From NCBI RefSeq assembly GCF_016793705.1, contig NZ_JAEULO010000025.1, forward strand, positions 50,168-114,167: a stretch of DNA of 64,000 nt, written 5' to 3'. Each line of letters begins with the position of its first letter. Positions within the stretch are counted from its first letter, which is position 1. A model generated the notes under the pieces. That model made no database searches. It was not told the origin of the DNA and saw nothing but the letters and a program-made list of their open reading frames with translations. The translations under genes and the position numbers were made by a program. The DNA is from Tabrizicola sp. (GTDB lineage: Bacteria > Pseudomonadota > Alphaproteobacteria > Rhodobacterales > Rhodobacteraceae). Of this stretch, positions 1 to 64,000 are shown in pieces.

Positions 1-794
1 TTGTTGATCGGCATGACCTTTGCCGCAACCTTCTCGTTCAGCTGGCCAAGGTAGCCGTTCCCCGCCAGGATCACCGTGGCGCAGTCGACATGGCCCGAGG
101 GCGTGCGGACCACCGGGCGCGGGCCCGGTTCGACGCGGTGGACTTCGCTGCGTTCGTGGATGCGGACGCCCGCCCTGGCCGCTGCTTGCGCCAGGCCGAT
201 GGCGTAGTTCAGCGGGTGCAGATGGCCCGCGTCGCGGTCGATCTCGCCGCCGACATAGTCGGTGGAGCCGATGAGCCGCCGGATGCCGCTGCGGTCGAGC
301 GGTTCAAGATGGGCATAGCCGTAGTCGCGGTGGAGCTTTTCCGCATAGGCATGGGTCTCGCGGACTTCCGTCTCCGACCGGCAGGCATGGGCGATGCCGG
401 GGTGGAAGGTCACGGGCATGGCGTGGTCCTTGACCAGCGACTTGACCAGGGTCTTGGCCTCCTCGGCCAGATCCCAGAGCCGGTGGGCGTTCTCGCGGCC
501 AACCGTCTTTTCGATCCAGACCTGGTCCTGCCGCTGGCCGCTGCCAACCTGCCCGCCGTTGCGACCGGAGGCGCCGAAGCCGACGCGGTGCGCGTCCAGC
601 AGGACCACGTCATAGCCCTTCTGGGCCAGGTGCAGCGCGGCGGAGAGGCCGGTGTAGCCGCCGCCGACGACGCAGACATCGGCCTTCGTGGCCCCCTTGA
701 GGATCGGGAAGCGGTCGAGGGGCGCAGCGGTCGCGGCATAGTAGCTGGCGGGGTATTCGCCCCGCCGGTCATTCGCGTGCAGGAGATTGACCAT
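1..794 (-). CDS. puuB: Gamma-glutamylputrescine oxidase-like FAD oxidoreductase (partial)
   Basis: The gene runs off the left edge, so only about the first 264 residues are visible. A DAO-type FAD fold starts with the dinucleotide motif VVGGGYTGLSAALHLA near residue 42, followed by FGASGRNGGQVGSG near residue 77. This matches the PuuB/OrdL family, which oxidises the amine end of gamma-glutamylated putrescine or related amines to an aldehyde. The ATG overlaps the TGA of the upstream glutamine-synthetase-like gene by one base, so the two are probably translationally coupled. The gene is last in the visible part of a long minus-strand amine-utilisation operon. The substrate is inferred from context; glycine/sarcosine-type oxidases share this fold. 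Confidence 0.85.
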   Translation of the reverse strand, partial: MVNLLHANDRRGEYPASYYAATAAPLDRFPILKGATKADVCVVGGGYTGLSAALHLAQKGYDVVLLDAHRVGFGASGRNGGQVGSGQRQDQVWIEKTVGRENAHRLWDLAEEAKTLVKSLVKDHAMPVTFHPGIAHACRSETEVRETHAYAEKLHRDYGYAHLEPLDRSGIRRLIGSTDYVGGEIDRDAGHLHPLNYAIGLAQAAARAGVRIHERSEVHRVEPGPRPVVRTPSGHVDCATVILAGNGYLGQLNEKVAAKVMPIN

Positions 795-2149
795 CAGACG
801 TTGAGGAGCAGGTGCTCCCTCTCCCACGGGCTGATGACTTGCAGGAACTCCTTGTATTCGTTCCGCTTTACGCTGTCGTAGACCTTGCAGAAATCGACGC
901 CCATCACCTCTTGCAGAGCGGTGTCCTCTTCCAGCATGTCCAGCGCGTCGCCCATGGTGGCAGGAATGTCCTCACTGTCGATATAGGCGGAACCGGAGAA
1001 TTCGGGGCGGGCCTGCACCTTGTTCATCAGGCCCAGATAGCCGCAGGCCAGCGTGGAGGCGATGCCGAGATAGGGATTGCAGTCCATGCCCGGCAGGCGG
1101 TTTTCCACCCGGCGGGCGGCGGAGCCGGAGATCGGGATGCGCAGGCCCGTGGTGCGGTTGTCGCGGCCCCATTCCAGGTTGATCGGAGCGGCGAAGTCGG
1201 GGACGTAGCGGCGGTAGCTGTTGACGTAGGGCGCAAACAGCGCGACCGCGGCGCCGAGGTGTTTCTGAAGGCCGCCGATGAAGTTGAGGAAGGCTTCCGT
1301 CTCCACCCCCTTCGGGCCGGCGAAGATGTTCTTCTTCGTCTCGATGTCCACGACCGAGGTATGGATGTGCATGGCTGACCCAGGTTCCCCGGCGATGGGC
1401 TTGGCCATGAAGGTGGCGAAGCAGTCGTGCCGCAAGGCGGCTTCGCGGATCAGGCGCTTGAAGAAGAAGACGTCATCGGCCAGGCGCACCGGGTCGCCGT
1501 GGGCGAGGTTCAGCTCGATCTGCCCGGCACCGCCTTCCTGCAGGATGCCGTCGATCTCCAGGCCCTGCGCCTCGGCGAAGTCGTAGATGTCGTCGATGAC
1601 CTTGCCGTATTCGTCGACCGCCGAAAGGGAGTAGGCCTGCTTGCCCGCCGCGCGGCGGCCGGTGCGGCCCATGGGCGGGATCACCGGCATGTTCGGGTCG
1701 ATGTTGCGGGCGGTCAGGAAGAATTCCATCTCGGGCGCGACGACAGGCCGCCAGCCCTGGGCGGCATAGAGGTCGACGATGCGGCGCAGCACGTTGCGGG
1801 GTGAGAAGGGAACGAGGTTGCCCTGCTGGTCCTTGGCGTCGTGGATCACCTGGAGCGTGATGTCGGCGGTCCAGGGCGCCGCTGTCGCTGTCGACCAGTC
1901 GGGTTCCAGGATCATGTCGGGTTCGGTGAAGGCGTCGAACGGGTTGTCGGCCCATTCGCCGGTGATCGTTTGTAGGAAGATCGAGTTCGGCAGGAAGTAG
2001 TTGGTCTGCTTGGCGAATTTCGCGGCGGGCATCGCCTTGCCGCGCGCCACCCCGGCGATGTCGCCGATGATGCATTCCACCTCGTCCACCCGGCGGTTGC
2101 CGATGTAGTCGCGCGCTGCCTCGGGCAGCTGGTCGGTCCATTTGGACAT
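794..2149 (-). CDS. puuA: Glutamine synthetase-family protein, gamma-glutamylpolyamine synthetase-like (copy 1)
   Basis: This 451-residue protein belongs to the glutamine synthetase fold. Visible motifs are EMEFFL (metal ligands), GQIELNLAHGDP, the HIHTS segment, and NRTTGLRIP near the C-terminal half. The adenylylation tyrosine region of GlnA is not recognisable. The length and the adjacent PuuB-like oxidase point to ATP-dependent ligation of glutamate to an amine (PuuA/GlnT-like) rather than primary ammonia assimilation. Its stop codon overlaps the oxidase start. A second paralogue lies two genes upstream in the same operon, so the two may differ in amine substrate. Substrate assignment is inference. 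Confidence 0.88.
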   Translation of the reverse strand: MSKWTDQLPEAARDYIGNRRVDEVECIIGDIAGVARGKAMPAAKFAKQTNYFLPNSIFLQTITGEWADNPFDAFTEPDMILEPDWSTATAAPWTADITLQVIHDAKDQQGNLVPFSPRNVLRRIVDLYAAQGWRPVVAPEMEFFLTARNIDPNMPVIPPMGRTGRRAAGKQAYSLSAVDEYGKVIDDIYDFAEAQGLEIDGILQEGGAGQIELNLAHGDPVRLADDVFFFKRLIREAALRHDCFATFMAKPIAGEPGSAMHIHTSVVDIETKKNIFAGPKGVETEAFLNFIGGLQKHLGAAVALFAPYVNSYRRYVPDFAAPINLEWGRDNRTTGLRIPISGSAARRVENRLPGMDCNPYLGIASTLACGYLGLMNKVQARPEFSGSAYIDSEDIPATMGDALDMLEEDTALQEVMGVDFCKVYDSVKRNEYKEFLQVISPWEREHLLLNV

Positions 2150-2186
2150 ATGTCACACGTTTGTTGGGGGGTGGCCCCCGCGCGGG

Positions 2187-2888
2187 TCAGGCGCGGAGCT
2201 TCTCGGCCCCGGTTTGGTGGGTCAGGAAGAAATCCGCGATCCGGTCGGCCATCGACGGGCTGTCGAGGGGCGTGTCGATGCGGGCCTTGGCATCGGCGAG
2301 GATCGCGTCGGGGACCAGACCCGGCCCCCGGTACTTGATCAGCCCCTCCATGAACTCCTTGCGGAATTCGGGGTGGGGCTGGACGGAAAACATGCGGTCG
2401 TCATAGAGCAGCGCCGCGTTCTGGCAGAAGGCGGTGGAGCTGAGGACCTTGGCCATCTCGGGCTTCTGCACCACCTGGTCCTGGTGCCAGGCGTTGAGCG
2501 TATAGCTCTGGTCGCCGAAATCGTAGTCGGTGGGGCCGACCGACCAGCCGCCCGCGTATTTCTCGACCTTGCCGCCCATCGCCTGGGCGATGATCTGGTG
2601 GCCGAAGCAGATGCCCACCACGGGCACATGCGCGGCATAGGCGGCGCGGATGAAGTCTTCCAGCGGCGGGATCCAGTCGTGCGGCTCATAGGCGCCGAAG
2701 CGGGAGCCGGTGATCAGCCAGCCGTCGCAGTCGTGAACGGATGCGGGAAACTCGTTCCGCAGCACGGCCCAGCGGCGGAAGGTCAGGCCCTTTCCGGCCA
2801 GCAGCGTTTCGAAGAAATCCGGGTAGTCGCCCATGTCGGCGCGCAGCGCGTCGGGGCTTTCGCCGGTCTGGAGGATGCCGATCTGCAT
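2187..2888 (-). CDS. Class I glutamine amidotransferase-like protein
   Basis: A 233-residue GATase-1 domain of the GMP-synthase type. The nucleophile elbow GICFGHQ and the catalytic pair in QPHPEF are both present, so the triad Cys-His-Glu looks intact. It lies between two gamma-glutamyl-amine synthetase paralogues, where a gamma-glutamyl hydrolase or transferase would fit. It resembles GMP-synthase glutaminase domains more than the C26 peptidase PuuD, so PuuD function should not be assumed. I chose the ATG at 2888 (MQIGILQTGE), which has an AAAGGGA ribosome-binding site; the frame is open upstream only to a TTG at 2912. Confidence 0.85.
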   Translation of the reverse strand: MQIGILQTGESPDALRADMGDYPDFFETLLAGKGLTFRRWAVLRNEFPASVHDCDGWLITGSRFGAYEPHDWIPPLEDFIRAAYAAHVPVVGICFGHQIIAQAMGGKVEKYAGGWSVGPTDYDFGDQSYTLNAWHQDQVVQKPEMAKVLSSTAFCQNAALLYDDRMFSVQPHPEFRKEFMEGLIKYRGPGLVPDAILADAKARIDTPLDSPSMADRIADFFLTHQTGAEKLRA

Positions 2889-2954
2889 CTTGGTCCCTTT
2901 GGTTTTCCTCAAGGTGGTCGTTGGCCGGGGGTTTGGTCAAGGGGTATGCGTGGG

Positions 2955-2985
2955 GGCTCGTCGTGCGCCTTCGGCTTCTCCTCGC
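2955..2985 (+). repeat. 31-bp dispersed palindromic repeat, copy 1
   Basis: This sequence (GGCTCGTCGTGCGCC followed by TTCGGCTTCTCCTCGC) recurs identically at 55500-55530 and, inverted with a few changes, at 28789-28819. The flanking bases contain complementary CCGAAGG and CGAC segments, so the element can fold. This copy sits inside an operon, between the amidotransferase and the upstream synthetase paralogue. Confidence 0.75.
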
Positions 2986-3022
2986 AGGACCGCGACGAGG
3001 GCCGAAGGCAGCCAAGGAGCCG

Positions 3023-4363
3023 TCAGACGGTGTCGAGGTAAAGTTCCACCCGCTCCTCGGGGGTGAGTTCGGCCAGGTAGTGCAGCTCCTGCCGCTTGGT
3101 CTGCACCAGGTTCCGCACCAGTTCCTTGGGCAGGAAACGGTAAAGCACGTCGGAATGTTCGAATGCGTCGATCGCGGCTTCCCAGGTGGCGGGAATCTGC
3201 GGCAGCTCCATCGCATAGGCATTGCCGGTGACGGCGGGTGGCGGCTCGATCTCGTCGTCGATCCCGGTCAGGGCGGCGCCGAGGATCGCGGCGAGCATCA
3301 GATAGGGGTTCACGTCGCCCCCCGCCACGCGATGTTCGATCCGCCGGGCCGAGGGGTTGCCCGCCGGGATGCGGATCGCGGCGGTGCGGTTTTCATAGCC
3401 CCAGCTGATCGCGGTGGGGGCGTGCTTGTCGGGGACAAGGCGTTCGTAGCTGTTGAAGTGGGGCGCGAAGAGAAGCGTCGAGTCGTGCATGGCGGCAAGG
3501 CAGCCCGCGACGGCGTGGCGCAGTTGGGCGGTGCCTTTCGGGCCGCCGGAATCGAAAATGTTGTCGCCCTTTTCGTCGAGGACAGAGAAATGCGTGTGCA
3601 GGCCCGAGCCGGAATATTCGGCATAGGGCTTGGCCATGAAGCTGGCGGCAAAGCCGTGGCGGCGGGCGAGGCCCTTGACCAGCATCTTGAAGAGCCAGGC
3701 GTCGTCGGCCGCGCGGAGCGGGTCGTCACAATGCATCAGGTTGACCTCGAACTGGCCGAGGCCGGTTTCCGAGGTGGTGGTGTCGGCAGGAATGTCCATC
3801 GCCTCACAGGCATCGTAGAGGTCGGTGAAGAAGGTGTCGAAGGCGTCGAGCGCCCGGATCGACAGGGTCTCGGCGGCCTTGCGGCGCTTGCCCGACCGCG
3901 GCGAGGCGGGGACCTGCATGGTCTTGCCGGAATCGTCGATCAGGAAGAATTCCAGCTCCATCGCGCAGACGGGGGTCAGGCCGCGGGCCTTGTAGCGCTG
4001 CACCACCGCGTTCAGCGCGTGGCGGGGGTCGCCCTCGTAGGGCTGGCCATTCTCGCGGAACATCCAGATCGGGAGAAGCGCGGTCGGCGCCTCAAGCCAG
4101 GGCATCGGCATGAAGCCGCGTTCGGTGGGTTTCAACACGCCATCGGCATCGCCCTGTTCAAAGACCAGCGGGCTGTCGTCGATATCCTCGCCCCAGATGT
4201 CGAGGTTCAGGACCGAGAAGGGGAAGCGGGTTCCGTCCTTCACGACCTTTTCCGCGAAGCGGGCCGGCACACGCTTGCCGCGGGCCTGTCCGTTCAGGTC
4301 GACGGCGGCCACGCGAATGGTCCGCACGTCTGGGTGCTTGCGCAGGTAATCTTTCATCGTCAT
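3023..4363 (-). CDS. Glutamine synthetase-family protein, gamma-glutamylpolyamine synthetase-like (copy 2)
   Basis: Second glutamine synthetase-fold protein of the operon, about 446 residues. Diagnostic segments are ELEFFLID, GQFEVNLMHCDDP, GLHTHFSV and ENRTAAIRIP. It is clearly paralogous to the protein at 794-2149 but divergent along its whole length. Probable role: ATP-dependent gamma-glutamylation of a polyamine or monoamine. The start is uncertain. An ATG at 4363 (MTMKDYL) is used here, but a GTG at 4381 (MPFLIDM) is possible and has a GGGG stretch too close to be an ideal ribosome-binding site. A gap of about 180 bases separates it from the upstream permease and contains a TTTGATCAAA palindrome, so it may have its own promoter. 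Confidence 0.86.
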   Translation of the reverse strand: MTMKDYLRKHPDVRTIRVAAVDLNGQARGKRVPARFAEKVVKDGTRFPFSVLNLDIWGEDIDDSPLVFEQGDADGVLKPTERGFMPMPWLEAPTALLPIWMFRENGQPYEGDPRHALNAVVQRYKARGLTPVCAMELEFFLIDDSGKTMQVPASPRSGKRRKAAETLSIRALDAFDTFFTDLYDACEAMDIPADTTTSETGLGQFEVNLMHCDDPLRAADDAWLFKMLVKGLARRHGFAASFMAKPYAEYSGSGLHTHFSVLDEKGDNIFDSGGPKGTAQLRHAVAGCLAAMHDSTLLFAPHFNSYERLVPDKHAPTAISWGYENRTAAIRIPAGNPSARRIEHRVAGGDVNPYLMLAAILGAALTGIDDEIEPPPAVTGNAYAMELPQIPATWEAAIDAFEHSDVLYRFLPKELVRNLVQTKRQELHYLAELTPEERVELYLDTV

Positions 4364-4523
4364 GTCAATCAGGAAAGGCACGATCCCCGCGCCCGGGACG
4401 CTGGATGCGCCCGCCTGATGCGCAGGATGGGACCATGCCCTTGGTCCTTCCCCTGTTTCGATCGCCTTCCCCGCGCGCTGTCATTCTGACGCTGGCACGG
4501 GGTCCGGGCGGGTGCCCGGATAA

Positions 4524-4533
4524 TTTGATCAAA
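4524..4533. promoter_or_regulatory. TTTGATCAAA palindrome, candidate operator
   Basis: Perfect 10-bp palindrome in the gap between the permease gene and the second gamma-glutamylamine synthetase gene. The same core occurs as the 12-bp palindrome ATTTGATCAAAT upstream of gabT (45786-45797). A GC-rich hairpin (CCGGGC-gggt-GCCCGG, 4504-4519) is adjacent. The shared position near two putative putrescine/GABA pathway genes suggests a common regulator; this is inference. Confidence 0.4.
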
Positions 4534-4542
4534 AGTAGCCTA

Positions 4543-5376
4543 CTACCGGATCAGCTGCGGACGCAAGCGAATTTTGCTGCGGGTGTTGGAGGGCAGGTGC
4601 CGGTTCAGCCGCTTGTTGATCCTCCCGTAGACGAAGGTCACCAGAAGCGTCAGGCAGATGAAATAGAAGGCGACGATGGGGTAGGGGATGAAGGGGTTGA
4701 AGGTCTTGTCGGCGAAATAGTTTGCGTAGTAGAGCGCATCGCCCTTCTGCGCGAAGGCCGGGAAGCCCGAGAAATAGACCAGCGTGGTGGCGTGGAAGAG
4801 GAAGATCGCCTCGTTGGTATAGGCGGGCCAGCCAAGGCGCAGCATGGTCGGCCATTCGATGCGGATGAACTTCTTCCAGCCGGTCAGGCCATAGGCCTCT
4901 GCCGCTTCCAGATCGCCCTTGGGGATGGATTTCAGCGCGCCGTGGAAGATTTCGGCAGCATAGGCGGCAGTGTTCAGGAACAGGACCAGAAGCGCGCCGG
5001 CCCAGGCGCGGGTGGTCCAGCTGGTGTTCAGGTGGACGCCCAGGATGTCGATCCCGCCCTTCGGCAGCATGACCAGCGCCTCGTAGGCCAGGAAGAACTG
5101 GATGAAGAGGGGCGAGCCGCGGAAGATGAAGACGAACCACTCCGCCGGTTTGCGGATCCAGGGATTGCGGGCGGTCTTCGCCAGCGCGATGGCATTGGCG
5201 AGGAAGAAGCCGAAAGCGAGCGCGAGGACGCCGAAATACAGGTTCCAGATCATCCCCGAGCCGATCAGGGTGAACTGCTGGCAGAGCGTGAACTCGGACC
5301 GGGGCAGAAGATTCTCGCCGATGCCGATGGAGCGCAGCGCGTAGGCCTGGACGGTTTCCCAGCAGGTCATGCTCAT
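4543..5376 (-). CDS. Polar amino-acid/amine-type ABC transporter permease 2 (HisM-like)
   Basis: A 277-residue inner-membrane permease with about five hydrophobic segments. The EAA loop that docks the ATPase is visible as ALKSIPKGDLEAAEAYGL, placing it in the HisM/ArtM family of polar amino acid permeases, not the PotB/PotC polyamine family. The ATGA overlap at 5373-5376 with the preceding permease indicates coupled translation. It should form a heterodimeric channel with the 5373-6251 product. The operon context (gamma-glutamylation genes) suggests the cargo is an amine or basic amino acid. Confidence 0.9.
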   Translation of the reverse strand: MSMTCWETVQAYALRSIGIGENLLPRSEFTLCQQFTLIGSGMIWNLYFGVLALAFGFFLANAIALAKTARNPWIRKPAEWFVFIFRGSPLFIQFFLAYEALVMLPKGGIDILGVHLNTSWTTRAWAGALLVLFLNTAAYAAEIFHGALKSIPKGDLEAAEAYGLTGWKKFIRIEWPTMLRLGWPAYTNEAIFLFHATTLVYFSGFPAFAQKGDALYYANYFADKTFNPFIPYPIVAFYFICLTLLVTFVYGRINKRLNRHLPSNTRSKIRLRPQLIR

Positions 5377-6251
5377 GCTGCGGCCTTTCGCAGGGCTTCG
5401 CCGCCCGCCGTCGCCTGGCCGTGGCTGAGGCGCCGGGTCAGGCGGGCGATGCCGATCTCAGAGATGCGGGTGAAGACCAGGTAGAAGACCATGAGGCCGA
5501 GGAAATACCACAGGCGCCAGTCGCCATGCGGGTATTCGTAGGCCTGCGTCTTCGACCCGCCGAGTTCGCGCGCGTAATAGACGATGTCCTTGACGCCGAG
5601 GAGGAACAGCAAGGGCGTGGCCTTGATCAGGATCATCCAGAGGTTTCCAAGGCCCGGCAACGCATAGACCCACATCTGCGGAATGAGGATGCGGCGGAAA
5701 ACCTGGCCCCGGCTCATCCCGTAGGCCTCGGCGGTCTCCAGCTGCGCGCGGGGGACGGCGTTCATCGCACCGTAGATGACGTTGGCGACGAAGGCGCCGA
5801 AGACGATGGCGAAGGTTATGACGGCGAGCATGAAGCCGTAGGCCTGGTGCCAGAAGGGCGCGGATTTCGCCAGCGGCACCTTGGCGGCGGGGCAGACGCG
5901 GAACTCCATCCCCTGCCAGGGCCAGGCCCCGCCATCGCAGACGACAAGGCTTTTCGCATATTCGATGCCCTGGTCCAGCGCGATGACGAAGAACAGGAAG
6001 AAGATGATGTCGGGCACGCCGCGCACCATCCAGATGTAGACCTTGCCGAGCCAGCTGACCGGCGCGATATGCGACCGGGCGGCGGTGGCGCCGAGGAACC
6101 CCATGCCAAGAGAGGCGGGCGCGGTGATGGCGAGGAGGAGGAGGACGGTCAGGAAGGACCAGTAGAAATCGACATGCTTGGCCGAGGTGAGATAGCAGAA
6201 GAGCCAGCTCAGCCCTTCGATGGATTTCGGATCGGCGCAGGCTTGAAACAT
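5373..6251 (-). CDS. Polar amino-acid/amine-type ABC transporter permease 1 (HisQ-like)
   Basis: A 292-residue permease with several transmembrane segments. The EAA motif is AMNAVPRAQLETAEAYGM. It has an extra soluble stretch of about 40 residues (containing VVCDGGAWPW and FRVCPAAK) with two cysteines between membrane segments, longer than in standard HisQ; it may be periplasmic. The gene overlaps the next permease by four bases and follows the binding-protein gene by about 65 bases. It forms the membrane core of the amine transporter with its neighbour. Confidence 0.9.
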   Translation of the reverse strand: MFQACADPKSIEGLSWLFCYLTSAKHVDFYWSFLTVLLLLAITAPASLGMGFLGATAARSHIAPVSWLGKVYIWMVRGVPDIIFFLFFVIALDQGIEYAKSLVVCDGGAWPWQGMEFRVCPAAKVPLAKSAPFWHQAYGFMLAVITFAIVFGAFVANVIYGAMNAVPRAQLETAEAYGMSRGQVFRRILIPQMWVYALPGLGNLWMILIKATPLLFLLGVKDIVYYARELGGSKTQAYEYPHGDWRLWYFLGLMVFYLVFTRISEIGIARLTRRLSHGQATAGGEALRKAAA

Positions 6252-6315
6252 TCGCGGGTCCCGTCAGATGGGGGCGGGCCCGAAGGCCCGCCCGTATCAG
6301 GCTTGCTCGTCAGGC

Positions 6316-7068
6316 TTAGCAGCCTTCCTTGCCCGCGTCGCCCCAGGTCTTGGCCTCGGGCCCGAAGTATTCCGGCTTGGTGATCATGGCATCCAGCGTG
6401 CCGTCGCATTTCATCGACTTGATCGCCGCGTCGAACTTGCCCAGAAGCTCGGTGTCGCTGTCGCGGAAGGCGAGGCCAACGCCGCCGCCGATGGATTCCT
6501 CCTTGGCCAGCAGCACCAGCGAGCCGCCCGATTCCGCGGCCATCGGCACCAGATAGTCCTTGTCGGCCAAGACCGCGACCGCCTCGCCGTTCTTGACGGC
6601 GGCGACGGTTTCCTCGGGCGTGGCGTATTCGACCAGCTGCATGCCGTTCTCGGCGATGAACGAGGCCTGAATCGTGCCAGTCTGCGCCGCGACCGGCCCG
6701 GACATCAGGTCGGCATCCGCCGTCAGCGCCAGATAGGCCGAAGAGGCCGGGGGCAGGTAGCCCTGGCTGAAGTTGACCACCTCTTCCCGCTCGGGCGTGA
6801 TGCTCATTCCCGCGATGATCACGTCATAGTTGCCCGACTGAAGGTTCGGGATGATCGAATCCCATTCGTTCGTCGTCCATTCGCAGGTCAGGGCCGCGCG
6901 CTTGCACAGCTCGTCGCCGAACTCGCGCTCGAAGCCCGCGACTTCACCGGCGTCGTTGATGAAGTTGTAGGGGGGGTAGGCGCCCTCGGTCCCAAGACGG
7001 ACCACGTCCTGCGCATGGGCCGCGCCCGAAGCGGCCACCAGGGCGGTAGCGATCAGCAGTTTTTTCAT
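6316..7068 (-). CDS. Periplasmic amino-acid/amine-binding protein, ABC transporter (SBP 1)
   Basis: A solute-binding family 3 protein with a clear Sec signal peptide (MKKLLIATALVAASGAAHAQ) and a mature part of about 230 residues. The pattern LGTEGAYPPYNFINDAGEVAGFEREFGD is typical of HisJ/ArtJ-like binders, and NYDVIIAGMSITPEREEVVNFS is the second conserved block. The ATG at 7068 has an excellent GGAG-type ribosome-binding site; the open frame extends upstream without support. It is probably the main ligand receptor for the two permeases downstream. Confidence 0.92.
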   Translation of the reverse strand: MKKLLIATALVAASGAAHAQDVVRLGTEGAYPPYNFINDAGEVAGFEREFGDELCKRAALTCEWTTNEWDSIIPNLQSGNYDVIIAGMSITPEREEVVNFSQGYLPPASSAYLALTADADLMSGPVAAQTGTIQASFIAENGMQLVEYATPEETVAAVKNGEAVAVLADKDYLVPMAAESGGSLVLLAKEESIGGGVGLAFRDSDTELLGKFDAAIKSMKCDGTLDAMITKPEYFGPEAKTWGDAGKEGC

Positions 7069-7102
7069 CCTTTGTCTCCCTTGATGTCGGATGGTTGTGG
7101 GT

Positions 7103-7810
7103 TCATTCGAACCAGCGGTTTTCCAGGCTTGCAAGTGTCCCGTCGTCGCGGATGCCGTCGAGTGCGGTGTTCAGCATGGCCAGAAGCGTGCCGTTGCCCT
7201 TGCAGACGGCCATGGCGACCCCTTCGTCGGGGATCGTCTCGGAGTAGAGATAGTCGAGGCCGTTCCGCGTGATATAGTCACGGATATCGGCCCGCGTCTC
7301 GAAGGGGCCGAGCGCCAGGTCGACCTTGCCCGCGACCAGGGCGGCGAGCACTTCGGGTTCGGTCGAGAAGGTGACGTGCCGATACCCCATCGCGCGCAGA
7401 TGGGCTTCCTGCATGGTCCCGGACTGGACGGCGGTCAGCGCGGCGGCAGGTTCCGGCGCACCGGGGCGACCGATGTACCATTCGTCGGGGTCGGTGCCAT
7501 GATAGACTTCGGTGAAATCCACCAGTTCGCGCCGCTCGGCGGTGACGGCCATGCCGCCCAGAACCACGTCATAGTCCCCCGCCATCACGCCGGGGATCAA
7601 CTGATCGAAGGTCACGTCGGTCCAGCGGCAATCCAGCACCGCGCGGGCGCAGACCTCGTCCATCAGGTCGCGCTCGAAGCCGGTGATCGTGCCGTCGTCG
7701 GCGAGGTAGGTATAGGCGGGGAAGGGCGCGTCGGTGGCGATCTTCACCGGCTCCGAGGCGGCAAGGACCAGCCCCGTCATCAGCCCCGCAACCGTACCGA
7801 CGCAGGGCAT
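7103..7810 (-). CDS. Second periplasmic binding protein of the same transporter (SBP 2)
   Basis: A 235-residue family 3 solute-binding protein with a short hydrophobic N-terminus (CVGTVAGLMTGLVLAAS) that could be a signal peptide. Conserved blocks are FPAYTYLADDGTITGFERDL and YDVVLGGMAVTAERRELVDF, paralogous to SBP 1. Its ATG overlaps the ATPase stop by one base. Two different binding proteins with one ATPase and one permease pair implies that two ligands share the transporter. Confidence 0.88.
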   Translation of the reverse strand: MPCVGTVAGLMTGLVLAASEPVKIATDAPFPAYTYLADDGTITGFERDLMDEVCARAVLDCRWTDVTFDQLIPGVMAGDYDVVLGGMAVTAERRELVDFTEVYHGTDPDEWYIGRPGAPEPAAALTAVQSGTMQEAHLRAMGYRHVTFSTEPEVLAALVAGKVDLALGPFETRADIRDYITRNGLDYLYSETIPDEGVAMAVCKGNGTLLAMLNTALDGIRDDGTLASLENRWFE

Positions 7811-8592
7811 CAGGCCGCCGTCGCCGAGAGGAACCCGCGCAGGCGTTCGCTTTGCGGATTGCCGAAGAGGCTGGCAGGCGCGCCCTGTTCCTCGATCCGG
7901 CCCTTGTGCAGGAAGATCACATGGTCGGAACAGTCGGCGGCGAGCTTCATGTCATGCGTGACCAGAAGCATGGTCCGCCCCTCATCCGCCAGCGCCTTGA
8001 TCACGCGGACGACTTCCTGCTCCAGCTCGGGGTCGAGCGCGCTTGTCGGCTCGTCGAACAGAAGCGCACGCGGTTCCATGCAGAGCGCGCGCGCGATGGC
8101 GGCGCGCTGCTGCTGGCCGCCCGAAAGCTGCGCGGGCCAGGCATCGGCCTTGTCGCCGATCCCGACCTTGGCCAGATACTGCCGCGCCTTCTCCTCGACT
8201 TCCTTCGGGTCGCGCCTTAGCACCTGGACCGGGGCTTCCATCACGTTTTGCAGGATGGTCAGGTGGGACCAGAGGTTGAACTGCTGGAACACCATCGACA
8301 GGTTGGTGCGGATGCGCGTCACCTGATCACGGTCGGCGGGGTGGCGGTGGTGGCCGTTGCCCTTCCAGCGCACCGCCTCGCCCTCGAAGCGGATCTCGCC
8401 CTGCTGGCTGTCTTCCAGAAGATTGCAGCAGCGCAGGAGAGTGGACTTGCCCGAGCCGGACGAGCCGATCAGCGACACCACATGGCCACGCGGAGCCTTC
8501 AGGTCGACCCCTTTCAGCACTTCAAGCTCGCCATAGCTCTTGTGCAGGTCGTGGATCTCGATGACCGGGGTGTCGGAAGCGGCTTCAGGCAT
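7810..8592 (-). CDS. Amino-acid/amine ABC transporter ATP-binding protein (HisP/GlnQ-like)
   Basis: An ABC ATPase with Walker A IGSSGSGKST, Q-loop FQQFNLW, signature LSGGQQQR, Walker B LLFDEPTSALD and switch histidine VTHD, so all catalytic motifs are intact. The HisP/GlnQ family energises polar amino acid uptake. It is the first gene of the operon. The ATG at 8592 (MPEAASD) is preferred; the open frame extends to a TTG at 8652 with no support. A TTGCA-N4-TGCAA inverted repeat lies just upstream in the presumed promoter. Confidence 0.93.
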   Translation of the reverse strand: MPEAASDTPVIEIHDLHKSYGELEVLKGVDLKAPRGHVVSLIGSSGSGKSTLLRCCNLLEDSQQGEIRFEGEAVRWKGNGHHRHPADRDQVTRIRTNLSMVFQQFNLWSHLTILQNVMEAPVQVLRRDPKEVEEKARQYLAKVGIGDKADAWPAQLSGGQQQRAAIARALCMEPRALLFDEPTSALDPELEQEVVRVIKALADEGRTMLLVTHDMKLAADCSDHVIFLHKGRIEEQGAPASLFGNPQSERLRGFLSATAA

Positions 8593-8638
8593 GGGACTAC
8601 TGGTCTGGGACGTCTGGTCCGGCAGTAGGGCCGAGATT

Positions 8639-8652
8639 TTGCAGCATTGCAA
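8639..8652. promoter_or_regulatory. TTGCA-N4-TGCAA inverted repeat in operon promoter region
   Basis: TTGCAGCATTGCAA lies about 47 bases upstream of the ATPase start, in the 100-base gap that must carry the promoter of the amine operon. Its half-sites and spacing suit a dimeric repressor. No regulator gene is adjacent, so its partner is unknown. Confidence 0.35.
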
Positions 8653-8694
8653 CGGCGATTTGGCCGGAAGCGGCGCGGTCTGTCGGCAATTCGG

Positions 8695-9465
8695 TCAGGA
8701 CGTCGCGGCAATCTGTCCGGGTGACGGCGGATTGGGCACGGCGAGGTAGTCGGCAAGCGGAATGCGAACAAGCGCCTTGAGGTGCAGGGCCGCCCGGTCC
8801 TCTGGCGCCAATGCCGCGATGGCGGCGGACAGGGTATCGAAGAGGTGCTCTGCGTCCTGCCCCCGGGCGGTGATATAGGGCAGGCCGGGGGTGGGGTCGG
8901 TGCGGGCGATCTCTTTCAGGCCCGCCATCGCGGGCTCCACGCGCTGCAAGAGGTCGAAGGTCACGGCATCGAGCGCGGCGATCTCGGCGCGGCCCTCGGC
9001 CACCGCCTGCGCCGACAGGCGATGCCCGCCCGTTTGCAGCGTGGGCGGCAGGCGGAGGCCCAGTTTCGCCGCATGGGTCTGCGGCGCGGCCCAGCCGGAT
9101 TGCGACAGGGGTTCGTTATAGGCGAAGCGCGCGCCGTCGAAATCCTGCAGGGTCCGGCGCGGGTCATCGGCCCGGGCCACGAAGGCGGAGCGGTAGTAGC
9201 CGGGGGGGCAGCCCTCGACCGCATAGTCGGGCGTTCCGACATAGGCCACCTTGTCGTGCAGCCGGGCGCGGAACGGATAGCCGCAGGTCTGCGACAGGAT
9301 CAGGTCGGGCGACTGCCACGCGTCCCAATAGGCGTGCTCGCCCCGGGTCAGGGCCTCGGGCGCGTCGATGCCACGGGCGCGCAACCCGTCGCGGACCCGC
9401 GCCCAGAGCCGGTCGTTTGCGGCCTGCGCCGGGCCGAAATCATACATCCCCAGGCTGGCGATCAT
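8695..9465 (-). CDS. PhnD/SsuA-type binding-fold protein without signal peptide
   Basis: This 256-residue protein resembles phosphate/phosphonate ABC transporter binding proteins (PhnD-like): MIASLGMYDFGPAQAANDRLW, TCGYPFRARL, YRSAFVARADDP and NEPLSQSGW are recognisable blocks. No signal peptide or lipobox is present, and the protein begins straight into the fold, so it is probably cytoplasmic or a truncated/repurposed form. No permease or ATPase of the PhnCE type is adjacent. It overlaps the upstream TerB-like gene by four bases. Function unknown; a ligand-sensing role is possible. Confidence 0.75.
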   Translation of the reverse strand: MIASLGMYDFGPAQAANDRLWARVRDGLRARGIDAPEALTRGEHAYWDAWQSPDLILSQTCGYPFRARLHDKVAYVGTPDYAVEGCPPGYYRSAFVARADDPRRTLQDFDGARFAYNEPLSQSGWAAPQTHAAKLGLRLPPTLQTGGHRLSAQAVAEGRAEIAALDAVTFDLLQRVEPAMAGLKEIARTDPTPGLPYITARGQDAEHLFDTLSAAIAALAPEDRAALHLKALVRIPLADYLAVPNPPSPGQIAATS

Positions 9466-9899
9466 TCGCGTTCCGCCTTCTGCCGCGCCAGTGCCGAATC
9501 CACGTCGGTCAGGCCCAGGAGGTTTGCGACCAGCCGCATCAGCCGGTCCTCATGCGCCTCGCGGAGGCCGTCCGACAGTGCCACGGACCAGAGCGCGACC
9601 ATCAGCTCGGCCCGGTCCTCCAGCGCGACCGCCTCCTTCAGCGCGCGGGTGAAACGGACGGTATCCGGCGCCTCGCGTTCCAGATCTTCGGCATCGCTGC
9701 GCAATTTCGCGGCGGCGAAGGGATCGAGCCCGTGGCGATGGGCCAGCACCCGGTCGATCCGTTCCACCTCTTCGGCGGCGTACAACCCGTCGCTGCGGGC
9801 GACCCGGACCAGAAGAGCGGCCAGCGCCAGCCGGGCATCGGGCTCGGGCAGGCGGTGCGGGGCGGGAGCCAGAAGCTGGCGGAGGAGATCACCGAACAT
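9462..9899 (-). CDS. TerB-family protein
   Basis: A 145-residue all-helical protein of the TerB/DjlA-N-terminal type: ALAALLVRVARSDGLYAAEEVERIDRVL and ELMVALWSVALSDGLREAHEDRL are two repeats with the DG...E pattern found in this family. TerB-like domains are associated with tellurite resistance and stress, but this form is common as a stand-alone protein of unknown role. It is translationally coupled (4-bp overlap) to the PhnD-like gene. A TerC homologue is nearby at 11766 but on the opposite strand. Confidence 0.78.
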   Translation of the reverse strand: MFGDLLRQLLAPAPHRLPEPDARLALAALLVRVARSDGLYAAEEVERIDRVLAHRHGLDPFAAAKLRSDAEDLEREAPDTVRFTRALKEAVALEDRAELMVALWSVALSDGLREAHEDRLMRLVANLLGLTDVDSALARQKAERE

Positions 9900-9945
9900 G
9901 AGGGCAAGCTATGCGCGCGCCGGTCACAAGGGAAGCCCCGGTCGA

Positions 9946-10830
9946 TCAGGGTGGCGTGAGCCGCCCGTCGCCGATCCGTACCGCGCTGCCCGCGATGCGG
10001 ACCCGGGTCAGGGCGCTGCCTGCCGCCTCGATGGTCAGGCCAAGGGTGGAGGGGCGGCCCATCTCGACCCCCTGATGCAGGGTCAGGCGGGTCATGCCGT
10101 CCGGCACCGCGCCGTTTGCCAGAAGCTGCGCGGCAAGGATCGCGCTGGCCGAGCCGGTGGCCGGATCCTCGGGGATGCCCGCCGTCGGGCTGAACATCCG
10201 GGCGCGGTAGTCGCAACCCTCGCCCGGCGCGTAGAGATAGGCGCTGTCGACGCCATGCGCCGCGATCAGGCGCGACCAGTGCGGCTCGACCACCCGGGCG
10301 CGGGCCAGTGCGTCAAGGCTGCGGAGCGGCGCGTACAGGAATCGCGGGCCGCCTTCGTGGACGCCGGGGGCATGGGGTCCGAGGTCTTCCGGCGCAAGGT
10401 CCAGCGCCGCGGCCAGCAGGCCCATGTCCGGGGTGCCGCCTGCCGGATAGGGCAGGACCGGAGCGGTCAGTTCGGCGGTGATCCGGTTGCCCTGCCGGGA
10501 AACCTCTACGGGGACGAGGCCCGCCTCTTCCTCCAGCGTGATCGTGGTGGCGAAGTCGCCCTGATGCGCCTCCTCGGCCAAGAGGATGGCGCAGCCGATG
10601 GTCGGGTGCCCGGCAAAGGGAATCTCGGCGGTGGGAAAGAAGATGCGAACGCGGGCGGTATGCGCCGGATCGCGCGGGGCCATGACGAAGATCGTCTCGG
10701 ACAGGTTGAATTCGCGCGCGATGGTCTGCATCTGCGCGGTGCTCAGCCCGTCGGCCCCCAGCACCACCGCCAGCGGGTTCCCGGCGAAGGGCGTTTCGGT
10801 GAAGACATCCAGCGTGTGGAAGCGGATCAT
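9946..10830 (-). CDS. PhzF-family isomerase/epimerase-like protein
   Basis: A 294-residue PhzF family protein. The N-terminal FHTLDVFTETPFAGNPLAVV with its acidic NLSETIFV active-site glutamate region is the family hallmark, and a second domain carries DPATGSASAILAAQLL. PhzF folds resemble diaminopimelate epimerase; most members have unknown substrates and are not phenazine enzymes. No phenazine genes are nearby. The gene shares a 4-base overlap with rlmJ upstream. Confidence 0.9.
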   Translation of the reverse strand: MIRFHTLDVFTETPFAGNPLAVVLGADGLSTAQMQTIAREFNLSETIFVMAPRDPAHTARVRIFFPTAEIPFAGHPTIGCAILLAEEAHQGDFATTITLEEEAGLVPVEVSRQGNRITAELTAPVLPYPAGGTPDMGLLAAALDLAPEDLGPHAPGVHEGGPRFLYAPLRSLDALARARVVEPHWSRLIAAHGVDSAYLYAPGEGCDYRARMFSPTAGIPEDPATGSASAILAAQLLANGAVPDGMTRLTLHQGVEMGRPSTLGLTIEAAGSALTRVRIAGSAVRIGDGRLTPP

Positions 10831-11606
10831 CGCAGCTCCTTGAAGACCGCGGTCAGCCGCGCGGTTTCCTCGGCCAGACCATAGGGCGGGTTGACCACGA
10901 ACAGCCCCGACCCCTCCATCCGGTGCCCCTCGCGGGCGGGCGGGAAGCGGACCTCGTGGCGCAGGCTCTCGGGAAAGCCCGCCTCAAGCGCTGTCAGCAT
11001 CGACCCATGTGCCCCGCCCCGCAGGATCGGATACCACAGGATGAGGCAGCCCACGTTCCACTTGCGGTGGATGTTCGCCATGTGGCGCGGGATCGTTTCG
11101 TAATCCGCCTTCACCTCCCAGGAGGGGTCGATCAGCATCAGCCCCCGGCGCGGCGTGGGCGGTGTCAGCGCCAGCGCCAGCTCGAACCCGTCCTTCTGGT
11201 GGACATGCGCGCCCCAATCCTTCGCGACCGCCTTCAGATGGGCGAATTCCAGCGGATGCAACTCGGCCAGGTGGATCGTGTCCGTCTCGCGCAAGCCAAG
11301 CGCCGCGATCAGGGGCGAGCCGGGATAGGCCTGCGGGCCATAGGCCGCTCGCGTCTCCTCTAGCCGCTGCCGGTAGGGGTGGTCGGGGGGGAACAGCCGT
11401 TCCGCCAGCGCGATCCCCGCCGCCGCCTCGCCGGTCTTCACCGCCTCCTCCGCCGCCAGATCGTAGACCCCGCGCCCGGCATGGGTCTCGATATAGCTGA
11501 GCGGTTTCTCCTTGCGGGTCAGGTAGTCCAGCACCCAGGCCAGCACCGCGTGCTTTTGCACATCCGCCAGGTTCCCGGCGTGGTAGAGATGTTGGTAGGA
11601 CAGCAT
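10827..11606 (-). CDS. rlmJ: 23S rRNA (adenine-2030-N6)-methyltransferase
   Basis: A 259-residue RlmJ homologue that starts with the family signature MLSYQHLYHAGNLADVQKHA, followed by YIETHAGRGVYDL (SAM-binding). The catalytic N6-adenine motif reads LIDPSWEVK here rather than the DPPY form of E. coli. RlmJ methylates A2030 of 23S rRNA. It is the first gene of the minus-strand cluster with PhzF, TerB and PhnD-like genes and diverges from terC. Confidence 0.92.
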   Translation of the reverse strand: MLSYQHLYHAGNLADVQKHAVLAWVLDYLTRKEKPLSYIETHAGRGVYDLAAEEAVKTGEAAAGIALAERLFPPDHPYRQRLEETRAAYGPQAYPGSPLIAALGLRETDTIHLAELHPLEFAHLKAVAKDWGAHVHQKDGFELALALTPPTPRRGLMLIDPSWEVKADYETIPRHMANIHRKWNVGCLILWYPILRGGAHGSMLTALEAGFPESLRHEVRFPPAREGHRMEGSGLFVVNPPYGLAEETARLTAVFKELR

Positions 11607-11765
11607 GGCCCAGCCCTACCCGGTCGTGCCCCGCAGGGGCAAGGCTAAGTATTTGCCGGTTGCAGCCTTGCGGCGCCCTCCGTCCGCGCCTATCTGCCCG
11701 GTCAATGGCACGAAGAGCTCCTTCAGGGCCCGGCCACGCACACCACAACGGATGGATGGGACGGA

Positions 11766-12428
11766 ATGGAGATATTCACTTACGCAGGCTTCGTTGCGCT
11801 GATGCAGGTCATCGGGATCGACCTCGTGCTCGCGGGCGACAATGCCATTGTCATCGGTCTGGCTGCGGCGGGCCTGCCCAAGGAACTGCGGGCCAAGGCA
11901 ATTCTGGTCGGTATCGGCGCCGCCACGGTGATGCGGATCGGCTTTGCTCTGATCACCACGCAGCTTCTGGCCATCGTGGGACTGCTGCTTGCGGGTGGCA
12001 TCCTGCTTTTGTGGGTCTGCTGGAAGATGTGGCAGGAACTTCGCGCCGGGGCGCACGCCCATGACATCGAGGCTGTCGAGGCGCTGGCCAACGCCGACCT
12101 CGACGCCGACGGGGCCATCGCGGACGACGCGCCGCGCAAGACCTTCAGGCAGGCTGCAACGCAGATCGTGGTGGCCGACGTGTCGATGAGCCTCGACAAC
12201 GTTCTGGCCGTGGCGGGGGCGGCGAAGGACCATCCGACGGTGCTGGTCATCGGGCTTGCCCTGTCGATCGCGATGATGGGCTTCGCGGCGAGCTACATCG
12301 CGAACCTGCTGAACAAGCACCGCTGGATCGCCTATATCGGGCTCCTCATCATCCTCTACGTCGCGCTGAAGATGATGTGGGAGGGCTGGCACGAGGTCGA
12401 GCCGATCGTCATGGGAATGCTGGGCTGA
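11766..12428 (+). CDS. TerC-family integral membrane protein
   Basis: A 220-residue protein with about seven transmembrane segments and the TerC signatures IDLVLAGDNAIVIGLA near the N-terminus and VADVSMSLDNVLAVAGAA in the second half; the acidic residues in these motifs are expected to coordinate metal. TerC relatives (Alx/MntE-like) have been linked to metal efflux and metalation of exported proteins. The 160-base upstream gap was checked for a yybP-ykoY riboswitch and none was recognised. Confidence 0.9.
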   Translation: MEIFTYAGFVALMQVIGIDLVLAGDNAIVIGLAAAGLPKELRAKAILVGIGAATVMRIGFALITTQLLAIVGLLLAGGILLLWVCWKMWQELRAGAHAHDIEAVEALANADLDADGAIADDAPRKTFRQAATQIVVADVSMSLDNVLAVAGAAKDHPTVLVIGLALSIAMMGFAASYIANLLNKHRWIAYIGLLIILYVALKMMWEGWHEVEPIVMGMLG

Positions 12429-12523
12429 TTAAGCGGAGCGGGCCAGTCGGGTTGCCGGAGTTCAGCGACCTGGCTGCGGGTTCGACCTGAAGGGTGGGGC
12501 CGGGGGCTTCGGCCCTTTGGAAT

Positions 12524-12555
12524 CCGGGTGGGGAAGGCCTGCCTTTCCGCACCCG
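12524..12555 (+). other. GC-rich hairpin between terC and the META-domain gene
   Basis: CCGGGTG and the following GGAAGGC pair with GCCTTTCC and CACCCGG to give a stem of about 14 bp with one mismatch. There is no clear T-tract, so intrinsic termination is possible but unproven. A second small hairpin (GGCCG-gggCTT-CGGCC type) lies 25 bases upstream and is followed by CTTT. Confidence 0.4.
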
Positions 12556-12599
12556 GCCGCCTGTGGCATCCTTTGCAGGCATAGTCCAGGAGAGCCGAA

Positions 12600-13079
12600 A
12601 TGGCCCTGACCGTCCGCCCCGCCCTGGCTGCTGCCCTGATGACGGCGCTGGCCCTGACCCCGGCCCTGGCGCAGCCGTGCAGCCAGTCCGAACCGCCGCG
12701 CCTGACCGGGGCCGACGGCGGCCTTGAAGGGGGTGTCTCGATCTCGGTCGGGCGGCTCGCAGACCTGATCTGGGTGCCCCTGTCGATCAACGGCCAGCCG
12801 GTCCCCGGCGATGCGGGCCTGTCATTGACGGTGACTTTCGACGGCAAGGTCAGCGGCACCACCGGCTGCAACCGCTTCACCGGCAGCGCCCTGATGGACG
12901 CAGGTGTGCTGACGCTCGACCTTCTTGCGATCACCGAGATGGCCTGCGTGGAACCCGAGCGGATGGAGCGCGAGGCCGCCTATCTGAAGGCGCTGGGCGA
13001 GGTGCGCGGGTTCATCGTCGCGCCGGACGGACTGTGGCTGACGCGCGAGGACGGGACGCTGGCGATGTGCCTGTGGTGA
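12600..13079 (+). CDS. META-domain (HslJ-like) exported protein
   Basis: A 159-residue protein with a signal peptide (MALTVRPALAAALMTALALTPALAQ) and one META domain: LADLIWVPLSINGQPV, LTVTFDGKVSGTTGCNRFTG and LLAITEMACVEPERMEREAAYL. The TTGCNRF motif is characteristic of HslJ, a heat-inducible outer-membrane-associated protein. It is probably periplasmic, with no lipobox at the cleavage site. It stands alone between terC and the sulfur operon. Confidence 0.85.
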   Translation: MALTVRPALAAALMTALALTPALAQPCSQSEPPRLTGADGGLEGGVSISVGRLADLIWVPLSINGQPVPGDAGLSLTVTFDGKVSGTTGCNRFTGSALMDAGVLTLDLLAITEMACVEPERMEREAAYLKALGEVRGFIVAPDGLWLTREDGTLAMCLW

Positions 13080-13200
13080 AGACGCTCTGACCGGCGCCTT
13101 CGACCGCGAGCCTGGCCAGCCTGAGCGGGTCCGCGAGGTCGCCGCGCCAAGGGCCGGGAAGCCGGGTCGGCACTTGGCGCCGCCGCAGATATCTGTCGGC

Positions 13201-13270
13201 AGAATTCCCATGCGCGAGAGCAGGCAGGAGAAGCGTGCTCTCCTGCGATCCGGGGAAACTGGGGAATTCT
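13201..13270 (+). other. Nested inverted repeats upstream of the sulfur operon
   Basis: The outer arms AGAATTCCC (13201-13209) and GGGAATTCT (13262-13270) are perfect complements. Inside them GCAGGAGA (13224-13231) and TCTCCTGC (13239-13246) form a second perfect stem with a 7-base loop. The element lies 90 bases before the first gene of the FMN-reductase/monooxygenase operon and could be an mRNA leader, a terminator-like structure or a mobile palindrome remnant. Confidence 0.5.
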
Positions 13271-13360
13271 TCCGTTTCTGCGGTCCAGTATGGAATGGTC
13301 AGAGGCGAGGATCGCGGGCATGCTAAATCACGATCAATAGAATCGAGATAAGGCGCCGCC

Positions 13361-13924
13361 ATGACCCGCACCATCATCGGACTATCCGGAAACCTGGACC
13401 GACCATCAAAGACGCGGGCTCTGGTCCAGACCGTCGTCGCCACAGCGGCAAGCCAGTTCGAGGCCGCCGGGACGATCTATGACCTGGCCGACTTCGGACC
13501 CTCGCTGGGCGCCGCGCGGCGCGTGGCAGACCTGGAACCATCGGCGCGGACAGCGCTGGAAGTTGTCCTGACCGCCGACGCACTGGTGATCGGCAGCCCG
13601 GTCTACAAGGGCAGCTACACCGGGCTTTTCAAGCACCTGATCGACCTGATCGACCCGCTGGCGCTGGTCGGCAAGCCCATTCTTCTGACCGCGACGGGTG
13701 GTGGCGACCGGCATGCCCTGGTGATCGAGCACCAGCTCCGCCCGCTCTTCGGCTTCTTCGAGGCGCAGACCCTGCCCACCGGGCTTTACGCCGCCGATCG
13801 TGATGTCACCGACGGCCAGCCAGCCTCGCCCGCGTTTCTCGACCGGCTTGGCCGCGCCGTGGGCCAGCTTGCGCCCTTCTTCGACCGCCGCGCGCTGCCC
13901 GAGGTCTTCCTGCTGGGCGCCTGA
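13361..13924 (+). CDS. NAD(P)H-dependent FMN reductase (SsuE/MsuE-like)
   Basis: A 187-residue flavodoxin-fold reductase. IGLSGNLDRPSKTRALV is the flavin-phosphate loop and LVIGSPVYKGSYTGLFKHLIDLI is the MsuE/SsuE signature. It would supply FMNH2 to the two-component monooxygenase encoded 80 bases downstream. It is first in an operon with that enzyme and a sulfonate-type ABC importer, the standard layout for scavenging sulfur from organosulfur compounds. Confidence 0.9.
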   Translation: MTRTIIGLSGNLDRPSKTRALVQTVVATAASQFEAAGTIYDLADFGPSLGAARRVADLEPSARTALEVVLTADALVIGSPVYKGSYTGLFKHLIDLIDPLALVGKPILLTATGGGDRHALVIEHQLRPLFGFFEAQTLPTGLYAADRDVTDGQPASPAFLDRLGRAVGQLAPFFDRRALPEVFLLGA

Positions 13925-14004
13925 CACAACCGACCATCGCTTCTGCCAACGTCGCCCCGGCGGGCGGCGACCGGCTTTCCCTTGCCTGACGAAAGGACCA
14001 TCCC

Positions 14005-15357
14005 ATGACCCGCAAGATCCGCCTTGGCGCCTTCCTTCCCGGCGGCGGCCAGCATATCGCCGCCTGGCGCCACCCCGACAGCCCTGCCGACGGGGCCACC
14101 AGCTTCGATTTCCACCTCAGGCTGGCCCAGGAGGCGGAGCGGGGCCTCTTCGACGCCTATTTCCTGGCCGACGGCCTGGCCATCGCCTTCGGCGGCGGGA
14201 TCGAGGGCGGCAATGCCAAGGTCGCGGGGTTCGAGCCGGTGAGTTTGTTCTCGGCCCTTGCGCCCCTGACGACGCATCTGGGCTTCATCGCCACCGCGTC
14301 GACCACCTATGAGGAGCCCTACAACACCGCCCGCAAGTTCGCCTCGCTGGACCTGATCTCGGGCGGGCGCGCGGGCTGGAACGTGGTGACGACCGCGACC
14401 GAGGCCGCCGCCCACAACTTCAACCTCGACCAGCAGCACCCGCATGCCTTCCGCTACAGGCGGGCGGCAGAGCATGTGGAGGTGGTGAAAAAGCTCTGGG
14501 ACAGTTTCGAGGACGACGCATTCCTGCGCGACAAGGAGTCAGGCCGGTTCTTCGACCCGGAGAAGGTCCACTCCACCGACCACAAGGGCGAGCATTTCAA
14601 GGTGCGCGGCCCGCTGAACGTGAACCGCAGCCCGCAAGGCCATCCGGTCGTCGTTCAGGCCGGGCAGTCCGAGGACGGACGGGGCCTCGCGGCAGCGACG
14701 GCCGAGGTGATCTTCACCGCGCACCAACGCCTTGACACCGCTCAGGAATTCTACCGCGACATCAAGGCCCGCGCCCGCGGGCTGGGTCGCAATCCTGATC
14801 ATGTTCTGGTGATGCCCGGCGTCTCGCCCTTCGTCGGCCGGAGCGAGGCCGAAGCACGCGAGAAATACGACCGGCTGACGGGCCTGATCCTGGAAGAGGA
14901 CGGCATCGCGCTGATCACCGGGCTGACCGGCGGGACGCTGGACCTGACAGGGATCGACCTCGACGGACCGCTGCCGCCCGCCCCACCGACCGAGGGGATG
15001 AAGTCGCGTCAGGCGTTGATCCGCCAGATCGCCGACGAGAACGGCTTCACCATTCGCCAGCTCTACCAGCATGTCGCCAGTGCCCGGGGCCACTTCACCG
15101 TGATCGGCACGCCCGCGCAGATCGCCGACACGCTGGAGGACTGGTTCCGCAACGAAGGCGCCGACGGGTTCAACATCCTGCCGCCCTGGCTGCCCACTGG
15201 CCTGACCGATTTCGTCGACCTTGTGATTCCCGAACTGCAACGCCGGGGCCTCTTCCGCACCGAATACGAAGGCCGGACCCTGCGCGAGAACCTCGGGCTT
15301 CCCTTCCCCGAAAACCGCTGGGCGGCTGCGCGCCGCTCGGCCCATGCGGCGGAGTGA
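14005..15357 (+). CDS. FMNH2-dependent monooxygenase, NtaA/SnaA/DszA (luciferase-like) family
   Basis: A 450-residue bacterial-luciferase-fold enzyme. LGAFLPGGGQHIAAWRHP at the N-terminus, DAYFLADGLAI, LISGGRAGWNVVTTATEAAAHNF and VVVQAGQSEDGRGLAA are signatures of the nitrilotriacetate/dimethylsulfide/dibenzothiophene-sulfone monooxygenase group. It uses reduced FMN from the SsuE-like partner and O2, typically to cleave C-S or C-N bonds. The adjacent sulfonate-type importer makes an organosulfur substrate most likely; the exact compound cannot be read from sequence. Confidence 0.9.
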   Translation: MTRKIRLGAFLPGGGQHIAAWRHPDSPADGATSFDFHLRLAQEAERGLFDAYFLADGLAIAFGGGIEGGNAKVAGFEPVSLFSALAPLTTHLGFIATASTTYEEPYNTARKFASLDLISGGRAGWNVVTTATEAAAHNFNLDQQHPHAFRYRRAAEHVEVVKKLWDSFEDDAFLRDKESGRFFDPEKVHSTDHKGEHFKVRGPLNVNRSPQGHPVVVQAGQSEDGRGLAAATAEVIFTAHQRLDTAQEFYRDIKARARGLGRNPDHVLVMPGVSPFVGRSEAEAREKYDRLTGLILEEDGIALITGLTGGTLDLTGIDLDGPLPPAPPTEGMKSRQALIRQIADENGFTIRQLYQHVASARGHFTVIGTPAQIADTLEDWFRNEGADGFNILPPWLPTGLTDFVDLVIPELQRRGLFRTEYEGRTLRENLGLPFPENRWAAARRSAHAAE

Positions 15358-15361
15358 GCAC

Positions 15362-16204
15362 ATGACCTTCCAGAGCCTTGACACCTCCTCTCGGGTGCGG
15401 CCTGTCGAAGCCCTCCCCGGTGCAGCGACCCTGCGCCGGGGGGTGGTTGCAAGCAGTCGGACAATACTGCGTCGCTATGGGCTTCTGGCCGGTTTCCTCG
15501 GCCTATGGCAGATCGGCTCGACCCAGGGCTGGATCAACCCCACGGTCTTCCCGCCACTGGATGCAATCCTTGCGGCACTCTGGCAGGGTCTGTCGGGTGG
15601 CGCGTTGCTGGATGACATCGCGATCAGTCTGCAACGGTCGGGCCTCGCCTTCGCCGCCGCCGTGGGCCTCGGCATCCCGCTTGGTCTGTTCATGGGCCAG
15701 ATCCGCAGTGTAGAGCAGGCGCTGGATCCGATCCTGCAATTCTTCCGCCAGACATCCGCGCTGGCGCTTTACCCGGTGTTCATCCTGCTGCTGGGGCTGG
15801 GTGAGGCATCGAAGGTCTTCGTCATTTTCTGGGCGACGCTGTTCCCGATCCTTCTGGCCACCATCGGCGGGGTGAAGGAAGTCGACCGCAAGCTGATCGA
15901 GATGGCGGCAACCTTCGGTGCCAGCCGCGCCAGAATCTTCGCCCGCGTCGTGCTGCCCGCCGCCGTGCCCGCCATTTTCGTCGGGTTGCGGCTGTCGGCG
16001 ACCACCGCGCTTCTCCTCCTCATCGCGGCCGAAATGATCGGGGCGAACAAGGGGCTGGGGTTCCAGGTGATGAACGCCCAGTACAATTTCCAGATCCCGC
16101 AGATGTTCGCCGCGATCCTTCTTCTGGCGGCGCTTGGCCTGGCCGCCAACGCCATACTCGTCACGCTTCAGCGCCGCCTGTGCCGTTGGGCCGACCTGAC
16201 CTGA
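15362..16204 (+). CDS. Sulfonate/taurine-type ABC transporter permease (SsuC-like)
   Basis: A permease of about 280 residues with six hydrophobic segments; the EAA loop is LIEMAATFGASRARIFARVVLP. The family (SsuC/TauC/NrtB) imports sulfonates, taurine or nitrate. The ATG at 15362 (MTFQSLD), preceded by GGAG, starts four bases after the monooxygenase stop, so an upstream in-frame ATG at 15344 inside the previous gene is less likely. It acts with the binding protein and ATPase that follow. Confidence 0.9.
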   Translation: MTFQSLDTSSRVRPVEALPGAATLRRGVVASSRTILRRYGLLAGFLGLWQIGSTQGWINPTVFPPLDAILAALWQGLSGGALLDDIAISLQRSGLAFAAAVGLGIPLGLFMGQIRSVEQALDPILQFFRQTSALALYPVFILLLGLGEASKVFVIFWATLFPILLATIGGVKEVDRKLIEMAATFGASRARIFARVVLPAAVPAIFVGLRLSATTALLLLIAAEMIGANKGLGFQVMNAQYNFQIPQMFAAILLLAALGLAANAILVTLQRRLCRWADLT

Positions 16205-16226
16205 CCCTCATCCCAACCCAAAGGAC

Positions 16227-17204
16227 ATGACCATGAAACTCTTCCGCACCTTCGCGCTGTCCACCGCGCTTGGCCTTTCTGTCTCTCCGGTCTCGGCAGA
16301 TGTAACCATCCGCTACCTCGCCAGCCAGGGCGGCCTGTCGGCCCATGAACTTGCTGCCGAGCTTGGCTATTTCGACGGCACCGGCATCACGCTGGAAAAC
16401 GTGGGCTATGCGCAGGGGGGGCCTGCCTCGCTGGTGGCGCTCGCCGGCGGCAGCGTCGAGCTGGGCTCGGCCGCGACGGCTGCGGTGCTGAACTCCATCG
16501 CCGCCGGCAATGATTTCGTGGCCGCCTATCCCTCGAACGGGATCAACGACGAGGCGCAGTCGATCTTCTATGTGCTGGAGGACAGCCCGATCAAATCCAT
16601 CGAGGACATTGTCGGCAAGACCATCGCAGTCAATACGCTTGGCGCGCATCTCGACTACACCGTCCGCGAGGCGCTGCATCAGAAAGGCCTGCCCGAAGAC
16701 GCCGCCAACCTGATCGTCGTGCCGGGGCCGCAACTGGAACAGGTGCTGCGCTCGGGTCAGGTCGACATCTCGGCCTTCGGCTACTGGCAGACCACCTTCA
16801 CCGGCGCCGCGCTTCAGAACGGCGGCCTGCGCGCGGTCTTCGATGATACAGACGTGCTGGGCGAGATCGCCGGCGGTTTCGTCGTCCTGCGCCGCGACTG
16901 GACGCTGGAACATCCCGAAGAAGCCAGAGCTTTCGTCGAAAGCTCGGCCAAGGCCTTGGACTACGCCCGCGAGCATCCGGAGGAAACGAAGGCCATCTTC
17001 GCCCGCGTCCTAGCCGAAAGGGGCGAGAATGCGGAAGTGGCGCAGTATTTCGCCGGCTACGGCGTGCGCGAGGGCGGCCTGCCGGTGGAACGCGACATCC
17101 AGTTCTGGATCGACGTGCTGGAGCGGCAGGGCGCCGTGCCCGCGGGCAAGCTTGTCGCCAAAGACATCCTTTTCGTCACGGGCGATGCCCCGGTCACGAA
17201 CTGA
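16227..17204 (+). CDS. Sulfonate/taurine-type ABC transporter periplasmic binding protein (SsuA-like)
   Basis: A 325-residue NMT1/SsuA-like binding protein with a signal peptide (LFRTFALSTALGLSVSPVSA). The segments ELGYFDGTGITLENVG, LVALAGGSVELGSAATAAVLNSIAAG and DIVGKTIAVNTLGAHLDYTVREAL follow the family pattern. It delivers the substrate to the SsuC-like permease. The gene sits 22 bases after the permease, with AAAGGA before the ATG. Confidence 0.9.
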   Translation: MTMKLFRTFALSTALGLSVSPVSADVTIRYLASQGGLSAHELAAELGYFDGTGITLENVGYAQGGPASLVALAGGSVELGSAATAAVLNSIAAGNDFVAAYPSNGINDEAQSIFYVLEDSPIKSIEDIVGKTIAVNTLGAHLDYTVREALHQKGLPEDAANLIVVPGPQLEQVLRSGQVDISAFGYWQTTFTGAALQNGGLRAVFDDTDVLGEIAGGFVVLRRDWTLEHPEEARAFVESSAKALDYAREHPEETKAIFARVLAERGENAEVAQYFAGYGVREGGLPVERDIQFWIDVLERQGAVPAGKLVAKDILFVTGDAPVTN

Positions 17205-17214
17205 GGCGGAAGTG

Positions 17215-17985
17215 ATGAGCGTGGTGCAGAAAACCCGCCGGGGAGAGGTCGCAATCCGCGACCTCTCCAAGAGCTTCGCGCTGAACGGCCAGCGCCTGAA
17301 TGTCTTGCGCAACCTGGACCTCGCCATAAAGGGCGGCGAGGCGTTGGCCATCGTCGGCCCGTCGGGTTGCGGCAAGACCACGTTGCTGCGGGTGCTTGCG
17401 GGTCTTGAAAACCCCGACCAGGGCGAGGTGCTGATCGACGGCCAGCGGGTCGAGGGTGTCGGAACCGAACGGGCCATCATCTTCCAGGAGCCGCGGCTTC
17501 TGCCCTGGCTGACCGTTCTCGGCAACGTCAGCTTCGGCCTGCAGGTCCGCGGCCATTCCCCTGCCGAGGCCGAGGCCCGTGCCCGACATTACATCCGGCT
17601 CGTGGGCCTTGCCGAATTCGAGACCGCCTTTCCCCGCCAGCTTTCGGGCGGCATGTCCCAACGCGTCGGCATCGCCCGCGCCCTGACGGTGCAGCCGGAG
17701 ATCCTGCTTCTGGACGAGCCTCTCGGCGCGCTTGATGCCATGACCAAGCTGACCATGCAGGAAGAACTCGCCCGCATCTGGCGCGAGGAAAAGGTGACGA
17801 TGGTGCTGGTCACGCATGACCTTGAAGAGGCGATCTTCCTGGCGGACCGGGTCTTGGTCCTGCCGAAGGAGAAGGGAGCGATGCCGCGCCTGATCGAGGT
17901 GGGCCTGCCGCGTCCGAGGGATCGAAGCGAAACCCGCTTTGTCGAAATGCGCCGCCGCCTGATGGCGGAGTTCGGGCTGCACTGA
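17215..17985 (+). CDS. Sulfonate/taurine-type ABC transporter ATP-binding protein (SsuB-like)
   Basis: A 256-residue ABC ATPase: Walker A VGPSGCGKTT, Q-loop FQEPRLLPW (the FQEPRLLPW form is typical of SsuB/TauB/NrtD), signature LSGGMSQR, Walker B LLLDEPLGALD and switch VTHD. The ATG at 17215 (MSVVQKT) follows the binding-protein stop by ten bases with a GGCGGAAG ribosome-binding site. It is the last gene of the operon; a small hairpin (CCGGC-N7-GCCGG, 18010-18026) follows, without a T-tract. Confidence 0.93.
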   Translation: MSVVQKTRRGEVAIRDLSKSFALNGQRLNVLRNLDLAIKGGEALAIVGPSGCGKTTLLRVLAGLENPDQGEVLIDGQRVEGVGTERAIIFQEPRLLPWLTVLGNVSFGLQVRGHSPAEAEARARHYIRLVGLAEFETAFPRQLSGGMSQRVGIARALTVQPEILLLDEPLGALDAMTKLTMQEELARIWREEKVTMVLVTHDLEEAIFLADRVLVLPKEKGAMPRLIEVGLPRPRDRSETRFVEMRRRLMAEFGLH

Positions 17986-18034
17986 CCCCCTCCGCTCCAG
18001 CCAGAATTCCCGGCCCCCAAAGCCGGACCGACCC

Positions 18035-18172
18035 ATCTCCGGCGACTGCCGACGGCACTACAGGTTGTACCCTCGTGGTCGCGGGTTCGAGACCCGCCGC
18101 ACCCTCAGTCGGAGGGTGCGTAGCTCAGCCGCATAGAGCACGACCTGTCGCCGACCCATGTCGCCGGGGAGC
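18035..18172 (+). ncRNA. yrlA: Permuted tRNA-like RNA, probable bacterial Y RNA (YrlA type)
   Basis: The segments of a tRNA occur in swapped order. A T-arm (GCGGG-TTCGAGA-CCCGC, 18081-18097) is followed at once by an acceptor 3' strand CGCACCC (18098-18104), a 9-base cap, the acceptor 5' strand GGGTGCG (18114-18120), TA, and a D-arm (GCTC-AGCCGCATA-GAGC, 18123-18139). The anticodon-stem position is a helix made by the two ends: ACAGGTTGT (18060-18068) with ACGACCTGT (18140-18148). An outer helix CCGGCGAC (18039-18046) with GTCGCCGG (18160-18167) is separated by an internal loop. Bacterial Y RNAs of the YrlA class have this design: a closed tRNA mimic on a stem formed by the 5' and 3' ends that binds the Ro60 homologue Rsr. 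No rsr gene is in the window. A permuted tRNA gene or decayed tRNA is the alternative. Confidence 0.68.
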
Positions 18173-18194
18173 ATGAGTTGAGCGAATGGAGATG

Positions 18195-18428
18195 ATGACC
18201 GAAGCGAATTCTCCCTTCACCGGGGATGACCTGAAAGCCTGGGGCCACCGACCTGGTGTCGCCGCGCTGGCGCGAGGGGCGAAGCGCGGGGCTGTGCGTG
18301 CCCTGCTTTCCGTCGAGCTACTGCCCCGGTGCTCGACCTTTTGCCTGCAGGCGCGGTTCAGACGCCGGTGCGGGGATGCTTGTCGGGTCGCGCCATCTGC
18401 AAGGCCATGTTGTAGCACTCCGGTGTAA
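18195..18428 (+). pseudogene. Short ORF with RtcB/nucleotidyltransferase-like N-terminal motif, possible relic
   Basis: An ORF of about 77 codons starts 28 bases after the Y-RNA-like element. Its first residues, MTEANSPFTGDDLKAWGHRPG, resemble from memory the N-terminal TG-DL-A-G-PG motif seen in some RtcB RNA ligases and in nucleotidyltransferases. The remainder is arginine- and cysteine-rich and resembles nothing known, as expected for a decayed or frameshifted gene. In known rsr loci the order is rsr, Y RNA, rtcB, which fits this position. Both the coding status and the rtcB link are tentative. Confidence 0.3.
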
Positions 18429-18486
18429 CACCGAAGCCAATCAAGCCCTTGAGAACAGCCAAGTTTCTGATCTTGAAGAAGAAAAA
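18429..18486. other. Short non-coding gap before tRNA-Thr
   Basis: AT-richer stretch (CAAGTTTCTGATCTTGAAGAAGAAAAA on the plus strand is at its end). Contains ACTCCGGTGTAACACCG, a small hairpin (CGGTG-TAA-CACCG, 18420-18432), which could end transcription from the Y-RNA region. On the minus strand the T-rich run directly after the tRNA 3' end can terminate tRNA transcription. Confidence 0.3.
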
Positions 18487-18561
<75 letters not shown>

Positions 18562-18672
18562 GCCGTTGGTGGCGGGTGATTAGACGCAATCGAAACGGGG
18601 CGCAAGGGGGTTTGGGCGGGATTCCCGACCCTCTCTGGACCCATCTGCGCCCATAGGGTAGAAGCCTTCCCC

Positions 18673-18849
18673 ATGCGCAGCCCCTCGGACCCGCCCCGCA
18701 GCGAAACGTCCCGGAAGCCAGAGCGCCCCGCCAGCCGCGAAGACCGGCTCAAGGCGGCGCTCAAGGCGAACATGGCGCGCCGGAAGGCACAGGCAAAGGC
18801 CCGCAACGCCGAAGACGGCCCGGGCACGGATATTGGCGAAAGGGACTAG
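18673..18849 (+). CDS. Small basic conserved hypothetical protein upstream of murA
   Basis: A 58-residue ORF ending five bases before murA. The core [21 protein letters not shown] is a charged amphipathic helix rich in Arg, Lys and Ala. Such tiny proteins recur directly upstream of murA in related genomes as far as I recall; no function is known. The spacing suggests co-transcription with murA. No strong ribosome-binding site is visible before its ATG. Confidence 0.6.
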
Positions 18850-18854
18850 GGCAG

Positions 18855-20123
18855 ATGGATTCGATTCTGGTGCGTGGCAACGGGGCCCTGTCGGGGGCGA
18901 TCCCGATCGCGGGGGCGAAGAACGCCTGCCTGACGCTGATGCCCGCCACGCTGCTCAGCGACGAGCCGCTGACGCTGACCAACGCGCCGCGGCTTTCCGA
19001 CATCCGCACCATGACGCAGCTCCTCCAGTCGCTCGGGGCCGAGGTCGCCAGCCTGCAGGACGGGCTGGTGCTGGCGCTGTCCTCGCACTCGATCACCAAC
19101 TTCAAGGCCGACTACGACATCGTCCGCAAGATGCGGGCCTCGATCCTGGTCCTCGGGCCCATGCTCGCCCGTTATGGCCATGCCGAGGTCTCGCTGCCCG
19201 GCGGCTGCGCCATCGGCGCGCGGCCCGTCGACCTGCACCTCAAGGCGCTGGAGGCGATGGGGGCCGACCTCGACCTGCGCGACGGCTATGTCCATGCCAA
19301 GGCTCCCGGCGGGCGGCTCAAGGGCGCGGTGGTGGAGTTTCCCTTCGTCTCGGTCGGGGCCACCGAGAACGCGCTGATGGCGGCGACGCTGGCCAAGGGC
19401 ACCACGGTCCTGAAGAACGCCGCGCGCGAGCCCGAGATCGTCGACCTTGCCCGCTGCCTGAAGAAGATGGGCGCAAAGATCGACGGCGAGGGGACCTCGA
19501 CCATCACCATCGAGGGCACCGACCGACTGGGTGGTGCCACGCATCAGGTCGTCACCGACCGGATCGAGCTTGGCACCTACATGCTGGTTCCCGCGATCTG
19601 CGGCGGCGAGGTGGAATGCATCGGCGGCACGCTGGACCTGGTGGAAAGCTTCGCCGAAAAGCTGGACGCGGCCGGGGTGTCCGTCACCCAGACCAACCGC
19701 GGCCTGAAGGTCGCGCGCAAGAACGGGCGGGTCAGGGCGGTCGATGTCACCACCGAGCCGTTCCCCGGCTTCCCCACCGACCTTCAGGCGCAGATGATGG
19801 CGCTCCTTTGCACCGCCGAAGGCACCAGCGTTCTGGAGGAGAAGATCTTCGAGAACCGCTTCATGCATGCCCCCGAACTGATCCGGATGGGCGCGCGGAT
19901 CGAGGTCCACGGCGGCACCGCCACTGTGACCGGGGTCGAGAAGCTGAAGGGCGCCCCGGTGATGGCGACCGACCTGCGCGCCTCGGTCTCGCTGATCCTC
20001 GCGGGCCTTGCGGCGGAAGGCGAGACCGTGGTCTCCCGCGTGTACCACCTCGACCGCGGCTACGAGCGGGTTGAAGAAAAGCTGCGGGCCTGCGGCGCGC
20101 ATATCGAACGCATCCAGGCATGA
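18855..20123 (+). CDS. murA: UDP-N-acetylglucosamine 1-carboxyvinyltransferase
   Basis: A 422-residue EPSP-synthase-fold enzyme that transfers enolpyruvate from PEP to UDP-GlcNAc, the first committed step of peptidoglycan synthesis. [16 protein letters not shown] and the active-site loop [15 protein letters not shown] (Cys at about 118, the fosfomycin target) are intact, as are [13 protein letters not shown] and [14 protein letters not shown] near the C-terminus. Its stop overlaps the next gene by four bases, starting the murA-DUF2948-hisD-UPF0262-phosphatase series. Confidence 0.98.
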
Positions 20124-20593
20124 CCGACGCCCGGTTTGAAGAGGGCGGCGAAGCGCCCCTGCGGCTGGTGGCGCAGGATGCCGAGGATCTGAAGGTCCTC
20201 TCGACTCTGGTGCAGGATGCCGTCCTGCCCGCGACCGAGCTTGCCTTCGATGCTCGCCGCCGCCGCTTTGTGCTGCTCCTCAATCGCTTCCGCTGGGAGG
20301 ACCGGGTCGAAGCCGAGCGGGTGGGGCGGGCCTATGAAAGGGTGCGCTCGGTGCTGGTCGTCGAAGACGTGCTGAAGGTGCAGAGCTTCGGCTTCGACCG
20401 CACCGACAAGGATCTGGTGCTGTCGCTCCTGTCGCTGGACTTCGCGGCCGATGCCGAGGGCGGCGGCCGCCTGACGCTGACCCTCGCGGGCGACGGCGCC
20501 GTGGCGCTTGACGTCGAGGCGCTGGATGTCCGACTTGACGACGTGACGCGACCCTACCGCGCGCCCTCCGGCAAGGTCCCGGGGCACGGCTGA
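20120..20593 (+). CDS. DUF2948 family protein
   Basis: A 157-residue protein of the DUF2948 family: [43 protein letters not shown] and FRFDR-type middle followed by LLSLDFAAD and [23 protein letters not shown] at the C-terminus. The function is unknown; the gene is strongly linked to murA and hisD in alphaproteobacteria. Start ATG lies within the end of murA (ATGA overlap), implying translational coupling. Confidence 0.9.
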
Positions 20594-20602
20594 GGGCCGG
20601 GG

Positions 20603-20646
20603 CAAATTCCTTCGAAGGAATTTGCAAAAGGTTTCGAAAACTTTTG
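20603..20646. terminator. Tandem 22-bp palindromes, probable terminator/repeat
   Basis: Two adjacent AT-rich palindromes: 20603-20624 is a perfect 22-bp palindrome centred on TTCGAA, and 20625-20646 (CAAAAG...CTTTTG, also centred on CG) is nearly perfect. The second arm ends in CTTTTG. They follow the DUF2948 stop and precede hisD. Similar elements are at 37169-37190 and 49941-49989. Confidence 0.65.
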
Positions 20647-20732
20647 CGGCTTCGCATCCCGGCCCCCTCGGTGCTTGAGGCCGGAGCCCCCCCGCGCTAT
20701 CTGGACCCGACCACGAAGCCCCGGAGGCCCCG

Positions 20733-22034
20733 ATGCCCGTCTTCCTCACCACCGCCGATCCGGGCTTCGACGCCGCCTTCCAGACTCTCCTCGGCCAGAA
20801 GCGCGAGGACGCCGAGGATGTGGATCAGGCGGTGGCAGAGATCATCGCCGATGTCCGCGCGCGCGGGGATCAGGCTGTGATCGACCTGACCGCCCGCTTC
20901 GACCGCCTGACGCTGACCCCCGAAACCCTCGCCTTCTCGCGAGGAGAGATCGACGCGGAGATCGCCAGGGTCTCGCCCGAGGACCGCGCCGCGCTGGAAC
21001 TGGCCGCAGACCGCATCCGTGCCTACCATGAGCGCCAGAAGCCCCAGGACGAAAGCTGGACCGACAGCGCGGGCGCGACGCTCGGCTGGCGCTGGACGCC
21101 GGTCTCGGCGGCGGGCCTCTACGTCCCCGGCGGCCTCGCCTCCTACCCGTCCTCGGTCCTGATGAACGCGATCCCCGCCAAGGTGGCTGGCGTCGAACGC
21201 CTCGTCATCGCCTGCCCGACGCCGGAGGGAAAGGTGAACCCCCTCGTCCTCCTCGCCGCCCGCATCGCCGGGGTGGACACCGTCTACCGCATCGGCGGGG
21301 CGCAGGCGATCGCTGCCTTCGCCTACGGCACCGCAACCATCGCTCCGGTCGACAAGATCACCGGCCCCGGCAATGCCTTCGTCGCCGCCGCCAAGCGCCG
21401 GGTCTTCGGGCGGGTCGGCATCGACATGATCGCCGGGCCGTCGGAAATCCTCGTCATCGCCGATGCCGACAACGACCCCGACTGGATCGCGCTCGATCTG
21501 CTTTCGCAAGCCGAGCACGACGAAAGCGCGCAGTCCATCCTGATCACCGACAGCCCGGCCTTTGGGCAGGCCGTCGCGCAGGCGGTGGCGAAGCGCCTTG
21601 AAACCCTGGAACGGCGCGCCATCGCGGGGGCCAGCTGGGAACAGCACGGCGCAGTCATCGTCACCCGCGACCTCGCCGAGGCCGCCCGCCTCTCCAACCG
21701 CGTCGCTCCGGAACATCTCGAACTCTGCACCGCCGATCCCGAAGCTTTCAGCCGCCAGATCACCCATGCCGGGGCGATCTTCCTTGGCGCCTACACGCCC
21801 GAGGCCATCGGCGACTACGTTGGCGGCCCGAACCATGTGCTGCCCACGGCACGGTCGGCCCGCTTCTCCTCCGGCCTCTCGGTCCTCGACTTCCTGAAGC
21901 GCACGACGCTCGCGAAGATGACCCCCGAGGCGCTGAAAGCCATCGGTCCCGCCGCCGAACGGCTGGCGCAGTCGGAGAGCCTTGAGGCGCATGGGTTGTC
22001 GGTCCGGGCCAGGCTCGACCGGCTGAACGGCTGA
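20733..22034 (+). CDS. hisD: Histidinol dehydrogenase
   Basis: A 433-residue enzyme that oxidises L-histidinol to L-histidine in two NAD-dependent steps. Family blocks are VPGGLASYPSSVLMNAIPAKVAGV, IGGAQAIAAFAYGT, KITGPGNAFVAAAKR, DMIAGPSEILVIAD, DLLSQAEHDESAQ (zinc/histidinol ligands) and GPNHVLPTARSARFSSGLSV. It is not in a his operon but in the conserved murA-DUF2948-hisD-UPF0262 cluster of alphaproteobacteria. The ATG is preceded by a GGAGGC ribosome-binding site. Confidence 0.98.
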   Translation: MPVFLTTADPGFDAAFQTLLGQKREDAEDVDQAVAEIIADVRARGDQAVIDLTARFDRLTLTPETLAFSRGEIDAEIARVSPEDRAALELAADRIRAYHERQKPQDESWTDSAGATLGWRWTPVSAAGLYVPGGLASYPSSVLMNAIPAKVAGVERLVIACPTPEGKVNPLVLLAARIAGVDTVYRIGGAQAIAAFAYGTATIAPVDKITGPGNAFVAAAKRRVFGRVGIDMIAGPSEILVIADADNDPDWIALDLLSQAEHDESAQSILITDSPAFGQAVAQAVAKRLETLERRAIAGASWEQHGAVIVTRDLAEAARLSNRVAPEHLELCTADPEAFSRQITHAGAIFLGAYTPEAIGDYVGGPNHVLPTARSARFSSGLSVLDFLKRTTLAKMTPEALKAIGPAAERLAQSESLEAHGLSVRARLDRLNG

Positions 22035-22099
22035 CCCTTCGCCCTTGCACGATGCCCCCCGCTTTGGCATCACGGGCGGACCTTGCCGGAAAGCCGCCC

Positions 22100-22576
22100 A
22101 TGAACCGCATCTGCCAGATCGAGATCGACGAGAAGGGCCTTGCCCGCCCCACGCCCGAGATCGAACAGGAACGCCGCGTCGCGATCTTCGACCTTCTGGA
22201 GGAGAATTCCTTCACCCCCGCCCGCCGCCCCGACCGCGAGCTGCCGGATGGTCCCTGGCGCGTGCTTCTCGCCATCCGCGAGGGGCGGCTGGTCTTCGAC
22301 ATCGCCACGGAAACCGGCGACAAGGCCGCCGAATTCCACCTCTCGCTCGGGCCCTTCCGCCAGGTGGTGAAGGACTATTTCCAGATCTGCGAAAGCTATT
22401 TCGACGCGGTGAAACGCCTGCCGCCCTCCCAGATCGAGGCCATCGACATGGCGCGACGCGGTATCCACAACGAGGGCGCCGCGATCCTGCGCGAAAGGCT
22501 GGAGGGCAAGGCCGAGGTCGACACCGACACCGCCCGCCGCCTCTTCACCCTGATCTGCGTCCTGCACTGGGGCTGA
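22100..22576 (+). CDS. UPF0262 family protein
   Basis: A 158-residue protein of uncharacterised family UPF0262: NRICQIEIDEKGLARPTPEIEQERRVAIFDLLEENSF at the N-terminus and SYFDAVKRLPPSQIEAIDMARRGIHNEGA in the C-terminal half are its signatures. The ATG at 22100 is favoured over an upstream ATG at 22052 because family members start with MNR. It lies between hisD and the phosphatase in the conserved cluster. Function unknown. Confidence 0.9.
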   Translation: MNRICQIEIDEKGLARPTPEIEQERRVAIFDLLEENSFTPARRPDRELPDGPWRVLLAIREGRLVFDIATETGDKAAEFHLSLGPFRQVVKDYFQICESYFDAVKRLPPSQIEAIDMARRGIHNEGAAILRERLEGKAEVDTDTARRLFTLICVLHWG

Positions 22577-22578
22577 CC

Positions 22579-23034
22579 TTGGGCGATTTCCCCCAGAGCG
22601 TCCTCTTCTGCTGCGACCACAACGCCGTCCGCTCGCCGATGGCCGAGGGGCTGATGAAACAGCTCTACGGCCAGCGCGCCTATGTGCAATCGGCGGGCGT
22701 GAAGAACGACATGGAGATCGACGGCTTTACCGTCGCGGTCTGCCAGGAACTGGGCATCGAATTGTCGCGCCACCGCTCCCGTTCCTTCGAGGAGATGCAG
22801 GATTGGGGCGACGATCTTTCGCAATTCGACCTGATCATCGCATTGAGCCCCGCAAGCCAGCGGATGGCGCTGGAATTGACCCGGTTCCACCATCTCGACA
22901 TCGAATACTGGCCGATCCTCGACCCCACCGGATTGGGCGAGACGCGCGAGGCGAAACTGGCCGCCTACCGGCAAGCAAGGGACCAGATCAGGGAGCGGAT
23001 GCTGGCACGGTTCGGGCCGCCGAGCGAGGAATAG
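22579..23034 (+). CDS. Low-molecular-weight protein tyrosine phosphatase-family protein
   Basis: A 151-residue protein with the CX5RS phosphate-binding loop VLFCCDHNAVRSPMAEG near residue 10, then YVQSAGVK, and the general-acid loop in ILDPTG. It could dephosphorylate proteins or act like arsenate-reductase relatives. No ATG is available before the P-loop; a TTG two bases after the UPF0262 stop is the probable start. In many alphaproteobacteria infA follows this gene, but here an HxlR regulator does. Confidence 0.85.
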   Translation: MGDFPQSVLFCCDHNAVRSPMAEGLMKQLYGQRAYVQSAGVKNDMEIDGFTVAVCQELGIELSRHRSRSFEEMQDWGDDLSQFDLIIALSPASQRMALELTRFHHLDIEYWPILDPTGLGETREAKLAAYRQARDQIRERMLARFGPPSEE

Positions 23035-23049
23035 GTCCGTCCGGCCCCC

Positions 23050-23442
23050 TCACTCCGCCGCCAGCGCCGCCTTGCCCGCCAGGATCTCCGGCAGCGCCCC
23101 TTCGATCCAGCTTGCCAGCGCCACCACATGCCGTGCCGCCTGCTGCCCCAGCGGCGTCAGCTCGTAATCGACATGCGGCGGCACCACCCGATGCGCCGTC
23201 CGCAGGACGAACCCGTCCGCCTCCAGGTCCTTCAGCGTCTGCGACAGCATCCGCTCGCTGACGCCTCCGACCTTGCGCCTGAGTTCGGCAAAGCGGTGCG
23301 GCCCCGTCGCCAGCGCCACCATCACCAGCGTGCCCCAGCGGTTCGTCAGGTGCTGCAACACCGGCCGCGAAGGGCAATCGGCCGCCAGAACATTGCCCAG
23401 CTGCCAGTGGTCGAGCAAAGCCTGTGCATCCGTGCCGGTCAT
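23050..23442 (-). CDS. HxlR-family transcriptional regulator (QorR-like)
   Basis: A 130-residue winged-helix regulator of the HxlR/MarR-like family: CPSRPVLQHLTNRWGTLVMVALATGPHRFAELRRKVGGVSERMLSQTLKDLEADGFV. A single N-terminal Cys (ADCPSR) sits where thiol/quinone-sensing members such as QorR/YodB have a redox cysteine. It diverges from the quinone-reductase-like gene at 23538, matching the ytfH (qorR)-ytfG (qorB) pair of enterobacteria, so it probably represses that gene and itself. Confidence 0.9.
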   Translation of the reverse strand: MTGTDAQALLDHWQLGNVLAADCPSRPVLQHLTNRWGTLVMVALATGPHRFAELRRKVGGVSERMLSQTLKDLEADGFVLRTAHRVVPPHVDYELTPLGQQAARHVVALASWIEGALPEILAGKAALAAE

Positions 23443-23537
23443 CCTGTGCGCCCCTGTCCAATACTAACAAATTCGTTCGTACTTTCGTTTCGTAAGTAAT
23501 AGCGTATGTCTCCCCCTGTCAACCACAGGAGAGACCC
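23443..23537. promoter_or_regulatory. Divergent promoter/operator of the HxlR-quinone reductase pair
   Basis: The 95-base gap is much more AT-rich than the surroundings. It contains TACTAACAAATTCGTTCGTA and the imperfect inverted repeat ACTT-ACGAAACGA-AAGT (minus strand, about 23476-23493), suitable for an HxlR dimer. ACCACAGGAGAGACCC gives a strong ribosome-binding site for the reductase. Confidence 0.5.
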
Positions 23538-24368
23538 ATGACCATCGCCGTTACCGGAGCCACCGGCCATCTCGGCCGCCTCGCCATCGCCGCGCTGAAG
23601 GCCCGTGGCGCCAGGCCCGTCGCGCTCGCGCGTGATCCGGCGAAGGCCGCCGATCTGGGCGTCGAGACCCGCGCCTTCGATTACACAAGTGCCGATCCCG
23701 CCGCTCTGAAGGGAATCGACACGCTCGTCCTCGTCTCCTCGAACGATTTCAACGACCGTGCGGGCCAGCACCGCAAGGTCATCGCCGCCGCCAAGGCCGC
23801 AGGCGTCAAGCGGCTGGTCTACACCTCGATCCTGAAGGGCGACGCCTCGCCGATGCTCCTGGCGCAGGACCATATCGCCACCGAGGCCGCGATCCGCGAC
23901 AGTGGCATCCCCGCGACGATCCTGCGGAACGGCTGGTACACCGAGAACTACACCGGAGCGCTTGGCGCCGCCGTCCAGCACGGCGCGATCATCGGCGCGG
24001 CGGGCGAGGGCCGTGTGAACTCCGCCGCCCGCAAGGACTATGCCGAGGCCATCGCGGTCACGGCGCTCGATGCCGCGCATGCCGGCAAGACCTATGAACT
24101 TGCCGGCGATACCGCCCATTCCGGCGCGGATTTCGCCGCCGCCGTCGCCAAGGCTGCGGGCAAGCCGGTCGCCTATGTGCCGATGAGCCAGGCCGACTAT
24201 GCCAGGGTGCTGCAGGGCTTCGGCCTGCCGGAAGGTTTCGCCCAGGTCCTCGCCGACAGCGATGCCCAGGCGGGCCACGGCGCGCTGGCCGACGACAGCC
24301 GCACGCTCTCGCGCCTGATCGGCCGCCCGACGACCTCCATCGCGGACACCATCGCTGCCGCGCTCTGA
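23538..24368 (+). CDS. NmrA-like NAD(P)-binding oxidoreductase, QorB-type quinone reductase
   Basis: A 276-residue atypical short-chain dehydrogenase. The dinucleotide loop is VTGATGHLGRLAIAAL, and GIDTLVLVSSND, KRLVYTSIL and ILRNGWYTENY match the YtfG/QorB type-2 NAD(P)H:quinone oxidoreductase group. The family reduces quinones or senses NADPH; no catalytic Tyr-Lys pair is needed. Regulation by the divergent HxlR protein is likely. Confidence 0.88.
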   Translation: MTIAVTGATGHLGRLAIAALKARGARPVALARDPAKAADLGVETRAFDYTSADPAALKGIDTLVLVSSNDFNDRAGQHRKVIAAAKAAGVKRLVYTSILKGDASPMLLAQDHIATEAAIRDSGIPATILRNGWYTENYTGALGAAVQHGAIIGAAGEGRVNSAARKDYAEAIAVTALDAAHAGKTYELAGDTAHSGADFAAAVAKAAGKPVAYVPMSQADYARVLQGFGLPEGFAQVLADSDAQAGHGALADDSRTLSRLIGRPTTSIADTIAAAL

Positions 24369-24400
24369 CCAAAAGGGCAGGGCACTTCCGGGCGCCCTGC

Positions 24401-25045
24401 CTACCGCCGCTTGCGGGCAAACACCTTGCGGAACCGGCTGCGGTTGGTCGCGATGAACAGATCGAAAGGCGCCCCCAGCCGCCCCGCCCGGCCCAGAAGG
24501 TAGACCACCCCCGCCAGCGCGGCGAGCGCCGCCCCCACCGCATCGACCATCAGGTCGCCCATCGTGTCCGGCAGTCCCGATTTCATCATGTTGAAGCCGA
24601 AGAGCGTATCCATCGCATGTTCGAACACCTCCCACAGCGCGCCCACCGTCATCGCCAGGCAGAAGGACAGCACCCCCAGCGCCCAGGGCGGGGCGGCATA
24701 GCGGTCGCCCTGAAACAGCATGAAGACCAGCAGGAACCCCAGGATCCCGAACCCCATTGCGGACCCGAAATGCAGCGCCAGATCCCACCACCAGAAGCGG
24801 TTGTAGAAATCCTGCACCTCGCCCAGATAGAGCGTCGCCAGCACGAAAAGCGCGATGGCGGCCAGAAAGCTTTGTGGCAGGCGCAGGCCCACCCGACCGG
24901 CCAGGAACCCCGGCAGCACCGTCAGTGCCAGCGCCGCCAGCGTGACGAAGACCGCGGGCCAGACCCCGCGCAGCAGGGCGACCGCCGCCTCGAAGGCCAG
25001 AAGCGCACGGATCGCAGTCAGGACGATGGCGGATGGCGCGGGCAA
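24401..25045 (-). CDS. YjdF/DUF2238-like integral membrane protein
   Basis: A 214-residue protein with six predicted membrane segments. The stretch FYNRFWWWDLALHFGSAMGFGILGF and the acidic ALWEVFEHAMD followed by DTMGDLMVDAVGAALAAL fit the DUF2238/YjdF family of inner-membrane proteins. The C-terminus is basic (NRSRFRKVFARKRR). Function unknown. It diverges from the endonuclease/phosphatase-like gene, with starts only about 40 bases apart. Confidence 0.75.
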   Translation of the reverse strand: MPAPSAIVLTAIRALLAFEAAVALLRGVWPAVFVTLAALALTVLPGFLAGRVGLRLPQSFLAAIALFVLATLYLGEVQDFYNRFWWWDLALHFGSAMGFGILGFLLVFMLFQGDRYAAPPWALGVLSFCLAMTVGALWEVFEHAMDTLFGFNMMKSGLPDTMGDLMVDAVGAALAALAGVVYLLGRAGRLGAPFDLFIATNRSRFRKVFARKRR

Positions 25046-25086
25046 GCTCTTCTCCCGGTCGGGTCCCTGTGGCCTATATTGGAGGA

Positions 25087-25791
25087 ATGAACCTCGACTC
25101 CAAGCCCACCTTGCGCGTCGCCTCCTGGAACATCCGGGCCGGCCTCGGTACCGACCTTCGCCGTGATGCCGATCGGGTGCTCGCCGGCATCGCCGCGCTC
25201 CAGGCCGACATCGTCGCGCTGCAAGAGGCCGACTTTCGCCTTGGCGAGCGCCCCTCCGCCCTGCCGCGCGACCGGATCGTGGCCGCGACCGGGCTCGCGC
25301 CCCTGCCCATCGGGCCGAATGCCGTCAGCCTCGGCTGGCACGGCAACGCGCTTCTGGCGGGACCCGGCATCCGTCTTGCGGGTCTCGAACGGCTCGACTT
25401 GCCGGGGCACGAACCCCGCGGCGCGGTGATCGTCGATCTCGACACCCCAGCGCCCCTGCGGGTGGTGGCCGTGCACCTCGGCCTCCTCCGCGCCGCCCGC
25501 CGCCGCCAGCTGGATGCGATCCGCGCCGCGCTGCAACGCCATCCGGCGCGGCCCACAGTGATCCTGGGCGACTTCAACGAACATTCCCGCCGGGTGGGCC
25601 TTGGTCGCATCGCCACCCCCTTCGTGATCCTGCCCACCGCCGCCACCTTCCCCTCGCGCAGGCCCTTCCTGCCGCTCGACCGGATCGTCCACTCCCCCGA
25701 CCTCGACCTCGTCCCCCTGGCCTGCGCCTGGCAGAAGGGTCCGCAGCCCTCCGACCACCTACCCCTGATGGCCGAACTGCGCTGGAGGTAG
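25087..25791 (+). CDS. Endonuclease/exonuclease/phosphatase-family protein
   Basis: A 234-residue DNase I-fold protein: VASWNIRAGLGTD (catalytic Asn), ADIVALQEADF (metal Glu), VVAVHLGLLRAARRRQ, VILGDFNEHS (Asp/Asn pair) and the final SDHLPLMAEL (catalytic His) are all present, so it should be an active phosphodiesterase or phosphatase. The substrate may be nucleic acid or a lipid/inositol headgroup. The ATG at 25087 has GGAGG unusually close upstream; a GTG at 25069 is an alternative start. Confidence 0.88.
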   Translation: MNLDSKPTLRVASWNIRAGLGTDLRRDADRVLAGIAALQADIVALQEADFRLGERPSALPRDRIVAATGLAPLPIGPNAVSLGWHGNALLAGPGIRLAGLERLDLPGHEPRGAVIVDLDTPAPLRVVAVHLGLLRAARRRQLDAIRAALQRHPARPTVILGDFNEHSRRVGLGRIATPFVILPTAATFPSRRPFLPLDRIVHSPDLDLVPLACAWQKGPQPSDHLPLMAELRWR

Positions 25792-25811
25792 ATCGGCAAG
25801 ACCGCCCCTTT

Positions 25812-25936
25812 TGCCTTTCACATTTGCCCAAATATCCTCCGGGGGTCTGGGGGTGGAAAACCCCCGGTACCGAGCCGGTTGCGCGTTCTTCACGCGCAGA
25901 GGCGAGATAAAAGGCTTGCGCGCCAGCGCTCGAGTC
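25812..25936. repeat. Dispersed Rhodobacteraceae-type repeat, intergenic copy
   Basis: Shares TGCCTTTCACATTTGCCCAA, then GAGCCGGTTGCGCGT, TTCACGCGCAGAGGCGAGA and GCTTGCGCGCCAGCGCTCG with the copy at 40497-40604. This copy carries an extra GC-rich hairpin block (GGGGGT...ACCCCC) in the middle. It lies in the convergent gap between the phosphatase-like gene and adenine deaminase. The remaining 110 bases of the gap up to 26048 hold no recognisable gene. Confidence 0.85.
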
Positions 25937-26048
25937 ACGAAACGCTGCGACAGGAAATCCCGCCTGCAGAGTCTTGCCAGTTCACTGACGCCCGCGTCCA
26001 AGACATTGATTTCAAATCATTCTGAAATCCGCACGCGCGTGGACAGCC

Positions 26049-27749
26049 TCAAGGCATCACCTCGAACCGATCCACATCGACCATCCCCATGTCGGTGATC
26101 TTCAGATGAGGGATCACCGGCAGCGCCAGGAAGGCGAGCTGCAGGAAGGGCTCCTCCAGCACCACCCCCAGCGACCGCGCCGCAGCCCGGAGCCTGACCA
26201 ACTCCTCCCGCACCGCCTCGAAGGGCGCGAGGCTCATCAGTCCCGCCACCGGCAGCGGCAGCTCCGCCAGCACCCGCCCGCCCTCGACCACCACGAACCC
26301 GCCCTCGATCTCCATCAGCCTGTTCGCCGCCAGCGCCATGTCCCCGTAATCCGCCCCTACGACCGCGATATTGTGGTGGTCATGACAGACGGTCGAGCCG
26401 ATGGCCCCGCGCTGCAACCCGAACCCCTTGACGAACCCCGTCGCCCGGTTGCCGTTCACACCGTGCCGCTCGATCACCGCGATCTTCACCAGGTCGCGGG
26501 GCAGGTCCGGCTTCTTGTCGCCATCCTGCGGCGCGATGTCGAAGGTCAGGTGTTCGGTGATGATCTTGCCCGGCAGGATGCCGATCACCGGCGTCTCCAC
26601 CCGGTTGCCCCCGGTGCGGAAATCCCCCGCCTCCACCCGCGGTGCCTTCACCGACCGCCGTGCCACCGGCTCGGTCGTGGCCCGCGCCGCGAAGGCCGAA
26701 TCGTCGGCCACCACGCCTCCCGCCAGCACCAGCGAGGCATGGCAGCCCTCCAGCGAGTCGATCACCGCGATATCCGCCCGCTTGCCGGGTGCGATCAACC
26801 CGCGGTCCTTCAGTCCGAAGGCCTCCGCCGCCGACAGCGAAGCCGCCCGGTAGACCGCCAGCGGCGGGGCGCCCAGTTCGATGGCGGTGCGGATCATGTA
26901 GTCCAGATGCCCGTGCTCGCCGATGTCCAAGGGGTTGCGGTCGTCGGTGCAGAGGCAAAGATAGGGCGCGAACCTTTCCGTCAGCAGCCCCGCCAGAGCG
27001 TGCAGGTCTTTCGAGACCGACCCCTCGCGGATCAGCACCCGCATCCCCTTGCGCAGCTTCTCCAGCCCCTCGTCGTAGCTGGTCGCCTCATGTTCGGTGC
27101 GGATGCCCGCCGAGATATAGCCGTTGAGGTCGTTCCCGCGCAGCAGGGGGGCATGGCCGTCGATATGGCGGCCCCGGAACGCCTCCAGCTTCTCCAGACA
27201 GCCCGCGTCCTTCATCAGCACGCCAGGATAGTTCATGAACTCGGCCAGCCCGATCACCTTCGGGTGGTCCATGAACGGCACCAAGTCGGCGGCGGAGAGC
27301 CGCGCGCCGGTCGTCTCCATATGGGTCGAGGGCACGCAGGAGGACAGCTGCACCCGCAGGTCCATCACCAGTTGCGATGCGGACTCGAGAAAATACCGGA
27401 TGCCGGTCATCCCGCAGACATTTGCAATCTCATGCGGGTCGCAGATCGCCGTCGTCACCCCGCGCGGCGTGACGCAGCGGTCGAACTCGTGCGGCGTCAC
27501 CAGCGAGCTTTCCACATGCAGATGCGTGTCGATGAACCCCGGCACCAGCACGCGGCCCGAGACGTCGATCTCGCGCCGTCCCGCATAGTTTCCGAACACG
27601 CCCACGATGGTATCGCCGCAGATCGCCACATCCGTTTCCACCAGATCGCCGGTGATCAGGTCGAAGACCCGGCCCCCCTTCAGAACCAGATCGGCGGGCT
27701 TGAGACCCCGGCCCTGATCGATTCTGTCGCCAAGCGGCGCTTTCGGCAT
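26049..27749 (-). CDS. ade: Adenine deaminase
   Basis: A 566-residue amidohydrolase that converts adenine to hypoxanthine. The metal site [36 protein letters not shown] and [10 protein letters not shown] are the family motifs; the C-terminal domain carries [16 protein letters not shown] and the end signature [14 protein letters not shown]. Length matches the family. It is a purine-salvage enzyme, transcribed alone and diverging from a DMT transporter 36 bases away. Confidence 0.96.
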
Positions 27750-27785
27750 GGCATTCTCCTTTCCGATCAGGGAACCTGAAACCTC

Positions 27786-28748
27786 ATGCGGCGTCTAGTG
27801 GCCGTGACCATTGCGGAACCTTCCATGCGCCCCCTTCGTGGCATCGCCTTCAAGCTTGCCTCCGTGCTGGTCTTCATCGTCATGGCCTCGATGATCAAGG
27901 CGACGGCCGATCATGTCCCGGCGGGGCAGACGGTGTTTTTCCGATCCTTCTTCGCGATCCCGGTGATCTTCGTCTGGCTGGCGGTCCGGCGCGAGTTGCC
28001 GGGCGGGCTGAAGACGACGAACCCTTTCGGCCATTTCTGGCGCGGGCTGATGGGCACCCTGGCGATGGGGTTCGGCTTTGCGGGGCTTGGCTACCTGCCG
28101 CTGCCGGAAGTCACCGCCATCGGCTATGCCGCGCCGATCCTGACGGTGGTTTTCGCCGCGATGTTCCTGGGCGAGGAGGTCCGCCTCTTCCGCATCAGCG
28201 CCGTGGCGATGGGCATGGTGGGGGTGATGATCGTGGTCTACCCGCGCCTCACGGTGCTCTCGGGCGATGCGGCAGGTTATCTGGAGGCGTTCGGCGCGAT
28301 GGTCGTGCTGGGCGGCGCGGTCTTCGCCTCGCTGGCGCAGGTCTTCGTGCGGCGGCTGGTCAACACCGAACCGACGGCGGCAATCGTCTTCTACTTCTCG
28401 CTTACCGCAACGGCGCTGTCGCTGGTGACGGTTCCCTTCGGCTGGGTCTGGCCCACGCCGGGCGAGACGGCGATCCTCGTCGGTGCGGGGCTTCTGGGCG
28501 GTGTCGGGCAGATCCTCCTCACCTCCAGCTACCGCGAGGCGGATGCCTCGCTGGTCGCGCCCTTCGACTATGCCTCGATGATCTTTGCCCTCGGGATCGG
28601 CTATTTCGTCTTTGCCGAAGTGCCGACCCTGCCGATGCTGGCCGGCGCCGCGCTGATCGTAACGGCGGGGATCCTGATCATCTGGCGCGAGCGGCAGCTG
28701 GGGCTGGAACGTGCAAGGCAACGCAAGGCGATGACGCCGCAGGGGTAG
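27786..28748 (+). CDS. DMT-superfamily transporter (EamA, RhaT-type)
   Basis: A protein of up to 320 residues with ten transmembrane segments in two EamA repeats: [22 protein letters not shown] starts the first and [17 protein letters not shown] the second. Loops such as [28 protein letters not shown] are typical. It probably exports a metabolite or amino acid. The start is either 27786 or the ATG at 27825 (MRPLRG), which lacks the 13 polar leader residues. It is divergent from ade, so purine efflux is conceivable but unsupported. Confidence 0.88.
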
Positions 28749-28788
28749 CCTCCTCGTTCGACTTCGTCTTCTCGTCGGTGGTCCTTCA

Positions 28789-28819
28789 GCGAGGAGCAGC
28801 CGAAGGCGCGCGACGAGCC
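28789..28819 (-). repeat. 31-bp dispersed palindromic repeat, copy 3 (inverted)
   Basis: Reverse complement of the repeat at 2955-2985 and 55500-55530 with three base changes (GCGCGCC for GTGCGCC, GCTG for CTTC region). It lies in the convergent gap between the DMT transporter and the Rieske oxygenase, where a bidirectional terminator is expected. Confidence 0.65.
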
Positions 28820-28825
28820 CTTGCC

Positions 28826-29944
28826 TCAAAGTCCCAGCCGGTCCAGCACCCAGACGCCCATCGCCTGTACCATGTCGTCCCGCCAGGACAGCGGCCCGGG
28901 CCGGTAGAGTGCGGACCCGAGCGCGCGCTGCTGCTTCTCCAGGATGCCCACGTCTTCCTTGGCGACCCTCTCCCAGCGGTCGTAATAGGGTTCGGCGCGG
29001 GCGGCGAAGTCCGGCAGCGACAGCCGGTCCTCGGGGAAGCAGCCGCCGACTTCCAGGATGGTGCGGTTCTCGCTGACGGGAATGGTGTTCAGCCACCACA
29101 GGCAATCCTGCGCCACGGCGAATTGCACGGTGGGGAAGACGACAGTGAAATAGGTCCCGAGCTTCGCGTCCTCGTCCAGCCCGTCGATCGGCGGGAAGGG
29201 CGGCTGGTCGCTGCCGAGCGTGGCGATCGACCGCCCCGAGATCACCTGGATGGCGATCCAGTCACCTTTCGTTGCGGGCGTGCGGGACTGCTGCGCCCCC
29301 ACGGTGTCGCGGTGGACGATGCCGGTGTGATAGGTCTCGACCGCGTTTTCGAGGATGAGCTTCCAGTTGCAGGCCACGTCCAGCGTCACGCTCCAGGTGC
29401 AGCGCATGGCCCCAAGCTTGTGGCTGGCCATCCTTTCGGGAAAGTCGCCCAGATGCTCGCGCAAGGAAGGCCCATCCCTGGCGAAGCGGGCGAAGACGAA
29501 GCCCTCCCAGTCGCCCAGGTCCAGCGCGACGAGGCCGTTCTCGACCTTGTCGAAACCCTCGGCGTCCTTCATGTCCGGGCAGCCGTAGAGGCGGCCGTCG
29601 TTCAGGTAGCTCCAGGCGTGATAAGGGCAGGTGATCTTGCCGCCCACATTGCCCTTGCCTTCCAGAAGGATCGAACCGCGGTGGCGGCAATAGTTGGCGA
29701 AACAGCGCAAGCCGCCGTCATTGCCCCGGATCAGCACGATAGGCCCGCCGGGACTGTCGAAGGCACGGTAGTCGCCGGGGTCCGGCAATTCCTCGGCGCG
29801 GGTCAGGTAGAACCAGTGCTTCAGGAAGACCTGCTCGCGTTCGGCCTTGAAGATCGCCGGGTCGGTGTAGAACCCGGCGGGCATGGAGCGGGCGCGGTTC
29901 AGGGGCCGGGTCGCGGCGTCGAGGTCGGTGCGGTCAAGGCTCAT
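28826..29944 (-). CDS. Rieske non-heme iron oxygenase, alpha subunit
   Basis: A 372-residue aromatic-ring-hydroxylating dioxygenase-like protein. The [2Fe-2S] Rieske motif is NYCRHRGSILL...CPYHAW near residues 85-110. The mononuclear iron site is NWKLILENAVETYHTGIVHRD. These fit the group containing choline monooxygenase, carnitine monooxygenase CntA and glycine-betaine demethylase GbcA, all acting on quaternary amines. No reductase gene is adjacent. Substrate unknown; quaternary-amine oxidation would suit the cho/bet genes elsewhere in the window. Confidence 0.88.
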   Translation of the reverse strand: MSLDRTDLDAATRPLNRARSMPAGFYTDPAIFKAEREQVFLKHWFYLTRAEELPDPGDYRAFDSPGGPIVLIRGNDGGLRCFANYCRHRGSILLEGKGNVGGKITCPYHAWSYLNDGRLYGCPDMKDAEGFDKVENGLVALDLGDWEGFVFARFARDGPSLREHLGDFPERMASHKLGAMRCTWSVTLDVACNWKLILENAVETYHTGIVHRDTVGAQQSRTPATKGDWIAIQVISGRSIATLGSDQPPFPPIDGLDEDAKLGTYFTVVFPTVQFAVAQDCLWWLNTIPVSENRTILEVGGCFPEDRLSLPDFAARAEPYYDRWERVAKEDVGILEKQQRALGSALYRPGPLSWRDDMVQAMGVWVLDRLGL

Positions 29945-30091
29945 CGGTTCCCCCGGTCGGTGGCTCGGCTGACGGCAGTCTGGTGTCAGGGTCAGGGTCT
30001 GACAACCCCCGGCGCAAATGGCCCGTGCAAAGGCGGCGCAGGGGGCCTAGGCTGCGGCACGGCCACCATGGCCGGGCAGGGAGGGACGGTC

Positions 30092-30217
30092 ATGGCCAAG
30101 GGCATGAACAAGCGCAAGGAAACCAAGAAGCCGAAGAAGGAAACCGGGAAGGCTGCGGTCAAGGTGGCCTCGACCAATGCCAAGGTCACGATCCCGGCGG
30201 CCAAGCCGAAGGAGTGA
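30092..30217 (+). CDS. Very small lysine-rich hypothetical protein
   Basis: A 41-residue ORF with 13 lysines (MAKGMNKRKETKKPKKETGK...). A strong ribosome-binding site (GGGAGGGACGGTC before ATG) supports translation. Such 40-50-residue basic proteins are often missed; the composition suggests nucleic-acid or ribosome binding, which is inference. It converges on putR, whose stop is 13 bases away. Confidence 0.6.
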   Translation: MAKGMNKRKETKKPKKETGKAAVKVASTNAKVTIPAAKPKE

Positions 30218-30229
30218 CGGAGGAAGAGG

Positions 30230-30691
30230 TCAGAACACTTCCTTCACCGCCTCCATCGCCACATAGGTCGAGGTCGAGGCGACATGCGGTAGTGCGCTGA
30301 TCACCTCGCCCAGCACGCGGCGGTAGGACTGGATGTCGGCGGTGCGGACCTTGAGGAGGTAGTCGAAGCTTGAGGCCATCATGTGGCATTGCTCGACCTC
30401 GGGAACCGTCAGCACGGCCTTGTTGAAGGCGGTCAGCGCCGCCTCGCGCGTGTCCGAGAGCCGCACCTCGACGAAGGCGACATGCGCCTGTCCCATGCGG
30501 ATCGGGTCGAGGATCGCGCGGTAGCCGGTGATGATGCCCGCCTCCTCCAGCCGCTTCATCCGCGCTTGCGTTGGCGATTTCGACAGGCCGATCCGGCGGG
30601 CGAGTTCCACGGCGGCGATCCGGCCTTCGGTCTGCAGGACGCGCAGGATGGCGAGGTCGAAACGGTCCAGATCGGCGCGGTCGGAAGGCAT
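30230..30691 (-). CDS. putR: Lrp/AsnC-family regulator of proline catabolism
   Basis: A 153-residue Lrp-type regulator: N-terminal helix-turn-helix (LQTEGRIAAVELARRIGLSKSPTQARMKRLEEAGIITGYRA) and a RAM ligand-binding domain (AFVEVRLSD..., CHMMASSFDYLLKVRT). It diverges from putA, the arrangement in which PutR activates putA in response to proline in Rhodobacter and relatives. The name rests on this context. Confidence 0.9.
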   Translation of the reverse strand: MPSDRADLDRFDLAILRVLQTEGRIAAVELARRIGLSKSPTQARMKRLEEAGIITGYRAILDPIRMGQAHVAFVEVRLSDTREAALTAFNKAVLTVPEVEQCHMMASSFDYLLKVRTADIQSYRRVLGEVISALPHVASTSTYVAMEAVKEVF

Positions 30692-30795
30692 CGTATTTTT
30701 CCCGTTTTATCCATCTTTCGCCTGAGTATCATGAAATCTTCAGGAAAACAGCCTTGTGATTTGGATATATGCTAGGCGGAAAGCGAGGTGCCCGA
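30692..30795. promoter_or_regulatory. putR-putA divergent promoter region
   Basis: An AT-rich 104-base gap with TTTTTCCCGTTTTATCC and ATGAAATCTTCAGGAAAA, typical of degenerate Lrp sites, and TTGTGATTTGGATATATGCTA close to the putA start, which may hold the core promoter. No precise box can be assigned. Confidence 0.45.
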
Positions 30796-33700
30796 ATGAC
30801 CGCCCAATCGACCCTGTCCGCCCTGTCGATCATCCAGACCGGAAGCCTGACCGACGAGACCGCGCTGGTGCAGCGCCTTGTGGCCGAGGCTGCACTCGAC
30901 GCACCCGCCCGGTCCGCCATCGTGGCACGGGGGGCGGACCTCGTGAAGCGCATCCGCGCCAGTTCCCGGCCTGGCCTGATGGAGGTCTTCCTTGCCGAAT
31001 ACGGCCTGTCGACCGACGAGGGCATCGCGCTGATGTGCCTTGCCGAGGCGCTGCTGCGGGTGCCGGACGCCGAGACGATGGATGCTCTGATCGAGGACAA
31101 GATCGCACCAAGCGACTGGGGGCGGCATCTGGGGAAGTCGGCGTCCTCGCTGGTGAACGCCTCGACCTGGGCCTTGATGCTGACCGGCAAGGTACTGGAC
31201 GACCGCGAGGGCGGCATCGTCGGCACGCTGCGGGGTGCGGTCAAGCGGCTGGGCGAGCCGGTGATCCGCACCGCTGTCTCCCGCGCGATGAAGGAGATGG
31301 GCCGCAACTTCGTCCTGGGAGAGACCATCGACAAGGCGATGGACCGGGCGGAGGAGTTGGAAGCGCGCGGCTATACCTACAGCTACGACATGCTGGGCGA
31401 GGCGGCGCGGACCGAGGCCGACGCGCGGCGCTACCACCTGAGCTACTCCCGCGCGATCACGGCGATTGCCCGGGCGGCGAAGGGCAACGACATCCGCACC
31501 AATCCGGGCATCTCGGTCAAGCTTTCCGCTCTGCATCCGCGCTATGAGGTGGCGAAGCGTGAGCGGGTGATGGAGGAGCTGGTCCCCCGCGTCCGTGCCC
31601 TTGCCACCTTGGCGAAAGCGGCGGGCCTGGGCTTCAACATCGACGCCGAGGAGGCCGACCGTCTGGCCCTGTCGCTGGAGGTGATCGAGGCCACCCTTTC
31701 CGACCCGGCGCTGAAGGGCTGGGACGGGTTCGGTGTGGTGGTGCAGGCCTATGGCCGCCGGGCAGGGGCGGTGATCGACTGGCTGCACGCTTTGGCGGAG
31801 CGGCTGGACCGCAAGATCATGATCCGGCTGGTCAAGGGCGCCTATTGGGACGCCGAGGTGAAACGGGCGCAGGTGCTGGGGCTGGCAAGCTTCCCGGTCT
31901 TCACCCGCAAGCAATCGACCGATGTCAGCTACATCGCCAATGCGCGGAAGCTCTTGGCCCTGACCGACCGCATCTATCCGCAGTTCGCCACCCACAATGC
32001 CCATACCGTCGCCGCGATCCTGCACATGGCCGGGGCGCAGGGGCTGACCCCAATGGACTACGAATTCCAGCGGTTGCACGGGATGGGCGAGCGGCTGCAT
32101 GACATCGTGCTGACCGACAAGGGCACCCGCTGCCGCATCTACGCGCCTGTTGGGGCGCACCGCGACCTCTTGGCCTATCTTGTCCGCCGTCTGCTGGAGA
32201 ACGGCGCGAATTCCAGCTTCGTCAACCAGATCGTCGATGAGGACGTGGCCCCGGAAGTGGTCGCCGCCTGCCCGCTGACGGCGGTGGAGGCGCTGGCGGC
32301 GATCCCCAGCCCCGCGTTGGCGACCGGCCCCGCGCTGTTCGCGCCCCGGCGGAACTCCAAGGGGTTCGACCTGACCGATGCGGCCGACCTTGCGGCAATC
32401 GAGAGCGCCCGCGCGCCCTTCCTGCAGGCGCAGATCGAGGCCGCGCCGCGTCTGGCGGGCCGGGTTGTCGGCGGGCCGCAGCTGGCCGTCGTGAACCCCG
32501 CCAAAGGGGCACTGGTGGGTCATGTAACGACAGCGGGCCTGCCGGATGTGGACACCGCTTTGCGCCTCGCCGAGCCTTGGTCCGCCGCCCCGCAGGAACG
32601 TGCGACGGTGCTGAACCGCGCCGCCGACCGGATGGAGGACGATTTCGGCCGCATCTTCGCGCTGCTCGCCCGCGAGGCGGGCAAGACGCTCGCCGACGCC
32701 GTGGCCGAATTGCGCGAGGCGGTGGACTTCCTGCGCTACTATGCCTCGCAGTCAGCCCAGCCCCACCCGGCGCGCGGCACCTTCGCCTGCATCAGCCCCT
32801 GGAACTTCCCGCTGGCGATCTTCTGCGGCCAGATCGGTGCCGCCTTGGCCGCCGGGAATGCCGTGCTGGCGAAACCCGCCGAACAGACCCCGTTGATCGC
32901 CACGCTGGCGGTGGATCACCTGCTGGCTGCGGGCGTCCCGCCGACCGCCCTGCAGCTCTTGCCGGGCGACGGCAGCATCGGCGCGGCGCTGACCCGCGAT
33001 GCGCGGGTGGATGGCGTGGCCTTCACCGGCTCCACCGAAACCGCGCAGGCGATCCGGCGCAGTATGGCCGACCATCTGGACCCGACCGCCCCGCTGATCG
33101 CCGAAACCGGCGGCCTGAATGCCATGCTGGTCGATTCGACCGCCCTGCCGGAACAGGCGGTGCGGGACATCATCGCCTCCTCCTTCCAGTCGGCGGGCCA
33201 GCGGTGCAGCGCGCTCCGCTGCCTCTATGTGCAGGAGGACGTGGCCCACACCGTCACCGAAATGCTTTTCGGCGCGATGGAGGACATGGCGCTGGGCGAT
33301 CCCTGGCAGCTTGCCACCGACATCGGCCCGGTGATCGACGCCGAGGCGCAGGCCGGAATCCGCGCCTATGTCGACGCCGCCCGCGCCGAGGGTCGTGTCC
33401 TGAAAGACCTGAAAGCGCCGGGGCAGGGGACCTTCATCGCCCCGACCGTCCTGAAGGTGGAAGGCATCCAGGACATGCCGCGCGAGATCTTCGGCCCGGT
33501 CCTGCACGTTGCCACCTTCAAGGCGTCGGAGATCGCCACCGTCATCGCCACGATCAACGCCACCGGCTACGGGCTGACCTTCGGCCTGCATTCCCGCATC
33601 GACGACCGGGTGCAAAGCATCGTCGAGGGGCTGCATGTCGGCAACACCTACGTCAACCGCAATCAGATCGGCGCGGTGGTGGGGTCGCAGCCCTTCGGCG

Positions 33701-34245
33701 GTGAGGGGCTGTCGGGCACCGGGCCAAAGGCGGGCGGCCCGCATTACCTGACCCGCTTCACCCGCGCCGAAACCCCGGCGGCCAAGCCCGATGATGCCGC
33801 GACCGGTGCTGCGGATGTCGCCAAGGCGCTCTCCGCCCCTTGGCCCGCCACCGCCGCGATCGCCGAGAACATGCCCGGGCCGACCGGCGAATCGAACCGC
33901 CTGACGCTGACCCCCCGCGCGCCGCTGCTCTGCCTCGGCCCCGGCCGGGCGACGGCGCTGCAACAGGCGGAAGCCATCCGCAAGCTTGGCGGCCACGCGG
34001 TCGAGGCCCCCGGCCTTGCCCCGGATGCGCTGGCAACACTGCAAGGCTTCTCCGGCGCCCTCTGGTGGGGCGAGGCCGAGGCGGGCCGCCCCTACGCGCA
34101 GGCGCTGGCGAAACGGCAAGGCCCGATCCTGCCGCTGATCGCCGCACCCGATGCGGGCCACGCGCATCTGGAACGCCATCTCTGCATCGACACCACCGCC
34201 TCGGGCGGCAACGCGCAGCTTCTGGCCGCCGCTGCCGATGCTTGA
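30796..34245 (+). CDS. putA: Bifunctional proline dehydrogenase / L-glutamate-gamma-semialdehyde dehydrogenase
   Basis: A protein of about 1149 residues that converts proline to glutamate. The FAD-dependent proline dehydrogenase barrel spans roughly residues 190-480 (SVKLSALHPRYE, IMIRLVKGAYWDAEVK, FATHNAHTVAAI). The aldehyde dehydrogenase domain spans about 560-1010 (ISPWNFPLAIFCGQIGAALA, TGSTETAQAI, ETGGLNAMLVD, and catalytic Cys about residue 803 in SAGQRCSALR). A C-terminal extension of about 120 residues follows. The ATG at 30796 (MTAQSTL) has a GCGAGG ribosome-binding site and is preferred to one at 30769. An N-terminal ribbon-helix-helix repressor domain is absent, consistent with control by PutR. 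Confidence 0.97.
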   Translation: MTAQSTLSALSIIQTGSLTDETALVQRLVAEAALDAPARSAIVARGADLVKRIRASSRPGLMEVFLAEYGLSTDEGIALMCLAEALLRVPDAETMDALIEDKIAPSDWGRHLGKSASSLVNASTWALMLTGKVLDDREGGIVGTLRGAVKRLGEPVIRTAVSRAMKEMGRNFVLGETIDKAMDRAEELEARGYTYSYDMLGEAARTEADARRYHLSYSRAITAIARAAKGNDIRTNPGISVKLSALHPRYEVAKRERVMEELVPRVRALATLAKAAGLGFNIDAEEADRLALSLEVIEATLSDPALKGWDGFGVVVQAYGRRAGAVIDWLHALAERLDRKIMIRLVKGAYWDAEVKRAQVLGLASFPVFTRKQSTDVSYIANARKLLALTDRIYPQFATHNAHTVAAILHMAGAQGLTPMDYEFQRLHGMGERLHDIVLTDKGTRCRIYAPVGAHRDLLAYLVRRLLENGANSSFVNQIVDEDVAPEVVAACPLTAVEALAAIPSPALATGPALFAPRRNSKGFDLTDAADLAAIESARAPFLQAQIEAAPRLAGRVVGGPQLAVVNPAKGALVGHVTTAGLPDVDTALRLAEPWSAAPQERATVLNRAADRMEDDFGRIFALLAREAGKTLADAVAELREAVDFLRYYASQSAQPHPARGTFACISPWNFPLAIFCGQIGAALAAGNAVLAKPAEQTPLIATLAVDHLLAAGVPPTALQLLPGDGSIGAALTRDARVDGVAFTGSTETAQAIRRSMADHLDPTAPLIAETGGLNAMLVDSTALPEQAVRDIIASSFQSAGQRCSALRCLYVQEDVAHTVTEMLFGAMEDMALGDPWQLATDIGPVIDAEAQAGIRAYVDAARAEGRVLKDLKAPGQGTFIAPTVLKVEGIQDMPREIFGPVLHVATFKASEIATVIATINATGYGLTFGLHSRIDDRVQSIVEGLHVGNTYVNRNQIGAVVGSQPFGGEGLSGTGPKAGGPHYLTRFTRAETPAAKPDDAATGAADVAKALSAPWPATAAIAENMPGPTGESNRLTLTPRAPLLCLGPGRATALQQAEAIRKLGGHAVEAPGLAPDALATLQGFSGALWWGEAEAGRPYAQALAKRQGPILPLIAAPDAGHAHLERHLCIDTTASGGNAQLLAAAADA

Positions 34246-34277
34246 CGCCCCATCGCGGATCGGAAAGGCTGCGGCCC

Positions 34278-35021
34278 ATGTTTCCGATCCGCGATCACAA
34301 CCCCTCGGGGCAGACCCCATACGTCACCATCGCGCTTATCGCGATCAACATCCTCGTCTTCCTGGGCTATTTCACCACGCTGTCGGAATGGGAGTTGCAA
34401 GACTTCTTCATGACCTGGGGCCTGATCCCCGCGCGCTTCATGTCGGGCGAGGGGTACGAGACACTGATCACCTCGATGTTCCTGCATGGCGGCTGGATGC
34501 ACCTGGGCGGCAACATGCTGTTTCTGTGGATCTTTGGCGACAACCTTGAAGAAGAGATGGGTCATGTCGGCTTCCTGATCTTCTACCTGGCCTGCGGCGC
34601 GGCCGCCGGTCTGGGGCAGGTGCTGCCGGACCCTGGCTCGCTGATTCCGATGGTCGGCGCCTCGGGCGCGATTGGCGGGGTGATGGGGGGGTATCTCCTG
34701 ATGTTCCCCAGGGCCAAGGTCGACGTCCTGTTCATTTTCGTCATCTTCTTCCGCATCTTCGCGATCCCTGCCTGGATCGTCCTTGGCATCTGGCTGGCCA
34801 TCCAGATCTTCTCGGGCGTGGCCACCCCCAGCGATGCGGGCGGGGTCGCCCACTGGGCCCATGTCGGCGGCTTCGTCGGGGGCCTTGTCCTGACCTTGCC
34901 CGTCTGGCTGCGCCGGGGAGCCGGTGGCTATTGGCAGGCGACCCAAGGCCACCCCCCGCACCCGGAAACCCGGTTCGAGGCCTCGCGCTCCAACATCCCG
35001 CTCGTCCGCCGCCGTCGCTGA
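34278..35021 (+). CDS. Rhomboid-family intramembrane serine protease
   Basis: A 247-residue membrane protein with about six segments. The L1 loop FLHGGWMHLGGNMLFLWIFGDNLE, the catalytic serine in VGASGAIGGVMGGY (about residue 129) and the catalytic histidine in HWAHVGGFVGG are intact, so it should be an active rhomboid. It ends with a basic cytoplasmic tail. It begins 32 bases after putA. Substrates unknown. Confidence 0.93.
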   Translation: MFPIRDHNPSGQTPYVTIALIAINILVFLGYFTTLSEWELQDFFMTWGLIPARFMSGEGYETLITSMFLHGGWMHLGGNMLFLWIFGDNLEEEMGHVGFLIFYLACGAAAGLGQVLPDPGSLIPMVGASGAIGGVMGGYLLMFPRAKVDVLFIFVIFFRIFAIPAWIVLGIWLAIQIFSGVATPSDAGGVAHWAHVGGFVGGLVLTLPVWLRRGAGGYWQATQGHPPHPETRFEASRSNIPLVRRRR

Positions 35022-35080
35022 TCCACCACTTTGCGCAATGCCCGACCGGGAGTAGCATCGCGGCCCTGGGGGGTTCCGCA

Positions 35081-35770
35081 ATGCTCAGGCTTGCCTGTCT
35101 GGTCCTCTGCCTTGCCGCACCGGCCCGGGCCGATTGCCGCCTGGCGCTGGCGCTGGCGGTCGACGTCTCACGGTCCATCGACGCGCAGGATTATGTCATC
35201 CAGACCGACGGCCTCGCCGGGGCCTTGCAGGACCGAGAGGTCCGCGCCGCGATCTTCGGCCCCGAGGGAAAGGTCGCACTGGCAATCTACTACTGGTCGG
35301 GGCGTGGCTATCAGGACCTCGTCCAGCCCTGGGTGATCCTCGACAGCCCCGAGGCGCTGGACGCGGCCATCTGGGAAATCCGCCGCACCCCGCGCCCCGA
35401 AGCGCCGCTGGCCACCGCGTTGGGCGATGCGCTCAGCTATGGCCTTGAGCTGATGTCCGGTGCTCCCGTCTGCGAGCGCAGGGTGATCGACGTGGCGGGC
35501 GACGGACGGAACAACGACGGCATCTCGGTCGCCCGCACCTATGAGCGCGAGGATTTCACCGGGATCACCGTCAACGGCCTCGCCGTGGGCGAGCACGAGG
35601 CCGGTATCACGGATTACTACGCAGAGGAGGTGATCCGCGGCCCCGGCGCCTTTGTCGAGGTCGCTCCCCGGCAAACCGACTACCCCGAGGTGATCCGCCG
35701 CAAGCTGCTGCGTGAGCTGGAGGGACCGATGATCGGCCTTCTCCCGTCGCGAGACCCGACCGAGGGCTGA
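35081..35770 (+). CDS. DUF1194 (von Willebrand A-like) exported protein
   Basis: A 229-residue protein with a signal peptide (MLRLACLVLCLAAPARA) and a vWA-like fold: LALAVDVSRSIDAQDYVIQTDGLAGAL carries the DxSxS MIDAS motif and VIDVAGDGRNNDG the later Asp loop. This matches DUF1194, an alphaproteobacterial periplasmic family of unknown function. The frame is open upstream but only the ATG at 35081 creates a signal peptide. Confidence 0.88.
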   Translation: MLRLACLVLCLAAPARADCRLALALAVDVSRSIDAQDYVIQTDGLAGALQDREVRAAIFGPEGKVALAIYYWSGRGYQDLVQPWVILDSPEALDAAIWEIRRTPRPEAPLATALGDALSYGLELMSGAPVCERRVIDVAGDGRNNDGISVARTYEREDFTGITVNGLAVGEHEAGITDYYAEEVIRGPGAFVEVAPRQTDYPEVIRRKLLRELEGPMIGLLPSRDPTEG

Positions 35771-35790
35771 CCCAAACCCGCCAAGATTAA

Positions 35791-35822
35791 GGAAAACCCG
35801 ACCGGATTTTCGCCGGTTTTCC
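35791..35822 (+). terminator. Probable intrinsic terminator after the DUF1194 gene
   Basis: GGAAAACC (35791-35798) pairs with GGTTTTCC (35815-35822), with CCGG-attttcg-CCGG able to pair inside. The descending arm includes TTTT. It follows the stop by 20 bases. Confidence 0.6.
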
Positions 35823-35823
35823 G

Positions 35824-35852
35824 TTGACTACTGTACACAAGCGGGAATGCTG
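35824..35852 (+). promoter_or_regulatory. Possible sigma-70 promoter of the L,D-transpeptidase gene
   Basis: TTGACT at 35824-35829 is a good -35; the corresponding -10 (ATGCTG, 17-base spacing) is weak. The candidate is 33 bases from the coding start after a terminator, so a promoter is needed here. Confidence 0.35.
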
Positions 35853-35884
35853 CCCGTGATTGATGAACACATTCGGAGGTTTCC

Positions 35885-36307
35885 ATGCGCCGCCATTTTG
35901 CCGCGCTTCTGCTGGGCCTGATGCTGCTGCCGGGGGCTGCGCTCGCGGAACGGATCGTCGCCCATGTCTCGATCACCTCGCAGGAGATGAAGGTCTACCA
36001 CGAGGGTCGGCTGCTCTACACCTGGCCGGTCTCGACCGCCAAGCGGGGCAGCGTCACGCCCCCCGGAACCTACGAGCCCGAGTTCCTGTCGCGCCACCAC
36101 CGCTCGCGTCGCTACAACAACGCGCCGATGCCCTTCGCCATCTTCTACGACGGCAACTACGCCATCCACGGCACCGACCAGATCAAGCGGTTGGGCAAGC
36201 CCGCGAGCCACGGCTGCGTCCGGCTCGACCCGAAGAACGCGAAGATCCTGTTCGAGATGGTCAAGCTCGAGGGGATGGAGAACACCCGCGTCGTGATCGT
36301 GCAGTAG
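35885..36307 (+). CDS. L,D-transpeptidase family protein (YkuD domain)
   Basis: A 140-residue exported protein: signal peptide MRRHFAALLLGLMLLPGAALA, then a compact YkuD domain with IAHVSITSQEMKVYHEGRL, TPPGTYEPEFLSR, YAIHGTDQIKRLGKPASHGCVRLDP. The catalytic Cys is about residue 111 in SHGCVR with its His partner. Such enzymes make 3-3 peptidoglycan cross-links or anchor lipoproteins. A GGAGG ribosome-binding site precedes the ATG. It is a minimal version without a peptidoglycan-binding domain. Confidence 0.92.
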   Translation: MRRHFAALLLGLMLLPGAALAERIVAHVSITSQEMKVYHEGRLLYTWPVSTAKRGSVTPPGTYEPEFLSRHHRSRRYNNAPMPFAIFYDGNYAIHGTDQIKRLGKPASHGCVRLDPKNAKILFEMVKLEGMENTRVVIVQ

Positions 36308-36375
36308 GCCGCCCCCTTCCTTTCCGCGCCCCGACCCGCTATAGCGCCGGGCTTGAAATGCTGCGGGAGCGGACA

Positions 36376-37161
36376 ATGCAGGGCTCGGCCAACCTCAACC
36401 TGATGATCAAGGCCGCGCGCAAGGCGGGCCGCAGCCTCGTGAAGGACTTCCGCGAGGTGGAGAACCTTCAGGTCTCGACCAAGGGGCCGGGCGACTTCGT
36501 GTCGAAGGCCGACCGCGAGGCCGAGCGGTTGATCAAGGAGGAACTGCTCGGCGGCCGTCCGACCTATGGCTGGATTGGCGAGGAAACCGGCGTCCAGGCC
36601 GGGGCCGACCCGACGCGGCGCTGGCTCGTCGATCCGCTGGACGGGACCACCAACTTCCTGCACGGCATGCCGCACTGGGCCGTGTCGATCGCGCTGGAGC
36701 ACAAGGGCGAGATCGTCTCGGCGGTGGTCTACGACCCGGCCAAGGACGAGATGTTCTGGGCCGAGAAGGGTGCCGGGTGCTGGCTGAACGACAACCGCCG
36801 CCTGCGCGTCTCTGGGCGGCGGGCCATGCATGAGGCCGTGTTCGCGACCGGCGTACCCTTCGGTGCCAAGCTGACCCTGCCCGCGATGCTGAAGGACCTC
36901 GGTCGCCTGATGCCCGCCTGTGCCGGGGTTCGCCGCTGGGGCGCCGCCTCGCTCGACCTCGCCTATGTCGCGGCTGGCCGCTTCGATGGCTATTGGGAGC
37001 GCGAGCTTTCGGCCTGGGACATCGCTGCCGGGATCTTGCTGGTGAAGGAAGCCGGTGGCCTGGTCGAAGGCCTGCGGGAAGGAACCGACCCACTCGACGG
37101 CGCGCTGATCGCCGCGAACGAGGGGCTCTTCAAGGCGATGGCCGACACGATCCGCGCCTGA
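36376..37161 (+). CDS. suhB: Inositol monophosphatase family protein
   Basis: A 261-residue Li-sensitive phosphatase family protein: GDFVSKADREAERLIKEEL, WIGEETG, the metal-binding WLVDPLDGTTNFLHGMPHWAVSIAL and the second metal motif ELSAWDIAAGILLVKEAGG. All catalytic acids are intact. Members hydrolyse inositol or related sugar phosphates; SuhB also affects rRNA transcription in E. coli. The gene symbol is by family resemblance only. ATG at 36376 with GGGAGCGG upstream. Confidence 0.88.
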   Translation: MQGSANLNLMIKAARKAGRSLVKDFREVENLQVSTKGPGDFVSKADREAERLIKEELLGGRPTYGWIGEETGVQAGADPTRRWLVDPLDGTTNFLHGMPHWAVSIALEHKGEIVSAVVYDPAKDEMFWAEKGAGCWLNDNRRLRVSGRRAMHEAVFATGVPFGAKLTLPAMLKDLGRLMPACAGVRRWGAASLDLAYVAAGRFDGYWERELSAWDIAAGILLVKEAGGLVEGLREGTDPLDGALIAANEGLFKAMADTIRA

Positions 37162-37168
37162 CGCATCC

Positions 37169-37190
37169 CCGATTTCTTCGAAGAAATCGG
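37169..37190. terminator. 22-bp palindrome centred on TTCGAA, bidirectional terminator/repeat
   Basis: A perfect 22-bp palindrome (CCGATTTCTT paired with AAGAAATCGG across CG) eight bases after the phosphatase stop and 36 bases before the convergent metR stop. Same architecture as 20603-20624 and 49941-49964, again followed by a second TTTTC/GAA-rich segment. Confidence 0.6.
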
Positions 37191-37225
37191 ACCGGCGTTT
37201 TCAAGAACTCCGGCGCCCGGTGCGA

Positions 37226-38131
37226 TCACTCGCGCTGCAGTTTCACCGGCTCCGACCGCGCCAGCCGCAGGAAATGCGCGATATAGGGTTTGGCCGCATC
37301 CTCCTCCCGCGTCGCTGCATACATCCGCTTTGTCACCACCTCGGGTCCCAGGGGGCGCGTGATGTAGTCGGCATTCGTCTTCACCTCGCGCATCACCCAG
37401 TCGGGCAGCACCGCCACGCCCCGGTTCGAGCCGACCAGCATCAGGATCACCGCCGTCAGTTCCGCCGTCCGCTGCGCGCGGGGCTCCACCTTGGCCGGGG
37501 TCAGCACCTCGGTGAAGATGTCCAGCTTGTCCCGGCTCACCGGATAGGTGATCAGCACCTGGTCGCGGAAATCCTCGGCCGTGATGAAGTCTTTCTTGGC
37601 GAGTGGGTTCTGGGCCGATCCGACAAAGGTCGGGTGATAGTCGAACAGCGGGTTGAACACGATCCCCGGAGGCGGCTCCCGGTCGGAACTGATCACCAGA
37701 TCCACATCCTCGCGGTTCAGCGCGGGCAGCGCCTCGAATGCCAGCCCCGCCCGGATATCCACGTCGATCTCGGGCCAGGCGTGGCGGAACATCTCCAAGA
37801 CCGGGAACAGCCAGTCGAAACAGGCGTGGCACTCGATGGCGATGTGCAACCGCCCCGTCCGCCCCGCCCGTAGCGCGCGGAACTCCTCCTCCATCGCGTC
37901 AATCTCGGGCAGGATGCGCTCTGCCGCCCGTAGCATCCGGACCCCCGCCGCAGACAGTCGCATCGGTTTCGACCGCCGCACGAACAGCTCCATCCCCGCC
38001 TGTGCCTCCAGCCCCGCAACCTGATGCGACAGGGCTGATTGCGTCATGTTCAGCACGTCCGCCGCCCGGGCCAAGCCCCCGGCCTGCTGGATCGCCCGGA
38101 TCGTCCGCAGGTGGCGCAGCTCGATGTACAT
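37226..38131 (-). CDS. metR: LysR-family transcriptional regulator, MetR-like
   Basis: A 301-residue LysR-type activator with N-terminal helix-turn-helix (LRTIRAIQQAGGLARAADVLNMTQSALSHQVAGLEAQAG) and a MetR-like effector domain (IAIECHACFDWLFPVLEMFR, LDIFTEVLTPAKVEP). The IECH block is found in MetR proteins, which respond to homocysteine. The gene diverges from metF, as expected for methionine regulation. Confidence 0.9.
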   Translation of the reverse strand: MYIELRHLRTIRAIQQAGGLARAADVLNMTQSALSHQVAGLEAQAGMELFVRRSKPMRLSAAGVRMLRAAERILPEIDAMEEEFRALRAGRTGRLHIAIECHACFDWLFPVLEMFRHAWPEIDVDIRAGLAFEALPALNREDVDLVISSDREPPPGIVFNPLFDYHPTFVGSAQNPLAKKDFITAEDFRDQVLITYPVSRDKLDIFTEVLTPAKVEPRAQRTAELTAVILMLVGSNRGVAVLPDWVMREVKTNADYITRPLGPEVVTKRMYAATREEDAAKPYIAHFLRLARSEPVKLQRE

Positions 38132-38216
38132 GAATGAACCTCATCAAGATGGTGAGAATTATGAATTGGTCTCACATCATGGAATCGGCGACAAGGGGCC
38201 ATCGAAGGAGAGACCC
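38132..38216. promoter_or_regulatory. metR-metF divergent promoter with inverted repeat
   Basis: GTGAGA (38152-38157) and TCTCAC (38170-38175) form a perfect inverted repeat with a 12-base spacer, and TGAATGAACCTCATCA overlaps the metR start. Either could be a LysR-type site. GAAGGAGAG provides the metF ribosome-binding site. No SAM/SAH riboswitch was recognised. Confidence 0.5.
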
Positions 38217-39083
38217 ATGCCCACGCCCCGCATCAGCTTTGAATTCTTCCCGCCTCAGTCGCTGGACGCCTCGTTCCGCCTGTGGGAGACGGTGCAGGTG
38301 CTGGCGCCGATGCAGCCGGACTTCGTCTCCGTCACCTATGGCGCGGGCGGCACCACGCGGACGCTGACGCATGAGGCGGTTTCCACCATCCACCGCAACT
38401 ATGGTCTGAAAGTCGCGGCGCATCTGACCTGCGTCGATGCCACCCGGACCGAGACTTTGGCCATCGCCGAAGCCTATGCGGCTGTCGGCGTGACCGAGAT
38501 CGTCGCCCTGCGCGGCGATGCCCCGAAAGGGGCGCAGCGCTTCGTTCCGCATCCGCTGGGCTTCGCCAACTCGGTCGAGCTGGTGGAGAAACTGGCCCGC
38601 ACCGGCAAGTTCAAGATTCGCGTGGGCGCCTATCCCGAACCGCACCCCGATGCCGCCGACAGCAGCGCCGACGTGACCTGGCTCAAGCGCAAGATCGACG
38701 CAGGCGCATCCAGCGCCATCACCCAGTTCTTCTTCGACGCCGACACCTTCTTCCGCTTCCGAGATGCCTGCGTGAAGGCCGGGATCGACGCCCCGATCAT
38801 CCCCGGCATCCTGCCGATCACCTCCTGGGAGGGCGCGAAGAAGTTCGCCCGCCGCTGCGGAACCTCGGTGTCGCACAAGCTGGACGAGGCCTTCACAATC
38901 GCCGCCCGCGACGGGCGCGAGGAGCTTCTGGCGCTTGCCCAATGCACCGCGCTTTGCGACCGGCTGCTGCAGGGCGGGGTTCAGGACCTGCACTTCTACA
39001 CCCTGAACCGCCCGCATCTGACCCGTGAAGTGGTCCACGCGCTCGGCATCCTGCCCGAGGTCGTGCTGGAGAAGGTGGCCTGA
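38217..39083 (+). CDS. metF: 5,10-methylenetetrahydrofolate reductase
   Basis: A 288-residue flavoprotein that makes 5-methyl-THF for methionine synthesis. ISFEFFPPQ, VSVTYGAGGTTR (FAD/NADH site), AAHLTCVDATR, LRGDAPKG, GAYPEPHPDA, ITQFFFDADTFFRF and HFYTLNRPHLT are all classical MTHFR blocks. ATG at 38217 preceded by GGAGAG. A strong terminator follows. Confidence 0.97.
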   Translation: MPTPRISFEFFPPQSLDASFRLWETVQVLAPMQPDFVSVTYGAGGTTRTLTHEAVSTIHRNYGLKVAAHLTCVDATRTETLAIAEAYAAVGVTEIVALRGDAPKGAQRFVPHPLGFANSVELVEKLARTGKFKIRVGAYPEPHPDAADSSADVTWLKRKIDAGASSAITQFFFDADTFFRFRDACVKAGIDAPIIPGILPITSWEGAKKFARRCGTSVSHKLDEAFTIAARDGREELLALAQCTALCDRLLQGGVQDLHFYTLNRPHLTREVVHALGILPEVVLEKVA

Positions 39084-39116
39084 TTTCCGCCCTGCGGGGC
39101 AACCGATGTCTCCCTG

Positions 39117-39169
39117 GGCGGCTTTCCGGACTGTCCCCGACAGACCCCCGGAAGGCCGCCAATTTTTTT
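39117..39169 (+). terminator. Strong Rho-independent terminator after metF
   Basis: A 13-bp stem (GGCGGCTTTCCGG with CCGGAAGGCCGCC, one G-U) encloses an 18-base loop that itself holds CTGT-ccccg-ACAG. A run of seven T follows directly. Confidence 0.93.
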
Positions 39170-39229
39170 GCCCGTTGCCCGTGAGGGGATATCGGCTAAT
39201 CTCCCGCGAACCCCAATCGCGGACTGTCC

Positions 39230-39670
39230 ATGCCGAAACTTGTCACCCTTCTGAACGGCCCGAACCTGAACCTGCTTGGCCTGCGCCAGCCGGAAATCTA
39301 CGGGCGCGAGACGCTGGACGATGTCTCGGCCCGGGTTGCCGATCTGGCAGAGGAACTGGGTCTGCGCGTGAAGGCGCAGCAATCGAACCACGAAGGCCAG
39401 CTGGTCGACTGGATTCACGAGGCGCGCGGCGCATCGGCCGCCATCATCATCAACCCCGGCGCCTATTCGCATACCTCCATCGCGATCCTCGACGCCCTCA
39501 ACGCCTATGACGGCCCGGTGATCGAGGTCCACATCTCCAACATCCACAAGCGCGAGGCGTTCCGGCACCACTCCCACGTCTCTGCCCGCGCCGACGGCGT
39601 CATCGCGGGCTGCGGGACCGAGGGCTACCTCCTGGCCCTGCGCCGGATCGCCTCGCTCCTCAAGGCATGA
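39230..39670 (+). CDS. aroQ: 3-dehydroquinate dehydratase, type II
   Basis: A 146-residue dodecameric-type dehydratase of the shikimate pathway. [23 protein letters not shown] (catalytic Tyr and Arg), [35 protein letters not shown] (catalytic His) and [15 protein letters not shown] are complete. The ATGA overlap with the next gene suggests co-transcription with the ligase and thiolase, an unusual set of partners. Confidence 0.97.
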
Positions 39671-41001
39671 GCGAACGCTTCCGCTGGCATCCCGAAGCCC
39701 GGCTCTACGACAGCGCGGGGGGGGAGGTGATGGGGCCAGCCTCCGCCTCAGCAGGACGCCATCCCCGCGCCGCCGCTTCTTGTCAGACCACGCCGCTCCT
39801 GGAACCGGTGTCCGCCGAAACGTCCATCGGTGTCCTCCTGCCCGACACCCCCCAGGGCCTCGCCGCTGCCATCGGCCACCCCGCCTTCCGCATCGGCGCC
39901 CCCGACCAGCCGCCGCCCGCAGCGCATGGCCAGCCGGTCCTGGAGACCCTCACTTCCGGCTCCACCGGCCAGCCCCGCCGCATCTGCCGCACGCAAGCCT
40001 CCTGGACCGCCAGCTTTGCCGTCAACGCGGGGCTCGGCATCGGCCCCGGCGCACGCGTCGCCGTGCTTGGACGCCTGGTTCATTCGCTCTCGCTCTACGG
40101 GGCCATCGAGGGCCTGCATCTCGGTGCCGAAGTCCATCTCCTCGCCAACCTCCGTCCCGACCGCCAGCGCGCGGCCCTCGGCGACCGCCGCATCACCCAT
40201 CTTTATGCCACGCCCGCCCAGTTGCGCCTGCTGACCGGGCCGCAAACACTCCCCGACCTCCGCCTGATCCTCACCGGCGGCTCCAAGCTCGACCCGGCCC
40301 TTCGCGCCGCCCTCGCCAGCCTCGCCCCAGAGGCCAAGGTCCGCGAGTTCTACGGCGCCGCAGAGACCAGCTTCATCACCCTGGCCGACGAAACGACCCC
40401 CGACACCTCCGTCGGTCGCCCCTATCCCGGCGTCGACCTCCATCTCGATCCGACCGGCGAGGTCTGGGTCCGCAGCCCCTATCTCTTCCTCGACTATGCC
40501 TTTCACATTTGCCCAAATATCCCCGCCGGAGGCACGCCCGAGCCGGTTGCGCGTCCTTCACGCGCAGAGGCGAGACAGGAGGCTTGCGCGCCAGCGCTCG
40601 AGTCCATTCCCTCGGCAACCCGCTGGCGCGACGGCTGGCTTTCGGTGGGCGAGATCGGCAGTCTGGAAAACGGCTTCCTCACCCTCAAGGGCCGCGCGGG
40701 CCGGATGGTCACGGTGGCCGACCAGAACGTCTTTCCCGAAGAGATCGAGGCCCTGCTGCACACCCTTCCCGGCGTCATCCGCGCCGCCGTGCTGCCGGTG
40801 CCCGACACGAAACGCGGCCACAGCCTGATCGCCGTGCTGCAAGGCGACCCTGCGCAGGAAGCCGCCATCCTTTCCGCCCTCCGTCGGACGCTCGGGCGGC
40901 TCAAATCCCCCAAATCCCTGGTCTGGCGTGAAGACTGGCCCATGCTCTCCTCCGGCAAGACCGACTTCAGGGCTCTGGAGGCGACACTTTGGCCCGTCTG
41001 A
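39667..41001 (+). CDS. AMP-binding (acyl-CoA synthetase-like) enzyme carrying an in-frame repeat insertion
   Basis: A 444-residue class I adenylate-forming protein. [12 protein letters not shown] is the P-loop-like A3 motif, [16 protein letters not shown] the A5 motif, GWLSVGEIG the A7 motif, and [13 protein letters not shown] the A10 motif with catalytic Lys. Between LFLDYA and [13 protein letters not shown] lies a foreign stretch encoded by a 108-bp dispersed repeat (residues about 278-313). The repeat is a multiple of three and keeps the frame. The N-terminal domain is shorter than in typical acyl-CoA synthetases. It overlaps aroQ by four bases and the thiolase by 13, and sits beside bioY; such ligase-thiolase-bioY linkages suggest pimelate/biotin-precursor metabolism. 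Whether it is active with the insertion is unknown. Confidence 0.82.
40497..40604. repeat. 108-bp dispersed repeat inside the ligase gene
   Basis: Shares long blocks with 25812-25936: TGCCTTTCACATTTGCCCAA, GAGCCGGTTGCGCGT, TTCACGCGCAGAGGCGAGA and GCTTGCGCGCCAGCGCTCG. It is exactly 36 codons, has no stop in the ligase frame and lies between the A5 and A7 motifs, where a surface loop is expected. Confidence 0.88.
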
Positions 41002-42068
41002 TCGCCGCTCGCCGCACCGCTGTCGTGCCCCGGGGTGGCGCCTTCGCCCGGCTGTCGATCGAAGACCTCGCCGCTCCGGTCCTGCAAGCCTGCCTGACGG
41101 ACGCCGGGATCGAGCCAGCACGGGTGGACGAGCTGATCCTGTCGAACGCCCTCGGGCTTGGCGGCAACCCCGCCCGCCGGGTCGCACTGGCCGCGGGCCT
41201 GCCCGAAACCGTCGCGGGCCTGACAACCGACCGGCAATGCGCGGGCGGGCTCGACGCCATCCTGCTGGCCAAGGCCCTGGTGGATTCCGGAGCCGCCGAA
41301 GTCGTCCTCGCCGGGGGGGTCGAAAGCTACTCCCGTCGCCCCCTGCGCCTGAGGACCGATCCCGACGGTGGCCCGCCCGTGCCCTATGAGCAGGCCCCTT
41401 TCACCCCCTGGCCCGACCGCGACCCCGACATGGCCGAGGCGGCGGAAACTCTCGCAGAGCGCCTTGGCATCGCCCGCGAAAGGCAAGAGGCCTGGGCCGC
41501 CCAAAGTCACGCCAAGGCGCTTGCCGCTGACTTGGCTGCCGAGATCGTCCCCGTGAACGGCGTCTCCCGCGACGCCTTTCCCCGCGTCCTCTCGCCCAAG
41601 CTGCTTGCCCGCGCCCCGGTCCTGGCCGGCCGCATCACCTCGGCAACTGCGGCGGTCGCGGCGGATGCCGCCGCTCTCTGCCTTGTCGTCTCCGACCGCA
41701 TCGCAAGGGGCAGAGGGCTTTCCCTCCTTTCCGGAGCCACCCTCGGGGGCGCCCCCGATGAACCCGGCCTCGCCCCGGTCGTCGCGATCCGGCGCATGTG
41801 GCAGGGCGAGCCGCTGGCTCAGGCGGAGATCATGGAAGCCTATGCCGTGCAGGCCCTTGCCGTGATCGACAGGGCAGGGCTCGATCCGGCCCAGGTCAAC
41901 CCCGAAGGCGGCGGGCTCGCGCGTGGCCATCCCATCGGCGCGTCGGGGGCGATCCTTGCCGTCAGGCTGTTCCACGGGATGCAAGGGGGCAGGGGCCTCG
42001 CCGCCATCGCGGCGGCGGGCGGTATCGGGACGGCGCTTCTGGTGGAACGCTCAAGTGGTGCGGGATAG
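40989..42068 (+). CDS. Thiolase-fold protein with non-canonical active site
   Basis: A 359-residue thiolase-like protein. The nucleophilic Cys is retained in TDRQCAGGLDAILLAKAL and the His in GGGLARGHPIGASGAI. The NEAF motif reads IMEAYAVQA, and the C-terminal CxG block reads AIAAAGGIGTA, so the second catalytic Cys is replaced by Ala. It is also shorter than the usual 390 residues. It probably starts at a TTG at 40989, preceded by CTGGAGGCG, inside the end of the ligase gene. With the ligase it resembles the yhfT-yhfS pair linked to bioY in Bacillus. It may catalyse a decarboxylating or non-thiolytic Claisen-type step. Confidence 0.82.
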   Translation: MARLIAARRTAVVPRGGAFARLSIEDLAAPVLQACLTDAGIEPARVDELILSNALGLGGNPARRVALAAGLPETVAGLTTDRQCAGGLDAILLAKALVDSGAAEVVLAGGVESYSRRPLRLRTDPDGGPPVPYEQAPFTPWPDRDPDMAEAAETLAERLGIARERQEAWAAQSHAKALAADLAAEIVPVNGVSRDAFPRVLSPKLLARAPVLAGRITSATAAVAADAAALCLVVSDRIARGRGLSLLSGATLGGAPDEPGLAPVVAIRRMWQGEPLAQAEIMEAYAVQALAVIDRAGLDPAQVNPEGGGLARGHPIGASGAILAVRLFHGMQGGRGLAAIAAAGGIGTALLVERSSGAG

Positions 42069-42599
42069 GACGGCGCCGGGTCGCATCCGGGCAAGCTGGC
42101 CGGTCACCAGACCGGCCGCGCCGGCCTTCACCAGGTCCCCCGGCAGAAAAGCCAAGGCGCCCATGGCCGTCTCCTGCAAGGTGAACTCGTTCATATAGGC
42201 GGCCACCGGTATGCCAATTGCATAGAGCGCCATCATGCCGCCGCCGATCGAGGCAAGCGCAGCGGCTGCGCCAAGTGGCAGGCCCGTGAGCCGTTCGGTC
42301 AGCCAGCCGGTGACATAGGCCGCGACCGGGAAGCCGATCACATATCCGATCCGCGGCGTGTACAGGACTGTCCAGAGGTTCGCGCCGCCCGAAAGCAGTG
42401 GAAGACCCAGAGCGATCAGGCCAACGAACACCAGTACCGCAAGGGCGCCCCGGCGGGCGCCAAGGACGGTTCCGGCCAACATGACGCCAAAGGATTGAAG
42501 CGTGATGGGAACGCCCGCGACGAGATCGATCCGCGGCATGAAGCCCAAGGCCGCGATCAGGGCGGCAAAGAGCGCGACGTAGGCAATGGTGCGTTCCAA
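42051..42599 (-). CDS. bioY: Biotin transporter substrate-binding membrane component BioY
   Basis: A 183-residue S-component of an ECF transporter with six hydrophobic segments: VPITLQSFGVMLAGTVLGARRGALAVLVFVGLIALGLPLLSGG is the BioY hallmark, then RIGYVIGFPVAAYVTGWL and FLPGDLVKA. No ATG fits; a TTG at 42599 gives MERTIAYVALFAAL with a GAGGGAG ribosome-binding site. The 3' end overlaps the convergent thiolase gene by 18 bases. It is last in the bioM-bioN-bioY operon. Confidence 0.94.
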   Translation of the reverse strand: MERTIAYVALFAALIAALGFMPRIDLVAGVPITLQSFGVMLAGTVLGARRGALAVLVFVGLIALGLPLLSGGANLWTVLYTPRIGYVIGFPVAAYVTGWLTERLTGLPLGAAAALASIGGGMMALYAIGIPVAAYMNEFTLQETAMGALAFLPGDLVKAGAAGLVTGQLARMRPGAVLSRTT

Positions 42600-42627
42600 C
42601 GGTATCTCCCTCGATGTCAGCCTGCTG

Positions 42628-43227
42628 CTAGACCGAAGCACTGCGGGCGCGCAAGGCCTCGGCGGACCTTTCGGCCTCGTCGAGGGCGGAAAGCGCAAGT
42701 GGCGTCAGAAGCCGGTGGCGCGGATTTCGAGCCGAGCGCGCCCGCCAAGCCAGGGCAAGATCGGCCGCGCGTTGGGAGAGGACGGGTATGAACCTCACCG
42801 CCATCGCCAGGGCCAAGGCGATGCGTTCGACCGGCAGGCCGAGACGCTCGAAGGGTCGAAAGAGTGTCGAGAACGTTGCAAGCAGCGCATCGAAACGCGT
42901 GGTCAAGAGCAAGAGCGTTGCCGCCGCGACCATGATCAGCATGCGCAGGATGACTGCCAACCCGACATCCGGCGTGCCGCGCAGGATGTGCCAGCCGCCG
43001 ATCACGAGAATGAACGGCCAGAGGGGCCGCAGACGCAGGGGCAGGCGTGCGGCCTCGGCACGCCCCACAGGCAGAAAGGTCAGCCAGACCAAGGCAAGGG
43101 CCATGGCGAGCAGGGCCACATGCGAAAGCGCCCCGATCACCATGCCCAACCCCGCCACGAGGGCCAGTTTGACACCCGCGGGCCAACGGCTGTAGGGGCT
43201 TTCAACCGGCGAGGTCGGCGTCAGCAT
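42628..43227 (-). CDS. bioN: Biotin ECF transporter transmembrane component BioN
   Basis: A 199-residue EcfT-family protein with about five membrane segments and the coupling-helix region PFERLGLPVERIALALAMAVRFIPVLSQRAADLALAWRARSA and SEALRARSA-like end (AERSAEALRARSA), where Ala-Arg-Ser motifs contact the ATPase. It overlaps bioM by 26 bases. It completes the BioMNY tripartite biotin importer. Confidence 0.92.
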   Translation of the reverse strand: MLTPTSPVESPYSRWPAGVKLALVAGLGMVIGALSHVALLAMALALVWLTFLPVGRAEAARLPLRLRPLWPFILVIGGWHILRGTPDVGLAVILRMLIMVAAATLLLLTTRFDALLATFSTLFRPFERLGLPVERIALALAMAVRFIPVLSQRAADLALAWRARSARNPRHRLLTPLALSALDEAERSAEALRARSASV

Positions 43228-43933
43228 CTTGCGCTCCGATCAGGTCCATCTCGGCCGTGAAGGCGGGGACCACCTCGCCCGGGGGGCCGTCCGCGACGAT
43301 CCGCCCCGCCTCCAGCCACAGCACCCTGTCGGCCCCGGCCAGCACCGCAGGGTCATGGGTGATCGTCACCAGCCGCTGCGGCAGGGCCGCGAAGCGCCGC
43401 GCGAGCCTTGCTTGCGTCGGCAGGTCCAGCCCGGCCAGCGGTTCATCCAGCAGGATCGTCCGCGGCTGCATCAGCAGCACCGTCATCAGGCACAAATAGT
43501 GTCGCTGCCCCTGGCTCAGCGTCGAGACAGGGACTTTCGCCCAGTGCGCCCGTCCTTCCGCCACGAGCAACGCCGCCACCCGTCCCGCGGCCTCTTCCGG
43601 CGTTAGCCCCTGCTGCACCAGACCGAAGGCCAGCTCTTCCTCGACCGTGGGAAACAGGATCTGGTGGTCGGGGTTCTGGAACAGGATTCCCAGCGCTGCC
43701 AAGGTTGCCTTCCGGTTGCGGAACGGGTCCACCCCGTCCACCCTCACCTGCCCGCGATCCGGTGCGATCAACCCGGCCATCAGCCTGAGGAGCGTTGTCT
43801 TGCCCGATCCGTTGCGGCCCAGCACACCGATCCGCGCCTCGGTCAGTCGCAGTGTCAAATCCTCAAGCACAGGCTTTCCGCCCAGCGTCACGCTGGCGAA
43901 CTGAAGCTCGATGCCGTGGGAAAATTCGGACAT
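43202..43933 (-). CDS. bioM: Biotin ECF transporter ATP-binding component BioM
   Basis: A 243-residue ABC ATPase of the ECF type: Walker A GRNGSGKTT, Q-loop FQNPDHQILFPTVEEELAFGL (the FQNPDxQ and EEELAFG features are typical of EcfA/CbiO), signature LSQGQRHYL, Walker B ILLDEPLAGLD and switch ITHD. First gene of the bioMNY operon. No BirA box was recognised upstream. Confidence 0.94.
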   Translation of the reverse strand: MSEFSHGIELQFASVTLGGKPVLEDLTLRLTEARIGVLGRNGSGKTTLLRLMAGLIAPDRGQVRVDGVDPFRNRKATLAALGILFQNPDHQILFPTVEEELAFGLVQQGLTPEEAAGRVAALLVAEGRAHWAKVPVSTLSQGQRHYLCLMTVLLMQPRTILLDEPLAGLDLPTQARLARRFAALPQRLVTITHDPAVLAGADRVLWLEAGRIVADGPPGEVVPAFTAEMDLIGAQDADADLAG

Positions 43934-44050
43934 GGACGGCCCCGGGGCGGATTGGCCGCCCTTCTAGCCGCTTCGCCCCCCGCACGAAAGGGGGCCACCT
44001 GCAGGGGGCGAGGCCCCGGCCTGCTCTGGCGGGCCGGGGCAGGCGAAATG

Positions 44051-44314
44051 TCAGGTGCAGTTGGCGATGTACTTGTTGCCGTACTGGTCGCGGTAGTAGC
44101 ACTTGCCCGACTGCGGCGCCGGCCCGATCAGTTGCGAGGCGACGACGCCGACCGCAGCGCCCGCGATCGCGCCCTTGGTCCGGTCGGAATCCGACGATAC
44201 CGCAGCCCCGACGGCCGCGCCGCCAAGCGCACCGATGGCCGCGTTCTGCTCGGACGGCGTGCAGGCCGCGATCGGCAGGGCCAGAAGAGGAAGGGCGAGG
44301 AGATAACGTTTCAT
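44051..44314 (-). CDS. Glycine-zipper lipoprotein
   Basis: An 87-residue protein with a lipoprotein signal (MKRYLLALPLLALPIAAC, lipobox Cys at 18) and a glycine-zipper segment (NAAIGALGGAAVGAAVSSDSD...GAIAGAAVGVVASQLIG). The C-terminus has CYYRDQYGNKYIANC with two cysteines that may form a disulfide. The family (OmpA-like/SlyB-like glycine zippers) is of unknown role in the envelope. ATG at 44314 with GGAG six bases upstream. Confidence 0.85.
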   Translation of the reverse strand: MKRYLLALPLLALPIAACTPSEQNAAIGALGGAAVGAAVSSDSDRTKGAIAGAAVGVVASQLIGPAPQSGKCYYRDQYGNKYIANCT

Positions 44315-44458
44315 GGGTCTGCTCCAGGTTATGAGTCTGCTGACGGACATTAGCTGTCTAACCTCCGGCACGGGACCGGCAAAAGACAGGATGGGCGGAA
44401 AACGACCGATCCTTCGCTGCGGCAACAACCCCGGACCGGCCGATCAGTTCCCTTGCGC

Positions 44459-45736
44459 TTACCCCTGCCGCGCCGCGGCCACCGAAGCTTCCAGAATGTC
44501 CATCGCCTCGGCAAAATGTGCGTCAGGGATGGTGATTGGCGCCAGGAAGCGGACAACGTTGCCGTAGACCCCGCAGGTCAGGAGCAAGAGCCCGCGCTTC
44601 AGAGCCTCGGTCCGCACCCGGCCGGTAAAGCCCGCATCGGGCTCTTTCGTCGCCGGATTGGCGAATTCCACCGCCACCATGAAGCCCGGCCCCCGGATAT
44701 CGACGATCTCCGGCGCGGTCGCCCGGATCGCTTCCAGGCGTTGCTTCAGGCGTGAGCCCAGCTCGTTCGCCCGGGCGCAGAGGTCTTCCTCCTCAATCAC
44801 GTCCAGAACGGCATTCGCCGCCGCGATACCCAGCGGGTTCCCGGCATAGGTGCCGCCCAGCCCGCCCGGATTGGCCGCATCCATCAGCTCGGCCTTGCCC
44901 GTCACCGCCGCCAACGGCAGGCCCCCGGCCAGCCCCTTGGCCATCGTCGTCAGATCGGCGGCCACCCCATGTTGCTCCATCGCGAACAGATGCCCGGTCC
45001 GCGCAAATCCCGTCTGCACCTCGTCGGCGATCATCACGATACCATGCTGGTCGCAAAGCGCACGGATCGCCTTCACCAGATCGGTCGGCGCCGGGTTGAA
45101 ACCACCCTCTCCCTGCACGGGTTCAAAGATGATCGCGGCGACGCGGGCCGGGTCGAGGTCGGCCTTGAACAGCTTCTCGATCCCCGCCAGCGCATCCTTG
45201 GTCGAAATCCCCTGCGGCCCCATCGGGAAGGGCACATGGAACACCCCCGGCATCATCGACCCGAAGCCCTTCTTGTAGGGCTCGACCTTGCCGGTCAGCG
45301 CCATGCCCATGAAGGTCCGGCCATGGAAGCCGCCGCCGAAGGCGATCACCGCATCTCGGCCCGTGGCGATCCGGGCGATCTTGATCGCGTTCTCGCAGGC
45401 CTCGGCCCCGGTGGTCACGAAGATCGTCTTCTTCTTGAAATCGCCCGGCACCTTGTCGTTCAGCCGCTCGGCCAGACGGATGTAGTTCTCGTAGGGCATC
45501 ACCTGGTGGCAGGTGTGGGTGAACTTGGTCATCTGGTTTGCCACTGCCGCCATGATCTTCGGGTGGCAATGCCCGGTGTTCACCACCGCGATCCCGGCGG
45601 CAAAGTCGATGTAGCGGTTCCCCTCGATATCCCAGACCTCGGAATTCAGCGCCTTGTCGGCGTAGATCTGCGTCATCATCCCCACCCCGCGCGAGATGGC
45701 TTCGTCGCGGCGCTTGGCTACTTCTGCGTTCAGCAT
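44459..45736 (-). CDS. gabT: 4-aminobutyrate-2-oxoglutarate transaminase
   Basis: A 425-residue class III PLP aminotransferase. NTGHCHPKIMAAV, VTTGAEACENAIKIAR, AFGGGFHGRTFMGMALTGK, FEPVQGEGGF, IADEVQTGFARTG and the PLP-lysine motif TTMAKGLAGGLPLAAV (Lys about 267) are complete. It converts GABA to succinate semialdehyde and could accept the product of the putrescine route encoded at the left of the window. The ATG at 45736 has GGGAG upstream. Confidence 0.95.
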   Translation of the reverse strand: MLNAEVAKRRDEAISRGVGMMTQIYADKALNSEVWDIEGNRYIDFAAGIAVVNTGHCHPKIMAAVANQMTKFTHTCHQVMPYENYIRLAERLNDKVPGDFKKKTIFVTTGAEACENAIKIARIATGRDAVIAFGGGFHGRTFMGMALTGKVEPYKKGFGSMMPGVFHVPFPMGPQGISTKDALAGIEKLFKADLDPARVAAIIFEPVQGEGGFNPAPTDLVKAIRALCDQHGIVMIADEVQTGFARTGHLFAMEQHGVAADLTTMAKGLAGGLPLAAVTGKAELMDAANPGGLGGTYAGNPLGIAAANAVLDVIEEEDLCARANELGSRLKQRLEAIRATAPEIVDIRGPGFMVAVEFANPATKEPDAGFTGRVRTEALKRGLLLLTCGVYGNVVRFLAPITIPDAHFAEAMDILEASVAAARQG

Positions 45737-45785
45737 GGTCGTGCTCCCTGATGGACCCCGGGCCATGAGGGGTCACGTTGCCGCC

Positions 45786-45797
45786 ATTTGATCAAAT
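45786..45797. promoter_or_regulatory. ATTTGATCAAAT palindrome upstream of gabT
   Basis: Perfect 12-bp palindrome 50 bases upstream of the gabT start and about 90 bases upstream of dprA. Its TTTGATCAAA core also occurs at 4524-4533 in the amine operon. Candidate operator for co-regulation of polyamine/GABA catabolism. Confidence 0.45.
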
Positions 45798-45885
45798 ATC
45801 CGTCCGGGGTGCAAGGTCGACGGGTGTTCAGACTTCGTTAACCCTCGCCGGTGCAGAGTGCATGGGCGAACGAGGTGAGGCAATC

Positions 45886-47037
45886 ATGGCCGACGGGCAG
45901 CTTTCAACCCCCACACACCCCACACCCCGGACCGAGGATGACCGTCTCGACCGGCTCCGCCTCGTCCGCTCCCGCCGGGTGGGGGCCGTCACATTCCATC
46001 GCCTCATGGCCGAACACGGCTCCGCCCGCGCGGCGCTGGCGGCGTTGCCCTCCATCGCGAAGGCCGCCGGGGTGGACGAGTATGAGGTCTGCCCCCTGGG
46101 CGTCGTCCAGGCCGAACTGACGCGTGGCCGCGCCTTCGGCGCGCGGCTTCTGGTGCATGGTGAGGCCGACTTTCCCCGCACCCTGATGGAGATTGCCGAC
46201 GCTCCTCCTGTTCTCTGGGCCGTGGGCGACATCGCCCTTCTGAACCGGCCCGCCGTCGGCATGGTCGGCGCTCGCAACGCCTCCTCCCTTGGGGTCCGCA
46301 TGGCCCGCCGCCTGGGGGCCGGTGTGTCGGAGGCCGGGTTCACCGTCGTCTCCGGCCTCGCCCGCGGCATCGACACCGCCGCACATGAGGCCGCGCTGGA
46401 GGCCGAGGGGCGCACCATTGCCGTCATGGCCGGCGGGATCGACGTGATCTACCCGCCGGAGAACGTTGCCCTTGCCGCGGCCATCGACGCCAATGGCTGC
46501 CGGATCAGCGAACATCCCCCCGGCCTCGACCCGCAGGCCCGCCATTTCCCGCTGAGGAACCGCATTGTCGCGGGCCTTTCCCGCGCCGTGATCGTGGTCG
46601 AGGCCGCCGCGAAATCGGGCAGCCTGATCACCGCGAAAGCCGCGCTCGACTATGGCCGCGAGGTCATGTCGGTGCCCGGCCACCCCTTCGACGCCCGCGC
46701 CTCGGGCTGCAACATGCTGATCCGCGACGGTGCGGCTCTGGTTCGTGGGCCCCAGGACGTGCTGCAAGCCTTGGGCGCGACCGCCGAAGCATCGCCCGAA
46801 CCCGATATGCGCCTGCCCCCGCTGCCCGGTCCCGCCGCCCCCCAGCGCCCGCTTAAAGAGGTGGCGCTCCTCCACTCGATGATCCTCGATCGTCTCGGCC
46901 CCAGCCCTCTCGCCGAAGACCAGTTGATGCGCGACCTTCACGTCACCCCCGCGCAGCTTGCCCCCGAGCTTCTGACGCTGGAGCTTGAGGGACGCATCAG
47001 TCGCCAACCCGGCGGATTGCTGGCCCGCGCAATGTAG
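45886..47037 (+). CDS. dprA: DNA processing protein DprA
   Basis: A 383-residue protein that loads RecA on incoming single-stranded DNA in natural transformation. An N-terminal helical domain is followed by the Rossmann core (VGMVGARNASSLGVRMARRLGAGVSEAGFTVVSGLARGIDTAAHEAAL, GGIDVIYPPEN, EHPPGLDPQARHFPLRNRIVAGLSRAVIVVEAAAKSGSLITAKAALDYGREVMSVPG) and a C-terminal winged helix (LAEDQLMRDLHVTPAQLAPELLTLELEGRISRQPGG). The ATG at 45886 has GAGGTGAGG upstream; the frame is open further but unsupported. topA follows, a common pairing. Confidence 0.95.
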   Translation: MADGQLSTPTHPTPRTEDDRLDRLRLVRSRRVGAVTFHRLMAEHGSARAALAALPSIAKAAGVDEYEVCPLGVVQAELTRGRAFGARLLVHGEADFPRTLMEIADAPPVLWAVGDIALLNRPAVGMVGARNASSLGVRMARRLGAGVSEAGFTVVSGLARGIDTAAHEAALEAEGRTIAVMAGGIDVIYPPENVALAAAIDANGCRISEHPPGLDPQARHFPLRNRIVAGLSRAVIVVEAAAKSGSLITAKAALDYGREVMSVPGHPFDARASGCNMLIRDGAALVRGPQDVLQALGATAEASPEPDMRLPPLPGPAAPQRPLKEVALLHSMILDRLGPSPLAEDQLMRDLHVTPAQLAPELLTLELEGRISRQPGGLLARAM

Positions 47038-47088
47038 ATCGGGCTTCCCGCGCGACGATCGCGCACAGCGACTTGAGCCGACCCCCGG

Positions 47089-47117
47089 TTGACAGGCCCG
47101 AACTTCGCCCCCATGTT
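47089..47117 (+). promoter_or_regulatory. Sigma-70-like promoter of topA
   Basis: Consensus -35 TTGACA (47089-47094), 17-base spacer, and -10 CATGTT (47112-47117), placing transcription start about 30 bases before the topA ATG at 47155. Confidence 0.55.
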
Positions 47118-47154
47118 GCCGCGCCATTCGCAAGGGCCGGGAGTTTCAGGAAAC

Positions 47155-49746
47155 ATGCCAGTCGTCGTCGTGGAATCCCCTGCCAAGGCCAAGACAATCA
47201 ACAAGTATCTCGGCCCTGACTTCACCGTCCTCGCCTCCTACGGCCATGTCCGCGACCTGCCGGCCAAGGACGGCTCGGTCGATCCGGACCACGGCTTCGA
47301 CATGCTCTGGGAGGTGGCGCCCGAGTCGAAGAAACACGTCCGCGCCATCGCCGAGGCGCTGAAATCCGACGACACGCTGATCCTCGCCACCGACCCGGAC
47401 CGCGAGGGCGAGGCGATCAGCTGGCACCTGAAGGAGGCCCTGCAAAGCAGCCTGAAAAAAGGGAAAAACGTCGCCCGCGTGACCTTCAACGCCATCACGA
47501 AAGACGCCGTGACCAAGGCGATGAAGGAACCGCGTGACATCGACACGCCCTTGGTCGAGGCCTATCTCGCCCGCCGCGCGCTGGACTATCTCGTCGGGTT
47601 CACCCTCTCTCCCGTCCTCTGGCGCAAGCTTCCCGGCGCAAAGTCGGCGGGCCGGGTGCAGTCGGTCTGCCTGCGGCTCATCGTCGAGCGCGAGATGGAG
47701 ATCGAGGCGTTCAAGGCCCAGGAATACTGGACCGTCAAGGCCGTCTTCCGCACCCCCCGCGGGCAAGAGTTCGAGGCCGGGATGGTCACCCTCGGCGGCA
47801 AGAAGCTGGCCAAATTCGACATTCCCACCGCGACGGCCGCCGAGCTTGCGGTCGAGGCCGCGAAGCACCGCGATTTCAAGGTGATAGCGGTCGAATCGAA
47901 GCCTGCGACCCGTAACCCCTGGCCGCCCTTCATGACCTCGACCCTCCAGCAAGAGGCCTCCCGCAAATACGGCATGGGCGCCAAGCAATGCATGAACGCC
48001 GCGCAACGCCTGTATGAGGCGGGGCATATCACCTACATGCGGACCGACGGCATCGACATGGCCCCCGAAGCGGTGATGGCAGCGCGCGACGAGATCAAGC
48101 GCCGTTTCGGAGACGGCTACGTTCCGGATTCTCCCCGCATGTACAAGAACAAGGCGAAGAATGCTCAGGAAGCACATGAATGCATCCGACCGACCGACAT
48201 GGCCCTTGGGCCGGAGAAGATCCGCGTCGAGGACGACCAGCGCAAGCTCTATGACCTGATCTGGAAGCGGACCATCGCGTCCCAGATGTCGGCCGCGCGG
48301 CTAGAACGGACGGCGGTCGACCTGGCCTCGCCGGATGGCCAGGTGGCGTTCCGTGCGAATGGGCAGGTGGTGCTGTTCGACGGCTATCTCAAGGTCTACG
48401 ATCAGGGCCGCGACGACCGGCAAGAGGGCGAGGACGACGACGAAGGCCGCCTGCCGCAGGTGATGCAGGGCGAGGCGCTGGCCAAGGGCGCGATCACGCC
48501 GGACCAGCATTTCACCCAACCCCCGCCGCGCTATACCGAGGCCACTCTGGTCAAGCGGATGGAAGAACTGGGGATTGGCCGACCCTCCACCTATGCCTCG
48601 GTCCTGTCGACGATCGTCGACCGGGAATATGTCCGGAAGGACAAGAACCGCCTCTTCCCGGAAGACAAGGGGCGGCTCGTGACGGCCTTCCTGTCGAACT
48701 TCTTCCACCGCTACGTCGAATACGACTTCACCGCCGACCTCGAGACCGAGCTTGACGATGTCTCGGCCGGGGACCGCGACTACAAGGACGTGCTCGCCCG
48801 CTTCTGGCGCGACTTCTCGGCGGCGGTGGCAGAAACGGCGGACCTGCGGATCGGCGAGGTGCTGGAGAAGCTGGACGATTTCCTGGCGCCCCACCTGTAT
48901 CCGGCCCGGGCCGACGGCGGCGATCCCCGCATCTGCCCGACCTGCGGGACCGGGCGGCTGCACCTGAAGACGGCGCGGTCGGGTGGGGCGTTCATCGGCT
49001 GCGGCAACTACCCGGAGTGCCGGTATACGCGGCCCCTCGCCGGGGATGCGGAGTCCGTCGCCTCGGACGGGCGGGTGCTGGGGCAGGACGAGAACGGGGT
49101 GGAGATTTCCCTGCGGGCGGGCCGCTTCGGGCCCTATGTCCAGCGCGGCGAGGCTTCGGAAGCGAACCCCAAACCCGACCGGGCCAGCCTGCCGAAGGGC
49201 TGGACGCCGGATGGCCTCACGCTGGAGCGGGCGCTGGCGCTGTTGTCGCTGCCGCGCGAGGTGGGCAGGCATCCGGAGGATGGCGTGCTGGTCGAGGCCG
49301 GGATCGGGCGGTTCGGGCCCTATGTGAAGCATGGGTCGGTCTATGCCAACATCCCGGAGGTGGAGGAGGTCTTCACCATCGGGATGAACCGTGCGGTCGA
49401 GGTGCTGGCCCAGAAAGCCCAGCGCGGGGCGGGGCGGGCGGCGCCCGCAGGGCCGTTGAAGGTGCTGGGGGCGCATCCGGACGGGGGCGAGGTCCAGGTG
49501 ATGCCGGGCCGCTATGGGCCCTATGTGAAATGGGAAAAGGTGAATGCGACGCTGCCGAAGGGGGTGGAGCCGGAGGCGGTGACGCTGGAGGAGGCGCTGG
49601 TCCTGATCGCGGAGAAGGCCGGGAAAGCGGGAGGCCGGAAGAAGGCGGCTCCGAAGAAGGCGGGAACCTCGGCGAAGAAGGCGGCCCCGAAGAAAACGGC
49701 GGCGAAGAAGGCTCCGGCGAAGAAGAAGGCGGTCTCGGCGGAGTGA
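47155..49746 (+). CDS. topA: DNA topoisomerase I
   Basis: An 863-residue type IA topoisomerase that relaxes negative supercoils. The TOPRIM motif is VVVESPAKAKTI plus LATDPDREGEAISWHL (acidic triad about residues 80-86). The catalytic Tyr is about residue 294 in ITYMRTDGIDM, and GRPSTYASVLSTI is a further core motif. One Cys4 zinc finger (CPTCGTGRL...GCGNYPEC, from about residue 593) is followed by repeated FGPYV modules. It ends in a Lys/Ala-rich histone-like tail with KKAAPKKA-type repeats. The ATG at 47155 (MPVVVVES) matches family starts. Confidence 0.98.
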   Translation: MPVVVVESPAKAKTINKYLGPDFTVLASYGHVRDLPAKDGSVDPDHGFDMLWEVAPESKKHVRAIAEALKSDDTLILATDPDREGEAISWHLKEALQSSLKKGKNVARVTFNAITKDAVTKAMKEPRDIDTPLVEAYLARRALDYLVGFTLSPVLWRKLPGAKSAGRVQSVCLRLIVEREMEIEAFKAQEYWTVKAVFRTPRGQEFEAGMVTLGGKKLAKFDIPTATAAELAVEAAKHRDFKVIAVESKPATRNPWPPFMTSTLQQEASRKYGMGAKQCMNAAQRLYEAGHITYMRTDGIDMAPEAVMAARDEIKRRFGDGYVPDSPRMYKNKAKNAQEAHECIRPTDMALGPEKIRVEDDQRKLYDLIWKRTIASQMSAARLERTAVDLASPDGQVAFRANGQVVLFDGYLKVYDQGRDDRQEGEDDDEGRLPQVMQGEALAKGAITPDQHFTQPPPRYTEATLVKRMEELGIGRPSTYASVLSTIVDREYVRKDKNRLFPEDKGRLVTAFLSNFFHRYVEYDFTADLETELDDVSAGDRDYKDVLARFWRDFSAAVAETADLRIGEVLEKLDDFLAPHLYPARADGGDPRICPTCGTGRLHLKTARSGGAFIGCGNYPECRYTRPLAGDAESVASDGRVLGQDENGVEISLRAGRFGPYVQRGEASEANPKPDRASLPKGWTPDGLTLERALALLSLPREVGRHPEDGVLVEAGIGRFGPYVKHGSVYANIPEVEEVFTIGMNRAVEVLAQKAQRGAGRAAPAGPLKVLGAHPDGGEVQVMPGRYGPYVKWEKVNATLPKGVEPEAVTLEEALVLIAEKAGKAGGRKKAAPKKAGTSAKKAAPKKTAAKKAPAKKKAVSAE

Positions 49747-49763
49747 ATGTCCACAGTGGACAT
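49747..49763. promoter_or_regulatory. 17-bp perfect inverted repeat after topA
   Basis: ATGTCCAC-A-GTGGACAT begins at the base after the topA stop. The following 180 bases to the terminator hairpins contain no gene I can support. A third, partial copy of the half-site (GTGTCCA) lies at 49772-49778. It could be an operator of an unrecognised gene or a recombination remnant. Confidence 0.35.
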
Positions 49764-49940
49764 TTCTGGAGTGTCCAATGGAATCAATGCCTTGGTCGCG
49801 GACGTTAGGGACTTCTTAAGATTTGCCGACATGCCCCGACGCCATCTGCTCTCTACCGGGGGCAGGCGGAATGACCAGCGTCGGGATGGATGCCCAGATC
49901 GACCGTTTTCGCAACGGAGCGCGAGACGCCAGCAGCGAAC

Positions 49941-49989
49941 CAAATTCCTTGAGCAAGGAATTTGTCAAGAATTTTCCTTAAAATTCTTG
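49941..49989. terminator. Tandem AT-rich hairpins, bidirectional terminator between topA and choV
   Basis: Hairpin 1: CAAATTCCTT-gagc-AAGGAATTTG (49941-49964). Hairpin 2: CAAGAATTTT-cctt-AAAATTCTTG (49966-49989). Both are perfect 10-bp stems. They lie between convergent genes, so each strand sees a hairpin with flanking T residues. The first is a relative of the 20603 and 37169 palindromes. Confidence 0.75.
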
Positions 49990-49992
49990 GCC

Positions 49993-51024
49993 TTAGCCCC
50001 GCGGGTTGATCAGCTTGGCCATCAGGCTTGCTGTCCGCACCATTCCGAGGTTGCGGCCGTTCTCCGTCACCACGAGTTCGGCCACGCCCTTCGACATCAG
50101 GTCCATGATGTCCTTCACCGGCGTCTCGGCGGGCAGTTCCCGCGCCCCGGCTCCGACTGTCCCCTGTTCCATAACGTCGCGCGCGGTCAGCACGCCCAAC
50201 GGGTTCATGTGGGCCACGAAATCGGCCACATACTCGCTCACCGGATTGGCGATGATCTCGCGGGCGGTGCCGCATTGCACGATGCGCCCGCCCTCCATCA
50301 GGGCAATCCGGTTGCCGATCTTGAAGGCCTCGTCGAGGTCATGGCTGACGAAGACGATGGTGCGCTTGAGCTTCCTTTGCAGGTCCAGAAGCTCGTCCTG
50401 CAACTTGGTGCGGATCAGCGGGTCGAGGGCCGAGAAGGGCTCGTCCATCAACAGGATCGGTGCCTCGGTTGCGAAGGCGCGGGCGAGGCCGACGCGCTGC
50501 TGCATGCCCCCCGACAACTCACCCACCTTGCGCTCGGCCCATTGCGACAGGTTCACCAGCTCCAGCTGGGCGTCGACCTTGGGCTTGCGCGCCTCGGGCG
50601 ACATGCCGGCCAGTTCCAGCCCCAAGCCCACGTTTTCCCGCACCGTGCGCCAGGGCAGAAGGCCGAACTGCTGGAAGACCATGGCGATCCGGGTCGCGCG
50701 CAGGCGGCGCAAGGTCTCCGGGTTCGCCTTGGTGACCGAGACCATCTTGTCGTTCTCAAGCACCCGAACCTCGCCCCGGACGACCGGGTTCAGAGCGTTC
50801 ACCCCACGCAGCAGCGTGGACTTGCCCGAACCGGACAGGCCCATCAGGACAAGGATCTCGCCTTCGGCCACCGTCAGCGAGCAGTCGTGCACGCCAAGCA
50901 CCTGCCCCGTCGCCTGCTGCACCTCGGCACGGGTTTTTCCGGCGTCCATCAGCGGCAGGGCGCGTTCGGGATGGTCGCCGAAGACGATGGAGACGCGGTC
51001 GAATTCTACGGCGGCGCGGCTCAT
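49993..51024 (-). CDS. choV: Choline ABC transporter ATP-binding protein
   Basis: A 343-residue ProV/OpuAA-type ATPase: Walker A MGLSGSGKST, Q-loop FQQFGLLPWRTVRENVG, signature LSGGMQQRVGLARA, Walker B LLMDEPFSALDPLIR and VSHDLDEA. A CBS-like C-terminal part (VKDIMDLMSKGVAELVV) follows. The N-terminal IVFGDHPERALPLMDAGKTRAEV is typical of ChoV. It forms the ChoXWV choline importer with the two following genes; betI-betA diverge nearby. Four-base overlap with choW. Confidence 0.95.
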   Translation of the reverse strand: MSRAAVEFDRVSIVFGDHPERALPLMDAGKTRAEVQQATGQVLGVHDCSLTVAEGEILVLMGLSGSGKSTLLRGVNALNPVVRGEVRVLENDKMVSVTKANPETLRRLRATRIAMVFQQFGLLPWRTVRENVGLGLELAGMSPEARKPKVDAQLELVNLSQWAERKVGELSGGMQQRVGLARAFATEAPILLMDEPFSALDPLIRTKLQDELLDLQRKLKRTIVFVSHDLDEAFKIGNRIALMEGGRIVQCGTAREIIANPVSEYVADFVAHMNPLGVLTARDVMEQGTVGAGARELPAETPVKDIMDLMSKGVAELVVTENGRNLGMVRTASLMAKLINPRG

Positions 51025-51851
51025 TTCGACACCCTCAGCATCCGGTCGAGAAGGATGGCCACCACCACGATGATGAAGCCCGATTCAAAGCCGAGCGCGG
51101 TGTTCACGCTGTTCAGCGCGCGCACCACCGGCACGCCAAGTCCGTTGGCCCCGACCAGGGCCGCGATGACGACCATCGAAAGCGACAGCATGATGGTCTG
51201 GTTCAGCCCCGCCATGATCTGCGGCATGGCCCAGGGCAGCTCCACTTTCCAGAGCCGCTGTTTCGGCGTCGCGCCAAAGGCGGTTGCGGCCTCAAGCAGC
51301 GCGTTGGGGGTGGAAGAGACGCCAAGATGCGTCAGCCGGATCGGGGCGGGCAGGACGAAGATCACCGTGGCGATCAGGCCCGGCACCATGCCGAGGCCGA
51401 AGAAGACGATGGCCGGGATCAGGTAGACGAAGGTCGGCAGGGTCTGCATCAGGTCGAGAATCGGGACGAGGGCCGTGTAAAGCCGGGGCCGGTGCGCGCA
51501 GGCGATGCCGATGGGCACGCCGATCCCCATGCAGACGACGCAGGCCGACAGGATCAGCGTCAGGCTTTCGGTGGTCTCCTCCCAGTAACCCTGGTTCAGG
51601 ATGAAGAGGAAGCCGAGCAGAACGCCGAGGCAGATCTTCCAGTTGCGCTGGAGATACCAGGTCAACGCCACGAAAAGCGCCACGACGACAAGGGGGTGGG
51701 GGGCCTGCAACAGCCACAGGATGCCCGCGATCATCGCGTCCATCACGGCGGAGATCGCGTCGAAGAGCGGCGAAAGGTTGTTCTTCATCCAGTCGAAGAT
51801 GGTCTTCGCCACCTTGCCGACCGGGATCTTGTGATCCGTCAGCCAGTCCAT
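51021..51851 (-). CDS. choW: Choline ABC transporter permease
   Basis: A 276-residue permease of the ProW/OpuAB type with about six membrane segments: LDLMQTLPTFVYLIPAIVFFGLGMVPGLIATVIFVLPAPIRLTHLG is the family signature and ALLEAATAFGATPKQRLWKVELP the EAA loop. It shares the quaternary-amine ABC operon with choX and choV. Confidence 0.95.
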   Translation of the reverse strand: MDWLTDHKIPVGKVAKTIFDWMKNNLSPLFDAISAVMDAMIAGILWLLQAPHPLVVVALFVALTWYLQRNWKICLGVLLGFLFILNQGYWEETTESLTLILSACVVCMGIGVPIGIACAHRPRLYTALVPILDLMQTLPTFVYLIPAIVFFGLGMVPGLIATVIFVLPAPIRLTHLGVSSTPNALLEAATAFGATPKQRLWKVELPWAMPQIMAGLNQTIMLSLSMVVIAALVGANGLGVPVVRALNSVNTALGFESGFIIVVVAILLDRMLRVSK

Positions 51852-51907
51852 TCCGTCCCCCCGGTTGAGACAAAGCGGCCCCGGGTTGGTTCCCGGGGCC
51901 TTGAGCC

Positions 51908-52837
51908 TTATTGCAGCGCGGCCTCGACCGCCGCCACGGCGTCGCCGCCGTCCTTGGTGGTCACCCCGTCAAGCCAGGCCTTCCAGACATCCGGGTTGGC
52001 GGCGAGCCAGGCCTTGGCGGCATCGCGCGGGTCTTCGCCGTCGTTGAGGATCGCGCCCATGATCTCGTTCTCCATCGGCAGCGAGAAGACAAGGTTCTGC
52101 AACAGCTTGCCCTGGTTCGGGCATTCCGCGACATAGCCCGCGCGGGTGTTGGTATCGACCACCGCGCCGCCGAAGTTCGGGCCGAAATAGTCATCGCCGC
52201 CGGTCAGGTAGGTCATCTTGAAATTGGCGTTCATCGGATGGGGTTCCCAGCCGAGGAAGACGATGGGCTGACCGGCATCCGACCGCTTCGCCACTTCCGC
52301 CAGCATCCCCTGTTCGGAGGATTCCACCACCTCGAACCCGTCAAGCCCGAAGGGACCCGAGGCGATCATGTCGAGGATCAGGCGGTTGCCGTCGTTGCCG
52401 GGCTCGATTCCGTAGATATGGCCTTCCAGCGCGTCCTTCTGGGCAGCGATGTCCTTGAAGTCCTTGATGCCAAGCGCCGCGCCGGCCTCGTTGGTGGCAA
52501 GGGTGTACTTGGCGCCTTCCAGGTTGGTGCGGACGGTTTCGACCTTGCCCGCATCGCGATGGGGGGCGAGGTCGGCCTCCATCGTCGGCATCCAGTTGCC
52601 AAGGAAGACGTCGACGTCGCCTTCGGCGAGGCCGGTATAGGTGACGGGGACGGAGAGCACCTTGGTCTCGGTCTCATACCCCAGCGCCTCGGCGACCAGC
52701 GTGGTCGCGGCGGTGGTGGCGGTGATGTCGGTCCAGCCGACGTCGGAGAAGATGATCTTGTCGCAGCCTTCGGCGAAGGCGGACCCGGCCAGCGCGAAGG
52801 TGACGGCGCTGGTCAGCAGGGTGGAACGGATGGTCAT
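51908..52837 (-). CDS. choX: Choline ABC transporter periplasmic binding protein
   Basis: A 309-residue OpuAC/ProX-type binding protein with signal peptide MTIRSTLLTSAVTFALAGSAFA. The segments FSDVGWTDITATTAATTLVAEALGYET and DVFLGNWMPTMEADL match ChoX, where aromatic residues cage the quaternary ammonium group (several conserved Trp/Tyr such as W in LGNWMP and FLGWEPHPMN). First gene of choXWV. It starts 25 bases from a BetI-like palindrome. Confidence 0.95.
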   Translation of the reverse strand: MTIRSTLLTSAVTFALAGSAFAEGCDKIIFSDVGWTDITATTAATTLVAEALGYETETKVLSVPVTYTGLAEGDVDVFLGNWMPTMEADLAPHRDAGKVETVRTNLEGAKYTLATNEAGAALGIKDFKDIAAQKDALEGHIYGIEPGNDGNRLILDMIASGPFGLDGFEVVESSEQGMLAEVAKRSDAGQPIVFLGWEPHPMNANFKMTYLTGGDDYFGPNFGGAVVDTNTRAGYVAECPNQGKLLQNLVFSLPMENEIMGAILNDGEDPRDAAKAWLAANPDVWKAWLDGVTTKDGGDAVAAVEAALQ

Positions 52838-52861
52838 GGCAGCTCCCCGGTGTTTTTGTTG

Positions 52862-52875
52862 ATTGACGAGTCAAT
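52862..52875. promoter_or_regulatory. BetI-type operator (ATTGAC-GA-GTCAAT) between choX and betI
   Basis: A perfect inverted repeat with 6-base arms and 2-base centre in the 86-base divergent gap; the extended form TTGATTGAC/GTCAATAAA resembles the known BetI operator. It is positioned to repress both choXWV and betI-betA until choline is present. Confidence 0.75.
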
Positions 52876-52923
52876 AAACTTCGCTCTTATTCGGTTTGGC
52901 AAGAGTTTTCTGGGGCCGCACCG

Positions 52924-53505
52924 ATGCCGAAGCTTGGAATGGAGCCTATCCGCAAGGCCGCGTTGGTGAAAGCCACCATCGTCGAGATCGGCAGGGCGGG
53001 GTCGCTGGATGTGACCGTGAGCCAGATCGCAAGGCGGGCGGGGATGTCGCCGGCGTTGGCGCATCACTATTTCGGGTCGAAGGAAGAGATGTTCCTGGCC
53101 GCGATGCGCCACATCATGACGCTGTATGGCGCGGAAGTGCGTGGCGCCTTGGCGGCGGCGGAGGGGCGCGAGGGGCGAATCCGGGCGATTCTGCGGGCCA
53201 GTTTCAGCCCCGGCAACTTCCGGCGCGAGGCGGTGGGGGCCTGGCTGAACTTCTGGGTGCTGGCGCAGACCGTGCCCGAGGCGAAGCGGCTGCTCGCGGT
53301 CTATCAGGGGCGGCTTCGGTCGAATCTGGTGTCGTCGTTGCGGCCCATTGCCGGGGCGCGGGCGGAGGGGATCGCCGAATCGCTGGGGGCGCTGATCGAC
53401 GGGCTGTACCTGCGCGAGGTGTTGAAATCGGGGCCCCCCGACGGGGCGGCGGCGGTGGCGCTGGCCTTGCGCCATCTGGAAGCCGAACTGGCGCGGGGGG
53501 CCTGA
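52924..53505 (+). CDS. betI: Choline-responsive TetR-family repressor
   Basis: A 193-residue TetR-type regulator: IRKAALVKATIVEIGRAGSLDVTVSQIARRAGMSPALAHHYFGSKEEMFLAAMRHIM is the BetI helix-turn-helix region and WLNFWVLAQTVPEAKRLLAVYQGRLRSNLVSSLRP is the BetI-specific ligand domain. It represses choline-to-betaine genes until choline binds. It precedes betA by three bases, with betB absent from the cluster. Confidence 0.95.
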   Translation: MPKLGMEPIRKAALVKATIVEIGRAGSLDVTVSQIARRAGMSPALAHHYFGSKEEMFLAAMRHIMTLYGAEVRGALAAAEGREGRIRAILRASFSPGNFRREAVGAWLNFWVLAQTVPEAKRLLAVYQGRLRSNLVSSLRPIAGARAEGIAESLGALIDGLYLREVLKSGPPDGAAAVALALRHLEAELARGA

Positions 53506-53508
53506 GCG

Positions 53509-55158
53509 ATGCACGCGGATTATGTGATCGTGGGCGCAGGGTCGGCGGGCTGCGCGATGGCTTACCGGCTGGCCGAGGCGGGCAAGCGGGTGACGGTGAT
53601 CGAACATGGCGGGTCGGACGCGGGGCCGTTCATCCAGATGCCGGGGGCGCTGAGTTACCCGATGAACATGGGGATCTACGACTGGGGTTTCGCCACGGAG
53701 CCGGAGCCGCATCTGGGCGGCCGGGTGCTGGCGACGCCGCGGGGCAAGGTGATCGGCGGGTCATCGAGCATCAACGGGATGGTCTATGTCCGCGGCCATG
53801 CGCGGGATTTCGACACCTGGGCCGAGATGGGGGCGGATGGCTGGTCCTATGCCGATGTTCTCCCGTATTTCAAGCGGATGGAGCAGTCGCATGGCGGGTC
53901 GGGGCCGGAGTTCCGGGGGACCGACGGCCCGCTGCATGTCAGCCGCGGGACGCGGGAGAACCCGCTCTTCGACGCCTTCATCGAGGCGGGGCGGCAGGCG
54001 GGATACCCGGTCACGCAGGATTACAACGGTCGCCAGCAGGAGGGGTTCGGTCCGTTCGAGGCGACGATCTACAAGGGACGGCGCTGGTCAGCGGCCAATG
54101 CCTATCTGAAGCCCGCGCTGGCGGGGGGGAACGTGCAGGTGGTGCGCGGCTTCGCCCGCCGGGTGGTGATGGAGGGCAAACGCGCGGTGGGGGTCGAGGT
54201 CGACACCCGCGCGGGGCGGCAGGTGATCAAGGCGGGGCGCGAGGTGGTGCTGGCGGCCTCGTCGATCAACTCGCCCAAGCTTCTGATGCTGTCGGGGATC
54301 GGGCCGGCTATGCATCTGCGCGAGCACGGGATCGAGGTGGTGGCGGACCGGCCCGGCGTGGGGGCGAACCTGCAGGACCACCTGGAAATCTACATGCAGT
54401 TCGCCGCCAGCCAGCCGATCACGCTGTTCAAATACTGGAATCTCTGGGGCAAGGCCTGGGTCGGGGCGCAGTGGCTGCTGACCGGGAAAGGTCCCGGCGC
54501 GTCGAACCAGTTCGAGGCCTGCGCCTTCATCCGGTCGAAGGCCGGGGTGGAATATCCGGATATCCAGTATCATTTCCTGCCCATCGCCGTGCGCTACGAC
54601 GGCAAGGCGGTGGCGGAAGGGCATGGCTTCCAGGCGCATGTCGGACCGATGCGGTCGAAGTCGCGCGGGTCGGTCACGCTGCGGTCGGGCAACCCCACCG
54701 ACGCGCCGGTGATCCGTTTCAACTACATGTCGCATCCCGAGGACTGGGAGGATTTCCGCAGCTGCATCCGCCTGACGCGGGAGATCTTCGGGCAGGAGGC
54801 GTTCAAGCCCTACCTGAAGGCCGAGTTGCAGCCCGGCCCGCGTTATCAGAACGACATCGAACTGGACGATTTCCTGCGCGAGCATGTCGAAAGCGCCTAT
54901 CATCCCTGTGGCACGGCGCGGATGGGCCGGGCCAGCGATCCGCTGGCGGTGGTCGATCCGGAATGCCGGGTGATCGGGGTAGAGGGACTGCGGGTTGCCG
55001 ACAGCTCGATCTTCCCGCAGGTGACGAACGGCAACCTGAACAGTCCGTCGATCATGACCGGCGAGAAGGCGGCGGACCATATCCTGGGCCGCACGCCGCT
55101 TCCGGCCTCGAATCTTGAGCCCTGGATCAACCCGAACTGGCGCACGGCGCAGCGGTAG
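53509..55158 (+). CDS. betA: Choline dehydrogenase
   Basis: A 549-residue GMC oxidoreductase. The FAD motif is [20 protein letters not shown] at residues 3-22, [20 protein letters not shown] is the GMC signature 1, and [19 protein letters not shown] signature 2. The catalytic His region is [13 protein letters not shown] and the C-terminal [21 protein letters not shown] closes the site. It oxidises choline to betaine aldehyde (and further) at the membrane. Expected partner betB is not adjacent. Confidence 0.96.
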
Positions 55159-55180
55159 GCCCTGGCCGGAAGCGGATTTC

Positions 55181-55196
55181 GATCAAGCGCTTGATC
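55181..55196. other. 16-bp perfect palindrome GATCAAGCGCTTGATC after betA
   Basis: Lies 22 bases after the betA stop and 65 before the DUF465 gene. As RNA it would give a 6-bp stem with a GCGC loop; without a T-tract it is more likely an operator or weak terminator. Confidence 0.35.
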
Positions 55197-55260
55197 AGGG
55201 TCAAGGCCCCGGTCGGGCGAAGCCTCTAGACCGTGCGGGACAGTCAAGAAGGAGACAGGC

Positions 55261-55497
55261 ATGTCGAACACCCCGCACACGCTGCACGACGAATTCCCGG
55301 CGGAAGCGCAGAAGATTACCGCTTTGAAAGGGTCGGACGCACATTTCGCCAGGCTTCTTGTCGAGTATGACGCGGTGAACGACAAGGTGCACCGGTCCGA
55401 GACGCGGGTGGACCTTCTGACCGAGGAAGAGGAAGAGCACCTGCGCAAGCAGCGGTCGCGGCTGAAGGACCAGATCGCGTCGGCGCTGCGGAAATAG
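55261..55497 (+). CDS. DUF465 (YdcH) family small protein
   Basis: A 78-residue helical protein: LHDEFPAEAQKITALKGSDAHFARLLVEYDAVNDKVHRSETRVDLLTEEEEEHLRKQRSRLKDQIASAL. It matches the YdcH/DUF465 family, predicted antiparallel coiled coil, of unknown function. AAGGAGACAGGC gives a strong ribosome-binding site. It is followed directly by a long palindromic element. Confidence 0.9.
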   Translation: MSNTPHTLHDEFPAEAQKITALKGSDAHFARLLVEYDAVNDKVHRSETRVDLLTEEEEEHLRKQRSRLKDQIASALRK

Positions 55498-55499
55498 GC

Positions 55500-55565
55500 G
55501 GCTCGTCGTGCGCCTTCGGCTTCTCCTCGCGGGTGTTCCCGAGGAGGACCGAAGGGGACGACGAG
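55500..55565. repeat. 31-bp dispersed repeat, copy 2, within a long hairpin
   Basis: 55500-55530 is identical to 2955-2985. Here it forms one half of a long imperfect hairpin: CTCGTCGT (55502) with ACGACGAG (55565 end), CCTTCGG with CCGAAGG, and CTCCTCG with CGAGGAG, loop of 10 bases. It lies between convergent genes and probably acts as a bidirectional terminator. Confidence 0.75.
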
Positions 55566-55567
55566 GG

Positions 55568-56962
55568 TCAGCCGATCTCGTAGGGCAGCACGTCGCGGGC
55601 GTTGGGGTTGATCCTCAGACGCCCCTCCAGCGGCGGGACCGAGCGCTGGTGGCAATTCACCCGCTCGCAGATCCGGCAGGAAATGCCGATGGGCTCGAAC
55701 CGGCCTTTCAGGTCGAGCCCGTCGGAATAGACCATCTGCGCGGCGTGCTGCACCTCGCAGCCCAGGCCGATGGCATAGCGGCGGACGGGGGCGAGGAAGG
55801 CCCCGGCGGGTTTCGACACATCGCGGGCGAGGCAGAGATAGCGCACGCCGTCCGGGGTTTCGCAGAGCTGTCGCAGGAATTGCCCTGGGGTTTCAAAGGC
55901 CTGATGGACGTTCCACAAGGGGCAGGCGCCGCCGAAGCGGGCGAATTGCAGGCGGGTGGAGGAGTGGCGCTTGGTGATCGTGCCCGCTTGATCGACGCGG
56001 ACGAAGAAGAAGGGGATGCCCTTGGCGCCGGGCCTTTGCATCGTGGACAGCCGGTGGCCGACCTGCTCGATGCTGGCGCCGAAGATGTCGGCCAGGCGTT
56101 CGAGGTCGTGGCGCACTTCTTGCGCGGTGGTCAGGAAGGCGCGGTAGGGCAGCAGGGCCGCCCCGGCGAAATAATTGGCGAGGCCGATCTTGGCGATATC
56201 GCGCGCCTCGGGCGTGGAAAACCGCGCCAGGTCGAGGGTGGCTTCGAGCAGGTCGTTCTGGGTCAGGAGCGCGACCTGGTGGAGAAGCTGGAAGCGCTGG
56301 GACGGGCCGGAAGCGCGGGCGGAGATGTCGAGCCGCCGCGCGACGGGATCGTAGTGGCGCAAGGGCGCAGTGCTGGAATAGTGCAGGCTGATGCCGGCCC
56401 GTTTCAACAGGTCCTGCGCCAGCGTCTCGATCGGTTTGCCGCTGGTTGCCGAGGTGGCGAAATGCTCGGCGGCGCGGTCGATCGCGTCGAGATAGTTGTC
56501 GCAATAGTGGAAGAAGTCGCGCACCTCCTCCCAGGCCGAGGGGCGGAGGGCGGCATCCTCGCGTCCCAGCGCCTCGTCGAGCGAGGCGAGGCGTTCATGG
56601 GTCTGGCGATAGGCGCGGTGCAGGTCGAGGAAGGCGCGGGCAAGAGCGGGCGCATTCGAGGCGGCAAGGCGCAGGTCGGCGAGCGGCGGCGTGGCGGTGG
56701 TGAAGACCGGATCGGCCAGCGCCTCGCGCATGTCGGTGACGAGGCGCTCGCTTTCGCCCACGGTCAGTTCGGTGACGTCGAGGCCGAATTCCTGCGCCAG
56801 CGCCAGCACGACCGCCGCCGAGACGGGCCGGTGGTTGTTCTCCATCTGGTTCAGGTAGGGCAGCGAGACCGAGAGCTTGTCGGCGAAGGCCTTCTGGGTC
56901 AGCGCCAGCCGGCCGCGGATTTCCCGCAGCTTGACCCCGGCATAGAGTTTCTGGGTGGCCAT
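55568..56962 (-). CDS. pccR: Short-chain acyl-CoA regulator (ScfR family), PccR-like
   Basis: A 464-residue regulator with an N-terminal XRE helix-turn-helix (LREIRGRLALTQKAFADKLSVSLPYLNQMENNHRPVSA) and a long acyl-CoA-sensing region with a DUF955/IrrE-like part, ending in the Cys-rich C-terminal domain (GISCRICERVNCHQRSVPPL). This is the ScfR/RamB architecture. In Rhodobacter sphaeroides PccR activates propionyl-CoA carboxylase; here pccB and pccA are close by. Two TTTGCAAA boxes lie just upstream of its own start, consistent with autoregulation. Confidence 0.92.
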   Translation of the reverse strand: MATQKLYAGVKLREIRGRLALTQKAFADKLSVSLPYLNQMENNHRPVSAAVVLALAQEFGLDVTELTVGESERLVTDMREALADPVFTTATPPLADLRLAASNAPALARAFLDLHRAYRQTHERLASLDEALGREDAALRPSAWEEVRDFFHYCDNYLDAIDRAAEHFATSATSGKPIETLAQDLLKRAGISLHYSSTAPLRHYDPVARRLDISARASGPSQRFQLLHQVALLTQNDLLEATLDLARFSTPEARDIAKIGLANYFAGAALLPYRAFLTTAQEVRHDLERLADIFGASIEQVGHRLSTMQRPGAKGIPFFFVRVDQAGTITKRHSSTRLQFARFGGACPLWNVHQAFETPGQFLRQLCETPDGVRYLCLARDVSKPAGAFLAPVRRYAIGLGCEVQHAAQMVYSDGLDLKGRFEPIGISCRICERVNCHQRSVPPLEGRLRINPNARDVLPYEIG

Positions 56963-56974
56963 GTCCGCTCCCTG

Positions 56975-57002
56975 TTTGCAAAGCTATGCGGCGCTTTGCA
57001 AA
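56975..57002. promoter_or_regulatory. Paired TTTGCAAA boxes upstream of pccR (autoregulatory)
   Basis: Exact TTTGCAAA at 56975-56982 and 56995-57002, spaced 20 bp centre to centre (two helical turns), starting 13 bases before the pccR start. ScfR-family proteins recognise TTTGCAAA-type palindromes. Confidence 0.75.
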
Positions 57003-57021
57003 GCGGCGTCAATCGCTTTGG

Positions 57022-58230
57022 TCAGGCGACACCGATCTGGCGGGCACGGCGGATGACGAAAACGATCGCGATGACCGAGGCAACCGAAGACGCGAGCATC
57101 AGGAGGATCAGCGGGATCTCGGTTGAGCCGGGGCCGAGGAGGACGCCCGCGAGGGCCGCAAGCGCCGCGCCGCCGCCGATCAGGATTGCTCCGCCCAGAC
57201 CCGAGGCGGTGCCCGCAAGATCGGGGCGCACCGACAGCATCCCGGCGTTGGCGTTTGGAAGGCAGATGCCGTTGCCGAGACCCATGAAAATGGTGAGCCC
57301 GAAGAAGACGGTCGGGCCGGAGAGGCCGAGAGCCGTGAGAAGCGCGAGAAGCGCCATGCCGACGGTGGTTACGATGCAACCGATCAGGATCATCCGGTTC
57401 ATGCCGATGCGGACTGAATAGCGACCGGCAAGGAAGTTGCCCGCGGCGTAGCCGATGGCTGTCAGGGCGAAGAGCGCGCCGACATGGGTGGAGGAGAGGC
57501 CGAAGATCTTGTCGCCAACGTAAGGCGCTCCGCCGAGATAGGCGAAGAAACAGCCGGAAGCGAAGGCCGCCGCCAGCGTATAGCCCCAGAACCGGCGCGA
57601 GGCGAAGAGGGCGGGGTAGGTGCGGACCTGATCGGCAAGGGTGACGCGGCGGAGGGTGGCGGTCTCGCCAAGGTCGGCCCAGACGAGGGCGAGGGTGATG
57701 GCGCCGAGGATCAAAAGGAGGGCGAAGTTGGCCTTCCAGCCATAGAGGTCGTCCAGCACCCCGCCGATGACGGGGCCGATCATCGGGACAAGGCTCATCC
57801 CCATGGTGACATAGCCGATCATGCTGGCAGCCCGTTCGTCGGCGACCATGTCGCGGACGACGGCGCGGGACAGGACCATCCCGGCGGCGATCACCGCCTG
57901 GGCCATGCGGAAGATCAGGAACCAGGTGGCGGTGGGCGCGAGGAGGGTGCCGATGGTGGCGAGGAGGAAGAGGAGCATCGAGCCGAGCAGCACCTTGCGG
58001 CGACCGTACCGGTCGGAGATCGGGCCAATGACGATCTGGAGGGCGGCAGAAAGCGCGAGGTAGAGCGCCACCGATTGCTGCATGACGCCATAGGGGACGC
58101 CGTAGTAGGTCGCCATGCCGGGGAGGGACGGCAGGAAGATGTTCATGGTCAGGGCCGAGAGCCCCGCCATCAGGATCAGGGTGAAGATCTTCGGCGGCGT
58201 GGTCCGGTCGAGAAAGCGGGGCTCTTGCAT
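57022..58230 (-). CDS. Bcr/CflA-family MFS multidrug efflux transporter
   Basis: A 402-residue major facilitator with 12 transmembrane segments. SDRYGRRKVLLGSM is the MFS motif A, RMAQAVIAAGMVLSRAVVRDM and GPVIGGVLDD are the drug:H+ antiporter (Bcr/CflA) motifs. The substrate is unknown. It is located between pccR and a DUF486 protein but is not obviously tied to propionate metabolism. Confidence 0.92.
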   Translation of the reverse strand: MQEPRFLDRTTPPKIFTLILMAGLSALTMNIFLPSLPGMATYYGVPYGVMQQSVALYLALSAALQIVIGPISDRYGRRKVLLGSMLLFLLATIGTLLAPTATWFLIFRMAQAVIAAGMVLSRAVVRDMVADERAASMIGYVTMGMSLVPMIGPVIGGVLDDLYGWKANFALLLILGAITLALVWADLGETATLRRVTLADQVRTYPALFASRRFWGYTLAAAFASGCFFAYLGGAPYVGDKIFGLSSTHVGALFALTAIGYAAGNFLAGRYSVRIGMNRMILIGCIVTTVGMALLALLTALGLSGPTVFFGLTIFMGLGNGICLPNANAGMLSVRPDLAGTASGLGGAILIGGGAALAALAGVLLGPGSTEIPLILLMLASSVASVIAIVFVIRRARQIGVA

Positions 58231-58278
58231 CCGGACAGGGCTACGCGCGGGGTGGGGCGTTGTCCAGAGCAGAGGGAG

Positions 58279-58632
58279 TCAGGCCCATTTGTGGAAGATG
58301 AAGAAGGCCCCCACGGCGATGAAGCCGAAGCCGACCAGGTGGTTCCAGGACAGCGGCTCCTTCAGGTAGAGGACCGAGAAGACCGCGAAGACCGACAGAG
58401 TGATGACTTCCTGGATCGTCTTCAGCTCGGCTGCATTGAAATACCCGTGGCCGATGCGGTTGGCGGGGACCTGGAGCAGGTATTCGAAGAAGGCGATGCC
58501 CCAGCTGACCAGCACCACGGTGACCAGCGCGACCGACTTGTATTTCAGATGCCCGTACCAGGCGAAGGTCATGAAGATGTTCGAGGCCAAGAGGAGGCCG
58601 ATCGTGATGACGGGGATCGGAAGGCTGGGCAT
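58279..58632 (-). CDS. DMT-family small membrane protein (DUF486)
   Basis: A 117-residue protein with four membrane segments: LLLASNIFMTFAWYGHLK, VALVTVVLVSWGIAFFEYLLQVPANRIGH, FNAAELKTIQEVITLSVFAVFSVLYLKEPLSWNHLVGFGFIAVGAFFIF. This matches the DUF486 four-TM DMT relatives. Function unknown. It diverges from pccB, about 180 bases away. Confidence 0.88.
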   Translation of the reverse strand: MPSLPIPVITIGLLLASNIFMTFAWYGHLKYKSVALVTVVLVSWGIAFFEYLLQVPANRIGHGYFNAAELKTIQEVITLSVFAVFSVLYLKEPLSWNHLVGFGFIAVGAFFIFHKWA

Positions 58633-58691
58633 GATGACCTCGGGTTCGCGGACCGCCGAGGCATACCGCGGCGCAGGGTCGCCTCCAATGC

Positions 58692-58739
58692 TTTGCGATT
58701 TCGCAATTTGAAAGAGGTGTTTTCGAACAGGTTTGCAAA
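58692..58739 (+). promoter_or_regulatory. PccR-type boxes upstream of pccB
   Basis: An exact TTTGCAAA at 58732-58739 and a related palindrome TTGCGA-TT-TCGCAA at 58693-58706, about 73 and 106 bases before the pccB ATG. The core octamer is identical to the pair upstream of pccR. Confidence 0.7.
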
Positions 58740-58811
58740 TTTTCTCATTCGTGCTTCTCGCGCCCGTGGTGTTCGCCTAGATTGTCGGCGCCATCAGCCG
58801 GGGAGGGCGGG

Positions 58812-60344
58812 ATGAAGGACATTCTCGAAGAGCTTGAGACACGTCGTGGTGCGGCCCGCGCGGGGGGCGGAGAGCGCCGGGTCGAGGCGCAACATGCCAA
58901 GGGCAAGCTGACCGCGCGCGAGCGGATCGAGCTTCTGCTGGATGAGGGGTCCTTCGAAGAGTTCGACATGTTCGTCGCGCACCGCTGCACCGATTTCGGG
59001 ATGGAGAAGGACCGCCCGGCAGGCGATGGCGTGGTGACGGGCTGGGGCACGGTCAATGGCCGGATGGTCTATGTCTTCAGCCAGGATTTCACCGTCTTCG
59101 GCGGGTCGCTGTCGGAAACCCATGCGCAGAAGATCTGCAAGATCATGGACATGGCCTTGCAGAACGGTGCCCCGGTGATCGGGATCAACGATTCCGGCGG
59201 GGCGCGGATCCAGGAAGGCGTCGCCTCGCTGGCCGGCTATGCCGAGGTGTTCCAACGCAACATCATGGCCTCGGGCGTGGTGCCGCAGATTTCCCTGATC
59301 ATGGGCCCCTGCGCGGGGGGCGCGGTCTATTCCCCGGCGATGACCGACTTCATCTTCATGGTGAAGGACACCTCCTACATGTTCGTGACCGGCCCGGATG
59401 TGGTGAAGACGGTGACGAACGAACAGGTCACGGCGGAGGAGCTGGGCGGGGCCTCGACCCATACCCGGAAGTCCTCGGTCGCGGATGGCGCCTATGAGAA
59501 CGACGTCGAGGCGCTCGCCGAGACCCGGCGGCTGATCGATTTCCTGCCGAAATCCAACCGCGAGAAGGCGCCGGTGCGGCCGTTCTTCGATGCGCCCGAC
59601 CGGCTGGAACCAAGCCTCGACACGCTGATCCCCGACAACCCGAACCAGCCCTACGATATGAAGGAGCTGATCGCCAAGGTCGCGGACGAGGGCGACTTTT
59701 TCGAGATCCAGCGCGATTTCGCGGGCAATATCATCACCGGCTTCATCCGGATCGAGGGGCAGTCGGTTGGCGTGGTGGCGAACCAGCCGATGGTGCTGGC
59801 CGGATGCCTGGACATCGACGCCAGCCGCAAGGCCGCGCGCTTCGTCCGCTTCTGCGATGCGTTCGAAATCCCGATCCTGACCTTCGTCGACGTGCCGGGT
59901 TTCCTGCCGGGGACGAGCCAGGAATACGGCGGGGTCATCAAGCACGGCGCGAAGCTGCTCTTCGCCTATGGCGAGGCGACGGTGCCCAAGGTCACGGTGA
60001 TCACCCGCAAGGCCTATGGCGGGGCCTATGACGTGATGGCGTCGAAGCATCTGCGGGGGGATTTCAACTATGCCTGGCCCACGGCAGAGATCGCGGTGAT
60101 GGGCGCCAAGGGCGCGGTCGAGATCCTGTATCGCAGCGAGTTGGCCGACCGCGACCGGATCGCCGGGCGGGTGAAGGATTACGAGGACCGCTTCGCCAAC
60201 CCCTTCGTAGCGGCCGAGAAGGGCTTCATCGACGAGGTGATCATGCCGCATTCGACCCGCCGCCGCGTGGCGCGGGCCTTTGCCGCTCTCAGGGGGAAGA
60301 AGTTGGCGAACCCCTGGAAGAAGCACGACAACATTCCGCTCTGA
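58812..60344 (+). CDS. pccB: Propionyl-CoA carboxylase beta subunit (carboxyltransferase)
   Basis: A 510-residue carboxyltransferase. [47 protein letters not shown] is the N-terminal signature; [23 protein letters not shown] and [20 protein letters not shown] form the acyl-CoA site; [52 protein letters not shown] the carboxybiotin site; it ends in KKHDNIPL, typical of PccB. With PccA it makes methylmalonyl-CoA from propionyl-CoA. The ATG at 58812 has GGGGAGGGCGGG upstream. Confidence 0.96.
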
Positions 60345-60346
60345 CC

Positions 60347-60760
60347 ATGCGCCGCGCCCCTTCCCTTCGTCTCTCGGTCCTGCTCGGCGCCCTGGCGCTG
60401 GCGGGTGCCTGCACCGAGGAAGCGCCGGTCGGCGAGGCGGTCGAGGTGCCGTCGGGGCGCGAGGTTTCGCTGATCGACATCGTGACCAACGCGCCTGGGC
60501 CTGCAGGGGCGACGGCGCGGTTCCGGTTCCTTGCACCCGGACTGTCGGGGGACGAGGCCGAGACGGCGGCGGTGGACATGCAGGCGCTCTGCGACGGTTT
60601 CGCCATAAAGCGGATCGACGGGATGGTGCCTGCGCCGCAGCAGATCGTCATCTCTTTCGCCAGCGAAACGGTGCCCTTCGGCGAGGCAGCCCCCGATGTT
60701 GTGCAGTTCTTCGAATCCTACCGCCCGGCCAACGGTGCCTGCGTCTGGGAGGTGTTCTGA
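60347..60760 (+). CDS. Putative lipoprotein in the pcc cluster (DUF6497-like)
   Basis: A 137-residue exported protein with a lipoprotein signal (SLRLSVLLGALALAGAC, lipobox Cys at 22). The body, SLIDIVTNAPGPAGATARFRFLAPGLSGDEAETAAVDMQALCDGFAIKRIDGMVPAPQQIVISFASETVPFG, resembles a family found next to pccB in Rhodobacteraceae (DUF6497 from memory). It starts two bases after pccB, so it is co-transcribed. Function unknown. Confidence 0.75.
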   Translation: MRRAPSLRLSVLLGALALAGACTEEAPVGEAVEVPSGREVSLIDIVTNAPGPAGATARFRFLAPGLSGDEAETAAVDMQALCDGFAIKRIDGMVPAPQQIVISFASETVPFGEAAPDVVQFFESYRPANGACVWEVF

Positions 60761-60832
60761 TGTCGCCGCGAAATATGGATTTTCCGGCTGGCCATGCACA
60801 ATGGGCTGATGTAGGAACGCCACAGGTCGGGA

Positions 60833-60857
60833 ACTTGGTCTGGCCGACATACCAAGT
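60833..60857 (+). other. Hairpin in the leader of the small lipoprotein gene
   Basis: ACTTGGT (60833-60839) pairs perfectly with ACCAAGT (60851-60857), loop 11 bases. It lies in the 211-base gap between the two lipoprotein genes. Otherwise that gap shows no supported gene; a weak open frame starting at 60760 was rejected. Confidence 0.4.
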
Positions 60858-60971
60858 CCGGAGTGTTTCGGATAAGGTTTCACCGGGCCGGGCCAAATCG
60901 GCCTTCAACAGCGAACAGGTGCCGGCTACCCGCGAGGGATCCGAAGCACCCCAAGAAGGATGGAGTAGAGG

Positions 60972-61100
60972 ATGTCGAAGAGCGCACGTCTCGTTCTGGT
61001 TCTGGCTATGGTCTCGGCTATCGCCGCTTGCGCCAAGAAAGAAGTTGTGGCCCCCGAGCCGGTCACCCCGGAAGTCGTGGAAACCGGCAAGTACAAGTAA
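60972..61100 (+). CDS. Very small lipoprotein (42 aa)
   Basis: A 42-residue ORF with lipoprotein signal MSKSARLVLVLAMVSAIAAC (Cys 20) and a short acidic tail ending TPEVVETGKYK. GGAGTAGAGG before the ATG is a strong ribosome-binding site. Tiny lipoproteins of this type occur between pccB and pccA in related genomes as far as I recall. A GC-rich hairpin follows the stop. Confidence 0.75.
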   Translation: MSKSARLVLVLAMVSAIAACAKKEVVAPEPVTPEVVETGKYK

Positions 61101-61106
61101 TCTTGC

Positions 61107-61142
61107 GGAGCGGGCCTGCCGGCATACGCCGGGCGGGCCCGC
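61107..61142 (+). terminator. GC-rich hairpin after the small lipoprotein gene
   Basis: CGGGCCTGCCGGC-atac-GCCGGGCGGGCCCG: a stem of about 13 bp with one mismatch, seven bases after the stop. There is no T-tract; it may be a Rho-assisted or attenuating terminator. Confidence 0.55.
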
Positions 61143-61280
61143 GCCAACCCTCGGCCTCCTGCGTATCCGCGCGGTTTGCAGGCTGAAATTCCCTGACATC
61201 GCAAGGGTTTCCTGCCGCATCCTCTGGGCTGCGCCGCTGCTTTCGCCTATCCCTGCCGTCGACTGTCCTGACAGGAGACG

Positions 61281-61682
61281 ATGGATATGCTGAAGCACCG
61301 GGGCTTTCCGGGCCGGATGCCGGGAACCGATTTCCAGTTCACCATTCGCCGCGCCAACGTGAAGGAAGGCGCGACGAAACTGATCAAGCGCGAGCGGTTC
61401 AAGGACCGCAAGCACCTGGACCGGGCGGCCGACGCGGCCTTCATGGCGGCGCTCTGGCAGCATTTCGGGGAAGAGCCGTTCGAGCGCGGCAACCTCGATG
61501 CCGGGCGGCTGTCCTGGCTCTTCGGACGTGAGGTTGTGGCAGCGGAGGACCCGTTCGATCCCTGTTCCTATGAGGCGCTGCTCAAGATCGACGTGAAGCG
61601 CGCCGAGGCGTCTTTCCCGCAGGTCTTCGCCCCTGACGCCCCGGAGGCGCTGGCCGACGATTGGGACGAGGAGGAGGACTAG
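61281..61682 (+). CDS. Hypothetical protein of the pcc cluster
   Basis: A 133-residue soluble protein with no signal peptide: MLKHRGFPGRMPGTDFQFTIRRANVKEGATKLIKRERFKDRKHLDRAADAAFMAALWQHFGEEPF followed by an acidic C-terminus (ADDWDEEED). I do not recognise a characterised domain. The composition and sustained codon usage support a real gene. It lies between pccB and pccA with several lipoprotein genes. Confidence 0.7.
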   Translation: MDMLKHRGFPGRMPGTDFQFTIRRANVKEGATKLIKRERFKDRKHLDRAADAAFMAALWQHFGEEPFERGNLDAGRLSWLFGREVVAAEDPFDPCSYEALLKIDVKRAEASFPQVFAPDAPEALADDWDEEED

Positions 61683-62007
61683 GCATGAATTCGCCGAAGC
61701 TTGCCGCGGTTTGGCAGGGTTCTGCCCAAGCAGACGCGCGTGTTCTCGCGGCGTTTGCAATGGGGAAGTCGGCGCGTCATTGTTTACGTGCTGGTCAAGG
61801 GCAGTCGTGCCGCGACCTGCGCAGTCTACGTTGTTACCCTTCCCCTTCCCTGCGGTCCGGCCCGTCCCAGGCCGGACCGATCCTTGTGGGCGGAGTTGCG
61901 CTCAATCCCCGTGGCGACGGGGAGGGTGGTGTGAAAATCCGCTTTGAAATGCGTGATATTGCTGTAGAATCCGCAGCAATAACAACAAACCCACGAGGCA
62001 GTATCCC
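61683..62007. other. 325-base non-coding stretch with hairpins before the glycine-zipper lipoprotein
   Basis: No supported gene. It holds a perfect hairpin GGTCCGGCC-cgtccca-GGCCGGACC (61854-61878) and a second one TATTGCTG-tagaatccg-CAGCAATA (61957-61981). TTGAAA (61944-61949) and TAGAAT (61965-61970) with 15-base spacing could be a promoter for the 62008 gene, with the second hairpin overlapping the -10 and start region. Confidence 0.4.
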
Positions 62008-62226
62008 ATGCGCAAGTCCCTTGTCGTCTTCGCTCTTCTTGTCACCTCGCTCGCCGGGTGCCTGCAGGACCCTACGTCCCGCGGCGTTGCTGGTGCGGCG
62101 ACGGGCGCTCTCATCGCTGACGCGACCGACAGCAACATGCTTACCGGTGCCGTCATCGGCGGCCTTGCCGGTGTTGCCACCTGCGGCATCGAGGTTGGCC
62201 TGCCGCCCTGTAACTCGGGCTACTGA
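62008..62226 (+). CDS. Small glycine-zipper lipoprotein (72 aa)
   Basis: A 72-residue protein with lipobox MRKSLVVFALLVTSLAGC (Cys 18) and a glycine-zipper stretch GVAGAATGALIADATDSNMLTGAVIGGLAGVATCG. Similar in layout to the 44051-44314 lipoprotein. Probably outer-membrane associated. A strong terminator follows, so it is likely transcribed from its own upstream promoter. Confidence 0.8.
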   Translation: MRKSLVVFALLVTSLAGCLQDPTSRGVAGAATGALIADATDSNMLTGAVIGGLAGVATCGIEVGLPPCNSGY

Positions 62227-62262
62227 TCACCGCCGCCTGCGGGCGGGTCACACGACATTCAG

Positions 62263-62299
62263 GGACCATCCGGGCCATGCGCTCGGGTGGTCCTTTTCT
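62263..62299 (+). terminator. Rho-independent terminator between the lipoprotein gene and pccA
   Basis: A 13-bp stem GGACCATCCGGGC with GCTCGGGTGGTCC (two G-U pairs), loop of about five bases, then TTTTCTTT. Placed only 23 bases before the pccA start, it would block read-through, so pccA needs read-through or a promoter within the terminator. Confidence 0.88.
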
Positions 62300-62321
62300 T
62301 TGCGCCTGATGGGGGGAGCCG

Positions 62322-64000
62322 ATGTTTGACAAGATCCTGATCGCCAACCGGGGCGAGATCGCCTGCCGCGTGATCAAGACCGCCCGGAAGATGGGGATCA
62401 AGACGGTCGCGGTCTATTCCGACGCCGACCGCAATGCCTTGCATGTGCAGATGGCGGACGAGGCGGTGCATATCGGCCCGTCCCCGGCGGCACAGTCCTA
62501 TATCGTGATCGACCGGATCATGGACGCCATTCGCCAGACCGGCGCGCAGGCGGTGCATCCGGGCTACGGCTTCCTGTCCGAGAACCGCAGCTTCGCCGCC
62601 GCGCTGGAGGCGGTGGGGGTGGTGTTCATCGGGCCGCCCTCGCCCGCCATTGAAGCCATGGGCGACAAGATCACCTCGAAGAAGATCGCGATGGAGGCGG
62701 GGGTTTCCACGGTTCCTGGCTACATGGGGCTGATCGCCGATGCGGAGGAGGCGGTGAAGATCGCGGGCCAGATCGGCTATCCGGTGATGATCAAGGCGTC
62801 AGCGGGCGGCGGCGGCAAGGGGATGCGGATCGCCTGGAACGATGCCGAGGCGGCGGAGGGCTTCCAGTCCTCGAAGAACGAGGCGGCGGCCAGTTTCGGT
62901 GATGACCGCATCTTCATCGAGAAGTTCGTGACCCAGCCGCGCCACATCGAGATCCAGGTGCTGGCCGACAAGCACGGCAACTGCGTCTATCTGGGCGAGC
63001 GGGAATGTTCGATCCAGCGTCGCAACCAGAAGGTGATCGAAGAGGCGCCCTCGCCGTTCCTGGACGCGGCGACGCGGAAGGCGATGGGCGAGCAGGCCTG
63101 CGCGCTGGCGACCGCCGTGGGCTATGCCTCGGCCGGGACGGTCGAGTTCATCGTCGACGGCAGCCGCAACTTCTATTTCCTCGAGATGAACACCCGGCTT
63201 CAGGTGGAGCACCCGGTGACCGAGCTGATCACCGGCGTCGACCTGGTGGAGCAGATGATCCGGGTGGCGGCGGGCGAGAAGCTGCCCTTCACCCAGGACG
63301 ACATAAAGCTGACCGGCTGGGCGCTGGAAAGCCGGCTCTATGCCGAGGACCCCTACCGCAACTTCCTGCCGTCGATCGGCCGGCTGACCCGCTATCGCCC
63401 GCCGGCGGAGACCGCCGGCTACAGCTCGGGCGTGGCGGCGGGGGCGGCGGGGCCACGGGTGATCCGGAACGATACCGGCGTCTACGAGGGCGGCGAGATC
63501 TCGATGTACTACGACCCGATGATCGCCAAGCTCTGCACCTGGGCGCCGACGCGGGCCGAGTCGATCGAGGAGATGCGCGTCGCGCTGGACAGCTTCGAGG
63601 TGGAGGGGATCGGCCACAACCTGCCGTTCCTGTCGGCGGTCTATGACCATGACCGCTTCATCAAGGGCGACATCACCACCGCCTTCATCGCCGAGGAATA
63701 TCCCGACGGCTTCGGCGGCGTGACGCTGGACGAGGACGCGCTGCGCCGGGTCGCGGCGGCGGCGGCGGCGATGTACCGGGTGACCGAGATCCGCCGGACG
63801 CGGGTGTCGGGGCGGATGGACAACCACGAGAGGAAAGTCGGCGACGACTGGGTGGTCAGCCTGCAGGGCCAGTCCTATCCGGTGAAGCTGGCGGCGGACC
63901 GCGAGGGCACCACGGTGCATTTCGCCGACGGCGACAAGCTAAGGGTGACGTCGGACTGGACGCCGGGCGACAAGCTTGCCCGGGTCTCGATCGACGGGCA
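62322..64000 (+). CDS. pccA: Propionyl-CoA carboxylase alpha subunit (biotin carboxylase), partial
   Basis: The visible 559 codons run off the right edge. ILIANRGEIACRVIKTARKMGI, HPGYGFLSENRSFA, IKASAGGGGKGMRIAWNDAEAAEGFQSSKNEAAASFGDDRIFIEKFV, GERECSIQRRNQKVIEEAPSP and FLEMNTRLQVEHPVTELITGVDLVEQMI are the complete ATP-grasp biotin carboxylase core (about residues 1-450), followed by the BT-like region. The C-terminal biotinyl domain is expected beyond the window. It pairs with PccB. GGGGGGAGCCG precedes the ATG. Confidence 0.96.
   Translation, partial: MFDKILIANRGEIACRVIKTARKMGIKTVAVYSDADRNALHVQMADEAVHIGPSPAAQSYIVIDRIMDAIRQTGAQAVHPGYGFLSENRSFAAALEAVGVVFIGPPSPAIEAMGDKITSKKIAMEAGVSTVPGYMGLIADAEEAVKIAGQIGYPVMIKASAGGGGKGMRIAWNDAEAAEGFQSSKNEAAASFGDDRIFIEKFVTQPRHIEIQVLADKHGNCVYLGERECSIQRRNQKVIEEAPSPFLDAATRKAMGEQACALATAVGYASAGTVEFIVDGSRNFYFLEMNTRLQVEHPVTELITGVDLVEQMIRVAAGEKLPFTQDDIKLTGWALESRLYAEDPYRNFLPSIGRLTRYRPPAETAGYSSGVAAGAAGPRVIRNDTGVYEGGEISMYYDPMIAKLCTWAPTRAESIEEMRVALDSFEVEGIGHNLPFLSAVYDHDRFIKGDITTAFIAEEYPDGFGGVTLDEDALRRVAAAAAAMYRVTEIRRTRVSGRMDNHERKVGDDWVVSLQGQSYPVKLAADREGTTVHFADGDKLRVTSDWTPGDKLARVSIDG

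Follow-up and report, generated by a model that had tools for sequence, protein, structure and literature searches.

The window analyzed here, a 64,000-nucleotide stretch of a contig from Tabrizicola sp. (NZ_JAEULO010000025.1), contains a YrlA-type Y RNA that is most probably left over from a deleted RNA-repair operon and freed from Ro60 binding. A fragment of rtcB follows the RNA, which suggests that an operon of the type rtcR-rsr-Y RNA-rtcB was deleted here and left this residue. The coordinates of the element and its surroundings are collected in Table 1.

Table 1. Features of the orphaned YrlA locus and of the comparable locus in genome G447
Feature	Position	Strand	Basis or remarks
ABC-transporter ATPase gene	17212-17985	+	oriented towards the YrlA and ending ~50 bases short of it
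Stretch homologous to the last YrlA and rtcB start of G216 and G208	18023-18256	+	blastn
YrlA-type RNA, orphaned	18038-18168	+	Rfam RF02553, 62.4 bits at 18039-18170; model R1, 91.3 bits at 18035-18174
Basal helix H1, 5' strand	18038-18045	+	pairs with 18161-18168; R1 alignment; covaries in 25 relatives
C replacing A of GAAUGC	18046	+	alignment of rsr-linked YrlAs; A in 46/46 linked copies
Helix H2, 5' strand	18051-18058	+	pairs with 18145-18152; R1 alignment
T-arm	18081-18097	+	stem GCGGG/CCCGC at 18081-18085/18093-18097, loop TTCGAGA; stem intact
Acceptor-like stem and short cap loop	18098-18120	+	direct reading, R1 alignment; intact
D-arm	18123-18139	+	stem intact; loop without GG
Helix H2, 3' strand	18145-18152	+	R1 alignment
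A replacing first U of CUUG	18158	+	alignment of rsr-linked YrlAs; U in 46/46 linked copies
Basal helix H1, 3' strand	18161-18168	+	R1 alignment
rtcB remnant, truncated	18192-18354	+	MAFFT: conservation of the first codons, followed by a 30-nt gap and, farther on, a broken frame
DUF6538 gene stub, at most 16 codons, beside tRNA-Thr	18361-18408	-	blastn to G208, frames
tRNA-Thr (GGT)	18487-18561	-	ARAGORN, Rfam
G447 rsr stub and YrlA	L140 9852-9941 and 9971-10100		rsr cut to 30 codons; YrlA, rtcR, and rtcB look intact

A YrlA-type RNA with an intact tRNA-like module

The Rfam YrlA covariance model, which the initial annotation had proposed as a check on its assignment, matches over its full length (E = 1e-13), bearing out the YrlA type. 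This is the sole YrlA match at an E value of ≤0.001 across the element's own genome. Its score lies below the RF02553 gathering score of 69 bits, and a default Rfam scan of the window lists the tRNA-Thr only. The last YrlAs of two rsr-bearing congeners, G208 (58.9 bits) and G216 (52.1 bits), likewise fall under the gathering score, and Rfam ranks the element above both. The predicted fold has a stability z score of -4.9, and none of 200 shuffles was equally stable.

Direct reading shows the T-arm, acceptor strand, cap, second acceptor strand, and D-arm in the order first described, which is that of YrlA, with standard pairs in the stems. All seven acceptor pairs (18098-18104/18114-18120) are indeed Watson-Crick, and they remain so although the acceptor sequence differs from that of the congeners. 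The cap consists of nine bases (18105-18113), the ends of which could pair additionally as T-A. The D-arm is absent from the minimum-energy fold and is placed by the family alignment; the GG missing from its loop is present in 42 of 43 parsable YrlAs linked to rsr (3 of the 46 linked copies could not be parsed).

Basal stem and family structure

When 25 YrlAs from the order were aligned, a structure of five helices was supported. Its outer helix (H1) is followed by an internal loop and a second helix (H2), after which come the stems of the T-arm, acceptor, and D-arm. Within this structure, 99.6% of 749 cells are paired, and 14 of 30 pairs have changed on both sides, in 76 such cells; none of 500 shuffles reached as high a value by any measure. 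The D stem is invariant across the alignment and is thus neutral with regard to covariation. The ends of the element pair as this covarying basal stem, H1 fully and H2 in six of eight pairs, the two broken ones being 18052/18151 (A-C) and 18058/18145 (C-C).

Two helices had initially been described for the paired ends, and covariation among relatives separates them. The outer 8-bp helix covaries in relatives, but its eighth pair (18046-18160) is specific to this copy and exists because the A that is invariant among linked copies is C here. The inner 9-bp helix, ACAGGTTGT/ACGACCTGT (18060-18068/18140-18148, with one G-U pair), is present and is part of the minimum-energy fold, but it overlaps the covarying H2 of the relatives and lies outside the family structure. 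Drift in the acceptor or T-arm, which had been named as one of the signs of a decayed tRNA remnant, is not what we observe, as the drift sits in the basal stem and the acceptor and T-stem are spared.

The RNA-repair operon of relatives and its probable remnant

In relatives, a divergent rtcR precedes rsr (the gene for the Ro60 homologue), an array in which several Y RNAs are joined by tRNAs, and rtcB. Among 198 family genomes, 86 have a YrlA match at an E value of ≤0.001, and neighborhoods were compared for the 12 matching at 62 bits or more, which include the element's own genome. An rsr-like frame and a divergent rtcR-like frame adjoin the YrlA in all 11 of the other strong family loci, a count that is not independent of the search, the profiles having been built from these same frames. 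Pfam names the tested frames as vWA_Ro60 (3/3 rsr), RtcR (2/2), and RtcB (2/2), and the 11 rsr frames have 63 to 79% identity to the first. An rtcB frame lies downstream in 9 of the 11 loci; the contig ends first in L048, and L046 shows none. Canonical tRNA genes (Asn, Gln, Lys, and Pro) stand amid the Y RNAs downstream of rsr in 9 of 13 operon loci (L039, L040, L044, L045, L047, L048, L049, L101, and L102). At 1802-7252 of L102, from G208, rtcR, rsr, and rtcB are each split into two overlapping frames, owing to decay or to assembly errors. A sigma-54 pattern, with up to three mismatches allowed, was matched in the rtcR-rsr gap of 1 of 12 relatives, with none in G447; in positions 17701-18045 of the window it was not found on the plus strand, which given its rarity in relatives carries no information, and it had one 2-mismatch match on the minus strand.

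At the locus studied here, open rtcR, rsr, and rtcB frames are all lacking, and the 20 kb searched holds an rtcB 5' fragment only, with no piece of rsr or rtcR. The former presence of rsr and rtcR is therefore read from the layout in relatives. Identity to G216 is 78.6% over 18023-18256 and to G208 is 83.0% over 18039-18253 (blastn), and the rtcB ATG lies ~25 bases past the end of H1. The distal part of the remnant (18261-18354) aligns with the G208 rtcB with a score of 71, compared with a shuffled maximum of 41 (0/1000), whereas the score of 31 against the G216 rtcB was reached by 52 of 1000 shuffles and is not significant; the limit of homology at about 18354 is thus set by G208 alone of the two congeners. 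Beyond it, 18360-18598 matches the tRNA-Thr flank of G208 at 86.8% (blastn), and the tRNA-Thr gene begins ~130 bases past the end of the remnant. The corresponding frame in the G208 flank is longer, is also broken, and carries Pfam DUF6538. We take DUF6538 to be an N-terminal domain of phage-type integrases, so that the stub would be integrase-like; PHROGs gave no match in the two G208 pieces, and Pfam gave none in the second. On the other side, the ABC-transporter genes ending at 17985 do not occur in the congener stretches compared, save for matches of 100 to 112 bases in two of them, and no sigma-70-like promoter was found in 17850-18490.

Absence of rsr and co-occurrence of YrlA with rsr

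The initial annotation had reported no TROVE-domain gene nearby, and this absence extends to the whole assembly, which is 94.5% complete. Pfam TROVE is insensitive, matching in 6 of 11 family genomes that have an rsr frame beside YrlA, and we therefore rechecked the absence with profile A1, built from the rsr of relatives, and with NF041674; none of the three found rsr in the genome. The usual nearness of YrlA to rsr is lacking both at the locus and in the assembly, and another of the readings first offered, a Y RNA whose partner is encoded far away, gains no support.

Elsewhere, the two genes go together. Across 32 genomes of the genus, a strong YrlA occurs in three (the element's own genome, G208, and G216) and an A1-detected rsr in two (G208 and G216). 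The 390 genomes searched in the order include 24 with YrlA (E ≤ 1e-8), 23 with rsr (E ≤ 1e-10), and 22 with both. G251 has rsr without a YrlA at this cutoff, and model R1 finds weaker Y RNAs there (best, 59.8 bits). In the class (327 genomes), YrlA occurs in the element's own genome, G229, and G640, and the latter two carry rsr. Taken over the family, genus, order, and class searches, rsr accompanies a strong YrlA in 33 of 35 distinct genomes, and the two without a full rsr are the element's own and G447.

Changes at conserved sites

The element was compared with 46 rsr-linked YrlAs from 32 genomes, a set that leaves out the degenerate G171b and keeps G163b and G166b, which have no D-arm. The element breaks 2 of the 33 alignment columns that are identical throughout this set. 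The two changes, at 18046 and 18158, lie one on each strand of the internal loop in the basal stem, so that the conserved AAUGC and CUUG nucleotides, which presumably contact Rsr, are not preserved. When each linked copy was left out in turn, 40 broke no invariant column, five broke one, and one, lacking a D-arm, broke three. Two broken H2 pairs occur in none of the 46 linked copies and one broken pair in four. Among columns conserved at the 90% level along the entire RNA, the element is exceeded in broken columns by four linked copies and equaled by two; in the basal stem, a single linked copy (G116b) breaks as many at 90%, three break at least as many at 95%, and none does so at 85%.

Model R1, which was trained on YrlA copies from other genera, gives the element 91.3 bits, whereas the last YrlAs of the two congeners reach 114.6 (G208) and 100.1 (G216). 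A search of 14 loci (L046 and L049 left out) with this model returned 58 matches, 39 of them below 88 bits; among the 19 that reached 88 bits, one alone scored lower than the element. Changes specific to one copy number seven in the basal stem and three in the tRNA-like part of the element, against 1 and 11 in the two congeners (Fisher P = 0.006), in a small, unrooted, three-genome comparison made after the data had been seen, with events counted by hand, paired changes counted twice, and flanks, the variable loop, and columns at which all three differ left out. Decay is partial, as the outer helix and every pair counted in the T, acceptor, and D stems remain intact. According to a review (PMC4726728), vertebrate Y RNAs no longer bind Ro60 when their lower stem is altered; the review also describes bacterial Y RNAs as not homologous to them, and the comparison is therefore one of analogy only.

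Proposed origin

We infer that a whole operon once stood at the locus, near tRNA-Thr, with a divergent rtcR followed by rsr, a Y RNA array, and rtcB. Deletions would then have removed rtcR and rsr and spared, of the Y RNA array, just its final member, which adjoins the rtcB start. Of rtcB, the 5' end alone would have been left, put against the DUF6538 gene stub beside tRNA-Thr. The basal stem, in which two nucleotides that are otherwise invariant have changed and two helix pairs are broken, would have altered once Rsr was gone; this order of events is the one we favor. A small fragment comprising the last YrlA and the rtcB start that had moved alone would look identical. As Rsr is gone and the stem has changed, the RNA appears to be no longer a Ro60 tether and to have lost Rsr binding and its role in degradation, and it presumably lacks a function. 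Should it be transcribed by read-through from the ABC-transporter operon, the product would be either a tRNA mimic and nothing more or an inert RNA.

Alternative explanations

The decayed basal stem could also belong to a working YrlA that does without Ro60, in which the basal stem is free to change while selection maintains the tRNA-like module in a role of its own, which might be that of a partner of, or a decoy for, PNPase or tRNA enzymes. The paired T, acceptor, and D stems are consistent with this, as are the divergent yet paired acceptor sequence and the unbroken YrlA that stands beside open rtcR and rtcB in G447 despite a 30-codon rsr stub. However, rtcB is broken here as well, no promoter-like site was seen in 17850-18490, and the D-loop GG is lost. 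Moreover, the start of rtcB is still well conserved, and therefore the loss is suggested to be recent, with too little time for decay. We regard a Ro60-free function as unlikely. The same low standing applies to the broader idea that YrlA can shed Ro60 and persist as a free tRNA mimic, the tRNA-like half being under selection alone in the element and the G447 YrlA working with RtcR and RtcB, which we would entertain only tentatively.

Alternatively, the element may be a working YrlA whose rsr is encoded elsewhere in the genome and was missed through incomplete assembly or divergence. An assembly that is 94.5% complete leaves some room for such a gene, and Pfam TROVE by itself is insensitive to the rsr frames of relatives; against this, A1 and NF041674 find none either, rtcB is visibly cut at the locus, and two otherwise invariant basal-stem nucleotides have changed, so that a distant working partner is very improbable. 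Still further from the data is a circularly permuted tRNA gene, the third reading first offered, or a chimera of two adjacent tRNA genes. Weak Rfam YrlA hits of 29 to 40 bits do form a false-positive class of this kind, consisting of two neighboring tRNA genes in 21 of 21 loci (L013-L030 and L053-L055), in a check that covered 18 of the other 74 family genomes with a YrlA match. The element, however, scores 62.4 bits across the whole model, and joining its halves yields no anticodon arm; instead, its ends pair as in Y RNAs, in a stem that covaries in relatives. ARAGORN, one of the tRNA finders proposed initially and run here without its permuted mode, detects no tRNA in the element and only the tRNA-Thr in the window. 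The chance that the element is a tRNA gene is therefore close to nil, and a YrlA left behind by its operon remains our preferred explanation.

Relation to known systems and a second loss of Ro60

PNPase is engaged via the tRNA-like part of YrlA, whereby structured RNA is directed to degradation. Rsr, Y RNA, and PNPase are described as forming an RNA-degrading particle, in which the basal stem binds Rsr and the tRNA-like part binds PNPase (PMC8394870), and the Salmonella RNA-repair operon is described as responding to tRNA fragments (PMC8394870, PMC7790460). With the YrlAs of bacterial rsr-yrl-rtc operons, such as that of Salmonella, the element shares the permuted T-arm/acceptor/D-arm module closed by a cap, the long stem formed by the paired ends, and a site just before rtcB. 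It differs from them in that no rsr was found in genome searches and no rtcR within 20 kb, in that rtcB is truncated, and in that changes affect two basal pairs as well as two basal-stem nucleotides that do not otherwise vary. The RtcR-controlled operon, as presented in PMC7790460 (rsr-yrlBA-rtcBA), has the same gene order as the remnant; rtcR, rsr, Y RNAs, and rtcB are all found in the relatives, whereas one Y RNA and an rtcB fragment stand alone at this locus. Limited literature searching found no orphan YrlA in the published text that it reached.

The G447 locus (L140) has the order rtcR, rsr stub, YrlA, and rtcB, and neither its rtcR frame nor its rtcB frame is interrupted over the profiles. 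What is left of rsr is a 30-codon frame the start of which resembles rsr (0 of 2000 shuffles were as good). The G447 YrlA scores 108.7 bits, has no broken pair and no change at an invariant column, and differs at three of the columns conserved at the 90% level. Since it is intact beside an rsr stub, YrlA can outlive rsr. The two loci are alike in that YrlA was retained after the loss of rsr and differ in the open rtcR and rtcB and the unbroken YrlA of G447; together, they turn a Ro60-independent job for YrlA into a testable question. The element itself is a natural test of what keeps a Y RNA in shape, for with the Ro60 gene gone, otherwise invariant basal-stem nucleotides change while the tRNA-like stems stay intact. 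It also serves as a warning that a lone YrlA hit need not signal a working Ro60 particle.

Other features of the window and genome

An attachment-site repeat at the tRNA-Thr was considered and rejected, as the window contains just one copy of the exact prefixes of 14 to 20 bases from the 3' end of this tRNA. An R1 search for YrlA remnants near the tRNA-Thr genes of congeners (38 loci) gave one weak match (18.5 bits), which is on contig C26 of the element's own genome and overlaps a tRNA-Ser. Within the window, 47785-47847 on the minus strand also gives a weak match to the family model (17.8 bits); it covers the basal stem only, lies within long open frames, and is probably due to chance. The element's own genome encodes a separate RtcB paralogue (L103 2596-4008, contig C26) near a frame that by eye resembles ribosomal protein L21, and similar RtcB matches are present in G204 and G212. 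The tRNA-Thr 3' end (window positions 18486-18513) has a 28-base match elsewhere in G211, G219, G224, and G226, which may mark an integration site.
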